Shown here: one piece after another, positions 1 to 64,000 of the stretch | Position numbering within the stretch: the stretch's first letter is position 1 | Layout: every line of letters begins with the position of its first letter | Assembly: GCA_015178975.1 (NCBI GenBank) | Contig: WHVD01000055.1 | Location: 372,001 to 436,000 of the forward strand | Length of the DNA stretch: 64,000 nt | Direction of reading: 5' to 3' | Source of the DNA: Hysterangium stoloniferum | Lineage: Eukaryota > Basidiomycota > Agaricomycetes > Hysterangiales > Hysterangiaceae | Notes under the pieces: model-generated | Seen by the model: the letters and a program-made list of their open reading frames with translations, nothing else | Database searches by the model: none | What the model was told of the DNA's origin: nothing | Translations under genes and position numbers: made by a program

Positions 1-686
1 CACTATCGAAGACATTTCCCATAAGCTATCCGCCGAGCTTGCAACGGTTTTCGAGGAGTTGAAGACAGAGTTCTCTGAACCTCTACCCGAAAACAAAACT
101 GAAAGATACAAACAACGAGAAACCATGATCTCGTCAGCAATGTCCAAAATCGAGAATGCATTTGTCAATTGTGCTGCCACCTGGGACATGTCTGAGGACA
201 ATGCGCGGGTGCGCTTCCAAACGATTAGCCCTCAAGTACAAAAAATCGTTCTCGTAGCTGGTAGGAAGAAAACGTTTAACACGTCGCACTGTCATGTTGA
301 TTGGTCTTCACAAACAGGCAACATCATTGACAATCACCCCGAACTCATTGAAGCCTTGCTCTTCGCCGGAGCCATTTTTCTCATTCCTGAAGCCTGGCTT
401 CTTCGTCCGATATTAGGCATGCTCGGCTTTGGACCAGCCGGACCCATAAAAGGTCACGTAATCTTCTTCCATAGCATTCAACCGTGTGTTACCTTCAAAC
501 TGAATTCAATTTCTAGGTTCGGCTGCAGCTTGGGCCCAAAGCCGATTCTTCGGTGCTGTGGTTGAGAAAGGCAGCTGGTTTTCTCTCCTTCAGCAGGCAG
601 GGATGAAGAGAACGCTTGGTATAATCGGCAAGGCGATTGTTCCTGCAGTAGGAATTATTGGATCATTCCTCGGTTGCTGGTCATGA
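1..686 (+). CDS. Coiled-coil protein with C-terminal ISG12 (IFI6/IFI27-like) domain, 5' partial
   Basis: The gene enters from the left edge (codons start at base 2). Proposed exons are 2-260, 318-452 and 517-686, giving 187 residues. Splicing is inferred from GT-AG ends (introns of 57 and 64 nt), phase continuity, and the fact that the second join restores a domain the unspliced frame loses. The N-terminal part is charged and helical (EELKTEF, SKIENAF). A hydrophobic stretch follows (EALLFAGAIFLIPEAWLLRP), then a Gly/Ala-rich segment (LGFGPAGPIKG-SAAAWAQ, then QQAGMKRTLGIIGKAI) that matches the ISG12 membrane domain pattern. ISG12 proteins are small membrane proteins, linked in animals to mitochondria and cell death; the fungal role is unknown. 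The first intron is a multiple of three and could be retained. Remnants of the same family recur through the window, and this is the least damaged copy. It is convergent with a kinase relic downstream. Confidence 0.72.
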
Positions 687-1089
687 TGGTCCGAAACGCA
701 CGCGACTGAGTTTCCAGATCCCCCAGGGCGGTGATGTACCAGTGCTTTCCTAAAGACTTCTTTCCCTGAAATTTCAAGCTGTCCCCTTTGTGGTCTCTAC
801 TATGTATACTATGTGCTACGATTTCTGTATGATGGTTCAATTGTCAAGTTCAAGCTATCTCGTTTTACTTACGTCCTGTCAATCTGAACAGAACAAGAAA
901 AAACCACACTATTCAATGTTTCTATAATTGACGTTTTGATATTAATCTATGGCCGAAGCTAGGAATAGAAGAATATGGAGCGCCACTCTGGTTATGTGGA
1001 TATACTGTTGCAACTTGTGGTTGGGGCGCTGCACACGATCGCACATTCGGCTCCATATGATTCATTTTTAGTACTCGTTATAATCTTTT
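687..1089. other. 3' flank of the ISG12 gene, no gene seen
   Basis: No open frame of note. The stretch aligns by eye with 26190-26530 and 37200-37530, which also lie between an ISG12 copy and a kinase C-terminus. It is therefore the shared spacer of the convergent ISG12/kinase pair. Confidence 0.6.
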
Positions 1090-1378
1090 GGTGATCCCAG
1101 CTCAGTGAGTCTGATCAATAATTCCCTGCATGTCGGGCAGTTCCATCGGCTCAAAGCGCCAACGTTGAAGCTAAATCTCTCAAAGAGCGTCTGTTATAAT
1201 ATATTATAATGGCAGTCGCATCCGGGTCTCAGAGTGGATATAACCATCTAGAATTTTTATAACCGCCAGAAGATCCAAGCCGATCTCTCGCAAACAGTCG
1301 CTACTTCCTACACTCGCGCTAAGCCAAGTAAAATCAATTGGTAAGTTCGAGCAGTGGCGTGCAAAGGGAGAACTACAA

Positions 1379-1861
1379 TCCACCATCATCTTGCTGCATG
1401 GACATCGATAGACGAGCCAGCAGGGAAACCTGCTACCTCGCAGCACGACCTAGATCAGCTTAGGTGATCGTTGATCTCGGGTTAAAGCCTCTACCTCCTG
1501 ACAGGTGTACCGCCCAACCGTATACTACCCACCATTGGGTCTCAAGATTCTTGGAATTTCGTTGCGCGCAAAGTCGGCACGAATTCATTATCTTATCACT
1601 CCCTTTGGACCAGGCTCAGTAGTAGACTCCTAAACAGTAACTCTGGAAGGACGAAACGGTAGGGGTAGCGGTATCCCCCTGATGAGAGCTTTCGTCGGCT
1701 CGAAACCGTTACAGTCCGTTTCTCCTAGCCACCCTCTACTCTAGCTGACAAAGTTCAATCTTCGGAGACAACTGATTGCGACGATTGATAAGGTGGTGGT
1801 CTGCCCAGCGGCGCTCTGGTGGACGCTGGTGACCATGCGTTGCTATGGTCACCTTGCTAAT
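1379..1861. mobile_element. 483-bp insertion rich in RNA hairpins, carrying a hammerhead ribozyme
   Basis: Boundaries come from comparing the kinase relic with its paralogues at 9820-9870 and 26810-26860. Joining base 1378 to 1862 restores their contiguous sequence (ACAAACCAAG). The insert has no coding potential I can see. It contains perfect short hairpins: AGCAGG-GAAA-CCTGCT at 1419-1434 (GNRA loop) and GGTGACCAT/ATGGTCACC at 1828-1853. It also holds the hammerhead motif at 1655-1710. No clear target-site duplication flanks it; a 10-base near-repeat (TCATCTTGCT/TCACCTTGCT) lies just inside the two ends. It could be a solo LTR of a retrozyme, a cDNA copy of a viroid-like circular RNA, or another noncoding element. 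The identity is open; the insertion itself is well supported. Confidence 0.6.
1655..1710 (+). ncRNA. Type III hammerhead ribozyme
   Basis: All core elements are present in order. Stem III 5' strand AACGGT (1655-1660) is followed by A1661, forming the GUA cleavage triplet. Stem I is GGGG (1662-1665) with CCCC (1675-1678) and a 9-nt loop. CTGATGA lies at 1679-1685. Stem II is GAGC (1686-1689) with GCTC (1698-1701), then GAA (1702-1704). Stem III 3' strand ACCGTT (1705-1710) pairs with 1655-1660 (six pairs). Open stem III makes it type III. The expected cut is 3' of A1661. Type III hammerheads are known from plant viroid-like RNAs and retrozymes and from fungal viroid-like or viral circular RNAs. 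The strand is opposite to the interrupted kinase. Activity is not shown. Confidence 0.85.
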
Positions 1862-2126
1862 ACCAAGACACTCATCCCAAATGGCCACACATTGCCTTTC
1901 TTCCTAACATTTTTGCGGTGAAAGAATTCTAGCGCCATCCAGCGTAGTGAGCCCATGGGGCCCGTGTCATATGTCGATATCCCCGATGAATTGCTGCTCA
2001 GTTTTGAAAGAGCGAAATCATTCAGCTTGGGTATCCCGGTGTCTTAAACTTAAAACAATGACATTGTTTCACCAGTCCCAACCGTCGGCATCTGGGTTGG
2101 CTTTGATATATGTGAGAACTGTCCCC

Positions 2127-2779
2127 TGATTATTTACTGGTATTTACCTTTATTTTCCAAGATGTATTTGAAGAATTTGTTGTGATTGACTTCACTAGAT
2201 TGAATTTACTGTGCTGTTTTTGAGTTTGCTGGTATTTTTCTATATTTCTGCAATTTTGTTTTGAATTGACCTACCAGCAATATGATGCATTTCAGTGACT
2301 TTCTCCTGTAGGTAGTGTATGTACATTTATTTCTGTTGGATGTCCAAATAATGGCTTCAGTATTCTGAAAATGTCCAAGCTCACCACGTGTCTGGGTGCT
2401 CTGGTGTTTTGGATTTTGGAACAAATACAAACTAGGCATAGGGTTAAAAAAGTAACACTTAGCTTAACAACTGGGGGGCTGGAGTACCAAGAGTCATGCA
2501 AGGCTAAGACAAGGGATTGCTGTACGAGAAGATACTCTGGATAGGCTGAAGGTAGTTTCATGCAAGCTCTAAAGACAATGAGGAGAAAGCTGGGTCAATA
2601 TTTAAACTGAATAATAGTGGCATGCAGGACAAGTATTTATACTAAAAGCTAAAGCCAAGATAAAGACATGAAACAAGGTAAAGCTCCACCCATTTGGAAG
2701 CAGCTGGTTGCTCATCTATTTGCCCCCTTGGGTCTTGGATCTTAACAGTATATCCAATTGAACTCACAAACTGTTAACA
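2127..2779. repeat. Possible decayed LTR
   Basis: The segment begins TG and ends CTGTTAACA, followed one base later by TGGCC, which could be a primer-binding site. At about 2646 it contains AAGCTAAAGCCAAG, close to the AAGCTGAAGCCAAGTCC block conserved in the LTRs at 52.8-63.3 kb. No second copy or target duplication was found. It begins exactly where the kinase relic breaks off. Confidence 0.25.
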
Positions 2780-3432
2780 ATGGCCTACAGGCATCCTCTG
2801 TCTGATGGAGCAGGGGCCATCAGAAAATTAGGCCTCTACATCACCCAACGCCAATATGTTGGCTCACCATTAACGCCATCAACTGTGAAAACACTGGTGA
2901 GTCCACCATGGTCACGTCCCAGTGCTCCCAGTGCTGGTGGATGTGTTCTTAAATACCACGTCTCATCACAGCTCACATGATACGGTTCACAAGTTTCATC
3001 CCGACGGCAACCCGGCTACTTCCAATCATCGTGGTTTTCACCATGGCTCTCGTCGTCTGTCGCACCATTCTCACCACAGTGGACCCCACCTCCGACAAGC
3101 CCGACTCCTTTCTTGGTATTGAAACACAACAGGGCTATAGTTCAACTTGAAGTTGGATAGTGATAGTTGCATTGTATCTCGAATTACCCAGAACTACCTT
3201 TTCTTAAGCTGAATAATATTAGTTTGTACATAACTAAAGCACAGCAGAGGAATTATTATTATATATAACTAATAATAAATTTGTGGATGTGACTGGTGAT
3301 CTGGCGCGATCCAAGACATCCAAGGCATCCAGCTTACTCCCATGACGATGCCAGAATGGGTGACGTTTCCACCCCACGTGGAGCGCGTCCAAGCATCCGG
3401 GCGCCAATATCACCTACTGACGTTGCGTACAT
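2780..3432. other. No recognisable gene
   Basis: Only short frames without known motifs. Bases 3360-3432, just 3' of the TmpA-like gene, resemble 43440-43495 beside its paralogue, so this edge belongs to the segmental duplication. Confidence 0.4.
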
Positions 3433-4972
3433 CTAAGAGTCGAAAATAGCCCCGTACGCCGCAATTCCTCGTGTTTGCATGCCATAAACGACCTTCTTCG
3501 TTAATTTGGGGTTTGAAATAATAAATACTGCTTCCGCCTGGGCTTCCACCACCAACTTGTAAGTTATCGCGACCATATCAGGTCTCCCCTGAGTCCTCGT
3601 ATTCCAAATGACCGCTTGTGGATCAGCTTTCAGGACAGCATTCATGATCTTTGGGCCGTACGTCTTCTCGGGGTTAGGAGTTGACCAGAGGATGCGGCGT
3701 GGAGTAATATCGGCGTACATCAAAGATAGGCAAGGTCCAATACCCGATCCCGTTGCCACAACTATTATTTTCTTGAACAGCTTCGACGTGTAAAGAAGGC
3801 CATGCAGTGGATAACCGCGAATCCAAAGTTTCTTGGGAGGCTCGCTGATAACCTTTCGCGTCCAATCACCAGCGCTGGACACGACGATGGAAAAGCCCCC
3901 GTCCTCGTTCGGGATGGTTGCGAATGCGTGCCATTCCAACAGGGGCTTATCGGATACTTTGAGGCCGTAGAATGGTGGCATATTTTTGTATTTGAAGTGT
4001 AGACGAATGGCATGATCTGAAAGGATTTCGGGGTAGACATCCCGTCTACGAAGCCGCGACCATGAAAGCAATGTGCAACAGGTGGAGATGCACAATGTCC
4101 AGAAATTGGGACTGGTGACGAGATATCGACCTAATGATGGGGGATTCGCCTCTAGCACTCTGTACTGATGTCCAGCGAAAATGGTGTGGATCCAAAATGT
4201 AGTCAGGGCCGTCCATCCAGCATAACGGTGAATAGCTTCGAAATAGTCGTGGAACAGCACGCGGAAGCGGGGATACGCTGAGGCGAGGATGAAGCAGAAC
4301 ATCGTAACGAGGACGTATGAGGTAGCAAGATTGGCCGTAGCAGCTGGGCTACGGTTGTGGAGGAAATCCCTTGTAATGGCAGCGGTATACATGATATACC
4401 AAACAACAGCAGCCGTCCCAGCACCACTGTGAGCGCCTCCATAATGGAATGCCTTGGCGAGGCGCCGACGAATGGAGAGGGGGAGGGAATGTGGAACGCA
4501 ACACAGGATCTCATACACGAGGTTGACGAAATTCTCCTGTCTGAACAGAATGGCAACCATGAGATTAGCGGACGCAGCGCTACCGATTTGAGGGGCCGGT
4601 GGTGCTCCTTTGTTCTTCACCACAAAAGCGATAAACGCAGCGAGGTTTGCGAAGAATATGACGGTGAATATTTTGCGGTACGTCGACAAAAAGTTATCTT
4701 TTAAAAAGTCCATTAGTAAAACTAACAGTTGATATGGTCGAGAGATGCTCACGTTTTAGGTAGCGGGTTACTTTGGTACCCTCCTTGTCGGGAACAACGT
4801 TTGGGTCAACGCCATTGAAAAGTTCAGGCTGTGACGATTCCTTCTCGTCTGGCTCCTTCAGACTATCATTTGACGAGTTCCCGCTGGTGCCTGTCTCGGA
4901 CTCGAGGGCTACTAGGGCATGAGGCTCAACCGCGCTTTTTTCGACATCCTCGTAGGGAAGTGTGGGGAGCAT
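3433..4972 (-). CDS. TmpA-like multi-pass membrane flavin/NAD(P)H oxidoreductase, copy 1
   Basis: Exon 1 is 4972-4753 and exon 2 is 4697-3433, joined over a 55-nt intron with donor GTGAGC, branch site TACTAAT and acceptor AAAAG; the product is 494 aa. The first in-frame ATG (4972) is conserved in the paralogue. Residues 1-75 are acidic and low in hydrophobicity (cytosolic tail). Predicted membrane helices lie near 83-100, 166-180, 196-215, 232-249 and 271-286, with His-bearing segments HYGGAH and HRYAGW. The C-terminal half resembles a ferredoxin-reductase-like module: LEWHAFATIP near 317-326 (flavin side) and VVATGSGIGP at 366-375 (NAD(P) loop). Such proteins are typified by Aspergillus TmpA, a membrane oxidoreductase affecting conidiation. 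Substrate is unknown. About 97% identical over exon 2 to the gene at 43496-45038. Confidence 0.82.
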
Positions 4973-7900
4973 TGGCAAGCAAGGCAGCTGGGAAAGTGGG
5001 AAGTGAGGAGAAGATGTAGGTACTCATCTTGACCTTAGATGCTTTAAATAATGAAGGGAAGAGCTGTGTATGCAGCACCACCGTTGAAAGCGCTGGGATG
5101 TGGATCCACAAGATAAACATGGAAATGAGAAGGCTATAGACTGATGCTGATTCAGCTACTCCGATAGCATGAGTTGATCAGTATCCACATGCCGCGCTCA
5201 AAGTTGAATTCTTGGTCTCAGAAGCTCGGAAATCATCAACAACCTTAAGTTCCCCCCCGTCCGCCCAAATCCCGGGGAAAATCAGATGAAAACGTCATAT
5301 TTTCATAAACGCTTGATATTTTCATAAACCCTTAATATTTTCATAAACGCTTACCACAATTCAATATTTTCAATGAGTTTTCAGGAACAATTCTGGTAGA
5401 AAATTTAATCCTTGAGGCTGGCTGTCACAGTTGTGTCTGTGCGGTTAAATTGATGTACAACAATATATGGAGAGATTCGGACCCATTTGGCTTAAGGACC
5501 TGTTCGATTACAGTTGATGTACAAGAGAAGATGAAAAGATTCAGACCCGTAATAATAGTTAAATATTTAAGATTTCCCAATTTGGCTTAAAGAGCTTTTC
5601 AACGCGTCAGAAATCAGGGTTGTTTTCGAATTCTACGCGTATCCATGCATCCGGCCGCCCGTACTTGTTACTGCGGTTGGGCGAAACGCCAAGTTTTAAT
5701 GTTACAAGAAAAGCATAGACGAGAAATCCATCCATCAGGCAACACACCCCACAGACGAAAGGGCTAAGACCACTAGTCAGAGTCTGCTACCCCTCCATTT
5801 GACATACAAATCTTTGGCGGGATTAAAATCTCGCTGCTGAGCGCAGATAAACAATATCCGGCCTTCACTACACAGGAGTTTTGTGCTTGCACTCGGGCAA
5901 AATTTTGACCGAAGCAAAATTGCCCTTTGGAGATATGAATAGTTGTTAGGCCTGTCTAGGGACCATCAGGATTTCAACCGTTTCAGGGAACTGTATTATA
6001 TTGCTGCATGCATCACTCTTTCATCCCACTAACAGGATAAACTGTACGCAAGATGCCCGCATGGACCATAGGGCAGTAGCTCATCCTGTAGTATCCATAG
6101 TATCAGCTCCAATTCAAATGTTGGCAGTGGACGAACCATGCGATGGGGAGGCACGACAACGCTGATCATCTATCAAAACTTAGCGGTGTGCTGTACCATA
6201 AGGCAACCGTGAAATCCTCTGAATACGTTCTTCATTCGCCAGAGCTGTGTTTTCATTTCAAACAAAGAAGTTGCTTTTTATGGTTCTTCCCCGATCTAGT
6301 GTTCAAAATGGGGGCCGGTGGTATGGCGCCTAACACCTCGGCCATTGTGGAGTGTCATTCGCCATTCCATTAATCTTGACGACAATGGCGCTAAGAACCT
6401 GTACGCTTAATCCTTGATAAAAACCACGGTGTTTGCCGTCAACAACCCACGAGGGGCAACTGTTCAGACTAAACCAGTAGCTTAACCAAAACTTGGGTAG
6501 CGTTATTAGATTAAAATATCCTTGTAACCTATCATTGTCGGTTCTGCGATTATATGGTGCAATCAAGATGATGGTGACAAGTGCTGATGGAGTCCTCAAA
6601 GCGGAAGTTGACCAATCATGTGGCTATGTTCTATAAATTCATTCTTGGATTGTTGCGATTAGCATCGCCGATCATAATTTGAGACTTGGATGGGCGCCTG
6701 GTTTAATTCGAAAGGAGTTCAAGGGACGTCGATCATTACCTCCCTTTATGGCATGCGACAGTCCAACCTCTCATCACGACTTGGTTGCTTATGGTAAAAT
6801 AGGACCCTCGAGTTTCAATTATCGCTTTGTCGGACCTTCCAAAAATAAGGGAAGATTCTTGAGATGAATGCACCTTTCAAACCTAGACTACAATTTTAAG
6901 CACAAAGCAGTCGGTTACTGTATTTGTGTGACTATTATTGCTATAACATAGTCACCTCCTCTATCTGGCACCCATGATATGAGCTTTCCACAAGGGGTTA
7001 CAGGATCAAACCTCATGTTTATGGTGGCACTCGGATCTTAACGACCCACGATTTGGCCAGCAACTCTTATCGCATTGCCCCAAGGCTATGTTTTACGTTT
7101 AGAACATCAAACTCTAGTAAACTCTTGTTCTGTTTGAACACTCCAAAAGGCTATATCATTCGGCTTGGAATGTATTACTTCTCTCTTATCCTGTGGACAA
7201 GAATGGAGCGATGGTTGTTTAAATTTTTCCTAAAAAGGTAGCACCTGATAGTATGTGATAATATCTCTAGTGCGTCAAATGCTCTGGTTAAAACTATAGA
7301 TATCGTCAAATTACATGATTGTTATAGGGTCAAAGCAACGACGCGAGTCCCTCCTCGAGAATTGTCAGTGACGAACATTCGATTACAAGGTCCTCTTAAG
7401 CCATAACTGCTGGTCAAGGCCCATACAACAAACCGGGGAAGACAACCTATGCTGGGAGACGGTTTAAGTGGTGTGTATGTCTAATGATAGTGGGCGTATG
7501 GATATCAGGGCCCCACCGCTGCTAGATATTCCCCTCTACGTGATATGCGTTAACGCATCAGACTATTCCTGCAATGTTAGAAAAAATTGCGCCGAATTCG
7601 GCGAGTAGACTAAGTGATCCAAATCAACAACTGCGCGAGTTGCGGTGGAAACATATTTCTATACTCCCATAGCTTTTACAAACAATTGTATCAGGGCCAG
7701 ACGAAACGTAGCGTGGGGTGCAGCTACGCATCGGGATAGTAGTGAGAAGCTTGGCCCACAAGGGAATTGCAGCTCAATTACGCTTTTTGTGAGAAATGCC
7801 CTTACTTACATTACAGCGTTAAATCAACGGCTGCGTCTATTGGGAAATTCAACAGATATATTACAGTAACTCGACAATGAAATTGGCTACCTTGTCCATC

Positions 7901-8080
7901 CGCAGAGATTTGCGCCTGGCCTTTACCCCGACTGCTTTAGAATGTGGATGTATTGTAGGTAACATATCAAATCCCTCAAAATGATAAGTACTCATTAAAT
8001 CGGGCCTGACTGATAGGAGATATGACCCACATGCTCACTTCATTTAAGTGCTAGATGATCGCTGCACTTTTCCTCAGAAA
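4973..8080. other. Decayed duplicated intergenic DNA
   Basis: No gene recognised. Blocks align in the same order with 45040-50100, for example 5440-5490 with 45480-45530, 6300-6360 with 46025-46080, 6480-6640 with 47480-47640 and 7000-7180 with 48410-48610. Identity is clearly lower than in the flanking TmpA-like genes, with many small indels. No frame is conserved between copies, so the short frames here are probably meaningless. Confidence 0.55.
5296..5352. repeat. Three tandem copies of a 19-bp unit
   Basis: Unit ATATTTTCATAAACGCTT with one leading variable base, three times in a row with few changes. The equivalent place in the duplicated block near 45375 has one related copy, so the array expanded after duplication. 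It lies about 325 bp upstream of the TmpA-like start codon. Confidence 0.75.
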
Positions 8081-8089
8081 ACACTATCG

Positions 8090-8590
8090 AACAGCGAATA
8101 AGTTTTTCACACCTGCAGCCTTAAAAACGACCAACCAACTCTTGTTCAGAAGCACCTCTCGCCCGAGCGGTCAATGATTCTAATATGGGGGAACCTCCTT
8201 TAAAGCATAGAAGGCTTGCTCTTTCGAGATCCGAAGGGGTAAGCCAGAGCTGTGTTACGATTTCCGGATTATGGTCCATGACATTAGATTTAACTAAAAC
8301 GAGAAAGATGATATGATGGCACGTCTACAATGTCGCATGAGATTCACCTCGGGCTTCTTTCTGCTCGGGCAACCTGGCCAGCCGTTGTCCATCAAGTGTT
8401 GATCTTTGCAAACACGTTCTCAACTTCAAATATAGTGTTCGTGAAATCACGAGTGCTCAATGCTTTATCTGCCGCGACGTCTGCTCATGGGGTGACAGAT
8501 CGGGAAATTCATCAGGGAAGTAAGCGTTGTCACGATGCCTATGGTATATAGGGCGCTATCAAGTCTATAAACTACTACATGAAATTTTTT
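8090..8590 (-). pseudogene. ISG12-family protein remnant
   Basis: Minus-strand sequence matches the inverted copy at 38400-38830 and the copy at 50160-50790. Recognisable pieces correspond to the DEF.EPLP segment and the D-N-P-E segment (NIIDNHPE in the gene at 1-686). Multiple stops; no open frame survives. Confidence 0.5.
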
Positions 8591-8794
8591 CATTTTTTCC
8601 CGATGGCCACATGGCTTCTGTTATATGGTATCTGCAAACTGTCTAACTATCCAAACGATTCACCATAGCTACAGATTTCCGCAAAGCTAAGTAAGCATTG
8701 TATCAGCCTTGTGGATGAAGTGCCCATTGTAAGGACACGCGAAGTGATAAACCGCATGTCGGCCCTTGTACTTAGGTACAAGTATGTAATTCTT

Positions 8795-8875
8795 AATCCT
8801 CAGTCCCTCACTGTCCTCTGGACCATCTATAATTTCCTTTACCAACAGAGGATCATCGGAGCTGATGTATTCCAA
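8795..8875 (-). pseudogene. Kinase C-terminal exon fragment
   Basis: Reads EYISSDDPLLVKEIIDG, the counterpart of EYIKLEPVVLKEIFDG in the intact kinase (near residues 291-306). It is an isolated fragment with no kinase sequence continuing on either side. Confidence 0.4.
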
Positions 8876-8912
8876 CTAGTCGCTACTTCGCGTTAAACCA
8901 ATCAAAGTCAAC

Positions 8913-9069
8913 AAAGAAATTCTTGATAGTCACATCCCTCTGAGACTAGCAGCGGCCGCTATTATAACAGACGATCTTTGGGAGACTTGTCCCCCAACAT
9001 TGGTGCCTTGAGCCGATGGGACGACCGACAGGACATGCAAGAACTATTGATCAAACTCACTGCGATGAA
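8913..9069 (+). pseudogene. Kinase C-terminal exon fragment
   Basis: Plus strand reads KEILDSHIPLRL, then ITDDLWETC, then after a one-base frameshift HWCLEPMGRPTG, matching residues 301-340 of the intact kinase (KEIFDGHIPRRP, MTDDLWEIC, WRLNPVERL). It ends against an oppositely oriented ISG12 fragment at 9079, a rearrangement junction. Confidence 0.6.
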
Positions 9070-9078
9070 ATCACCAAA

Positions 9079-9190
9079 GATCTCAACTCCTCGAAAACCA
9101 TTTGCAAGCTCGGTGGATAGCTTGTGAGAAATGTCTTCGATAATAGGAAAAATGTTTCGCGATTTCGTTTTGCACCTCATTTCGAAGAGT
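9079..9190 (-). pseudogene. ISG12-family N-terminal fragment
   Basis: Minus strand reads IIEDISHKLSTELANGF, nearly identical to the first coding bases of the window (TIEDISHKLSAELATVF). It is truncated by the kinase fragment on its left. It extends further upstream in the gene than the window-edge copy does, so it hints at residues missing there. Confidence 0.6.
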
Positions 9191-9599
9191 TTCTATTTGG
9201 AGGCGCTGTGCCTTACGGTGGATTTAGATTTGTGGGTTTTCAGAGGCTGTCCCGAGTTGTGGTGGATGCGTCCTTGAGTGGCTTTCTGAGTAGTTGACCG
9301 GCTTGTTGCTAAGGCTTTTGGCCACGTCGAATGGATCATACAACTATGCAAATGGTCCTTCGTAGGCAGGACAGTGTTATATATGAGTAAGACAAGGCGA
9401 CATGCATACACTGCTGACACGAAATTACATACCTTTAGACTGTATCGTAATTGGATGTTTTACATATTAGTATTTTATGCTTATGACTATGCTTATATTT
9501 CGCCAACGAGTAGGCTAAGGATCGTAAAGGACGGGATTGCAGTCGGATGTATCACCAGAGCCATACCCAAACGCATTTGCTCGGTATTCTAGAAGGTGG
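9191..9599. other. Spacer, partly duplicated at 38.0 kb
   Basis: No gene seen. Bases 9470-9600 are repeated in the same orientation at 38015-38140, just before another ISG12 remnant. Confidence 0.5.
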
Positions 9600-9760
9600 A
9601 GCAGGGGCACATCCCTCTAAGACCAGCTGCAACCGCTATTATCACAGACGATCTGTGAAAGACTTGTCCTCAACGTTAACACCTTGAGCCGATGGAACGA
9701 CTCAGGATGCAAAAATTATTGATCAAACTCACTATAATGGAATCGCCAAAAATCTAAGCT
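9600..9760 (+). pseudogene. Kinase C-terminal exon fragment
   Basis: Plus strand reads HIPLRPAATAIITDD, then a stop in place of the tryptophan codon, then degraded WRLNP-like sequence (LEPMERL). It corresponds to residues 306-340 of the intact kinase. Dead fragment. Confidence 0.55.
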
Positions 9761-9779
9761 GATCTCTCCGTATGGCCTG

Positions 9780-11163
9780 TATACTCGCGTTAAACCAATT
9801 AAAATCAATTGGTTAGTCTGAACAGTAGCGTACAAGGAAAGAGCGACAAACCAAGACATTCATCCCAAATGGACACGCATCGACTTCATTGTTAACATCC
9901 CCGTGGTGAAATAATTCTAGTCCCATCCAGCGTAGTGAGCCTCAGGCTATGGGGCCGGCAGATGTCAATATCCCCGCTGAATTGGTAATCATTTTTAAAA
10001 GACCTAAACCATTCGGCTTTGGGATCCCCGTGTCGCTAACTGAGACGTTTCCCTGTAACATCATGTTATTTACACTAGAAAACAAAAATTTATTTATTTT
10101 ATACAGTACCGCTCGGATATCTCCATGCTCCACACCTGGCTTCCAATCATGAAAGTGAGACAAGCCCTTCACGATTTCGATTAGCTATCACAATGAATTA
10201 ATTATGAAGCCACTGATTGGCCTCTGGATTGGTTTTGATATATGTGAGAGCTGTGCCCTGAGACATCAACGGAGATAGTAACGAAGGGACGCTGTGTGCT
10301 GCGGGGGCACCGAAATCATAACAAAATCAAAGAATACTCCGAAACGCCTCCATGACCAAATTTCGACCATACGAGATCCTCCTCCCAGATCCTACTTGTC
10401 ATAAACGTTAATGATGATTTAATAAATAATACAAGAAATCACAAATGGGCGTCTTTGAGAAGTTCACTCCATTGAATACGCATGCCATGACTAGCGAAGC
10501 CTCTTGGCAGCCTTTATAGCAACTTTCTTCTTCCTAGAAATTCCGGTCCATACGTCTGAATAACCGCCGGATGCCACTAGATACTCGCTGACGGTTGGAG
10601 ATTTGACCGTTAAGGCAAGAAGAGGAGTTTGTGTTAAATGGATCGACATCAAAGGAGAAGTCGTTACATCCTGAAAGCACTTTTTCCTTGCTGGTAAGAA
10701 TCAGTTGGGGACACACCACCTTCTGAGCTTGGAAACACCATGTTCTTCCCATGTTCACGTTTGCACCGATGTAACCGCACCAGCCAGATCACTTACAAAT
10801 TGTCGGAAACGGCTGCATTCCAAGTGAACGACATCGGAGAGGAGACCAACTAAATACATGTCCAACCTATCCGTGGCTCAGGTTCAGTTCTATAAACGCT
10901 CTTTGCAGCCGTAGCATAGGAATCCCAGGAAGCTCCAGAAAATCTCAGTACAGACCTCTCTAAGGATGCCGTTGAATATATTTATAAGGAGCCAAGATAA
11001 GTCGAGGGGGTGCATTGAGAAAGCTTTATATCCAAGACGAGTGTGGTGTTGTGGGGATTCTCCACGACGAATGGCCTCCGGGTAGCGATTCGCACGGCTC
11101 CATAGAACCTATGTTTTTGAATGGGGGAATATTACACTCACGAAACAACTCGCCGTTGTAATA
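9780..11163 (-). pseudogene. Kinase pseudogene, subtype A
   Basis: Runs leftward from a 5' leader (11163-10850) through N-lobe sequence near 10500-10560 (Gly-rich loop, VAIK region), the catalytic loop HGDIRA near 10100, and SDTGIPK. The magnesium-binding motif reads NGLG instead of DFG, a stop precedes GSLRWM, and several frame changes occur. The terminal exon is missing. Subtype A is recognised by WTGISGKKKVAIK and the GNVSVSDTG exon. The 5' leader ends at 11163 where it meets a kinase of opposite orientation. Confidence 0.7.
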
Positions 11164-11690
11164 GGTTTTTCGAGTGATGGCTTGCGTATTGAACGGAGTG
11201 AACTTCTCAAGGTGCCCTTTTGTGATCTCTTATGTTTATATATTAAATCACTCACCCTTTTTATTAGCGGATCGGGAATGAATATCTCATATGGTCGAAT
11301 CTACGCCACGAAAATGTCTTGGAATGTCTTGGATTTTCTTACGATTTCGGTGGCCCGCAGAACATAGAGTTCCTTCATTGATATCTCCATGGATGTAGCA
11401 GGGCACAGTTGTCACATACATCCAATCCAAGCCAGATGCCGATCGGTTGGGACTGGTGAGACAAGGCCGTTGTTTTGTGTTCTGTTACTCATTCATTGTA
11501 ATAGCTGATCGGGATCGCAAAAGGATTGTGTTACTTCCATAGCCGGGACCCAGCTGTAGTGCACGGAGACATCCGAGCGGTATTGATAAAAATAAATCCT
11601 TGTTTTTATTGTAAATAACATAATGTTAGGGCAACGTCTTAATAAGCGATACGGGGATACCCAAACTGAAAATCATTTTAAAAGACCAAA
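11164..11690 (+). pseudogene. Kinase fragment, subtype B
   Basis: Starts inside the N-lobe exon (FSSDGLRIERSELLK) with no upstream part. It carries the next exon (NEYLIWSNLRHENVLECLGFSYDFGG, with a one-base deletion at the GGP codons) and the catalytic-loop exon ending HGDIRA. It stops in a palindrome at 11609-11756 and continues as a minus-strand copy. Truncated at both ends. Confidence 0.7.
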
Positions 11691-11756
11691 GTCATTCAGT
11701 TTGAGTATCTCCGTATCGCTTATTAAGACATTGCCCTAACATCATGTTATTTACAA
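11609..11756. repeat. Near-perfect palindrome joining two head-to-head kinase fragments
   Basis: Arms of about 62 bases (11609-11670 and 11695-11756) pair with only a few mismatches around a 24-base spacer. Both arms are the kinase segment between the catalytic loop and the DFG exon (TGTTAGGGCAACGTCTTAAT and its complement). Confidence 0.85.
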
Positions 11757-12830
11757 TGGAAAACAAAAAATTGCCTTTTATACATTACCGCTCGGATATC
11801 TTCATGCTCCACACCCGGATTCCAAACATGCAAGTAACACAAGCTCTTCGCGATTTCGATTAGCTATCACAATGAATTATCAAGCCCAAAACAACGACAT
11901 TGTCTCACCAGTGCCTACCGATTGGCGTCTGGATTGGCTTTGATATACGGGAGAGCTGTGCCCTGAGACATTAACGGAGATAGTAACGAAGGGACGCTGT
12001 GTGCTGCGTGGGCACCGAAATCATAATAAAATCAAAGAACACTCCGAAACGCCTCCACGACCAAAATTCGACCATACCGAGATCCTCCTCCCAAGATCCT
12101 ACTTGTCACAAACGTTAATGATGGTTCAATAAATAATACAAGAAATCACAAAAGGGAGCCTTGAAGAAGTTCACTCTGTTGAATACGCATGCCATGACTA
12201 GCGAAGCCTCTGGTAGCCTTTATAGCAACTTTCTTCTTCCCAGAAATTCCGGTCCATACGTGTGAATAACCGCCGGATGCCACTAGATACTCGCTGACGG
12301 TCGGAGATTTGACCATTGAGGCAAGAAGAGGAGTTTGTGTTAAATAAATCAACATCAAACGAGAAGTGGTTGCATCCTGACAGCACAGCACCTTTTCTTC
12401 GTTGGTAAGAATCAGTTTGGGACACAACACACCACCTTCTGAGCTTGGAAACGCCATGTTCTTCCCATGTTCGCGTTTGCACCGATGTAACCGCACGAGC
12501 CAGATCACTTGAGCACAAACTGTCAAGAAACGGCTGCATTCCAAGTGAACGACATTGGAGAGGAGACCAACTAAATATATGTCCAACCTATCCATGGCTC
12601 AGGTTCGGTTCTATAAACGTTCTTTGCAGCCCGTACCATAGTAATCCCAGGAAGCTCCAGAAAATCTCAGTATAGACCTCTCTAAGGATGCCGTTGAATA
12701 TATTTATAAGGAGCCAAGGAAAGTTGAAGGGGGTGCATTGAAAAAGCTTTATATTCAAGACGAGTGTGGTGCTGTGGGGATTCTCCACGACGAATGGCCT
12801 CCGGGTAGAGATTCGCACGGCTCCATCGAA
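11700..12830 (-). pseudogene. Kinase pseudogene, subtype A
   Basis: From the palindrome rightward, read on the minus strand: catalytic-loop exon, N-lobe exon at 12146-12310 (EYLVASGGYSHVWTGISGKK, then VAIKATRGFASHGMRI), N-terminal exons at 12310-12600 and a 5' leader to 12830. The DFG, APE and terminal exons are missing because the copy is cut at the palindrome. The N-lobe exon itself is open. Confidence 0.7.
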
Positions 12831-13999
12831 CCAATGAGGGTAATGAGGACCCGCTTAGTTTCTAGTAGCAGTCGGATCTTAGTACGAGGTCATAGTGCTG
12901 TTCAGCGGGTCAGGGTAGGTTGGTATGCATCCCAGCTGCTGGTATCTCTGTACAGTATGTCATCGTGCCACTTATTCATAGGCGACGAGAATTTAGAACT
13001 GCAGGGTGAGTGGATGTGGGAGTGGGAGTGATTAGCTTCGTCTTCTCGAGGATATATAATATATGAGTACAAAACGCTGGACGAAACGCAAGAACAAAGT
13101 GCAAGACAAAGTGCAAGAACAAAAAGCAAGACAGAGCAAGATAAAGAGCAAGAGCAAAAAGCAAGACAACCACCAAAACAAGGCGTGATTAAGGACAACG
13201 CGCGAGACAAAGCGCGAGAACAAGGCACGAGATAAAGTGCAAGACAAAGCTCAAGCAAGACACTTATTCCATTAGCCTTTTGGCGGTCCTAGTCCAATGT
13301 GGTAAGCTTTCAAAAATTCTCAGTCAAATGAGCACCAAAAAATGTCAACGCCTATATAGAATCTTTGACAAAATCGTGATATTTCAACTTAGCTTGACCA
13401 TGGAAACTGGGATAGGCTCAACCGGTCCACTGCCACTACTGAAAGCGCAGCCAGGGTGTATAAATTGACCACTTCATATTTGATGGGCACAGTCACGAAA
13501 AATTGGTGCCAAGCTTAGCAACGATTCTCAGAATGTCTTGTAACGCTCCGGTAGCTCGATGAAAGTATTGTGACCACCATCACTATTTTAAGATGATTGA
13601 CTCGACCGTAATTCTCCCAAAACACTCACCGGGAAAAGCCCTTGTTCCAAAAGTTTTTATGATCCTTAGTAGAGGCTTAAGCAAGTTTAACTCGGTTAAG
13701 GATCCAACATGTGATTGGCGGGTTTAGAATTCAACGAACTTTTGAAATAACCGAGTTAAAATCGGTCAAGGATCTAATATGTGATTGCAGGGTTTCGAAT
13801 TCAACGAACTTTTGGATCCTCAAAAGATCCCTTATCAATTTAACTCTTTTAACGATTCAATGGATAATTGTTGGAGGTTATATAAAATAAGGCTCTACTA
13901 AGGATCCTGAATTTTTTTGGAGAGGTGGTTATCCGGTGTCTTAAGTTATGAATCGAGGCTTGATCAAACTTTAAAAATACTGTAGCCGAATGGTAACTA
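12110..13999. repeat. Left arm of a large inverted repeat
   Basis: Matches 15263-17050 in reverse complement, with a few indels (for example about 130 bp missing near 12835). The inner edge is sharp: the sequence GGTAACTA at 13999 meets its complement at 15263. The arms hold kinase subtype A, a minisatellite and about 740 bp of AT-rich DNA. A third, direct copy lies at about 33760-35568. Confidence 0.75.
13080..13260. repeat. Minisatellite, CAAGACAAAGTG-type units
   Basis: Degenerate 10-14 bp units (GCAAGACAAAGT, GCAAGAACAAAG) in tandem. The complementary strand is open in all frames as Leu/Cys/Ser/Phe-rich nonsense, typical of a simple repeat rather than a gene. Related arrays are at 16020-16210 and 34625-34810. 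Confidence 0.75.
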
Positions 14000-14179
14000 T
14001 AAGCACCCTGAACTAGTGGAGTTCCTCGTATTTGCCCGAATCACGCTTCTCGTACCGGAGAGTTGGATTTTAAGACCATTGTGAAGCTTTTGGCTTTAAT
14101 AAGCTAGGAATGTGAAAGGTGATGTTTATATTGTCGTCTATTCATCATGGGACATCGTATTAACTTGCACCATTCCTCC

Positions 14180-14370
14180 CATCCCAGGCTCTTTAGCCTG
14201 GGCCCCAAAGCAACTGGTTCGGTCTTGTTGTGAGTGAAGGAAGCTGGTTTGCAACCCTTTAAGCCGCGGGAATGCAAAGCTTTGAACCTGGGGTTGGAAA
14301 GACTATTTTTGGGACAATCAGTCTCGGCATTGGGCTAGTTTCGAACCATATAAAATACTTTGGTGACTAA
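14180..14370 (+). pseudogene. ISG12-domain relic
   Basis: Reads NWFGLVVSEGSWFATL, stop, AAGM, then GKTIFGTISLGIGLV, aligning with FFGAVVEKGSWFSLLQQAGM and GKAIVPAVGIIG of the gene at 1-686. Broken by stops. A second copy is at 35740-35940. Confidence 0.6.
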
Positions 14371-14544
14371 TAGTATAGATCATTGACGTGGCTCAAATGG
14401 GGTCATTATAATTTTACAGGTATACTAGATACGCATATGTAAAGTTGGCTCGATACCCTATCGAGTTGCGCATATCGTGTATAAAGACGATTGAGCGGTT
14501 GGTGTTCGGTAGGAGATGACAAGATGATGATGCTGGGGAGTTGG

Positions 14545-14670
14545 TGACTCAATAGCTTTGGTTTTAAACGTTTGCTTAATGCTTTATACTAGTTGCGGTG
14601 CAACATGGCGAGGTCCTTTTGGACAAATGTTTCCCCATATACGAAATCGCTGGAGCACAGTCTACACTTA
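14545..14670 (+). pseudogene. SUR7/PalI last-exon relic
   Basis: Matches exon 4 of the gene at 29664-30454 from VLNV to the C-terminal VYTY and its stop codon. About 20 bases of the exon start are missing. No other exon is present. Confidence 0.65.
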
Positions 14671-15262
14671 CTAAGCATTTTTAGTGATTGAACTACGCCA
14701 ATCGAATAACGGTTTGATCCAACGGGCTGTAATATATGTTCAAGTGTATTATTTGAAGGACTTCATTCACCTAAACAGAAGCCTCGCTGCAAACTGCTCG
14801 GATTGATGCGTTCAGCAATTCATCGAGTTCACTCAACATGCTCAACTTTCGTTGTGAATATTGCGCATTTACATTCATGTCATTTATTATGGCATTATGG
14901 CCTATAGAATTATTTATTTAGGTTGTGGCTCATTAACATTTCGGCTACGGTACTTAAATGCTTGTTGGTATTTACGCCTACATCCATGATATTAGTTGCA
15001 AATATTCTCTATTATGTCACACAAATCCGTCACGTTTACAAAAAAAAGTGCACACCAATTTCACGTTTTCCACATTCTGGAGGTTCCACTCGGCTCCGCC
15101 CATTTTTTCACAACTTTGATTCTGTGGCCTATCAATTCTCAAGTAGTCAATTTGCAATTTGTTCCACTTTGCCCGCGCTTTGAATACTGACAGTGAACCG
15201 GTTGCATTATTTTTCAAACACCGACAGTGTTTGCACTCACCTAACGTCAAGCTAACCACGAT

Positions 15263-17050
15263 TAGTTACCATTCGGCTACAGTATTTTTAAAGTTTGATC
15301 AAGCCTGGATTCATATCTTTAAAACACCGGGATAATCCCCTCTCCAAAAAGATTCAGGATCCTTAGCAGGGCCTTATTTTATAACCTCCAACAATAATCC
15401 ATTGAATCGTTATAAGAGTTAAAATTGATAAGGGATCTCTTGAGGATCCAAAAGTTCGTTGAATTCGAAATCCTGCAATCACATATTAGATCCTTGACCG
15501 ATTTTAACTCGGTTATTTCAAAAGCTCGTTGAATTCTAAACCCGCCAATCACATGTTGGATCCTTAACCGAGTTAAACTTGCTTAAGGATCCGATGACTG
15601 ATTGGTGGAGTTTATATAACATAAGCCTCTACTAAGAGTCCTAAAAATTTTTGGAACAAGGGCTTTTCCCAGTGAGAGTTTTGGGAGAATTACGTTCGAG
15701 TCAATCATCTTAAAATAGTGATGGTGGTCAGAATACTTTGATCAAGCTACCGGAACGTTACAAGACAGTCTGAGAATCGTTGCTAAGCTTGGCACCAATT
15801 TTTCGTGTCTGTGCCGATCAAATATGAAGTGGTCAATTTATACACCCTGGCTGCGCTTTCAGTAGTGGCAGTGGACCGATTGAGCCTATCCCAGTTTCCA
15901 TGGTCAAACTAAGTTAAAATATCACGATTTTGTCAAAGATTCTATATGCTCATTTAACTGGGAATTTTTGAAAGCTTACCACCTAGGACCGCCAAAAGGC
16001 TAATCGAATAAGTGTCTTGCTTGAGCTTTGTCTTTCACTTTATCTCGTGCCTTGTTCTCGCGCTTTGTCTCGCGCATGGTTCTTAATCACGCCTTGTTTT
16101 GGTGGTTGTCTTGCTTTTTGCTCTTGCTCTTTATCTTGCTCTGTCTTGCTTTTTGTTCTTGCACTTTGTCTTGCACTTTGTTCTTGCGTTTTGTCTGGCG
16201 TTTTGTACTCATATCTTATATATCCTCGAGAAGACGAAGCTAATCACTCCCACTCCCACATCCACTCAGCCTGTAGTTCCAAATTCTCGTCGCCTATGAA
16301 TAAGTCGCACGATGACACACTGTACAGCGATACCAGCAGCTGGGATGCATACTAACCTACTCTGACCTGCTCAACAGCACTATGAAGTCGTACTAAGATC
16401 CGACTGCTACTAGAAACTAAGCGGATCCTCATTACCCTCATTTCTGTCCTCTTGGAGTCCGGAATGGCTTGTTTGAGGAATTTCTTTTCCACCTAGTCCC
16501 TGTGTTACTTGGCCACTTCCGGACGTTCTCATACGGCGAGATGCTTCGCGAGTATGACATTCCCCCATTCAAAGACATAGGTTCTATGGAGCCGTGCGAA
16601 TCTCTACCCGGAGGCCATTCGTCGTGGAGAATCCCCATAACACCACACTCATCTTGAATATAAAGCTTTCTCAATGCACCCCTCGACTTATCTTGGCTCC
16701 TTATAAATATATTCAACGGCATCCTTAGAGAGGTCTGTACTGAGATTTTCTGGAGCTTCCTGGGATTCCTATGCTACTGGCTGCAAAGAACATTTATAGA
16801 ACCGAACCTGAGCCACGGATAGGTTGGACATGTATTTAGTTGGTCACCTCTCCAAAGTCGTTCACTTGGAATGCAGCCGTTTCTGACAGTTTGTGCTCAA
16901 GTGATCTGGCTCGTGTGGTTACATCGGTGCAAACGCGAACATGGGAAGAACATGGCGTTTCCAAGCTCAGAAGGTGGTGTGTCCCAAACTGATTCTTACC
17001 AACGAAGAAAAAGTGCTTTCAGGATGCAACCACTTCTGGTGTCATGTCGA
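15263..17050. repeat. Right arm of the large inverted repeat
   Basis: Reverse complement of 12110-13999. It is also the outer end of a larger inverted duplication: 15263-20133 corresponds in reverse to 29709-35568. Confidence 0.75.
16020..16210. repeat. Minisatellite, inverted copy
   Basis: Tandem CTTGTCTTGCACTTTG-type units, the complement of the array at 13080-13260. Frames read through it are repetitive Leu/Cys/Ser strings and are not regarded as genes. Confidence 0.75.
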
Positions 17051-17470
17051 TCCATTTAACACAAACACCTCTTGAAGTAATCCTTGCCAACCAGTTTAAA
17101 GTCCTTTAGGGAACGAAAAGCAAGACCAAGAAATTTCAGGGAGCAACCTCGGTGCAGAACCGTTTGGCACAAGTTCCTCTTCTTGCCTCAACGGTCAAAT
17201 CTCTGGTGTCAGCGAGTATCTAGTGGCATCCGGCGGTTATTCAGACGTATGGACTGGCCTTTGGGGGCGGAAAAAAGTCGCCATAAAGGTTGCTAGAGGT
17301 TTTTCGAGTGATGGCTTGCGTATTGAACGGAGTGAACTTCTCAAGGTGCCCTTTTGTGATCTCCTATGTTTATACATTAAATCACCGACCCTTTTTATTA
17401 GCGGATCGGGAATGAATATCTCATATGGTCAAATCTACGCCACGAGAATGTCTTGGAAATGTTTTGCAGG
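16430..17470 (+). pseudogene. Mosaic kinase pseudogene (A then B)
   Basis: The 5' leader and N-terminal exons (16430-17060) are subtype A. At about 17060-17085 the sequence switches to subtype B, repeating part of the N-terminal exon (ANQFKVL, then GNEKQDQEISGSNL in frame). The B N-lobe exon ends SELLK at 17345 and the next exon is cut at about 17458. There it abuts another B copy in opposite orientation. No catalytic loop, so inactive. Confidence 0.7.
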
Positions 17471-17900
17471 ACCACCGAAATCGTAAGAAAATCCAAGACA
17501 TTCCAAGACATTCTCGTGGCGTAGATTTGACCATATGAGATATTCAGTCCCGATCCGCTAATAAAAAAGGTCAGTGATTTAATATATAAACATAGGAGAT
17601 CACAAAAGGGCACCTTAAGAAGTTCACTCTTTTCAATACGCCTACCATGACTAGAAAAACCTCTAGCAACCTTTATGGCAACTTTCTTCTGCCCCCAAAG
17701 GCCGGTCCATACGTCTGAATAACCGCCGGATGCCACCTGATACTCGCTGACACCAGAGATTTGACCGTTGAGGCAAGAAGAGGAACTTGTGTCAAACGGT
17801 TCTGCACCGAGGTTGCTCCCTGAAATTTCTTGGTCTTGCTTTTCGTTCCCGAAAGGACTTTAAACTGGTTGGCAAGGATTATTTTGGGACACAATACCTG
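17060..17900. repeat. Palindromic kinase junction
   Basis: About 400-base arms of kinase subtype B face each other with the centre near 17459-17500. In the related junction at 32.3-33.4 kb about 1 kb lies between the same points, so this centre seems to have been deleted. Confidence 0.75.
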
Positions 17901-18480
17901 CTGGGAGCTTGGAAACACTGTGTTCTTCCCATCTTCGCGTTCTCACTGATGTAACCGCACTGGCCAGATTACTTTGACACAAACTATTGAAAATGGCTGG
18001 ATTGCATGTGAGTGACATTGGAGACTAACTAAATACATGTCCAACCTATCGGTGGCTCAGGCTCCATTCTATGGAGGCTCTTTGCGGCCCGTAGCATGGG
18101 ACTCCCAAAATCTCCGCACAGACATCTCTAATGATACCGGTCAGTATATTTATAGGGAGCCATGATAGGTTAAAAGTCTCCGTTGAAAAAACTTCATCTT
18201 GAACCAGAGTGTGGTGTTGTAGAGATTCTCCACAACGGAGAACTTCCCAGTAGAGAGATTCGCACAGGACCATGGAATGGGGGAGTATCATACTCCTGAA
18301 GCATCCTGCGGTATGAGAACGTCCGTAAATGGCCAAGTAATACATGCACTAGGCGGAGAAGAAATTCCTCAAGCAAGCCATTCTGGACTCCAAGAGGAGA
18401 GAAATGATGATAATGACGATCCGCTTGGTTGCTAGTAGCAGTCAGATCTTGGGGCGAGTCCATAGTGCTCTTGAGCAGGT
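17480..18480 (-). pseudogene. Kinase pseudogene, subtype B, 5' half
   Basis: Minus strand holds the 5' leader (18480-18050), N-terminal exons with SKLPAG-type splice, and an open N-lobe exon (ASGGYSDVWTGLWGQKKVAIK near 17650-17740). It then holds part of the next exon, up to the palindrome centre. Catalytic loop, DFG and APE exons are absent. The leader contains a conserved frame (YYLAIYGRSHTAG and LCESLYWEVLRCGESL) that may be a genuine N-terminal domain of the ancestral gene. Confidence 0.7.
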
Positions 18481-18499
18481 CAGGGTAGGTTAGTATGCA

Positions 18500-19385
18500 T
18501 CCCAGCTAATAATACCACAGTCCACTGTATTACCGTGCCACTCGCAGGTTCATAGGCCACAGTAATTTCAAATTGCAGTGCGCATGGTCGTGGAAATGGT
18601 GTGGCCTTGTCCTAGCGAGGATACGTTAGGAGATCGCGAAAAGCGTAGGACAAAGCACAGACAGGGATCAAGACAAAGTTTAAGACAAAGCTCATGACAA
18701 CACTCCGGACAAACTCGGGCAGCGATCGAATGGCGCTTGAAAAGGTTCTGGTCATACTGCAGTAAGTTGTCAAAAATCCCTACTCAAATTAGCACAAGAA
18801 TATTTAACAAGGTGGATCGTGGTTCGCTTGACCCTAGGCGAGTGCAAAAACTGTCGGTGTTTGAAAAATAATCTAACCGGTTCACTGCCACTACTCAAAG
18901 CGCAGGCAAAGTGGAACAAATTGCAAATTGATTACTTGAGAATTGATAGGCCACAGAATCAAAGCTGTGAAAAAATGGGCCAAGCCGAGGAGAACCTCCA
19001 GCATGTGGGAAACCTGAAATCCATGTGCACCTCTTTTTGTAAACGTGACGGATTTGTGTAACATAATATCATGTAGGCGTAAATAACAACAAGCATTTAA
19101 ATACCGTAACCGAAATGTTAACGAGTCACAACCCAAATAAATAATTCTAGAGGCCCTAATGCCATAATAAATGACATGAATGTAAATGCCCAATATTCAG
19201 AACGAAAGTTGACCATGCCGAGTGAACTTGATGAATTCCTGAACGCGTTAATCCGAGGAGTTTTACAGCGAGGGTTTCTTCAGTTTAGGTGAATGTAGTC
19301 CTTCAAATAATACACTTGCACGTATATTACAGCTCGTTGAATGAAACCGTTCTTCCGATCGGCGTATGTCAATCACTAAAAATGC
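18500..19385. other. Degenerate minisatellite and SUR7/PalI 3' flank
   Basis: Bases 18640-18730 are a short degraded GACAAAG array. Bases 18800-19385 are the conserved stretch found downstream of every SUR7/PalI copy (also 14671-15262, 23400-23980, 28660-29150, 30455-31050). An open frame in it (18819-19061) is damaged or absent in the other copies, so I do not call it a gene. Confidence 0.5.
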
Positions 19386-20133
19386 CTAGTAGGTGTAGAC
19401 TGTGCTCCAGCGATTTCGTATGTGGGGAGACATTTGTCCACAAGGACCTCGCCATGTTGCACCGCAACCAGTATAAAGCATTAGGAAAACGTTTAAAACC
19501 ATTGCGGCAAGAGACATCCAAGGCTATAGAGTCGTCACCAACATGAGTAGGATCCAATGTTTCAAATAGAAATAATTGTACCAGCGGACCGTAAGATGCA
19601 CTGAAACCTTCCATCTGAAAACGCATTTTTGTTACAGTTGACAAGGCCATGATAAAAGCAAAGGCTGTCAACGACGCGAACGCGTTTGGTATAGCCATCA
19701 GACTGTACAATGGCGGTGGAAATAGGGTATCCGTTCCCATATGGCACATTACAGAAGGCAATAAGGCGAAAACACAAATGAGCGAGAAGCCGGCAGCTGC
19801 AAGGGGTTAGGTGATCAGCAATCAATAGAGAGTATAGATGTAATAAGATAAACACACAAATTGGGAAAAGAATCAAAGCTCGTGTCATCCATGGTATGAT
19901 CTCAGGATCTCTAATGTATCCTACTGTTTTAGGTGTACATCCACCAGGTTCCGCGCAGAAACCCCATACACCAAAACGAATAGTATCTCCGAAGACGGTG
20001 ACATTCAGGTATGAAAATGCGCTAATAAATGGGACCGAAAATACAATGAGAATTCTAAAATTGCAAATTATCAATGCATCTATATCCAAGGCCGGCCTGC
20101 AGGTTCTGGTCTGCGTGCTTACAGCAAAACAAA
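19386..20133 (-). pseudogene. SUR7/PalI-like gene, 5'-truncated copy
   Basis: Exons corresponding to 2, 3 and 4 of the intact copy are at 20054-19858, 19796-19582 and 19523-19386, with all splice sites kept and no stop. The homologous sequence ends at 20133 inside exon 1, eleven bases before its donor, where kinase-flank DNA begins. It therefore lacks the start codon and about 15 residues of the first membrane helix. Otherwise almost identical to the 29664-30454 gene (for example CAEPGG versus CVEPGG), so the truncation is recent. Confidence 0.8.
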
Positions 20134-20149
20134 GATCCGACTGCTACTA

Positions 20150-21575
20150 GAAACTAAGCGGGTCCTCATTACCCTCATTTCTGTCCTCTTGAAGTCCAGA
20201 ATGGCTTGTTTGAGGAATTTCTTCTCCACCTAGTCTATGTGTTACTTGGCCATTTACGGACGTTCTCATACGGCGAGATGCTTTGCGAGTATGATATTCC
20301 CCCATTCAAAGACATAGGTTCTATGGAGCCGTGCGAATCTCTACCCGGAGGTCATTCGTCGTGGAGAATCCCCACAACACCACACTCGTCTTGAATATAA
20401 AGCTTTTCCAATGCACCCCCTTCAACTTTTCTTGGCTCCTTATAAATATATTCAACCGCATCCTTAGAGAGGTCTGCACTGAGATTTCCTGGAGCTTGCT
20501 GGGATTACTATGCTACTGGCTGCAAAGAACGTTTACAGAACCGAACCTGAGCCACGGATAGGTTGGACATGTATTTAGTTGGTCTCCTCTCCAATGTCGT
20601 TCCCTTGGAATGCAGCCGTTTCCGAACAGTTTGTGCTCAAGTGATCTGGCTTGTGTGGTTACATCGGTGCAAACGTGAATATGGGAAGAACATGGCGTTT
20701 CCAAGCTCAGAAGGTGTCCCAAACTGATTCTTACCAACGAAGAAAAAGTGCTTTCAGGATACAACCACTTCTCGTTTGATGTCGATCTATTTAACACAAA
20801 CACCTCTTCTTGCCTCAACGGTCAAATCTCCGACCGTCAGCGAGTATCTAGTGGCATCCGGCGGTGATTCAGGCGTATGGACCGAAATTTCTGGGAAGAA
20901 GAAAGTTGCTATAAAGGCTACCAGAGGCTTCGCTAGTCATGGCATGCGTATTCAACAGAATGAACTTCTTCAAGGCTCCCATTTGTGATTTCTTGTATTA
21001 TTTATTGAACCATCATTAACGTTTATGACAAGTAGGATCTGGGAGGAGGATCTCGTATGGTCGAATTTTGGTCTTGGGGGCGTTTCGGGGTGTTCTTTGA
21101 TTTTATTATGATTTCGAACCCACGCAGCACACAGCGTCCCTTCGTTAATATCTCCGTTGATGTCTCAGGGCATAGCTCTCACGAATATCCAAGCCAATCT
21201 AGAAATCAATCGGTAGGCACTGGTGAGACAATGTCGTTGTTTTGGGCTTCATAATTCATCCATTGTGATAGCTAATCGAAATCGCGAAGAGCTTGTGTTA
21301 CTTGCATGTTTGGAAGCCGGGTGTGGAGCATGGAGATATCCGAGCGGTAATTTGTTTTCCATTGTAAATAACATGATGTTACAGGGAAACGCCTCAGTTA
21401 GCGACACGGGGATCCCAAAGCTGAATGATTTAGGTCTTTTAAAATGATTAGCAATTTAGCGGGAATATCAACATCTGCTGGCCCCATGCCTGAGGCTCAC
21501 TACTCTGGATGGCACTAGAATTATTGCACCATGAAGATGTTAGCAATGAAGGCGATGCATGACCATTTGGGATGA
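20150..21575 (+). pseudogene. Kinase pseudogene, subtype A
   Basis: Plus strand: 5' leader from 20150; N-lobe exon near 20840-20975 (EYLVASGGDSGVWTEISGKK, then VAIKATRGFASHG); catalytic-loop exon near 21262-21345 ending HGDIRA; and GNASVSDTGIPKLNDLG, where DFG is DLG, followed by a stop. APE-like sequence survives in pieces to 21575. There it meets a subtype B copy in opposite orientation. The terminal exon is missing. Confidence 0.72.
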
Positions 21576-21599
21576 ATGGAGGAAAGAGCCACAAACCAA

Positions 21600-23060
21600 G
21601 ATATTCATCCCAAATGCCCAGACATCCTTTTCTTGCTGATATTTTCGCCGTGCAAAAGTTCTGGTGCCATCCAGCGTAATGAGCCCTCAGGGCCAGCAAT
21701 CATTGATATCCCTGTTGAATCGCTAGTGGCTCTTGAAAGACAAAAGTCATTCAGTTTGGGTATCCCCGTATCACTTATTAAGATGTTGCCCTAACATCAT
21801 GCTATGTACAATAGAAAACAAGCATTTATTTTTATCAGTACCGCTCGGATATCTCCGTGCACTACAGCTGGCTCCCGGTTATGCAAGTAACACAATCCTT
21901 TTGCGATCCCGATTAGCTATTACAATGAATGAGTAGCACAACACAAAACAATGGCCTTGTCTCGCCAGTCCCAACTGATCAGCATCTGGATTGGCTTGGA
22001 TATACGTAATAACTGTGCCCTGCGACATCCACGGAGATATCAATGAAGGAACTCTATGTTCTGCGAAGCCACCGAAATCGTAAGAAAATCCAAGACATTC
22101 CAAGACATTCTCGTGGCGTAGATTTGACCATATGAGATATTCATTCTGGATCCGCTAATAAAAAGGGTGAGTGATTTAATATATAAACATAGGAGATCAC
22201 AAAAGGGCACCTTAAGAAGTTCACTCTGTTCAATACGCAAGCCATGACTAGAAAAACCTCTGGCAACCTTTATGGCGACTCTCTTCTGCCCCCAAAGGCT
22301 GGTCCATACGTCTGAATAACCGCCGGATGCCACTAGGTACTCGCTGACACCGGAGATCGTTGAGGCAAGAAGAGGAACTTGTGCCAAATGGTTCTGCACC
22401 GAGATTGCTCCCTGAAATCTCTTGGTCTTGCTTGTCGTTCCCTGAAGGACTTTAACTCGTTGGCAAGGATTATTTCGGGACACACAATATCTGCTGGGAG
22501 CTTGGAAACACCATGTTCTTCCCATCTTCGCGTTCACACTGATGTAACCGCACTGGCCAGATTACTTGGGCACAAACTGTTGAAAATGGCTGGATTGCAT
22601 GTGAGCGACATTGGAGACCAACTAAATACATGTCCAACCTATCGGTGGCTCAAGCTCCATTCTATGGAGGCTCTTTGCGGCCGTAGCATGGGAATCCCAG
22701 GAAACCTCCTGAAAATCTCCGCACAGACATCTCTAACGATACTGGTCAATATATTTATAGGGAGCCATGATAGGTTGAAAGGCTCTGTTGAAAAAACTTT
22801 ATCTTGAAGAAGAGTGTGGTGTTGTAGAGATTCTCCACGACGGAGAACTTCCCAGTAGAGAGATTCACACAGGACCATGAAATCGACGTTTTGGAATGGG
22901 GGAGTATCATACTCCTGAAGCATCTCGCCGTATGAGCACGTCCACTAGGCGGAGAAGAAATTCCTCAAAGAAGCCATTCTGGACTCCAAGAGGACAGAAA
23001 TGGTGGTAATGAGGATCCGCTTGGTCGCTAGTAGCAGTCAGATCTTGGGGCGAGTCCATA
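21600..23060 (-). pseudogene. Kinase pseudogene, subtype B
   Basis: Minus strand: 5' leader (23060-22600), N-lobe exon (VSEYLVASGGYSDVW, KRVAIKVARGF), substrate-side exon, catalytic-loop exon and activation segment (NDFCLSRATS). Lesions: a 7-base deletion before the Gly-loop (near 22355) shifts the frame, and DFG has become DFC. The terminal exon is missing because the copy ends at the inverted junction. Splice sites are otherwise kept. Confidence 0.72.
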
Positions 23061-23069
23061 GTGCTCTTG

Positions 23070-23980
23070 AGCAGGTCAGGGTAGGTTAGTATGCATCCCA
23101 GCTAATAATACCACAGTCCACTGTGTCACCGTGCCTCTTGCAGTTTCATAGGCCACAGTAATTTTGAATTGCAGTGGGCATTGTTGTGGAAATGATGTGG
23201 CCAGCGAGGATATGTTAGGAGGTCTCGAAAAGTGCAGGACAAAGCACAGGACAGGGTTCAAGACAAAGTTTAAGACAAAGTTTAAGACAAGGCTCATGAC
23301 AACACTCCGGACAAACTCGTGCAGTGATCGAATGGCGTTTGAAAAGGTTCTGGTCATACTGCAGTAAGTTATCAGAAGTTCCTACTCAAATTAGCACAAG
23401 AATATTTAACAAGGTGGATCGTGGTTAGCTTGACGCTAGGCGAGTACAAAAACTGTCGGTGTTTAAAAAGTAATCCTACCGGTTCACTACTCAAAGCGCA
23501 GGCAAAGTGGAACAAATTGCCAATTGAATACTTGAGAATTGTAGGCCACAGAATCAAAGCTGTGAAAAAAATGGGCCAAGCCGAGTAGAACCTCCAGAAT
23601 GTGGGAAACCTGAAATCGATATGCACCTCTTTTTGTAAACGTGACGGATTTGTGTAACATAATATCATGTAGGCGTAAATAACAACAAGCATTTAAATAC
23701 CGTAGCCGAAATGTTAACGAGCCACGACCCAAATAAATAATTCTAGAGGCCATAATGCCACAATAAATGACACGAATGTAAATGCCCAATATCCAGAACG
23801 AAAGTTGAGCATGCCGAGTGAACTTGATGAATTCCTGAACGCATCAATCCGAGCAGTTTACAGCGAGGGGTTTCTTCAGTTTAGGTGAATGTAGTCCTTC
23901 AAATAATACACTTGAACGTATATTCCAGTTCGTTGAATGAAACCGTTCTTCCGATCGGCGTATGTCAATCACTAAAATGC
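23070..23980. other. Degraded minisatellite and SUR7/PalI 3' flank
   Basis: Bases 23236-23320 hold GACAAAGTTTAA repeats. Bases 23400-23980 are the common 3' flank of the SUR7/PalI copies. No gene seen. Confidence 0.5.
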
Positions 23981-24186
23981 CTAGTAGGTGTAGACTGTGC
24001 TCCAGCGATTTCGTATATGGGGAGACATTTGTCCACAAGGACCTCGCCATGTTGCACCACAACCAGTATAAAGCATTAGGAAAACGTTTACAACCATTGC
24101 GGCAAGAGACATCCAAGGCTATAGAGTCGTCACCAACATGAGTAGGATCCAATGTTTCAAATAGAAATAATTGTACCAGCGGACCA
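23981..24186 (-). pseudogene. SUR7/PalI last exon, fragment
   Basis: Exon 4 equivalent at 24118-23981 with its stop codon, the preceding intron, and the last ten bases of exon 3, then an abrupt end at 24186. Downstream flank is conserved. Confidence 0.7.
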
Positions 24187-24439
24187 CTGAAACCTTCCTC
24201 ACCGATTCAGGTGATCTAGTACTATGCTAATCCCTCATAAAACAATTATTGTATTTTAACTCCCAAGATGATCTACGTATGTAAACTTGCCGAGCCACAA
24301 CTTAAACAATGATTTATCAGGTCAAAATAAAAATCTGATGCATATGCGAACTATTTAGAGCGAAAAGTCAAGTGGAGTATCAACTAATATCTGAGCGGCG
24401 TCAGTATTAAAATGAGAAAGGAAGATGGATGTGTTCGTG
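24187..24439. other. Short unique spacer
   Basis: No similarity noticed to other parts of the window and no coding potential. Confidence 0.4.
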
Positions 24440-25450
24440 AGAGCTGTGCCCTGAGACATCGACGGAGATATTAACGAAGGGACGCTCTGTGCTGCGTGGG
24501 TACCGAAGTCATAACAAACTCAAAGAACACTCCGAAACGCCTCCACGACCAAAATTTGACCATACGAGATACTCCTCCCAGATCCTACTTATAATGAACG
24601 TTAATGATGGCTCAATAAATAATACAAGAAATCACAAAAGGGAGCCTTGAAGAAGTTCATGCCATGACTAGCGAACCCTCTGGGAGCCTTTATAGCAACT
24701 TTATTCTTCCCAGAAATTCCGGTCCATACGTCTAAATAACCGCTGGATGCCACTAGATACTCGCTGACGGTCGGATATTTGACCGTTGAAGCAAGAAGAG
24801 AGTTTGTGTTAAATGGATCAACATCAAACAAGAAGCGGTTGCATCCTGAAAGCACTTTTTCTTTGTTGGTAAGAATCAGTTTGGGACATACCACCTTCTG
24901 AGCTTGGAAACGCCATGTTCTTCCTATGTTCGCGTTTGCACCGATGTAACCACATGAGCCAGATCACTTGAGCACAAACTGTCGAAAACGGCTGCATTCC
25001 AAATGAACGACATTAGAGAGGAGACCAACTAACTACATGTCCAACCAATCCGTGGCTCAGGTTCGGTTCTATAAACGTTCTTTGCAGCCCGTAGCATAGA
25101 ATCCCAGGAAGCTTCAGGAAATCTCAGTACAGACCTCTCTAAGGATGCCATCGAATACATTTATAAGGAGCCAAGATAAGTCGAGGGGGAGCATTGAAAG
25201 GCTTTATATTCGAGACGAGTGTGGGGGATTCTCCACGACGAATGGCCCCCCGGTAGAGATTCGCACGGCTCCATAGAACCTATGATTTTGAATGGGGAAT
25301 ATAATAATCGCGAAACAAATCGCAGTATCAGAACGTCTGTAAATGGCCAGGCAACACATGGACTAGGTAGAGAAGAAATTCCTCAAACAAGCCATTCCGG
25401 ACTCCAAGAGGACAGAAATGAAGGTAATGAGGATCGGCTTGCTTTCTAGT
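24440..25450 (-). pseudogene. Kinase pseudogene, subtype A, N-lobe and leader
   Basis: Minus strand: 5' leader 25450-25030, N-terminal exons, N-lobe exon near 24660-24780 (ASSGYLDVWTGISGKNKVAIK) and part of the next exon to about 24440. The first Gly of the loop is Ser and the end of the N-lobe exon has a deletion. No catalytic exons. Confidence 0.65.
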
Positions 25451-25784
25451 AGCAGTTGGAGCTTGGTACAAGTTCATAGTGATGTTGAGCAGGTTAAAGT
25501 AGGTTAGTATGCATCCCAGCTGCTAGTATCGCTGCGCAGTATGTCATCGTGCCACTCATTCATAGGCGACGATAATTTGGAACTGCAGGCTGAGTGGATG
25601 TGGTTGTGGGAGTGATTAGCTTCGTCTTCTCGAGAATATATAAGATATGAGTACAAAACGCCGGACGAAACACAAGAACAAAGTGCAAGACAAAGCTCAA
25701 GCAAGACACTTATTCGATTAGCATTTTGGTGGTCCTAGTCCAATGTGGTAAGCTTTTAAAAATTCCCAGTCAAATCAGCACGAA

Positions 25785-26190
25785 AAAATGTCAACGCTAT
25801 ATACAAAGGACAAAGGTAACATGAGTTTCCGGCTTTACCCGAGAGACCAGGACTATGACAGGCTTGTTATTCCTACAAAACAATCACCGCGAACTGATGG
25901 AGGCCGGGGTTTTTCCCCAGATATTAAGTCTGATTGGCTTTGCATAATCTCCTTCCATACAATTGAACGGTTTGAACCTGGTTACTTTCAAAATCAATTC
26001 GATTCCTAGGTGAGGCTGCTGTAGCCGATTGTTGGGTGTTGTGGTTGGGTGTTGTGGTTGGGCATTTGGCTCTCTATTTCCTCAGCAAGCAGGGATTAAG
26101 AGGGCACTAGATAAGTTGGAAATGTCATTATTAATGCATAGAGATTATTGGATCATCCTCAGTTCTTCATTATGACGGTTCAAACGCATG
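25785..26190 (+). pseudogene. ISG12-family relic, convergent with the intact kinase
   Basis: Follows the ISG12 gene pattern at the DNA level: a piece like the N-H-P-E-L segment near 25880, then GCTCTCTATTTCCTCAGCAA and the downstream residues of the ISG12 domain to the stop near 26180. Stops and frameshifts throughout. Together with the kinase at 26535-27887 it repeats the arrangement seen at 1-2128. Confidence 0.55.
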
Positions 26191-26534
26191 CGTTTGGGTT
26201 TCCAGATCCAGCGAGGATAAATTAAGTTTTACTATAGACTCCTTCTCCTAAAATTTCAAGCTGCTATTTCAATACGATTGTTCAATTGTCAAGTTCCCAA
26301 GTATCTCGTTCCGCTTACATCCTGTCGATTTGAATGGAACAAAGCAAAATCACACTATTCAAAGCTCTTATCATTAACGATTTGGAATTAATCTAGGACT
26401 GAAACTAAAAATACAAGAATATAGCGGGATGTTGTGATACAGTTATGTGGGGATACTGTGAAAGCTCGGCGCTGCACAAATAAATAAAAATAAGATAACA
26501 AGAGCGCTTATTCAACCGCGTATGAGGTATTTTA

Positions 26535-27887
26535 TTACTGATTGATAACGTTGAGACTTTTGGGTTGTCCCAGACCAATCAGTCTGATCAACACTTCCTG
26601 TGTGTCGAGTCGCTCCACCGGATTAAGGCGCCAACATTGAAGACAAATCTCCCAAAGATCGTCCGTCATAATAGCGCTGGCAGTTGGGCGCCGAGGGATG
26701 TGGCCATCGAAAATTTCTTTTAGCACTACAGGTTCCAACTTGATATATTCGTATGGTATGCAACCAGTCCCTACTTCCTATATCACGTTAAAATTAATCG
26801 ACAGGTTCGAGCAGTAGTGTACAAAGAAAGAGCCACAAACCAAGATATTCATCCCAAATGCCCAGACATCGCTGGTCTTGCTGATATTTTCGCCGTGCAA
26901 GAGTTCTGGTGCCATCCAGCGTAATGAGCCCTCAGGGCCATCAGACGTTGATACCCCTGTTGAATCGCCAGTGGATCTTGAAAGACCAAAGTCGTTCAAT
27001 TTGGGTATCCCCGTATGGCTTATTACGACGTTGCCCTAACATCATGTTATTTACAATAGAAAACAAGCATTTATTTTTATCAGTACCGCTCGGATATCTC
27101 CGTGCACTACAGCTGGCTCCCGGCTATGCAAGTAACACAACCCTTTTGCGATCCCAATTAGCTATTACAATGAATGAGTAACAAAACACAAAACAATGGC
27201 CTTGTCTCACCAGTCCCAACCGATCGGCATCTGGATTGGCTTGGATATACGTAATAACTGTGCCCTGCGACATCCATGGAGATACCAATGAAGGAACTCT
27301 ATGTTCTGCGGGGCCACCAAAATCGTAAGAAAATCCAAGACATTCCAAGACATTCTCATGGCGTAGATTTGACCATATGAGATATTCAGTCCCGATCCGC
27401 TAATAAAAGCGTCGGTGATTTAATATATAAACATAAAAGATCACAAAGGGCACCTTAAGAAGTTCACTCTTTTCAATACGCCTACCATGACTAGAAAAAC
27501 CTCTAGCAACCTTTATTGCAACTTTCTTCTGCCCCCAAAGGCCGGTCCATACATCTGAATAACCGCCGGTTGCCACCTGATACTTGCTGACACCGGAGAT
27601 TTGACCGTTGAGGCAAGAAGAGGAACTTGTGCCAAATAGTTCTGCACCGAGGTTGCTCCTTGAAATTTCTTGGTCTTGCTTTTTGTTCCCTGAAGGACTT
27701 TAAACTGGTTGGCAAGGATCATTTCGGGACAAACAATACCTGCTGGGAGCTTGGAAACACTGTGTTCTTCCCATCTTCGCGTTCTCATTGATGTAACCGC
27801 ACTGGCCAGATCACTTGGGCAGAAGCTGTTGAAAATGGCTGTATTGCATTTGAGGGACTTTGGAGTCGGATCTTGGGAGGAGTTCAT
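26535..27887 (-). CDS. TKL-like protein kinase, subtype B, spliceable to a full open frame
   Basis: Exons 27887-27740, 27689-27454, 27399-27211, 27161-27087, 27035-26841 and 26777-26535 join in phase to 361 residues; all introns are GT-AG, 49-63 nt. Motifs: Gly-loop ATGGYSDVW (89-97), VAIK Lys109, possible helix-C Glu133, catalytic loop HGDIRAGN (211-218, HGD in place of HRD), DFG (231-233), MAPE (257-260), DVWAFG (Asp272) and a C-terminal WRLNPVERL region. All catalytic residues are present, so an active kinase is plausible; substrate is unknown. The first 15 or so residues (MNSSQDPTPKSL) come from DNA fused upstream by a deletion: other copies have a further 400-600 bp of leader here. This is the only copy in the window with every kinase exon and no frame lesion. 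Expression is unproven. Confidence 0.78.
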
Positions 27888-27889
27888 AG

Positions 27890-29150
27890 TGCTCTTGAGC
27901 AGGTCAATGTAGGTTAGTCTGCATCCCAGCTACTAATACCACAGTCCACTGTATTACCGTGCCACTCGCAGGTTCATAGGCCACAGTAATTTTCAAATTG
28001 CAGTGCGCATGGCTATGGAAATGATGTGGCCTTGTCCTAGCGAGGATACATTAGGATCTCGCGAACAGTGTAGGACAAAGCGCAGGACAGTGATCAAGAC
28101 AAAGTTTAAGACAAAGCTCAGGACGAGACTCCGGACGAACTCGGGCAAGAGTCTCAGCGATCGAATGGCGTTTGAAGTGGTTCTGGTCATACTTCAGTAA
28201 GTTGTCAGAAATCCCTACTCAAATTAGCACAAGAATATTTAACAAGGTGGAGGGTGGTTAGCTTGACGTTAGGTGAGTGCAACAACTCACGGTTTTTGAA
28301 AAATAATCCAACCGGTTCATTGCCAGTACTCAGAGCGCAGGATCCCAGCTACTAATCACAGTCCATTGTGTCACCGTGCCACTCGCAGGTTCATAGGCCA
28401 CAGTAATTTCAAATTGCAGTGCGCATGGTCGTGGAAATGATGTGGCCTTGTCCTAACGAGGATACAGGAGGAAATCGCGAAAAGCGTAGGACAAAGCGCA
28501 GGACAGGGATCAAGACAAAGTTTAAGACAAAGCTCAGGACGACACTCCGGACAAACTCGGGCAAGAGTCTCAGCGATCGAATAGCGTTTGAAGTGGTTCT
28601 GGTCATACTGAAGTAAGCTGTCAGAAATCACTACTCAAATTAGCATAAGAACATTTAACAAGGTGAAGGGTGGTTAGCTTGATGTTAGGTGAGTGCAAAA
28701 ACTGTCGGTGTTTGAAAAATAATCTAACCGGTTCACTGCCACTACTCAAAGCGCAGGCAAAGTGGAACAAATTGCAAATCGACTACTTGAGAATTGATAG
28801 GCCACAGAATCAAAGCGGTGAAAAAATGGGCCAAGCCGAATGGAACCTCCAGAATGGGGAAAACCTGCAATTGGTGTGCACTTTTTTTAGTAAACGTGAC
28901 GGGATTGTGTAACATAATGTCATGTAGGCGTACATAACAACAAGCATTTAAATACCGTCGCCGAAATGTTAACGAGCCACAACCCAAATAAATAATTCTA
29001 TAGGCCAGAATGCCATAATAAATGACACGAATGTAAATACGCAATATTCAGAACGAAAGTTGAGCATGAACTCGATGAATTGCTGAACGCAAACAGTTTA
29101 CAGCGAGGGTTTCTTCAGTTTAGGTCAATGTAGTCCTTCAAATAATACAT
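27890..29150. repeat. Tandemly duplicated minisatellite block and SUR7/PalI 3' flank
   Basis: Two successive copies (about 27910-28340 and 28345-28670) of a block with a GACAAAGTTTAAGAC-type array, followed by the common SUR7/PalI 3' flank (28660-29150), here without any SUR7 exon. Open frames in the arrays are simple-repeat artefacts. Confidence 0.6.
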
Positions 29151-29663
29151 TTTGAAAGATGAAAGTAGATAGAACGACAAAACTGCACTGACTCTAGTGA
29201 TGTCGACAGGCCTCCTTAAAGAACAGCCGCTTGCTGACTGACGTGTCGAAATGTATTTGTTTTACCTGGTATTTCAGTTTCTTGACGCGCCGTGTAATTT
29301 GTTTTGTTTAATATGTTGTTCAAAGAGTGTCATTCAAAGACTCAGATGTAGGTTACGAAACGAAAGTCCAAGTTTACAGTAGATATATAGGTATTTGCGA
29401 CGGGTCTATGCGGAAAGCAAGATATTTCTGAACAATGGGATAAAAAGATTCTTTTCCCACAGCGACGTTTATCTAAAAATTGCAAGAATATCTTCGATGA
29501 TGTCAGGGCAGAGGGCGACGGCTCGGTCACGTGTCACATCGATGTTTTGTTCAGAGCATGAGCGGCTTGATAGTAGATTAGCCACTCTCCAAGCACGCTT
29601 CTCAATACGACTTCTACGATTTATCACACGATTTGACACGTTGATACCCATCAGGACGACGTT
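29151..29663. other. Upstream region of the SUR7/PalI-like gene
   Basis: About 500 bp found only once in the window; it is the only full 5' flank of a SUR7/PalI copy here and so should hold its promoter. No clear TATA box or other motif could be assigned. Confidence 0.4.
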
Positions 29664-30454
29664 ATGAGAGGCCCTCTTATACCAACATTTGTTGTTACAG
29701 TCGCTGCGTTTGTTTTGCTGTAAGCACGCAGACCAGAACCTGCAGGCCGGCCTTGGATATGGATGCATTGATAATTTGCAATTTTAGAATTCTCATTGTA
29801 TTTTCGGTCCCATTTATTAGCGCATTTTCATACCTGAATGTCACCGTCTTCGGAGATACTATTCGTTTTGGTGTATGGGGTTTCTGCGTGGAACCTGGTG
29901 GATGTACACCTAAAACAGTAGGATACATTAGAGATCCTGAGATCATACCATGGATGACACGAGCTTTGATTCTTTTCCCAATTTGTGTGTTTATCTTATT
30001 ACATCTATACTCTCTATTGATTGCTGATCACCTAACCCCTTGCAGCTGCCGGCTTCTCGCTCATTTGTGTTTTCACCTTATTGCCCTCTGTAATGTGCCA
30101 TATGCGAACGGATACCCTATTTCCACCGCCATTGTACAGTCTGATGGCTATACCAAACGCGTTCGCGTCGTTGACAGCCTTTGCTTTTATCATGGCCTTG
30201 TCAACTGTAACAAAAATGCGTTTTCAGATGGAAGGTTTCAGTGCATCTTATGGTCCGCTGGTATAATTATTTCTATATGAAACATTGGATCCTACTCATG
30301 TTGGTGACGACTATAGCCTTGGATGTCTCTTGCCGCAATGGTTTTAAACGTTTTCCTAATGCTTTATACTGGTTGCGGTGCAACATGGCGAGGTCCTTGT
30401 GGACAAATGTCTCCCCACATACGAAATCGCTGGAGCACAGTCTACACCTACTAG
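29664..30454 (+). CDS. SUR7/PalI-family four-helix membrane protein, intact copy
   Basis: Exons 29664-29719, 29788-29984, 30046-30260 and 30317-30454 join in phase to 201 aa; introns are 56-68 nt, GT-AG. Predicted membrane helices lie near residues 8-34, 75-100, 117-139 and 158-175. Between helices 1 and 2 is the family signature: RFGVWGFC (45-52) with a second Cys at 58 (GGC), on the outer face. SUR7/PalI proteins act at the fungal plasma membrane, in eisosome or cortical organisation (Sur7) or ambient-pH sensing (PalI/Rim9); which applies here cannot be told. ATG 29664 is chosen because it gives a complete first helix. Three damaged copies (14545-14670, 19386-20133, 23981-24186) lack parts of it, so this is the likely source gene. 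Confidence 0.85.
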
Positions 30455-31330
30455 GCATTTTTAGTGATTGACATACGCCGATGGGAACAACGGTTTCATT
30501 CAACGAGCTGTAATATACGTTCAAGTGTATTATTTGAAGGACTACATTCACCTAAACTGAAGAAACCCCTCGCTGTAAACTGCTCGGATTGATAGGTTCA
30601 GGAATTCGTCAAGTTCACTCGGCATGCTCAACTTTCGTTCTGAATATTGGGCATTTACATTCGTGTCATTTATTATGGCATTAGGACCTCTAGAATTATT
30701 TATTTGGGTTTTGGCTCGTTAACATTTCGGTTACGGTATTTAAATGCTTGTTGTTATTTACGCCTACATGATATTATGTTACACAAATCCGTCACGTTTA
30801 CAAAAAAAGTGCACATCGATTTCAGGTTTCCCACATGCTGGAGGTTCTCCTCGGCTTGGCCCATTTTTTCACAGCTTTGATTCTGTGGCCTATCAATTCT
30901 TAAGTAATCAATTTGCAATTACTCCAAGCGCAGGCAAAGTGGAACAAGTGGCAGTGAACCGGTTAGATTATTTTTCAAACACCGACAGTTTTTGCACTCG
31001 CCTAGGGTCAAGCGAACCACGATCCACCTTGTTAAATATTCTTGTGCTAATTTGAGTAGGGATTTTTGACAACTTACTGCAGTATGACCAGAACCTTTTC
31101 AAACGCCATTCGATCGCTGCCCGAGTTTGTCCGGAGTGTTGTCATGAGCTTTGTCTTAAACTTTGTCTTGATCCCTGTCCTGTGCTTTGTCCTACGCTTT
31201 TCGCGATCTCCTAACGTATCCTCGCTAGGACAAGGCCACATCATTTCCACGACCATGCGCACTGCAATTTGAAATTACTGTGGCCTATGAACCTGCGAGT
31301 GGCACGGTAATACAGTGGACTGTGGTATTA
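30455..31330. other. SUR7/PalI 3' flank and degraded minisatellite
   Basis: Conserved flank shared with four other places, then a TGTCTTAAACTTTG-type array near 31130-31220. No gene seen. Confidence 0.5.
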
Positions 31331-32850
31331 TTAGCTGGGATGCATACTCTGACCTGCTCAAGAGCACTATGGACTCGCCCCAAGATCTGACTGCTACTAG
31401 CAACCAAGCGGATCGTCATTATCATCATTTCTCTCCACTTGGAGTCCAGAATGGCTTGCTTGAGGAATTTCTTCTCCGCCTAGTGCATGTATTACTTGGC
31501 CATTTACGGACGTTCTCATACCGCGGGATGCTTCAGGAGTATGATACTCCCCCATTCCATGGTCCTGTGCGAATCTCTCTACTGGGAAGTTCTCCGTTGT
31601 GGAGAATCTCTACAACACCACATTCTTCTTCAAGATAAAAGTTTTTTCAACGGAGCCTTTTAACCTATCATGACTCCCTATAAATATATTGACCGGTATC
31701 GTTAGAGATGTCTGTGCGGAGATTTTCAGGAGTTTTCCTGGGAGTCCCATGCTACGGGCCGCGAAGAGCCTCCATAGAATGGAGCCTGAGCCACCAATAG
31801 GTTAGACATGTATTTAGTTGGTCTCCAATATCACTCACATGCAATCCAGCCATTTTCAATAGTTTGTGTCAAAGTAATCTGGCCAGTGCGGTTACATCAG
31901 TGAGAACGCGAAGATGGGAAGAACACAGTGTTTCCAAGCTCCCAGCAGGTATTGTGTGTCCCAAAATAATCCTTGCCAACCAGTTTAAAGTCCTTTCGGG
32001 AACGAAAAGCAAGACCAAGAAATTTCAGGGAGCAACCTCGGTGCAGAACCGTTTGACACAAGTTCCTCTTCTTGCCTCAACGGTCAAATCTCTGGTGTCA
32101 GCAAGTATCAGGTGGCATCCGGCGGTTATTCAGACGTATGGACCGGCCTTTGGGGGCAGAAGAAAGTTGCCATAAAGGTTGCTAGAGGTTTTTCTAGTCA
32201 TGGTAGGCGTATTGGACGGAGTGAACTTCTCAAGGTGCCCTTTTGTGATCTCCTATGTTTTTATTTTAAATCACCGACGCTTTTTATTAGCGGATCGGGA
32301 ATGAATATCTGATATGGTCAAATCTACGCCACGAGAATGTCTTGGAATGTCTTGGACTTTTTTACAATTTCGGTGACCCTGCAGAACATAGAGTTCTTTC
32401 TTTGATTTCTCCGTGGATGTCGCAGGGCACAGTTCTCACATATCCCAAAGCCAATCCAGATGCCGATCGGTTGGGACTGGTGAGACAAGGCCGTTGTTTT
32501 GTGTTCTGTTACTCATTCATTGTAATAGCTAATCGGGATCGCAAAAGGATTGTGTTACTTGCATAGCCATGACCCAGCTGTAGTGCACGGAGACATCCGA
32601 GCGGTATTGATAAAATAAATCCTTGTTTTTATTGTAAATAACATGATGTTAGGGCAACGTCTTAATAAGCGATACAGGGATACCCAAACTGAATGACTTT
32701 GTCTTTCAAGAGCCACTAGCGATTCAACAGGGATATCAACGTTTGCTGGCCCTGAGGGCTCATTACACTGGATGGCACCAGAAATTTTGCACGGCGAAAA
32801 TATCAGCAAGAACAGTGATGTCTGGACATTTGGGATGAATATCTTGGTTT
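31330..32850 (+). pseudogene. Kinase pseudogene, subtype B
   Basis: The most complete 5' part: a leader with an open frame from 31372 (MDSPQDLTATSNQAD), N-terminal exons, N-lobe exon (ASGGYSDVWTGLWGQKKVAIK near 32110-32180), the following exon near 32290-32475, catalytic-loop exon near 32530-32606, and activation segment to about 32840 (SLHWMAPEILHGEN, DVWTFG). A one-base deletion at 32700/32701 inside the DFG codons shifts the frame. The terminal exon is missing because the copy ends at an inverted junction at about 32840-32866. The lesion looks recent since the APE region is still well kept in the shifted frame. Confidence 0.75.
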
Positions 32851-32859
32851 GTGGCTCTT

Positions 32860-34430
32860 TCCTCCATTCATCCCAAATGGTCATGCATCGCCTTCATTGC
32901 TAACATCTTTGTGGTGCAATGATTCTAGTGCCATCCAGAGTAGTGAGCCTCAGGCTATGGGGCCAGCAGATGTTGATTATTCCCGCTAAATTGCTAATCA
33001 TTGTAAAAGACCTAAATCATTCAGCTTTGGGATCCCCGTGTCGCTAACTGAGGCGTTTCCCTGTAACATCATGTTATTTACAATGGAAAACAAATTACCG
33101 CTCGGATATCTCCATGCTCCACACCCGGCTTCCAAACATGCAAGTAACACAAGCTCTTCGCGATTTCGATTAGCTATCACAATGAATGAATTATGAAGCC
33201 CAAAACAACGACATTGTCTCACCAGGGCATAAGAAACAATGGCGCTGTCTAACCAGTCCCAACCGATCGGCATCTGGATTGGCTTGGATATATGTGAGAA
33301 CTGTGCCCTGCGACATCCATGGAGATATCAATGACGGAACTCTATGTTCTGCAGGGCCACCGAAATCGTAAGGACATTCCAAGACATTCTCGTGGCGTAG
33401 ATTTGACCATATGAGATATTCATTCCCGATCCGCTAATAAAAAGGGTCGGTGATTTAATGATAAACATAGGAGATCACAAAAGGGCACCTTGAGAAGTTC
33501 ACTTCGTTCAATACGCAAGCCACCACTCGAAAAACCTCTAGCAACCTTTATGGCGACTTTTTTCCGCCCCCAAAGGCCGGTCCATACGTCTGGATAACCG
33601 CCGGATGCCACCTGATACTTGCTGACACCAGAGATTTGACCGTTGAGGCAAGAAGAGGAACTTGTGTCAAACGGTTCTGCACCGAGGTTGCTCCCTGAAA
33701 TTTCTTGGTCTTGTTTTTCGTTCCCTGAAGGACTTTAAACTGGTTGGCAAGGATCATTTGTGTTTGTGTTAAATGGATCGACATCAAACGAGAAGTCGTT
33801 GCATCCTGAAAGCACTTTTTCTTCGTTGGTAAGAATCAGTTTGGGACACACCACCTTCTGAGCTTGGGAACGCCATGTTCTTCCCATGTTCGCGTTTGCA
33901 CCGATGTAACCACACGAACCAGATCACTTGAGCACAAACTGTCGGAAACGGCTGCATTCCAAGTGAACGACATTGGAGAGGTGACCAACTAAATACATGT
34001 CCAACCTATCCGTGGCTCAGGTTCGGTTCTATAAACGTTCTTTGCAGCCAGTAGCATAGGAATCCCAGGAAGCTCCAGAAAATCTCAGTACAGACCTCTC
34101 TAAGGATGCCGTTGAATATATTTTTAAGGAGCCAAGATAAGTCGAGGGGGTGCATTGAGAAAGCTTTATATTCAAGATGAGTGTGGTGTTGTGGGGATTC
34201 TCCACGACGAATGGCCTCCGGGTAGAGATTCGCCCGGCTCCATGGAACCTATGTCTTTGAATGGGGGAATGTCATACTCGCGAAGCATCTCGCCGTATGA
34301 GAACGTCCGTAAATGGCCAAGTAAACATGGACCAGGTGGAAAAGAAATTCCTCAAACAAGCCATTCCGGACTCCAAGAGGACAGAAATGAGGATAATGAG
34401 GATCCGCTTAGTTTCTAGTAGCAGTCGGAT
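32860..34430 (-). pseudogene. Mosaic kinase pseudogene (A and B)
   Basis: Minus strand: leader and N-terminal exons of subtype A (34430-33760); a switch to subtype B at about 33755; B N-lobe exon (ASGGYPDVWTGLWGRKKVAIK near 33540-33610); then B-like and A-like middle exons (33380-33000, with DLG in place of DFG). It ends at the inverted junction near 32866. The A/B breakpoint is the same as in the copy at 16430-17470, so the mosaic existed before the inverted duplication. Confidence 0.7.
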
Positions 34431-34479
34431 CTTAGTACGACTTCATAGTGCTGTTGAGCAGGTCAGAGTAGGTTAGTAT

Positions 34480-36106
34480 GCATCCCAGCTGCTGGTATCG
34501 CTGTACCGTGTGTCATCGTGCGACTTATTCATAGGCGACGAGAATTTGGAACTACAGGCTGAGTGGATGTGGTTGTGGGAGTGATTAGCTTCGTCTTCTC
34601 GAGGATATATAAGATATGAGTACAAAACGCCAGACAAAACGCAAGAACAAAGTGCAAGACAAAGTGCAAGAACAAAAAGCAAGACAGAGCAAGATAAAGA
34701 GCAAGAGCAAAAAGCAAGACAACCACCAAAACAAGGCGTGATTAAGAACCATGCGCGAGACAAAGCGCGAGAACAAGGCACGAGATAAAGTGAAAGACAA
34801 AGCTCAAGCAAGACACTTATTCGATTAGTCTTTTGGCGGTTTTAGGTGGTAAGCTTTCAAAAATTCCCAGTCAAATGAACATATAGAATCTTTGACAAAA
34901 TCGTGATATTTTAACTTAGTTTGACCATGGAAACTGGGATAGGCTCAACCGGTCCACTGCCACTACTGAAAGCGCAGCCAGGGTGTATAAATTGACCACT
35001 TCATATTTGATCGGCACAGACACGAAAAATTGGTGCCAAGCTTAGCAACGATTCTCAGACTGTCTTGTGACGTTCCGGTAGCTCGATCAAAGTATTCTGA
35101 CCACCATCACTATTTTAAGATGATTGACTCGAACGTAATTCTCCCAAAACTCTCACCGGGAAAAGCCCTTGTTCCAAAAATTTTTAGGACCCTTAGTAGA
35201 GGCTTATGTTATATAAACTCCACCAATCAGTCATCGGATCCTTAAGCAAGTTTAACTCGGTTAAGGATCCAACATGTGATTGGCGGGTTTAGAATTCAAC
35301 AAGCTTTTGAAATAACCGAGTTAAAATCGGTCAAGGATCTAATATGTGATTGCAGGTTTCGAATTCAACGAACTTTTGGATCCTCAAAAGATCCCTTATC
35401 AATTTTAACTCTTATAACGATTCAATGGATTATTGTTGGAGGTTATATAAAATAAGGCTCTACTAAGGATCCGGAATTTTTTTGGAGAAGGGGGTTATCC
35501 CGGTGTCTTAAAAGATATGAATCTAGGCTTGATCAAACTTTAAAAATACTGTAGCCGAATGGTAACTATAAGCACCCTGAACTAGTGGAGTTCCTCGTTT
35601 TTGCCCGAAACGCTTCTCGTACCGGAGAGTTGGATTTTAAGACCATTGTGAAGCTTTTGGCTTTAGTAAGCTAGGAATGTGAAAGGTGATGTTTATATTG
35701 TCGTCTATTCATCATGGGACATCGTATTAACTTGCACCATTCCTCCCATCCCAGGCTCTTTAGCCTGGGCCCCAAAGCAACTGGTCCGGTGTTGTTGTGA
35801 GTGAAGGAAGCTGGTTTGCAACCCTTTAAGCTGCGGGAATGCAAAGCTTTGAACCTGGGGTTGGAAAGACTATTTTTGGGGACAATCAGTCTCGGCATTG
35901 GGCTAGTTTCGAACCATATAAAATACTTGGGTGACTAATAGTATAGATCATTGACGTGGCTCAAATGGGGTCATTATAATTTTACAGGTATACTAGATAC
36001 GCATATGTGAAGTTGGCTCGATACCCTATCGAGTTGCGCATATCGTGTATAAAGACGATTGAGCGGTGAGTGGTGGTAGGAGATGACAAGATGATGATGC
36101 TGGGGA
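34480..36106. repeat. Third copy of the palindrome arm plus part of its spacer
   Basis: Direct copy of 12880-14540 (minisatellite at 34625-34810, AT-rich DNA, and 540 bp of the 14 kb spacer). Similarity stops at 36106/14540. Embedded ISG12 relic at 35740-35940. Confidence 0.75.
35740..35940 (+). pseudogene. ISG12-domain relic
   Basis: Almost the same as the relic at 14180-14370, carried along in the duplicated block; stops in the domain. Confidence 0.55.
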
Positions 36107-36149
36107 GATTGTGGCAGTGTGAGCAGGGGTAAAACGTAGGCTCTTCGAA

Positions 36150-37200
36150 ATGCGGTGTAAAGAAACATGATCTTGCCAGGAGTTAGTTGAAGGCATTGCT
36201 TTCTGTGCTTTGCCCGAAAACGAAATTGAACGGTACAAACAACGAGACATCATAGCCCCTTCATGACCAATGCCCAAAATCTAGAATGTGTTTGTAGATT
36301 GTGCTGCTACCCCGGTAATCTGAGTATGTCAACAAAAGACATTGCGCAGTGGCGCTTCCAAAGATTATGCTTCAAGTACGAAAGATCATAGCTGGTAGGA
36401 AGAACCCGGTCAAAAGGTCGATATCATAAGCATGTGAAAATTAAATATACTAGATAGTAATAATGATCTCAGTAGTTGCACAAAGGGTGCCAAATGACTG
36501 AGGTGCCCAATCTACGAAGCTTGTCTTTGTGCTAACTGTGAAGATTAACGAGTGTAAAATGAGTTGTTATTCGTTACGCTAATTCTCGTATATATATATC
36601 GTTCAGGTGGATAGAGTTTATCCACCTAAGTGGATCGATACATCATAAGCCACATCATAATATGGATCACCTATTGCATCATATACACGGCTCCACTCGC
36701 TCCAGTTCAACGCTCGTATCTCAATAAACTGAGGGGGCCATTTTTGGAGAACAAGAGATATGTAAGAACAAAGAAAATCACAAAGAAAAACGGAAAGAAT
36801 TGTGGAATGTTCTGTGAAACAAAGGACAAAGGTAACATGAATTTTCGGCTTTACCCGGGAGACCAGGACTATGACAGGCTTGTTATTCCAACAAAACAAT
36901 GACCCCGAATTGATTGAGGCCGGGTTTTTTTGCCGGATATTAAGTCTCATCGGCTTTGCATAATCTCCTTCCATACAATTGAACGTTTTGAACTTGGTTA
37001 CTTTCAAAATGAATTCGATTCCTAGGTGAGGCTGCCGTAGCCGATTGTTGGGGGTCGTAGTTGGGCATTTGGCTCTCTATTTCCTCAGCAAGCAGGGATT
37101 AAGAGGGCACTAGATAAGTTGGAAATGTCATTGTTAATACATAAAGATAATTGGATCATCCTCAGTTCTTCATTATGACGGTTCAAACGCACGCGTTTGG
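36150..37200 (+). pseudogene. ISG12-family gene, broken by about 380 bp of other DNA
   Basis: Bases 36180-36420 match the N-terminal part of the gene at 1-686 (CTTTGCCCGAAAACGAAATT, then the KIENAF and F-Q segments) with stops. Bases 36780-37200 match the remainder, through the ISG12 domain to the stop near 37160. Unrelated sequence lies between. It is followed tail to tail by a kinase C-terminal exon. Confidence 0.6.
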
Positions 37201-37529
37201 GTTTCCAGCTCCCCAGACGAGGATAAATCAAGTTTTTTTATAGACTCCTTTCCCTAAAATTTGAAGGTGCTATTACAATACGATTGTTCAATTGTCAAGT
37301 TCCCAAGTATCTCGTTCCACTCAGATCCTGTCGATTGGAATGGAACAAAGCAAAATCACATTATTCAAAGCTCTTATCATTAACAATTTGGAATCAATGT
37401 GTGACTGAAACAAAAAATACAAGAATATAAAGGGATATTGTGATACAGTTGTGTGGGATACTTTGAAGCTCGGCGCTGCACAAATAACAAGATAACAAGA
37501 GCGCTTATTCAACCTCGTATGAGATATTT

Positions 37530-37770
37530 TAGTACTGATTGATATCGTTGAGACCTTTGGGTTATCCCAGACTACTGAGTCTGATCAACACTTCCTGCGT
37601 GTCGAGTCGCTCCACCGGATTAAGGCGCCAACATTGAAGACAAATCTCTCAAAGATCGTCCGTCATAATAGCGCTGGCAGTTGGGCGCTGAGGATGTGGC
37701 CATCCAAAATTTCTTTTAGCACTACAGGATCCAAGCTGATATCTTCGTATGGTCTGCAACCAGGCCCTAC
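37530..37770 (-). pseudogene. Kinase terminal exon, fragment
   Basis: Aligns with the last exon of the intact kinase (26535-26777) and part of the intron before it. A one-base deletion in the HIPRRP segment and a Trp-to-stop change in DDLWEIC destroy it. Only this exon remains. Confidence 0.65.
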
Positions 37771-37829
37771 TTCCTATATCACGTTAAAATTAACCGACAG
37801 GTTCGAGCAGTAGTGTACTTCTTGGTTTG

Positions 37830-38400
37830 TTACTCTTTCCTTGTACGCTACTATTCAGACTAACCAATTGATTTTAAGCTGGTTGCAGGTCATGCGACGA
37901 GATCAGCTAAGATTTTGGTGATTCCATTGTAGTGAGTTTGATCGGTATTTCCTGCATCCTGGGTCATTCCATCAGCTTAAGGTGCCACGTAATTATGTTT
38001 TATATATTAGTATTTTATGCTTATGACTATGCTTGTATTTAGCCTACGAACGGACTAAGGATCCTAAAGGACGGCATTGCAGTCAGATGTATCACCAGAG
38101 CCATACCCAAACGCATTTGTTGAGTATTCTAGGGGGTGGAGCAGGGGGTCAGAGTACGGTGAGGGATTAACACTTACATACTTGTACCTAAGTGTACTTA
38201 AGTACAAGGGCTGACATGCGGTCTATCACTTCGTGTGTGCTTACGGCACTTCATCCACCAGGCTGATACAATGGTTACTTAGCTTTGTGGAAGTCTGTAG
38301 CTATGGTGAATCGTATGGATAGTTAGACAGTGCGCAGATACTATATAACTGAAGCCATGCCGCCATCGGGGGGGATTGAAAAATTTCATGTGTAGTAGTT
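37830..38400. other. Patchwork of cluster fragments
   Basis: Contains small kinase-derived pieces, a copy of 9470-9600 (38015-38140), then DNA that is the inverse of 8600-8800. No gene. Confidence 0.4.
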
Positions 38401-38830
38401 TATAGACTTGATAGCGCCCTATAAATCATAGGCATCCTGACAACGCTTACTTCCCTGATGAATTTCCCGATCCGTTACCCCATGAGCAGGCATCGCGGCA
38501 GATAAAGCATTGAGCACTCGTGATTTCACCAACACTTGATGGAGAGCGGCTGAACTGGTTGCCAGAGCAGAAAGAAGCCCAAGGTGAATCTCATGAGACA
38601 TTGTAGACGTGCCATCATATCATCTTTCTCGTTTTTAGCTAAATCTAATGCTATGGACCATAATCCGGAAATCGCAACACAGCTCTGGCTTACCCCTTCG
38701 GACCTCGAAAGAGCGAGTCTTCTATGCTTTAAAGTAGTTTTTCCCCATATTAGAATCATTGGCCGTTTGGGCGAGAGGTGCTTCTGCTCCACAATTGTTG
38801 AACAAGAGTTGGTTGGTCGTTTTTAAGGCT
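38400..38830 (+). pseudogene. ISG12-family remnant, inverted copy of 8090-8590
   Basis: Reads DEFPDPLPHE (compare TEFSEPLPEN), then AIISSFSFLAKSNAMDHNPEI, which lines up with the NIIDNHPEL segment of the gene at 1-686. An 80-residue open stretch remains but the start and the ISG12 domain are absent. Confidence 0.5.
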
Positions 38831-39099
38831 GCAGGTGTGAAAAGCTCATTCGCTGTTTGATAGTGTTTTCTGAGGAAAACTGAAACGATCATCTAGAGCC
38901 TAAATAAGTGAGCATGTGAGCCATATCTTCTATCAGTCAGGCCCGATTTAATGAGTACTTGTCATTTGGGGGATTTGATATATTGCCTAGAATACATCCA
39001 CATTCTAAATCTGTCGGGGTAAAAGCCAGGCGCAAATCTCTGCGGATAGACAAGGTAGCCAAGCTACTGTAATATATCTATTGAATTTCCCAGCAGACA

Positions 39100-39640
39100 G
39101 CCGTTGATTTGACGCTGTAATGTAAGTAAGGGCATTTCTCACAAAAAAGCGCAATTGAGCTGCAATTCCCTTGTGGGCCCAGCTTCTCACTAGTATCCTC
39201 GATGCGTAGCTGCACCAACCCTATATTGCGTCTGCCCCAAACTGCTTCTTCCGTCCACCCCCGAAATTCCCAACTCCTCTGCAATATCTACAAGTACATT
39301 TTCTGTTTTTAATAGTGCTCCATGAACAAAATTTACTCTTTGTCTTTGGCGTAAGTCCTGCTCCTCCGCTGGGGCACAAAGAACTCGGATTGTAGCTCTT
39401 CCAATATAACGGCAAACTGTGCTTCGAGTTTCTCAAACAGAACAGAACTTCCAGCGTGTCCCTGCTTTCAATTTGGATAGTATGTCTTCTTGAAACTTTT
39501 GTACGCTAGATGAAAGGGATGTCATAGAATTTCGAAATTGGTCGATGCTCCCTGCTGTAGAGATTCTGTTCGCCAATTCTTGAAGGCGATTTTCAACATA
39601 GTGAACCCTTGTCTCCACATCCGCTGCTGGCGTGGCTCAC
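39100..39640 (-). pseudogene. ISG12-family coiled-coil region, frameshifted
   Basis: Minus strand begins ETRVHYVENRLQELANRI and SSVQKFQEDILSKL (a coiled-coil segment upstream of anything seen in the window-edge copy), then shifts frame into LEAQFAVILEELQSEFFVPQ, which aligns with LSAELATVFEELKTEFSEPL. A further shift gives GALLKTENVLVD, matching SAMSKIENAFVN. At least two frameshifts and a stop. It shows what the missing N-terminus of the family looks like. Confidence 0.6.
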
Positions 39641-40634
39641 AAAGTGATAAAATTCGCAACTGTAAAGCCCATATCTGGGAGTTTAACTCACAGATTCCAT
39701 CAATTATTTAGGCGTGTACTGGCAGATTACAAGTTATCCAGGATGATACTATAAGCACTAAATATCCCAATCTGATGGAAGCACATGTCTTGTTAACAAA
39801 GAGATTGTCTGATCTCTCGTGAGACTAGAGTACGTAGCAGTGTCGTCCAGTACAGCGGGGTGCGCCAAAACCATAATCCAGTTAGCAGTGACTTTGGGAA
39901 CTTCTCATATGGCCGAAGGCTCTAAGATTCGAAGCTTTGATCACTAATTTCTTCAAAGAAGAGTCGTTGCGTGCGTGTACTTGAGCAACTAAATTATTAG
40001 AGAGTTTGCAACTAATATATATTAGCAAACTGAATGGTGTACCTGATATGAATATCAGGAACCAATTCGGTTTGCTAATATTTCATTAGTTGCAAATACT
40101 CTCTATTAGAAATGTTAAAGTACTTTTAATATTATGTCCTAAGCTGGATCATGATGCGTCGAGACTAGTGATTTTTGCGATAACCTACAGCTCTTACGTG
40201 AGGGTTAAATCGCCCGAAGTCATCCATCTAACCTTCAGCTTGGATAATTAGATTAGTACGCGAACTTAAACTTGAAGGTTTAGGTTTATCCACGATCTCT
40301 TTTAAGCGATGAAAAGATAGCTAAACGTCTAAGTTATTAAGTTCCACAAACTGCAACATGATTTGAGCCGGGCCCCTGGCATTTAAGACGACCATGTTCC
40401 CTGCTCACCAATTCGGCAAGCGTAATCTAGTGTGCTAAGTCCGAAGTAATAATTGTTCCTTCGATCTCTCTGTCCAAATCCTAGATGGCGCTTCAGGGGA
40501 TCCAGAATTGGAGACATTTGAAATCAGATTTCATATTCTCTAACCATACATGTACATTTGTTCGGGAATTCCAGGGCCTTTATCCTACGATACGAGAGAA
40601 AATATATCGATCTCGCATAGCGAACGGCGACCGT
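39641..40634. other. Intergenic, one MITE, no gene
   Basis: No coding frame of note. It contains the fold-back element at 39995-40109. Confidence 0.5.
39995..40109. mobile_element. Fold-back MITE of about 115 bp
   Basis: Nearly the whole element is an inverted repeat: TTAGAGAGTTTGCAACTAAT on the left returns as ATTAGTTGCAAATACTCTCT on the right. The inner arms also pair (TATTAGCAAAC / GTTTGCTAATA, CCTGATA / TATCAGG). Related AT-rich pieces (CAACTAATGAAAT) occur at 51160 and 51890. Confidence 0.7.
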
Positions 40635-41763
40635 TTAATATGTGGCTGAGAATAACCCAAGTCTGCCACCATCGGACAAGGAGACGTTGCCATTAACATA
40701 TGCACCCGCACGAGTTGAAAGATACAAAATCAAGGATGCCTTAACATGAGGTTCGTAAGTCGGTGAGAGATGGGGTAAGTCAACTGGAGGCTTACCATGT
40801 CCTCATCTGTTCCCGCCCTCCCCACAGGAATGATGCTGGTGGGCACAACGCCACCAACTTGAAATCTTACAGCCATGTCTAAAGATTTCATGCCATTTTT
40901 ATTCAAAAAAAAAGATTGATTTCTCACCAGTGGGATATATCCCAGGGGCGATAATATTGCTTCTAATACCATATTCGTTCAGGAGATTGGCAAGAATCTT
41001 ACCAAGGTGTGTTGTCGCTGCCTTGCTCGTGGAGTATGCAATTCCAGTAATCCCACCATCGCGTCTATATCCTGCGATCGAAGAGGTAGTGATAACTTGA
41101 CTGGATACACCCGGAATCCCGCCTGTCTTGTTTCCCTTATCAAGCAGCTCCAAAAAAGCAACAGTCGCAAAGTATACGGCTGTGACATTGACGTTGAAAG
41201 TCTCTTGGAATTCTACCGACGTTGCCATCCAGAGGGCTTTCTGCAATTCTTTAATGTCTTTAGACGACGACGGAGGCACATGAACTTCAGGTCCATAAAT
41301 GCCAGAGTTGTTAATCAGAAGATTTATATAGCCAGTTTGTGATTCTATCATCGAAACAATAGACAGTAAAGACTCCCGTGAGGTGACATCGCCCTGGATA
41401 GGAATTATTTTGCCATATTTCTGGAAACAAAGATGGAGACAAGGTTGTGGATAGATTGACAAATACGCACAGCCTGTTCTTTAGCCGTTTTCTCTAAAGG
41501 CTCTTTACTGCAGCAAAAGGTCTGTATTTACAATAGCCTCTTCCGGTTCAATTCACAGAGCAACGTACCGTCTGCCAACAATGTATACGGTTGCACCATT
41601 GTGTTCTAGAGCTGTCGCCATTATCAAGCCTATTCCGCTCCCGCCTCCAGTTACAACGGCGACAAGGCCTGTGTGAAGATCATGATGTGAGCCTCTTTAA
41701 ATGGAGTAAAAATATAAACGTGCCTTCAGCAGAGAATAATTTGGCTGGGTCAAAGGCAGACAT
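40635..41763 (-). CDS. Short-chain dehydrogenase/reductase
   Basis: Six exons: 41763-41724, 41668-41569, 41507-41471, 41420-40928, 40878-40796 and 40739-40635, in phase, 285 aa. Intron 1 is GC-AG (GCACGT...ACACAG, 55 nt); the rest are GT-AG of 49-61 nt. Classical SDR features: cofactor loop TGGGSGIG (20-27), an acidic Asp70 before strand-4 contacts, NNSG at 96-99 (NNAG is commoner), the catalytic Ser in TTSSIAG (172/173), YSTSK with Tyr188 and Lys192, PG near 207-215, and the C-terminal AYVNG...SDGGRLG signature. Length and motifs fit a cytosolic NAD(P)-dependent oxidoreductase; VGRR after strand 2 would suit NADP. Substrate unknown. It lies 1.7 kb downstream of the second TmpA-like gene on the same strand and is single-copy in the window. 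Confidence 0.85.
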
Positions 41764-43365
41764 ACTTACTCAGAGTTTCGTATGTTGGTGAATATTTTCT
41801 ATGTCTTAACTCTTTTGACTAAATTGAGTCTGAGAAAACCATGTAACTGCGTCACACTGAATTAGGCCATACAAGCTGTTTGCATTACGTAAGGCACACG
41901 CTAGAATACCCAGAAATACGTCTTCACATTTTTTATAAAATTTATCTAATTAGTTTACCCACCCCTCGCCCTCAGGTTGATGACAGTAGTAAAGCAAGCA
42001 TGATTCTTAGAATTAATGGAGACGAGTGATATATATAGCGGAATAGTAGAGCGAGAGTTGTAAATGCACATGGAAACCCGCCCTCCCCGAGCGGTGAGTC
42101 TTCCCACGCATACGCGGAGCTAACGCTCTCCCACCACCCAACCATACAGCTCCTCGCACAGAGATATCCCGGATTAGACGAAGCTGGATTAATTTCATCG
42201 GTCTCGAAATTGAATGCTTGACGGTCTGCATGAAAGCTGGTTGAGTCCGTGCTGACCATACTACAGTCGAACCTCCCATAGGCCATACCCCTCGAGTGAG
42301 GCTATGGGTTATTAGAGGATATGGGTGTCTTAGTAGTAAGTATCTGGTTTTACTTGTGCATACCGATGGTTCATGAATAACAAATAAACTCTCCATGTTC
42401 TCCAGCCGGAATTCCCTAACGTTAAATGTTTGAGGGGGGGATTATCGGCACTACTATAAGACACCAGGTACATAGATTAGGATACGGAAACAACGATCTA
42501 TCTCATTTTAAAGATTGCCTGTAGACTTGGGCTTGCCTATTGTCCTATTGTGAGTATTCTTGACTCATCACAGCGCTTAGGCAAAACTTTTCAATCTCGG
42601 AATATCATCTAAAATGTAAAATTCGTGGAGATTATAGAGTTTTTCTGAGAATGTTCAAATTTTTGAAAATGCACAGGAAATTATATATATTCTAGAGAAT
42701 TCTCCAGGCACTTTCCGGATTGAATTATATAAAAGTTTCTAGGGAATTCTTGGTCTCGGAATGTAATGTGGTCCCCTTTGTCCAGTAGAAGATCCCCCTC
42801 TGTCCTTTGTTAGCTGCCAGCTGTGAACTTAAAATATTAATGACATGGTTGGGAGATATTCAGACATTGAGAATGCTCCCGAAACTTTATGTGGTTCAAT
42901 TTCGAAAGTGTCCGGAGAATTATCCAGAACACATAGAACTTGCCATGTATCTTGCAAAAGTTGAATATTCTCAGCAAACTTTATAGTTTCCATAAATTTT
43001 AGAGGATGTTCCAAAATCAATTTGAGCCTCGGCACTGCATCTTGAGAATTTATTTTCCATCACATCGTGCAACCCCTTGTACGACAATTTTACAATTTCA
43101 ACGGTGAACTCTTTGGTCTTGCATCGGGCTGCTTGAAGCTGCTTGATGTCGTTTGAGGCGAAAAAACAAAAGGGTTCCGCCTGTTGCACCCATGTGGATT
43201 TACGCAAGATATCAAAAGGCACAATTTGAATCTTTTCAGGAGGACCTATATTTTAACAAATCGTAGAATCGGAGCATATTCCGAGATCAATACATAAAAG
43301 TGCCAGTGTAAAACTTCTAGTATAAACTTTCCTTTCTTTAAGTCGTTATATCGTTGTCACATTGT
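41764..43365. other. Intergenic, with small unrecognised frames
   Basis: Nothing recognised in 41764-42600. Bases 42680-42760 (+) and 42840-42930 (-) contain similar short inverted sequences (ENSPGTFRIELYK versus DNSPDTFEIEPHK when translated), so part of an unknown coding sequence may have been duplicated in inverse. Confidence 0.4.
42829..43235 (-). pseudogene. Unrecognised frameshifted coding remnant
   Basis: Two overlapping minus-strand frames, one ending at 42971 (FFASNDIKQLQAARCKTKEF, SYKGLHDVMENKF) and one covering 43035-42829 (KFAENIQLLQDTWQVLCVLD, SPDTFEIEPHKVSGAF). They read as one sequence if a frameshift near 43010 is allowed. Composition is protein-like and not repetitive. I do not recognise a family. 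Confidence 0.3.
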
Positions 43366-43371
43366 CTACAT

Positions 43372-43440
43372 CTGAGAGTCGAAAATAGCCCCGTATGCCG
43401 CAATTCTTCCTGTCTGCATCCCATAAACAACGTCTGCACC
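43372..43440 (-). repeat. Duplicated 3' end of the TmpA-like gene
   Basis: Repeats the last 20 or so codons of the gene at 43496 (VVYGMQTGRIAAYGAIFDS against VVYGMQTRGIAAYGAIFDS) just downstream of its stop codon, as a direct duplication with about 55 bp between. Confidence 0.8.
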
Positions 43441-43495
43441 CCTCGTGGAGCATCTAAGAGCATCTGGGCGCGAACCCCACTGACGTTGCTTACAT

Positions 43496-45038
43496 CTAAG
43501 AGTCGAAAATAGCCCCGTACGCCGCAATTCCTCGTGTCTGCATCCCATAAACAACCTTCTTCGTTACTTTAGGGTTTGAAATAATAAATACTGCTTCCGC
43601 CTGTGCTTCCACCACCAACTTGTAAGTCATTGCAACCATGTCAGGTCGCCCCTGAGTCCTCGTATTCCAAATGACCGCTTGTGGATCAGCTTTCAGGACG
43701 GCATTCATGATCTTGGGGCCGTACGTCTTCTCGGGGTTGGGGGTTGACCAGAGGACACGACGTGGCGTGATATCGGCATACATCAAAGATAAACAAGGCC
43801 CGATACCTGATCCCGTCGCCACAACTATTATTTTCTTGAACAGCGTTGACGTGTAAAGCAGGCCATGCAGTGGATAACCGCGAATCCAAAGTTTCTTGGG
43901 AGGCTCGCTGATAACCTTTCGCGTCCAATCACCAGCGCTGGACACGACGATGGAAAAGCCCCCGTCCTCGTTCGGGATGGTTGCGAATGCGTGCCATTCT
44001 AACAGGGGCTTATCGGATACTTTGAGGCCGTAGAATGGGGGCATGTTTTTGTATTTGAAGTGTAGACGGATGGCATGATCCGAAAGAATTTCGGGGTAGA
44101 CATCCCGTCTACGAAGCCGTGACCATGAAAGCAATGTGCAACAAGTGGAAATGCACAACGTCCAGAAATTGGGACTGGTGACGAGATATCGACCCAATGA
44201 TGGGGGATTCGCCTCTAGCACTCTGTACTGATTTCCAGCGAAAATGGTGTGAATCCAAAATGTAGTCAGGGCCGTCCATCCAGCATACCGGTGAGTAGCT
44301 TCGAAATAGTCGTGGAACAGCACGCGGAAGCGGGGATACGCTGAGGCGAGGATAAAGCAGAACATCGTAACGAGGACGTATGAGGTAGCAAGATTGGCCG
44401 TAGCAGCTGGGCTACGGTCATGGAGGAAATCCCTTGTGACGGCAGCGGTATACATGATATACCAAACAACAGCAGCCGTCCCAGCACCACTGTGAGCGCC
44501 TCCATAATGGAATGCCTTGGCGAGGCGCCGACGAATGGAGAGGGGGAGGGAATGTGGAACGCAACACAGGATCTCATACACGATATTGACGAAATTCTCC
44601 TGTCTGAACAGAATTGCAACCATGAGATTAGCGGACGCAGCGCTACCGATTTGAGGGGCCTGTGGTGCTCCGTTGTTTTTCACCACAAAAGCGATAAACG
44701 CGGCAAGGTTTGAGAAGAATATGACGGTGAATATTTTGCGGTATGTTGAGAAAAAGTTGTCTGTAATAAAGACCATTAGTAAAACTAACAATTGATACGG
44801 TCGAGAGATGCTCACGTTTTAGGTAGCGGGTCACTTTAGTACCCTCCTTTCCAGGAACAACGTTTGGGTCAACGCCATTGAAAAGCTCAGGCTGTGACGA
44901 TTCCTTCTCATCTGGGTCCTTTAGACTACCATTCGACGGCGAGTTGTCGCCAGTGCCTGTATCAGACTCGAGGACTGCTGCGGCATTAGACTCAGCCGCA
45001 CGTTTCTCGACATCGTCGTAGGGGAGTGTAGGGAGCAT
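43496..45038 (-). CDS. TmpA-like multi-pass membrane flavin/NAD(P)H oxidoreductase, copy 2
   Basis: Exons 45038-44816 and 44760-43496, separated by a 55-nt intron identical in layout to copy 1 (GTGAGC, TACTAAT, TTACAG), giving 495 aa. Over the membrane and reductase parts it differs from copy 1 at only about a dozen residues, nearly all conservative (for example A/S, I/V, K/T). Residues 8-45 of the acidic tail are much more divergent. The NAD(P) loop VVATGSGIGP and all predicted helices are kept. Both copies appear functional. It points toward the SDR gene, 1.7 kb downstream. Confidence 0.82.
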
Positions 45039-48000
45039 TGGCAAGCAGGAAACCGGGAGGGGAGGGAGGTGGGGAGGGGGGGAGCTATAAGCACTCAATC
45101 CTGACCCAAGCACAAGTGCTCAGGTGCATTAAATATCGAAGAAAGGAATTATGTCAACAGTACCATTAAACGGGTTGGGAAGTGGGTTCACATGCTTGGG
45201 TCGGAAACTTTGAAATGAGAAGTCTGTACATTGACGCTGATCCGTCCGCTGTGATATGAGCTATTCAGTACCCAGATACCGCGCTTAAGCTCGAATTTTT
45301 GATCTTGACCTGAAAATTATCGATAACGTTAAGTTCCCCCAAAGCCCGGGGTAAAATCACATGAAATAATAATATTTTCATATACGCTCACCACAATTTA
45401 ATATTTTCGCTGAGTTTTCAGGGGCAACCCTCGTAGATAATCCAGTCCTTGAGGCTGATTGCCACAGCTGTGTTTGTACGATTAAATTGATGTACACAAA
45501 AAAGATGGAGAGATTCGGACCCCCTTATAATAGCCAAATCCGCGGGATTTCCAAATTCGGTTTACGGACCTTTTCACTGAATCAGAAATCAGCGTTATTC
45601 CGAATTCTACACGTTCTATGCATCTGGCCGCCAGTACTTTTCGCCCAGATTACTACGGCTGGGCAAAACGCCAAATTCTAAGGTTACAAAGCATGCATGA
45701 ACGAGAAATCCGTCAAACAATCTACTCCACAGACCTAAGGGCGGAAATCAAAAGTCAGAGTACGCCATCCCTCCATTTGACATGCCTCGTACAAATCTTT
45801 GGCCCGACCGAACATCGCTTCCAAGTCCAGATAAACCACGCTGCTGTCATTTGCCGAAACTGTTTATTTCATTTAGGGTATTCGAAAGCTGCCGGATCAA
45901 TCGGTATCTTGATAAGTCCCAACTTGATGTTAAAGAGCTACAACAGAAATATTATTGTCAAGCGAAAGATTAATTCAGGAGAAAGTTATAGTGGTCCTTT
46001 GTATGGGTCTTCCCCCATCAAGGGTGGTGCTCAAAATAGGACCTGATGGTATGGCGCCTAACACCTTGGCAATGTGGATTGGACCGCCGTGTCGGCCAGG
46101 ATGGCAGATGCTGCTCACACATGAATCACATCTGGAGCTGTATCTCACAGCTTCTTCGTTTCATAAATAGATAACATCGATCAAAGTAATATTAAAGGTA
46201 TTTCCGTTGATTGATATTTTAGTATCAATTTTTTTTGGAAGCATTTGGCGACGCCTAGTGGACCAGGATAATGGCTCGATAGTAGCCAATTAAAGCACAT
46301 AGAAAACGAAATGGCTATTACATAAGTAATTGATAATGGGTTATTCCGTTGGGATAATGCTTGAGGTTTGGTCTTATTCTCTATGTTGCAGGGATTCTGT
46401 ACGAAATATATAGGGCTTAGTAAAGTGTATTTAATGTTTTAAAAATTTAAAAAATTTTGAGTCAGTCGACGCTCTTGATCAGTCTTATCTAGATCTACTC
46501 AGTATCAACTCCTGAAAATCATTATATAAGTCGTGTATTTTCAATTAATATTACCCTTTCTCACTGCTTTTTCGTCTGTTGAACATTTTTTTTATAAGGT
46601 ATACCTGTAATGCATCAGTCAACTATTCAGTTTCCTTTAATTATATTTCCTTAGATAGAGGAAGAGTAATTCTCACACCTTGTACAGGGGGAGAAATGCC
46701 ATAATAATCGAGTTGTGTCAATTTACCTCCCTCCCGGAGCCGATACTCCCTTGCTCCTCAATGAGGCTCGGAATTCGAATTATCCCGTATATACCTGTAT
46801 ACATATAATATCACTATCGCATACTGAGTTGAACTGCGCTTTCTGCCCTTATCCTCCACTAGTATTTAACGTAAATGGCCCACCCTTATAACATTGAGCC
46901 TCTCATAGATAATACGCTCAAACCTATTACATAGTATAGTCACACCTGTCGATCTGAATATGTCCAATGTTGGATGATCCCTCAGCCTCCAGGAGATGTC
47001 AACAGCAGTAGTGATATTGCCCCGATATCGGGACGCGGTGAGACTCTTATACCAAAAACTGCTGAAAAAAATATGACTATTCTGGCCATTTTTGTTAACA
47101 CATTCATATTCAACACCAGTAGCGATGTTACTTGTCAGATAACGAAGTCGGGACGCGATGAGACTATTGTACCAAATACTAAGGTGTTAACAAATACATG
47201 CGCACATCATATCGGCTCAGCGACGTGGGGATCGCCCACGAAGTTGCTTTCGGATACGCGGGAACTGAGGTGCCTGGTTGTCTGTCTGAACAACCGTTGA
47301 TGACAACTTTGATCATACAACATGTGGAACTATCGTTTGTGACATTCAATCACTCTATGACCATAGCCCTGACGATAATGGCACTGCAATAGAATCCTCA
47401 CGCTTAAGATTCGATAAAAACCCACGGTGATTAGCCAAGTCAGCAACCCACGAGGCGCAGCATAAGACTGAACCACTGCCTGAACCAAAATTTAGGTAGC
47501 GTTATTAGATTAAAATGCCCTCGTAGTCAATCGTTGCCGGGTCTGCACTGATATTGTGCAATCAAGACGATGGTGGCAAGTGCAGCTTTGAATATTAATG
47601 GAGTCCTCAAAGCGCAAGTTGAACAACGGGGATATGTTCTATATATCTATTCCTGGGTCAAAGATTGGCATTGCCGCTCACGTTTTAGAATCTGTTCAGT
47701 AATCAAGAGCTCCAAACTCGGTCCACTCGGTCTGAGATCACGGTCTCTCGGAGCCACACGGTCTGCCGATTGCTCGTGTGGTCTCGGGTGTCCAATGTGC
47801 CGCATTCGATGGCATGGTCGAATCGCTTGGTTTTGTCCTGAATCAATCTTTCATGAGATACTGGCGCTTGCGAGATCCGGCCTCTTAACTGTCATTTTTT
47901 TGACTCTCTTTTCATCCACAGCCCGAGTCACTTCCGATATCACTGTATATATGTTTGAACCTGATAATAAATCTTTGCATAGTGGGTCATGTGAATAATC

Positions 48001-50150
48001 AAATATTGTCTATTTAATACCCATGATAATAATCAAACTCCACACCCCTCCCCCATAACCTATACCCTGGAGTGTCCACAGAACGGCATGTATTATGAGG
48101 GAATCGACTGTAGTCAAAACCAAGAGTCGGCGTGATCGCGATTTAAAAGTATGAAATCACGGATTTCAAGAAATCCAGATCTCTCAGTGTTTCGGCGCTG
48201 AACGGACACGTATAATATGTCGGATAGGCGCCTGATCCAGAAGGAATGGTCAATCAATACTTGCCTTGCACTCCAACCTCTTGCCAAGAGGTTGGACTTG
48301 ATCTAGATTTTTTTTAAAACACAAGGCAGTCGAGGAAAACGGATTTTTCTATTTGCGTGATTATTGTTGTCATAACATAGTCAATTTGTCGACCTTTATC
48401 TGATGAGCCTTCTACAAGGTGCTACAGGATCAAACCGCTTGTCTACGCCAAGTTCCAACACTGAAATCTTGACGACTGTCGGATTTGGTCGGAAACTCCT
48501 CTTGGTCATATCACATTGCCCCCAAGGTATATTGGTGCTTTTTACTCTTAAAACATCAAACTTCAGCGAACTCTTGGTCTGGTTGAACACCTCCCAAGAG
48601 CCATATCATTCGGGGTGGGGTAAATTAAGTCTCAAAATATCCTGTGGTCAAGAATGGAGCAGTGGTTATTTGATTTTTCTTAAAAGATAGCAGTGGCGTC
48701 TGATAGTATGTGCCAATATCTCTACTGTGCCCAATGGTCTGACCAGAACAATGGATATCGTCAAATTGCATGATTGCTATGGGATCAAGGCAACGACACG
48801 AGTCCCACCTTGAGAATTGTCAGTGTCGAGCATTCGATTACACAGTCTTCTTAAACTATAACTGCTGGTCAAGACCTATACGACTTGCGGGGGCGGATAA
48901 CCTATGCTGCGACACAGTATAAGCGATACGGGGCTGTACATCCCTAATGATCGTGGGTGTATGGACATCAGAAGGCCTTATCGCTGCTAGATATTCCCTT
49001 CCACGTAGAACACGTCATCGCACCAGGCTATTGCTGCAATGTTCGAAAGGGGCTGCGCCGAATTCAACAAGCAGACTGAGCGACCGCAACCAATAACTGC
49101 GTGAGTTACGGTGGGAACACTCAGTACTTGTGTACTCCCGCCGGAGCTCCGTTGGGGTTCTAATCTTGTACAGCGATATCAATCCTGAACAATATCTCCG
49201 TTGTAATGCACCTAACTCTGTTTCTCTTATCCCACCAGAACGCTCTGTGAGACGAGCCTGTCCCCACTGCTTGTACTCCTGCTTTGCCCTCTTGGACAAC
49301 TGCACGGTTGACATGTTACACAGTACAGGCTGACGCCTTATGATAAAAATTGATAAGAAACTTAAACCTTCCCTGAACACATCTTGTACCAAGTACGTCT
49401 CTAGATTCGGAGCTTTACAAACACTTTATCAGGGCCAGACACAACGAGCTTGGGGTGGGGCTGTGCCTCGGAGATTATAGTGAGAGGCTTGGCCCTACAG
49501 GCGAATCGTAGTTCCGCCGATTCAGGATGCCCCTAGCTACCTGTCTGACAACCTGGACGACTGTTGTTATATAATACAATAGCTTAACGGTCCGAAGATA
49601 TTTTTTTCGGGGAGAAACTCCTTGGGATGCCGGCCTGTCAGTTAACTCAGCGTCAACTAGAACAGTGCAGTGCCACAAATGCCTCGTCCGAGCCGGCCCA
49701 CTGGACATTCACAGTAGCGAAAATTCAGGCAAATGCACTTCTTTATCTCACGTGGTAGGTTTCAACACCACGACAATCGATCTCGGGTTGGCTCGGAGAC
49801 ACTGCTACAAGCTAATCAACGGTTGTGGCTGCAGCTACTGTGGAGTTCAACGGACATAGATTGTAGCATACCGACCATGGAATCGGCTGCCCCGTCCATC
49901 TGCGGAAGTGTAGGGCTGCTTTTTCCATGACAATTTTGGAATATGGATGTGTTCTGAGCGACATATGGAACCCTCCCAAGTGGATTGCGCGGAAGTGCCC
50001 ATGACATCGAGCCCGACTGATAGAAGATATGACCCACATGCTCACTGTATTCAGTCCAAAGATGATCATACTACGACATTTGATCGCTGCAGTCTTCCTC
50101 AGAAAACACCATTGAAAGGTCGCGAGTCAGCTTTTCACACCTAAGACCAA
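45039..50150. other. Decayed duplicated intergenic DNA, copy 2
   Basis: Collinear with 4973-8080 (see that entry) but longer. Additions include about 46160-47400 and about 47700-48215, each absent from copy 1. A 142-codon frame at 47570-47998 spans one edge of the second addition and has no recognisable motif, so it is not called. No gene recognised. Confidence 0.5.
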
Positions 50151-50159
50151 CCGACTCTT

Positions 50160-50790
50160 GTTTAACAGTTGTGGATCAGAAGCACCTCCGCGCACAGGCA
50201 ACCAATGATTCTAAAACCTACGAGGAAGCTGCTTTGGAGCATGTTTATAGTAAAAGACTTGCTCTTTCGGAGGGGTAAGCCAGATGAGAGAATGCGGGGA
50301 ATCATGTGAGCAAGGATAGCAGTTGCGACTTCCGAATTATTGTCCATAAAATTAGATTTAGCTACAAATGAGAAAGATGAGGTGATGGCACGTCTACGGT
50401 GTCGCGTAGTGCCCCGGTGGGTCGAGGCTGTTGAATATGACGCGCTCCTTTCCGGACTTCTGCTCTGGCACCCGTTCAGCTGTTGCCCATCAATCATCAA
50501 GTATTGATCCTCACAACTACGTTTTCTATTTCAAATAGTGTTTCGGAAATCATGAGTGCTCAATACTATGTCCATTCATGGGGCAACGGCTCGGAAAATT
50601 CATCAGAGATCTTTTTCGCCCCAGACGCGAACTGTTTAGATATAGTGCTTTTAGATAGGTCCTCGCTTTGGATGCAGCGTTCGACGTCCTGCATGATCTC
50701 TTCTGCAGTTTGCAACAGTTTGAGCTGCTCCTTTCGGAAACGCTTCCAGTACACGCGTAGCCCCTATCAACGACTGTGAAACATAGGATC
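50160..50790 (-). pseudogene. ISG12-family remnant, copy beside the second TmpA block
   Basis: Minus strand: a helical segment YWKRFRKEQLKLLQTAEEIM, then ISDEFSEPLPHE (matches EFSEPLPEN), then ALMISETLFEIENVV (matches TMISSAMSKIENAF), and RRAITSSFSFVAKSNFMDNN near 50400-50330. Stops separate the pieces. Partner of 8090-8590 in the segmental duplication. Confidence 0.55.
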
Positions 50791-51095
50791 AAAGCCTCGA
50801 GATCCGAACGTCCGAATTCGACACCAACTTAAAAGACCAAATGCAGAAATCAATAATTTAATATACACTCAGAGCTAAGAAACCTATTTTGATTAAGTCA
50901 ACTCATAATAGAACAAAATTGGCTTGGTGGAGACTATTAATTTAGAATGGACCACACTTGAAGCGAGCGTACAGGGGGATCAGATCACATCTGGATTAAT
51001 AGGTATGAGGGGTGCCAAGCACCCCTAGAGATTTTTGCTGTTCTACTCCTTTTGCGTTTCATTTTAACTGCCGTCTCAACCGCTGTCAAGTCGCG
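50791..51095. other. Spacer, nothing recognised
   Basis: AT-rich, no gene or repeat assigned. Confidence 0.4.
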
Positions 51096-52640
51096 AGGGT
51101 TTGTCGGGATCTTTTTCACCATAACAACTCTTATTATGGAAGTGTAGTGCAAAATATCAAATACTACTCATATTGCAACTAATAAGATGTTGGCTAATTG
51201 AATAGTTCCTGATATAATTCAATGCACTAATATAATACGATCCATAAACTATTATGGAATGAAAGCAAGCAAAACGAGGAAACATGACCATTGAAAAAAA
51301 ACAGTGGATAAAACGGGATTTTCACAGTTCGAACGAATTTCCGGTGCTTTCCGGGTTGTTTTCGATCTCAAAGAAGGGTGTTGGAACGAGATAAAACAGA
51401 AAGGAAGAGTCAGGAACCGATTTGCGTAACATTTAAGGTTATATATATACTACTGAGTCTATCTTGCAATACTTGAGAAAGTCCTTGATAATTTAATTAA
51501 GATAGCTTCCCAAGATGTATTAGAAATAATTTATGTATTAATATGATATATCTACAAGCCTTAGACCGTTTACTCCGCTGTAGGATGGGTTCTAAGAACG
51601 AGTATAATTTTCGTGCATTTTTGTTGGTCCGAAAGTCAGGGGTGGATCTGACTTTTTAGCTTCGTCGGGTCCTGGTTATCTATCCGCTGTTTTCGATTTT
51701 CGACTTGGAACCATTTTCGGGCAAAAAACTTGTAAAATGCCTCTGGAGTCGTTTTCGTGCTCCATTAGGGCTTAGGTTAATACATGCCTTAATAAATCTA
51801 CTTACCGTGGGACTCTATTAATTAAGTTCTACTTACCTTGCAACTCCAATTTCGTCGGGATATTTTTCACCATAACAACTCTTATTAGAAAGTATTTTCA
51901 ACTAATGAAATTATGGAAGTGTAGTGCAAAATATCAAATACTACTCATATTGCAACTAATGAAATGTTGGCTAAGGAATAGGTTCTGGATATGCATATGA
52001 GTCATGTAATTCAATGCACTAATATAATACGATTCATTGACTATTATGGAATAAAAACAAGCAAAACGAGGAAACATGACCATTGAAAAAAAAAACAGTG
52101 GATGAAACATAAAGGAAGAGTCAGGAACCGATTTGCGTGACGTTTAATGCATATATATATTACTCAGTCAGTTCCAAGGCAAGTATCTTGCAACACTTGA
52201 GAAAGTCCTCGATAATTTAATTAAGATAGCTTCCCAAGATGTATCAGAAATAATTTATGATATATCTACAAGCCTTAGACCTTTACTCCGCTGTAGGGTG
52301 GGTTCTAAGAACGAGTATAGTTTCGTGCATTTTCGTTGGTGCGAAAGTCAGGGGTGGATCCGACTTTTCAGCTTCGTCGGGCCCTGGTTAATCACTCAGC
52401 CACAGCTTTGACCTGGCTTCGCCAGGCCATGGCCAAGCCCGTCGTTGGGGGCCTAGCGCCGCCCGGTGCCGCCTCCGACCCGGGCTTTATTAGTAAATAG
52501 GGCGTCGTTTTTGCGCGGTTTTGGTGCTGGCAAAAGCTTCAAAAACGCCTCTGGCGTTCGTTTTCGTACTCCATTAGACTTAGGCTAATACATGCCTTAA
52601 TAAATCTGCTTACTGTGGGACTTTATTGATTAAATTCTAC
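51096..52640. repeat. Tandem direct duplication of a unit of about 760 bp
   Basis: Two units, about 51096-51838 and 51858-52640, share blocks in the same order: CACCATAACAACTCTTATTA, GGAAGTGTAGTGCAAAATAT, AACGAGGAAACATGACCATT, TTAATTAAGATAGCTTCCCA and CTTACCTTGCAACTCCAATT. Unit 1 has about 100 bp (51320-51410) lacking in unit 2. Unit 2 has a GC-rich insert (52405-52500). Noncoding. The element type is not recognised. Confidence 0.75.
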
Positions 52641-52762
52641 TTACCTTGCAACTCCAATTTCTATCTCCTCTACAACTCATTGCCACTGTCACTTCATCTC
52701 AGCAGCATCCAGCTCAGTTTGTCCTTCGGGATAACCCATAATGTCATATGTCTCAAGCAGGA

Positions 52763-53496
52763 TGTTAGGATACATACAGGGCGGGTCTCCAGAGAAACCT
52801 GCGGGATATCCAGTAGGACTTGGCTTCAGCTTATAGGCTGCGCCCTCGCTAGATTGTGTTGTCCAATTTCAGACGGGCGGATGGGAATCCTGGGGAGTCT
52901 GGGTGGGGGTTGTGGGTCGAGGGGTCGTAGGTTGGAGGTCGTGGGTTGTGAGTCAAAATTGGTGAGAGATATAGATGCACTGGAGCCCATGGGCTCCGAC
53001 TAGTGTGAGCGGTGTGATTCAAGTAGGAGTTTAGAGTGGAAAATGTATTAGATTACTGGGGGGAATCTAAGCCGATTTTCTGACTGGATTGTATGTACAA
53101 CATCTGCCAGTTTAAATAGACCGTGGAGTGAATGTCATACCAAATCCAGTAATGATGAAACAAAACGAGCAAAACATAAAACGGGAATAGTAAACACCAA
53201 ATTGGTGTTAGGAACGGGATGGAACGGAGTGGAGTCTGAATAGTGACAAATCATAAACCATAATGGGAAATGGAGTGGAAGCGGAGTCCAAATTGTGACA
53301 GGTCATTTGACTAAAATGGGAATGGGGCTCTGTTAGAGGGGTTACAGGTTTTCTGAGTGGGGTCCGGTGACTGACACACGGGACGAGGTCAGATATAGAC
53401 AGAGATGGAGTCTGGTGGGTTTTCCGGTGACTGAAACACAACATAACGAAGTTGAACATAGTGCTCGGAGTCCAGGCAGGATTTCCAGTCGTAACA
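52763..53496 (-). mobile_element. Solo LTR of a Ty3/gypsy-like element (TSD CAGGA)
   Basis: 734 bp, on the plus strand TGTTAGGATACATA...CAGTCGTAACA, flanked on both sides by CAGGA (52758-52762 and 53497-53501), a 5-bp target duplication. It is the reverse complement of the LTR family at 59134-59970, so the canonical orientation is minus. No internal region, hence a solo LTR left by recombination. It contains the block conserved among LTRs here (52818-52840). Confidence 0.9.
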
Positions 53497-53672
53497 CAGG
53501 ATATCTGTTGCAATCTGGCAGTTGGTCTTCTTATGTTAGATTATATAATACCAACCATTGTTCCAACTGGGTCCATATGGTGTACAGCTCTGAGTTCAGT
53601 GTGTATATGATCTAATAGGAATGGCACTTAGGGTTATATCCTTAAGTACAGTGTAAGACCAAACCTACCCAA

Positions 53673-53744
53673 GGTCGGATGGTGTAGTGGTTAACACCTT
53701 TGTTATGTAATCAAGAGATCCTGGGTTCAATCCCCAGTCTGGCT
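53673..53744 (+). tRNA. tRNA or tRNA-like gene, anticodon TGT (Thr) by position, aberrant anticodon loop
   Basis: 72 nt. The acceptor stem (GGTCGGA/TCTGGCT) pairs 7/7 with three wobbles, the D stem is GTGT/ACAC, the variable loop is five bases, and the T stem CTGGG/CCCAG has loop TTCAATC. A-box TGGTGTAGTGG and B-box GGTTCAATCC are present. The anticodon stem has one mismatch and a wobble, and base 33 is A instead of the universal T, so the TGT call is uncertain. It may be a decayed tRNA or the head of a tRNA-derived SINE. No CCA is encoded, as usual in eukaryotes. Confidence 0.65.
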
Positions 53745-54323
53745 ATTCATTTTCTACATTACTTATGTTCTCTAACATCTTAGGCATCAAAGGGAAAGGA
53801 AAGAAAAGGTAATAACAGTAAAAGTGAATAATAAATTTATCACAAAGGTCTGGTAAATTCAAGAACTAGTGAAAACACTTTGAAAACACCCTGGTAAGGA
53901 TTAATTGAGGGAGAACTTGTTAAGCTTGAGGCTTATGGGTAGGGTCTGGTGGAGAACCTGTGGATAGTCCAGTGTACAGGTAGGGCTTGGCTTCAGCTTA
54001 TATGCTACACCCTTCTGAGATCATTGTGTCCAATTTTGAATGGGATGAATGGAAGGTCTAGGGAGTCTGAGAGGATGAAGGGATGGTGAGTGGGAGGTAG
54101 GTGGGATGGGAAGTCCAAAGCCCAGGAAGATGAGGAATAGCAAGGATGACTGAAGTCAGGGGGAAAGTCCAAGATGAAACAGGGACATACAGACATACAC
54201 ATGGAACATAATAAACTAACTGACAACCAGGTTTCAAAGCTGATCAGGGTGGATATTGCATATATCCTGAGAGCTGGGATCTCTGGGTGGGGTCAGGTCA
54301 CTGACTTGTATGAGAAGGGAGTG
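53745..54323. other. LTR-derived fragments, no gene
   Basis: Bases 53983-54060 carry the LTR-conserved block (GGGCTTGGCTTCAGCTTATA, then CCAATTTTGAATGGG). The rest is purine-rich and unassigned. Confidence 0.45.
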
Positions 54324-55214
54324 ATAGGGACATGTAAAGAAGATCCCAGGTCTCAGCAGGTTGTCCAGTCCTGTTAGGATCCTATCATTTTGGAACCCCA
54401 CGACCTGTTTTAGCCCCAAAGCCCACCATTGACTCACTGTCAGAACCCCCACCCTAAGCATTAACACTCACAGTGCCCCCAACACTTGTTTGTTATGGTA
54501 GTTAACCTTTTGTTTTCCCATTCCATCCCCATCCTGCTTGCCCTCCCATTACTGTTCTCTTTATACATGTAACTTGCCACCTCAGACCTCTGTTAAATAA
54601 TGTTTAGTATATTACATTTAGTCTCTCCACCTTGTCATCTACTTCTCATGATCCATTTCACCCTTCACTTCCTTAATTGGCCCTTGGTCACCTGTCTTGT
54701 CATAGTATAAATCTTCTACATGTATACTACAGTTCTTCAGTTTGAAAATCAACTTAGATTACGCTCAATTAGTTCCAGTTTCTTTCCTCCCTTCTCAATA
54801 CCCTCAATGACATTCTCAGCAAGCCACAAACTCTTACTCCATGACTCTTAGTATTTTTGGCCCCCCAGCTTTTTTGGCCCCCCAGCTGATTGAGCTAAGT
54901 GTTGAACTTCATCTCTATCATACTATCCACTCTGTTTGAAATACCAGAGCACCTAACAGTTCATACAAGGATGCAACACATAAGTTGAAGCCAAGCTCCA
55001 CTACATTTATAGAGTTGGACCTCCTGACTAGTACAATCTCTATTGTCAGCCTCCTGATTAGCTCATTTCTAATCATTGGACCTCCAACTTAGAGCATCCC
55101 TCCCCTTTTAGCTTAGATCTTAACAGCTCCTAACAGAACTTGACATATTTCACCTGGAGTCTGAATGTAGGGTGACTATTTGGAACTGGATCCAATCAGA
55201 ATATACTGGGGCAC
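54324..55214 (+). repeat. 3' end of an LTR element, copy 1
   Basis: Near-identical to 62430-63299 in the same orientation. Both begin GATAGGGACATGTAAAGAAG and contain TGTTAGGATCC at 54372, a likely LTR start. Because the bases before that start are also shared, they are internal element sequence, which suggests both copies are 3' LTRs with a little internal DNA. AAGTTGAAGCCAAG (near 54983) is the counterpart of the conserved LTR block. Confidence 0.6.
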
Positions 55215-55340
55215 TGTTAGGTATGTACACAGCAGGTTTCCAGAGAAACCTGCAGAATATCTGGTAGGACTTGGCTTCAGCTTATAGGCCGTGCCCTTGC
55301 GAGATCATGTTGTCCAATTTCAGACAGGCAGACGGGAATC
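55215..55340 (-). repeat. Truncated LTR at the 3' end of the chromovirus relic
   Basis: Matches the last 126 bp (canonical orientation) of the 59134-59970 LTR family, from GATTCCCGTCTGCC to CATACCTAACA. The rest of the LTR and the polypurine tract are deleted. Confidence 0.7.
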
Positions 55341-56350
55341 ATGAAAATGAGTCCAAATGTAACATGGGGTCCACAGAGTGCGGTCAGAGAGACGATAGTG
55401 GTCCAGGTTTGAGTGGGTAAGCTGTATGAAAGTCAGTAACGATTTCCGTGGCATTACCGAGTTCTGTGGCCAAAATCCATGAGGTTTCTTCATTGGTGCC
55501 CTCATAACCTGCCCACTTGACCAAGTAAAGCAGTTTACAAGTGCATCGATGCTTGTCAATTTTCGAATCTAAAATTTGCGAGATTTCAAACTTGGGTTCT
55601 CCATCAATAATGACCAGAGGAGGCAGAGATTGCACATGATCTGGGATAGTGTTAGCAGTACAAGGTTCTAACATAGAAACATGAAATACCGGGTGTACCG
55701 CACACATGCTATCCGGAAGTTGTAGGGTCCAAGAGACTAAACCTACTTGTGCGATAATTTCAAAAGGACCTAAATATTTTTCAGCAAGCTTTTTTGATGG
55801 ATGGGTAGTCCAGAAGAATTGAGCTTTGACAAAAACATGATCGCCAATCTTGAAGTTGGGTGGTGGGATCCAGTGTTTGTCCACTGAATGTTGATATTGC
55901 TCTTGGGCAGACTTTATTGCAGTCCGGAGTTCCTCGTGGAGCTTGTGGAGGTCCGTGGTGAACTCTTGAGTGCGAGCAGAGGCGAGATTTTGTTCTGGAT
56001 GTACTGTAATATTTGGATTACATATATCCTTTATTTGCAAAGAATGGGGAAACACCAGTAGTGGCCAAAGGTGCATTGTTGTAAGCAAATTCTGCAAGTG
56101 GTAGCAAGGATTTCCAATTGTCCTGTTGGTAATTGCAATATACACAGAGATATTGTTCCAATGTCTGATTGACACATTCGGTTTGTTTGTTGCCTTTCGG
56201 GTGATGTCCAGACGTGAAATGTAATTTCATGTCCAAGGATTTCCCGAGGGATCTAAAGAAGTGAGATACGAACTCTGATCCTCGGTCAGAAGTTATGTGG
56301 GATGGAACTCCGTGCTTGGAAAATACGTGGATAATAAAAAGTTCTGCTAA

Positions 56351-56951
56351 GGAGGATAATCACACTTTATTGAATATACAAAACTTTACTGAATAATCCT
56401 CATATTTTCTAAGTGAGCCTATTCCTTCTGGTCATGACAACTTATTCTATGAGTTTATATTTAATTACCTGAAATTTCATCTTTAAAATATGCATGCCTT
56501 TTTAAAATACATACAAATGACATAGTTACACAAGACTATTTGGATTAACCTAGATTATTTGGGTTAACCTAGATTATTTGGGCTAACCTAGAGCATTTGG
56601 GTTAAACAAGATTATTTGGGTTATGACTTAATCTTTGGGTTGTAATGTATTCTCTTTGTATACAAGCAAACTTTCAAATATATTTCATATAATTTAAATT
56701 TAGTTAGTTTAGAGAGTTAACCAGAACTATCTGGGGTACCAATCCCCATTGTGCAATTTATTCCAAAAGAATAATCTACAGATGATTGTTTGACTAAATT
56801 TTGTCAGATATAGGATAAATATTGATATTTTTGCATTCTTCAGAGTGATACCTAATCAACTGAATTTGATTAAATATTAATTTTACAACAAACAATATAA
56901 ATATATATACTTTAGTGGATAAATAATTTTTAAAGTTTTGGGTTATCCTCC
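56351..56951. mobile_element. 601-bp non-autonomous DNA transposon (MITE) in the integrase
   Basis: Terminal inverted repeats GGAGGATAAT / GTTATCCTCC and a TAA target duplication (56348-56350 and 56952-56954). Removing the element with one TAA restores the integrase reading ...TSMQL-AELFIIHVFSKHG. AT-rich and noncoding. About five tandem copies of a 19-bp unit (GATTATTTGGGTTAACCTA) lie at 56540-56634. TIR and 3-bp target fit PIF/Harbinger-type MITEs. Confidence 0.88.
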
Positions 56952-57454
56952 TAACTGCATGGATGTAATTGTATCATAAGTAGGGATGAATATACCTTGT
57001 TTTGAGAATCTGTCAACAACGACTAGAATGGTGGAAAAGCCTTCAGAATCTGGTAGGTGTTCAATGAAATCCATAGAGATAGAATTCCACGGATGTTCCA
57101 GTACCAGGAGTTGTTTCAAAAGGCCGTATGGCTTGTGTTGCTGAGATTTCGAGTGGGGACAAGTAGTGCAAGATTTACAATAGTGCTTAATGAATCCACG
57201 GAGTCCAGGCCAAGTATATTCTCTTCTTATTAATGATAGAGTTTTGTTGTACATAAAATGTCCTGAGAGTAGATGATCATGTTTGTATTGAAGGATCCTG
57301 AGGCAGAGGCCATTGGAATCCGGTACATAGATCTGATCGTCAAGTCTAATGAACCCATGCTGATCAAGAGACCACCGGGGTTGATCGGGGTCCACGGGAT
57401 TGTCTAGGTGAGCTTTAGTTATCGGGTCTAGTGGAATTGCCGATAGAATATCTT

Positions 57455-58129
57455 GGAGGATATCTGAAAACTATTAAGTATACCAAATTCTAATATACTC
57501 TAAAGATCATTTAAATATCTGGAATGTGATTCAAACATAATTTGGTTTTTAAAACTTTCAAAAAGTTTTAAACTCTCTCATACATTACAAACTAAAGAAT
57601 CTTTCCGGACATGAGTAGACAATAAAATAAATTAGTAGTTTGAAACACTAATACTTTTAAAAAATAGATACCTTTAAATAGTCCATTCCATGCATATGTA
57701 TATCATTGGCACCTCTAAATACATATGTATTACTTTGGAATGGATCTGTCAATCTGAACAGATTTCTACTTGATTCAACATACCCAGAACATATAGGTAA
57801 TTTCACTTAATAAAGAAGGCCATAGGATGAAAAATTTCCAATGACATCTCATATATTTTACTAGGAAATAACTACAGTTTAGTTTTTAAAAAACAAATTA
57901 ACAACAAAAGTATTAGCAAGTATTTACATAAATTGGAAAACTATATACAACAGGTTCTATTAATTGATTCTGAATTGTTTAGGATGTAATATGGTGAATT
58001 GTTTCTTATGATTGGTGGTTAACAATATAATACTCTCAGAGGATATGTCACTATTTAAAGATGGATTTTTGTAGCAATTTTGCTTTTATTAGTAAACATT
58101 TGATATTATAATGATTACAGACAACCTCC
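57455..58129. mobile_element. 675-bp non-autonomous DNA transposon (MITE) upstream of the integrase
   Basis: Terminal inverted repeats GGAGGATATCTGAAAAC / reverse GGAGGTTGTCTGTAATC and a 3-bp duplication CTT (57452-57454 and 58130-58132). Excising it gives a continuous pol frame LHQ-DILSAIPLDP. AT-rich, noncoding. Shares GGAGG ends and 3-bp target with the element at 56351-56951; internal sequence differs. Confidence 0.82.
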
Positions 58130-58970
58130 CTTGATGTAACTTCTCAATATCCATAATAATAATTCTACGGACAATGGGATTGATGAGGAAAGTTGTGCAG
58201 ACTGATGCAGTAAGTTGTTGATTTGTGAAAATAGGTTTCAGGTTGTGCAGGTTTACCGTGGCATAGTTGTTGCTCCCCTCTTTAGGATAGACGTCCCATT
58301 GTCTAGTTAAAGTGTCAGGTTTGCCGCCAAGACGGCCGGGTCAAAAATGGATAATCATGTTGAAAGCAGATAGATATTCAGACCTGCGGGCCTGCCGATG
58401 GGTCAAAAGGTTTGTGGTAGAAAAGTATTCCAGGTTTTTGTGATCTGTTACAATGTCAATCGGAGTTCCCGAGCCTTCCAAATAGTGTCGCCACGCTTTG
58501 AAAGCTGAAAAGATTGCCAGGAGTTCCTTATCATAAATGTTGTAGTTGAGCTCTGCTCTGGTAAAAATCCGGGACAGGAAAGCCACAGGTGGACTTCTCT
58601 GTCAGAGTCCTGGATAGACAGAATGGCTCCAAGTGCATAATCCGAGGCGTCCGTTTTGACAATGAGCGGGAAGTCCAGTTTCCAATGCAACAGAATAGGA
58701 GCTGAGGAAAAACAATTTTTTAAAAGATTGAAAGCTTTTTGACACTTATCATTAAAATTCCATGGAGTATCCTTACATCTAAGATGGGTAAGGGGTACCG
58801 TGATGTCGGAATATCTGCAGATAAACCGTCTGTAAAAATTGGCAAAGCTGAGGAAGGATTGTACATCTTTAACTTTTCGGGATTCGGGCCAAATTTTGAT
58901 GACTTGCACTTTAGTTTTGTCCATGCGGAGTCTGATGGGGGTAATAAAGAAGAAGAAATTTTATTTTTTC

Positions 58971-59133
58971 AAATTTATATATAGGCTCGTCGCATCTGAA
59001 CCTTACCTTCCAGATCACATGACTCTTTGACACATATGTGTAACTGACATGACTTTTGACACATGCACGTAGTCGACAAGAACCTTATTAAGGTCTAGAG
59101 CCTCTTTGGGACTTCAGCATAAAGGGAGGGTAC
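58971..59133 (+). other. Pre-LTR tail with polypurine tract
   Basis: AAAGGGAGGGTAC (59121-59133) directly precedes the LTR start and is a typical polypurine tract. It places the LTR at 59134 as the 3' LTR of a plus-strand element. That is opposite to the pol remnant on its left, so an inversion or deletion junction lies near 58970. Confidence 0.65.
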
Positions 59134-59970
59134 TGTTACGACCGGAAATCCCGCCGGACTCCAGGCACTAACTTATACACACCTGCACCCTATACACACC
59201 CATTATCAGTTTACCGGATTTCCCGCCGGACTCCGTGTGTCAGACTTGTCTGCGTTTGACTTTGCTACATTGTGTTTCAGTCACCAGAAAACCCACCGGA
59301 TTCCGCCCCTGTCTATGTCCAACCTCATCCTATGCTTCAGTTACCAGACCCCGCTCGTAAAACCCATCATCCCTCTAATAGAGCCCCATTCCCATTTTAG
59401 TCAAATGACCTGTCACGATTGGGACTCTGCTCCCCGCTCCATTTCCTGTTATGGTTTATGATTTGTCACAATTCGGACTCCACTCCATTCTATCCCATTC
59501 CTAACACCAAATTTGGTGTTTACTATTCCTGTTTTATGTTTTGCTAGTTTCATTTCATCATTACTGGATTTGGTATGTCATTCACTCCATGGTCTATTTA
59601 AACTGGCAGATGTTGTACATACAATCCAGTCAGAAAATCAGCTTAGATTCCCCCCAGTAATCTAATACATTTTCCACTCTAAACTCCTACTTGAATCACA
59701 CCGCTCATGCTAGTCGGAGCCTATGGGCTCCAGCACATCTATCTCTCTTACCTATCTTGACTTACATCTCGACTCACAACCTCTCGACCCACAACCTCCG
59801 ACCCACGAACCCTCAACCCACGAACCCCACCTGGACTCCCCAGGATTCCCGTCTGCCTGTCTGAAATTGGACAACACGATCTCGCGAGGGTGCAGCCTAT
59901 AAGCTGAAGCCAAGTCCTACCAGATATTCCACAGGTTTCTCTGGAAACCCGCCATGTACATACCCTAACA
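59134..59970 (+). mobile_element. 3' LTR of a Ty3/gypsy-like element
   Basis: 837 bp, TGTTACGACCGGAAATCCCG...CATACCCTAACA. Same family as the solo LTR at 52763-53496 (inverted) and the truncated LTR at 55215. Contains TATAAGCTGAAGCCAAGTCC at about 59898-59917, in U5 or near the transcription start. Confidence 0.85.
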
Positions 59971-60644
59971 GGCACTGAGGGTGTGAAGAGTGGTGGAAGT
60001 TCTGACCATTCTATATATGAAGAAATGAGTAGAATGGGAGGAAGGATGATTTGAGTGGAGGCCTCAACTGTTATAGTTCAAGGCCTGAAGTGTTCACTAG
60101 CTCAGATAATGCTACCTATGTGGTAGCTGACACGTTACCCTGATCACCGCTTGCTGTAGACCTAGTTTGTGTCTTACAAGTGGTGGTGCTTGGGTAAAAG
60201 TGTGTCTGGGTTTCATTTGGTGCTGAGTGCACCCACAAGTATACACAAGGCTTCAAACTAATGAAATGGTGCAATATTTGAAGAATATAAGGGATAGAAA
60301 AATAGGAATAAAATGTGTAAAATATAAATAAAATAAAAGGAGTGTTTTACCACAATGAAACTGTGGTAAAAGTGTTAGTAATCAAGTCTTCACATAAAAC
60401 ATAACCGAAATATGGATCCGATGACGAGTATATGCACATATATTGTAGTGCCGTTAAGGGGGGAGAGTAACTCCTAATTATGAATTTCTCCTTAATGATG
60501 CAATTGACTAGAAACTTCGAGCATCAAAAATTTCCCCTTTTTACTCCCCTAATAACTCTCCTAAAATAATTAGAAAGTAAATAAAAAGTCGCAATATTTC
60601 ACTATATACCTCAGTGAAGTTTACTCACTCACTCACTGAGGTAT
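59971..60644. other. Intergenic, nothing recognised
   Basis: No gene. An ACTC/CTCA run (60623-60640) lies just before the solo LTR; a similar run follows at 61456. Confidence 0.4.
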
Positions 60645-61369
60645 TGTTAAGAACTGAAAACTGACTAATGTCGGTGGCCGACAGGGACCGATCGGAAGGA
60701 CTTGGCTTCAGCTTATGTGCTGCACCCTCGCAAATATCCGTGGGGTGTCCTTAGATTTCAGACGGGCAAAGACTAATCCTAAAGAGTTCCTTTCGGTGAG
60801 ATACCGATCGGGACCGAAGGACAAGTCGAGTGTCGGGCCAAGGGGTCGGGGCCGGGAGTGGGCGAGTGCACGCGAAGGCGGATGGGGGGATTCTTAGTAT
60901 GAGACTGTTACAAACATATGAGGGTATTCTGAGTCGATATTCTGATTGCCTAGTAACTACAACTACAGCGGGTTCATATACAAGTAACAGGCGTCTAGAA
61001 AATACTAATGGGGAGAAGGGTGGAAAATGGTATTAACAATAAGCTTGACTAGGAATGGGAAGTTTATGATTAGTTCGGAGGCTGATGATAACCGAGAGCG
61101 GAATTATGATAAAAGGAAATAGTTCAAGGACTACAAATATAGATAGACATAGGTGAAACATAGGATTGAACGGATCAACATAATAAAAGGGACGTATCAA
61201 AAGTTTAACCAGACAATACGAGTTATTTTGACGTGGGTGTAAATGGAGTTTGATCATCATGAAAACATATGTCAGCTTCGGGGGCCGATGGTTTCTGAAG
61301 TGGTAACTTGAAAATGTTGATAAGTGGTGATAACCTCGGGACCGATAGGGTTGTGACACGGCCGTAACA
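60645..61369 (-). mobile_element. Solo LTR, second family (TSD GGTAT)
   Basis: 725 bp, plus strand TGTTAAGAACTG...GGCCGTAACA, flanked by GGTAT at 60640-60644 and 61370-61374. In canonical (minus) orientation it starts TGTTACGGCCG, like the 59134 family, but the body is largely different apart from the block at 60698-60760. Confidence 0.88.
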
Positions 61370-61374
61370 GGTAT

Positions 61375-62429
61375 ATGCGCAATCATTTATTCTTATTCTA
61401 TTACTTACAAAAACGTCTTATAGATTCATGTTTAGGTATTATAATATAAAGTAAAGTTTACTCACTCACTCACCGAGATTTGTGTTTAGACTCTATCCTT
61501 TTGAATTCTTGTCTTCTACTCAACAAAAAGCATACTCCTCACAGAGGAATAACCAAAGGTGAGTGGGACTTGGCGTCAGCTTATGTGCTGTGCCCTCACA
61601 ACATGTTCAATTGTCCTAATTTCAAACAGACAGACTACTCAGCATATTCTTGGATTCAAAGGTGGCCCAAGGTGTAGAGGTTGAGTAGAAATGACAGATG
61701 TATATCTGAGCCAATGAAGTCCTACAAGCAAAGTCAATGAATATCTGATGAGCCAAGTGAACAGTTGCAGATGTCAAGGAGAGAAAATTGGGACTTGCAC
61801 TGTGAGAGGTATGGCGAAATACACTCAGGAAATATAGTCGGATGTGCTCTTACTATATTTCCTTTATTATTTCTATTTTCTCTCTTTCATTATATCTAGA
61901 ATTAGTTCGACGACCTATGTATGCGGTACATCGACTCTTGTGGGCGCACACACGCCAGACTTATGTATTCTAGCGCCCATAGTTTAGAACTCAGACACTT
62001 TTTACACCGCAACCACGACTTACCCAGACACCCGTTAGTGTCCTGTAAGTTGTGATTGGTGTATCATCTCAACCGTCACAGACGGGCTTTAGCTACTCAT
62101 TCAAACTGAGTTTTGAACTGTATCAGTCGAAACTCAATCCCTATCTCAACTCGCGTGGATTACATCCACGCTACTCTATTATTCGACTCTCTAACTACTC
62201 TACTTGCACTTGAGCAGTTGTCCAGAATCGCACTTAACCAGTCGATTCTGCTTATTCGTTCTAGCTATCTACCTTACTTAGATAGCTACTTCTCTCTACT
62301 GTATTGAACTAAGTAGTCAATACGCGTTCAGTCCGTATTAGACTTAGACAGTCAATACATTGTGGTATTGTACTTCAACGGTCGATATTCTTCGTATATA
62401 GAACGGTTAGAACTTCTACCACTCTTCAC
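61375..62429. other. Intergenic with an LTR-like repeat
   Basis: Bases 61541-61800 recur at 63302-63600 and contain the conserved LTR block (GGGACTTGGCGTCAGCTTAT at about 61565). Bases 61800-62430 hold no gene I can see. Confidence 0.45.
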
Positions 62430-63299
62430 AGATAGGGACATGTAAAGAAGATCCCAGGTCCCAGTGGGTTGTCCAGTCCTGTTAGGATCCCATCATTTTG
62501 GAACCCTACGACCTGTTTTAGTCCCAAAGCCCACCATTGACTCACTGTCAGAACCCCCACCCTAACCATTACCACTCACCCAACACTTGTTTGTTATGGT
62601 AGTTAACCTTTTGTTTTCCCATTCCATCCCCATCCCGCCTGCCCTCCCATTACTGTTCTCTTTATACATGTAACTTGCCACCTCAGACCCCTGTTAAATA
62701 ATGTTTAGTATATTACATTTAGTCTCTCCACCTTGTCATCTACTTCTCATGATCCATTTCACCCTTCACTTCCTTGATTGGCCCTCTGGTCATCTGTCTT
62801 GTTGTAGTATAAATCTTCTACATGTATACTACAGTTCTTCAGTTTGAAAATCAACTTAGATTACCCTCAATTAGTTCCAGTCCCTTTACTCCCTTCTCAA
62901 TCCCCTCAATGACATTCTCAGCAAGCCACAAACTCTTACTCCATGACTCTTAGTATTTTTGGCCCCAGCTGATTGAGCTAAGTGTTGAACTTCATCTCTA
63001 TCATACTATCCACTCTGTTTGAAATACCAGAGCACCTAACAGTTCATACAAGGATGCAACACATAAGTTGAAGCCAAGTGCCACTACATTTATAGAGTTG
63101 GACCTCCCGACTAGTACAATCTCTATTGCCAGCCTCCTGATTAGCTCATTTCTAATCATTGGACCTCCAACTTAGAGCATCCCTCCCCTTTTAGCTTAGA
63201 TCTTAACAGCTCCTAACAGAACTTGACATATTTCACCTGGAGTCTGAATGTAGGGTGACTATTTGGAACTGGATCCAATCAGAATATACTGGGGCACTG
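62430..63299 (+). repeat. 3' end of an LTR element, copy 2
   Basis: Same unit as 54324-55214 with scattered changes and a few short deletions. Its right end (GGGGCACTG) continues directly into the repeat at 63300. Confidence 0.6.
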
Positions 63300-64000
63300 A
63301 GGGATAACCAAAGGTGAGTGGGACTTAGCTTCAGCTTACAGTATGTGCTGTGCCCTCACAACATGTTCAATTGTCCTAATTTCAAACAGACAGACAGACT
63401 ACTCAGCATATTATTGGATTCAAAGGTGGCCCAAGGTGTAGAGGTTGAGTAGAAATGACAGATGTATATCTGAGCCAATGAAGTCCTACAAGCAAAGTCA
63501 ATGAATATCTGATGAGCAGGATGAGCAGGATGAGCAGGATGAGCCAAGTGAAGGGTTGCAGATGTCAAGGAGAGAAAATTGGGACTTTGGGAAATCCAAG
63601 GAAGTCCAATGAGTAGTGATGGAGTTGAAGGGATGACAAATAACAGGAGTTAGCGGATATAAATATTACCAGAAGCCAACAAAAGCCCAGAGGCAAATGA
63701 AGGTCCAGGATAGTAAGGGGGAGGAGATATTAGAAGAGTCTGGTGAATCTAATGCAATATTACAGATAGATTATAGCTACTTTTCTGCAGTGATTACACA
63801 GATTTGTAACTTATTGTACTGCTAATTCAGCAAACAAGAAAAGAAGTTTGGCATACAATAAGACAAGATATGGACATAACAAGGGAGGAGTCCAAACTGA
63901 CAAATAACATTGTGTACAAAGACCTACTACTATAATAACAAATGACAAATATAAAAAATCACATACATACATATGGTCTTTCGAGCAGAGCCTGAAGGAG
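63300..64000. other. Copy of the 61541-61800 repeat, then unassigned purine-rich DNA
   Basis: Bases 63302-63600 repeat 61541-61800. The rest to the window end shows no gene. Confidence 0.45.
63511..63546. repeat. Four tandem 9-bp units (GATGAGCAG)
   Basis: The homologous place near 61750 has a single GATGAGCCA, so three units were added in this copy. A short open frame on the minus strand (repeated Ala-His-Pro) is produced by the repeat and is not a gene. Confidence 0.85.

Follow-up and report, generated by a model that had tools for sequence, protein, structure and literature searches.

What is a self-cleaving RNA motif doing in the nuclear DNA of a basidiomycete? An initial annotation had read a complete type III hammerhead ribozyme inside a mobile-looking insert, and had suggested that it may mark an undescribed class of ribozyme-bearing element or a captured viroid-like RNA. 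Here, we analyzed this locus in its window (the whole stretch of 64,000 nucleotides, C496:372001-436000) and across the 111.1-Mb assembly of 554 contigs. The assignment to fungal nuclear DNA is supported: one of the proteins encoded in the window matches a Hysterangium stoloniferum protein with 100% identity across 97% of the query, making this Agaricomycete almost certainly the source.

The window contains a complete type III hammerhead

Direct reading of the plus strand bore out the hammerhead base for base at 1655-1710. Each part of the conserved core that had been named, i.e., CUGAUGA, GAA, the A-U closing pair and the GUA triplet, was read in the sequence, and the three stems pair as described: stem III AACGGU/ACCGUU (6 bp), stem I GGGG/CCCC and stem II GAGC(U)/(G)GCUC. 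The arrangement is that of type III, with CUGANGA...GAAA, U16.1–A15.1, an H17 that is not G, and three helices open at stem III. The features of the ribozyme are as follows.

1655..1710, plus strand: type III hammerhead ribozyme; cleavage predicted at A1661/G1662 (RF00008, strict scan, conservation)
1655..1660, plus strand: stem III 5' strand AACGGU, partner ACCGUU at 1705-1710, 6 bp including U16.1–A15.1 (sequence, pair counts)
1659-1661, plus strand: cleavage triplet GUA (sequence)
1662..1678, plus strand: stem I and loop I, GGGG 1662-1665 / CCCC 1675-1678 (sequence, RF00008)
1679..1685, plus strand: catalytic core CUGAUGA (sequence, low core substitution rate)
1686..1701, plus strand: stem II and loop II, GAGC(U) 1686-1690 / (G)GCUC 1697-1701 (pattern searches)
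1702..1705, plus strand: GAAA core, G12 A13 A14 A15.1, with GAA at 1702-1704 and A15.1 at 1705 (sequence, RF00008)
1649..1717, plus strand: outer stem III extension, GGAC 1649-1652 / GUCC 1714-1717 (minimum free energy (MFE) fold)

A strict motif rule, combining the core, the triplet and stems of at least 4, 3 and 3 pairs, found exactly one site in the window when both strands were scanned, and none in 60 first-order Markov random windows (120 strands). The covariance search that the initial annotation had proposed did return RF00008 at 1654-1711 (plus strand; 30.2 bits, E = 0.0016, 4227 Rfam families against 5 kb), but the score lies below the gathering score of 48.5 bits, which is why the hammerhead is absent from the default Rfam scan of the 64 kb. 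Across the whole 111-Mb genome, RF00008 gave no match at E ≤ 1e-3. Copies elsewhere scored similarly low: 28.2–31.9 bits in three copies of a shorter subfamily (L092–L094, see below) and 28.1–30.3 bits in four of eight further loci scanned, with no match at E ≤ 0.1 in the other four (L038, L051, L057 and L058).

The ribozyme lies within a dispersed non-coding element

The insert was rightly called mobile-looking: the ribozyme sits within a dispersed, precisely inserted element, for which paralogous empty sites exist even in the window. A DNA search with 1560-1800 gave at least 40 matches (best 40 of 181 candidates scored), and most of the 30 loci fetched from it have in common a sharp-ended block of ~483 bp (1379-1861). 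The element is thus 481–483 bp long (1379-1859/1861) and non-coding; the AT at 1860-1861 may be either its last two bases or part of the junction. In five loci (L026, L027, L030, L007 and L020), it is truncated, split or shortened. The extent of the element and its terminal features in the window are listed below.

1379..1859, plus strand: non-coding mobile element, A-long subfamily, 5' TCCACC..., 3' ...GCTA (shared block, alignments, empty sites)
1379..1385, plus strand: TCCACCA at the 5' terminus, one arm of the asymmetric terminal inverted repeat (sequence; conserved in a 29-copy alignment)
1817..1823, plus strand: subterminal TGGTGGA, inverted partner of the 5' end (sequence, pairing)
1828..1853, plus strand: 3' terminal hairpin GGTGACCAT-N8-ATGGTCACC, followed by TTGCTA (inner pairs kept in 25–29 of 29 copies)
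9780..10034, plus strand: paralogous empty site without the element and without target duplication (78% identity to the element flanks when joined)
26789..27011, plus strand: another paralogous empty site of the window (75% identity)

A 29-nt ribozyme pattern allowing up to 2 mismatches occurs at 152 genomic places, as against 0 for the reversed control; 5 of the 30 loci fetched from this search belong to a separate repeat family (family B) rather than to the main element. The looser pattern CTGATGAG-N4..25-CGAAAC occurs at 108 places genome-wide versus 2 for the control. Among the 79 such strings listed, 5 have unrelated spacers and are chance-like, while 6 have a loop II that is 3 nt shorter and retain stem II. 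Ribozyme variants with this shorter loop II lie at C90:7331, C196:7568, C235:781778, C342:3634, C442:572744 and C474:9684.

A second, shorter subfamily (L092–L094) of ~423 bp is without one segment of the 5' half. In a search with it, all 40 scored rows were full-length (best 40 of 194 candidates, query included), matching query positions 1-423, or 1-426 in two rows, which places the 3' end at GCTA. Since the long-type and short-type searches (40 matches each) overlap by eye at 5 places, at least 75 sites are documented, and the genome probably holds well over a hundred copies.

Several other features were noticed in the window, the reading frames and the mirroring of the arrays by eye. Two near-identical membrane protein frames resembling TmpA/NRPS12 (3433-4755 and 43496-44818, minus strand), whose relatives carry PF26733, lie 40 kb apart and are a local duplication. 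Arrays of 12/25/35-bp and 70-bp tandem repeats occupy 13088-16206 and 34622-34803, and parts of them look mirrored (inverted), e.g., 13684-13814 and 15449-15579. Repeated short frames resembling protein kinase fragments are found at 12146-12598, 17398-17859 and 22040-22561 (minus strand). Pieces resembling a Ty3-type retrotransposon, with integrase- and RT-like frames, lie at 55384-58960 (minus strand), near a tRNA gene at 53673-53745.

The element inserts without target-site duplication

Four occupied copies match element-free paralogues at 73–85% identity, with no target-site duplication (TSD): the window copy (versus 9780-10034 and 26789-27011), L011 (versus L059), L021 (versus L028 and L055) and L067 (versus L012). 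These empty sites are paralogues, not alleles, and their junctions vary by 0–2 nt. In the flanks of 42 full-length copies (43 with L090, which was left out), no offset carried a direct repeat of 4 bp or more in more than 2 copies. In a set of 45 flank pairs, the longest direct repeats were close to those of re-paired flanks, with repeats of at least 5 bp in 4 pairs versus 1.82 expected. The 6-bp direct repeat flanking L094 compares with 0.48 such repeats per set of re-paired flanks.

The 3' terminal hairpin comprises 9 bp, and no clear hairpin is present at the very 5' terminus. The 3' copy of the 7-nt TCCACCA/TGGTGGA inverted repeat lies 36 nt from the element end. The element ends in CTA, as opposed to the strict CTRR of canonical Helitrons (Helitron1); the next base is A in 32 of 42 copies and T in 10 of 42, and the base 5' of the element is A in only 14 of 42. 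A short interspersed nuclear element (SINE) was considered and rejected, as by eye there is no tail, no TSD is consistent and no tRNA-like Rfam match falls at the element.

The ribozyme is strongly conserved among the copies

We compared substitution frequencies within the element in 42 copies, a set that differs from the 42 copies of the flank analysis and was found via whole-element or central similarity. The non-CpG substitution frequency was 0.0079 in the core (a 13-position mask including GAAA, U16.1 and H17), 0.0171 in the ribozyme stems and loops, and 0.0487 outside. Because the query spans 1560-1800 and the 29-nt pattern overlaps the ribozyme, the copies favor the center of the element; the least biased set is one of 13 rows (whole-element hits plus L001). 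The 56-nt ribozyme span substitutes less than all 316 shifted spans in the 42-row and 29-row alignments and less than 313 of 316 in the 13-row alignment, and so ranks first in two of the three alignments. The core mask was equaled by 12 of 347, 8 of 347 and 0 of 346 shifts in the 42-, 29- and 13-row alignments, respectively. Among the alignments used, A1 comprises 12 of 56 distinct segments and A2 the 29 chosen copies.

Between subfamilies, the long and short consensus sequences differ at 45 of 365 positions outside the ribozyme and at 2 of its 56 positions: H17, where A is replaced by C, and one in loop II. Hammerheads tolerate both changes; the long and intermediate consensus sequences differ at 32 of 482 positions, none within the ribozyme. 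We infer that selection underlies this conservation.

Strictly intact ribozymes were found in 17 of 30 loci from the 1560-1800 search, 15 of 30 from the 29-nt pattern search, 20 of 30 from the whole-element search and 3 of 4 later fragments. The 35 distinct intact sites carry the triplets GUA (27), GUC (5) and GUU (3). By eye, loss of the ribozyme is partly due to CpG transitions.

An otherwise unrelated repeat family shares the ribozyme block

Family B (L035, L041, L046, L050 and L057) is a repeat family separate from the main element. L041 has in common with the element only the ribozyme block, equivalent to 1657-1712, and L057 shares this block plus ~50 nt. At C246, a piece that aligns separately is 56 nt long and nearly coextensive with the ribozyme. 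The family B ribozymes differ in detail: three of five copies have a GUC triplet, stem III shows G-C or G-U where the window has A-U, and L046 and L057 carry a stem I mismatch and do not pass the strict rule. L052, considered as a third ribozyme context, proved to be a shortened copy of the main element and was rejected.

The family B ribozyme is located in a variable internal region with tandem repeats, which in some members are 96- and 30-bp units. In one frame of L057, a WD40 match falls below the cut-off, and the family appears as a mosaic repeat with a weak WD40-like fragment. By eye, two stretches of ~2.7 kb (C112:1884791-1887466 and C64:114612-117290) do not match the segment of ribozyme and tandem repeats.

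Competing structures are predicted for the ribozyme RNA

Folding energies were computed without loop–loop contacts and without co-transcriptional folding, and on these terms, the hammerhead is less stable than the MFE structure by 2.4 kcal/mol in window RNAs of 60 and 71 nt. The MFE alternative pairs CUGAUGAG with UUCGUCGG. In a comparison by the same script with the outer helix excluded, the bare hammerhead of L092 (short subfamily, 71 nt) lies 11.0 kcal/mol above the MFE versus 9.0 for the window. In longer transcripts of the element, other structures are favored and the predicted probability of stem III is ~0; the whole element is strongly structured (z = −3.29).

Considered by itself, the ribozyme shows weak covariation (2 pairs; 37 of 500 shuffles). 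In an alternative helix formed by 1649-1659 with 1717-1727, one pair has changed on both sides in 13 of 29 copies, which looks like a single subfamily split. This helix of ~10 bp, in which the one pair is a G-C/A-U exchange, would occupy the 5' strand of stem III and could act as a switch.

The element is Helitron-like and the genome has many Helitron_like_N matches

Like Helitrons in general, the element inserts without TSD, as seen in the four occupied copies and in the 42 and 45 flank pairs. Its comparison with canonical Helitron1 is mixed: a 5' TC and a 3' hairpin are present, but the neighboring bases do not follow the A/T insertion rule. We therefore name it Helitron-like, not a proven Helitron. 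Passages of PMC5148889 describe fungal Helitron2 as having no TSD, hairpins, and asymmetric terminal inverted repeats 20–40 bp from the 3' end. The element here is like fungal Helitrons and Helitron2 in the lack of a TSD, in the asymmetric inverted repeat and in a hairpin that is clear at the 3' end only, and is also like the fungal Helitrons of those passages in the 5' TC of one group and the existence of short non-autonomous derivatives. It differs from fungal Helitrons in not matching the Helitron insertion-site preference and in its ribozyme, as PMC full-text searches, judged by titles and abstract openings, found none described within Helitrons.

As with fungal Helitrons, Helitron_like_N genes are present in the element's own genome: PF14214 has at least 151 genome matches (150 of 342 candidates scored), with open frames of up to 1923 codons among the matches listed. 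Many of these matches lie in long open frames, an appearance of a recent, large Helitron expansion in this genome. The 3' terminal 14-mer of the element occurs at 43 places, 38 of which by eye are already among the copies found; none of the 43, as candidates for an autonomous partner, lies within 20 kb of the PF14214 matches listed. IS200/605-type mobilization was considered and rejected on the ground that PF01797 (Y1 TnpA) has no match genome-wide, while 5 of 14 control genomes were positive.

Discussion

Based on these data, we consider it likely that the locus holds a genuine type III hammerhead in a small, non-coding, non-autonomous element of Helitron-like character, which spread without TSD and whose ribozyme is under selection. 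We propose the following scenario. Two subfamilies (~481–483 and 423 bp) would have spread in the Hysterangium stoloniferum genome leaving no TSD. The most economical mechanism would be rolling-circle transposition: Helitron proteins of the host genome would supply the activity in trans, working on termini (TCC...GCTA) that carry a 3' hairpin and an asymmetric inverted repeat. The plus sense transcript is predicted to fold into stems III, I and II and to cut itself after 1661, with 2',3'-cyclic phosphate and 5'-OH termini as products. The ribozyme would then probably process the RNA of the element or read-through RNA of the host, cutting it free or destroying it, and selection might keep the ribozyme because cutting this RNA helps the element or spares the host. 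More tentatively, a Helitron-type DNA transposon lineage may have recruited a self-cleaving hammerhead, which selection would maintain as part of the transposon's life cycle.

The ribozyme might instead be a passenger: the element would have captured an ancestral hammerhead, e.g., that of a retroelement, and copied it along, perhaps still able to cut but with no role for the element. Such a history would fit the loss of the fold in many copies, the folding of long transcripts, which disfavors the hammerhead, and the variable tandem-repeat setting of the ribozyme in family B. We nevertheless regard it as unlikely, given that in two of the three alignments no other 56-nt stretch of the element is as well conserved as the ribozyme, that the consensus differences between subfamilies avoid its core and stems, and that the ribozyme forms a discrete block common to two otherwise unrelated repeat families.

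Hammerheads in interspersed repeats are not in themselves new. The initial annotation had called a fungal genomic copy in such an insert unusual; the association of this ribozyme with this element is indeed unusual, but hammerheads in fungal repeats have already been reported, since passages of Perreault et al. 2011 (PMC3088659) describe repeat-associated hammerheads in Yarrowia lipolytica as well as in animals. According to the same passages, type I accounts for the vast majority of such hammerheads in eukaryotes. The element described here resembles these repeats in having its hammerhead within an interspersed repeat, and differs in being type III, in a basidiomycete, and in having its ends and empty sites described. 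A PMC full-text search, judged by titles and abstract openings, found no comparable element.

Retrozymes are retroelements (passages of PMC4918200 and PMC7761336), whose cleavage step is tied to RNA circles and to reverse transcription; the plant elements have two LTRs with a hammerhead each and 4-bp TSDs (Cervera et al. 2016, PMC4918200). The element is similar to them, as far as those passages go, in being a small, non-autonomous, non-coding hammerhead element with tens of copies or more. It differs in having one ribozyme rather than two, no LTRs seen, no 4-bp TSD and a fungal host. A retrozyme-like life cycle is quite improbable. In it, the RNA would be cut, circularized and copied by reverse transcription, with LTR-retrotransposon machinery integrating the DNA copies. 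Plant retrozyme hammerheads are of type III, as is this one, and a non-coding, strongly structured element would suit such a cycle. Nonetheless, the window copy has no LTR-like direct repeats (none ≥ 14 nt), none of the ~3-kb loci fetched showed tandem units, and no TSD is consistent. Moreover, the element has fixed ends, which in the window copy lie 283 nt upstream and 198 nt downstream of the cut site, and therefore a circle cut by the ribozyme would not regenerate them. A retrozyme of the plant type was rejected on the lack of internal long repeats and of a consistent TSD. Penelope-like elements and Terminons are further hammerhead-bearing retroelements (passages of PMC6431247); here, too, the hammerhead belongs to a mobile element, but in those groups the ribozyme is in terminal repeats or near 3' ends, whereas here it is internal in a TSD-less element.

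It is highly improbable that the block owes its conservation to another structure, the CUGAUGAG/UUCGUCGG hairpin, with its likeness to a hammerhead incidental. This hairpin does appear in the MFE fold and, by eye, is made stronger in the short subfamily by a C at 1691. However, the 6 listed strings with the short loop II by eye keep stem II and lose part of the hairpin; GAAA, stem I and stem III, which lie outside the hairpin, are conserved too, apart from CpG sites; and the strict motif is absent from random sequence. Least probable is an integrated viroid-like RNA or ambivirus fragment: ribozyme-bearing viroid-like RNAs and ambiviruses are reported in fungi, yet the motif occurs on one strand of the window only, the transposon-like ends are fixed and unrelated to the cut site, dozens of full-length copies have common ends and no head-to-tail units appear in the ~3-kb loci, so the suggestion of a captured viroid-like RNA, and with it that of an ambivirus, was rejected. 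An exact 28-mer ribozyme pattern had no match in viral_contigs or genome_contigs, a negative of little weight, as neither is a fungal genome collection.

The reading that we prefer, a selected hammerhead in a Helitron-like element, bears on what repeat-borne hammerheads do for their carriers, a long-open question. If the ribozyme cuts, the known home of type III hammerheads would be widened to a basidiomycete genome, and the function of repeat-borne hammerheads could be tested in a setting where retrotransposition is not the explanation. If recruitment by a Helitron lineage is true as well, the element would represent a class of ribozyme-bearing elements that are not retroelements and in which a DNA transposon makes use of RNA self-cleavage, for example by cutting the transcripts of the element or read-through transcripts.
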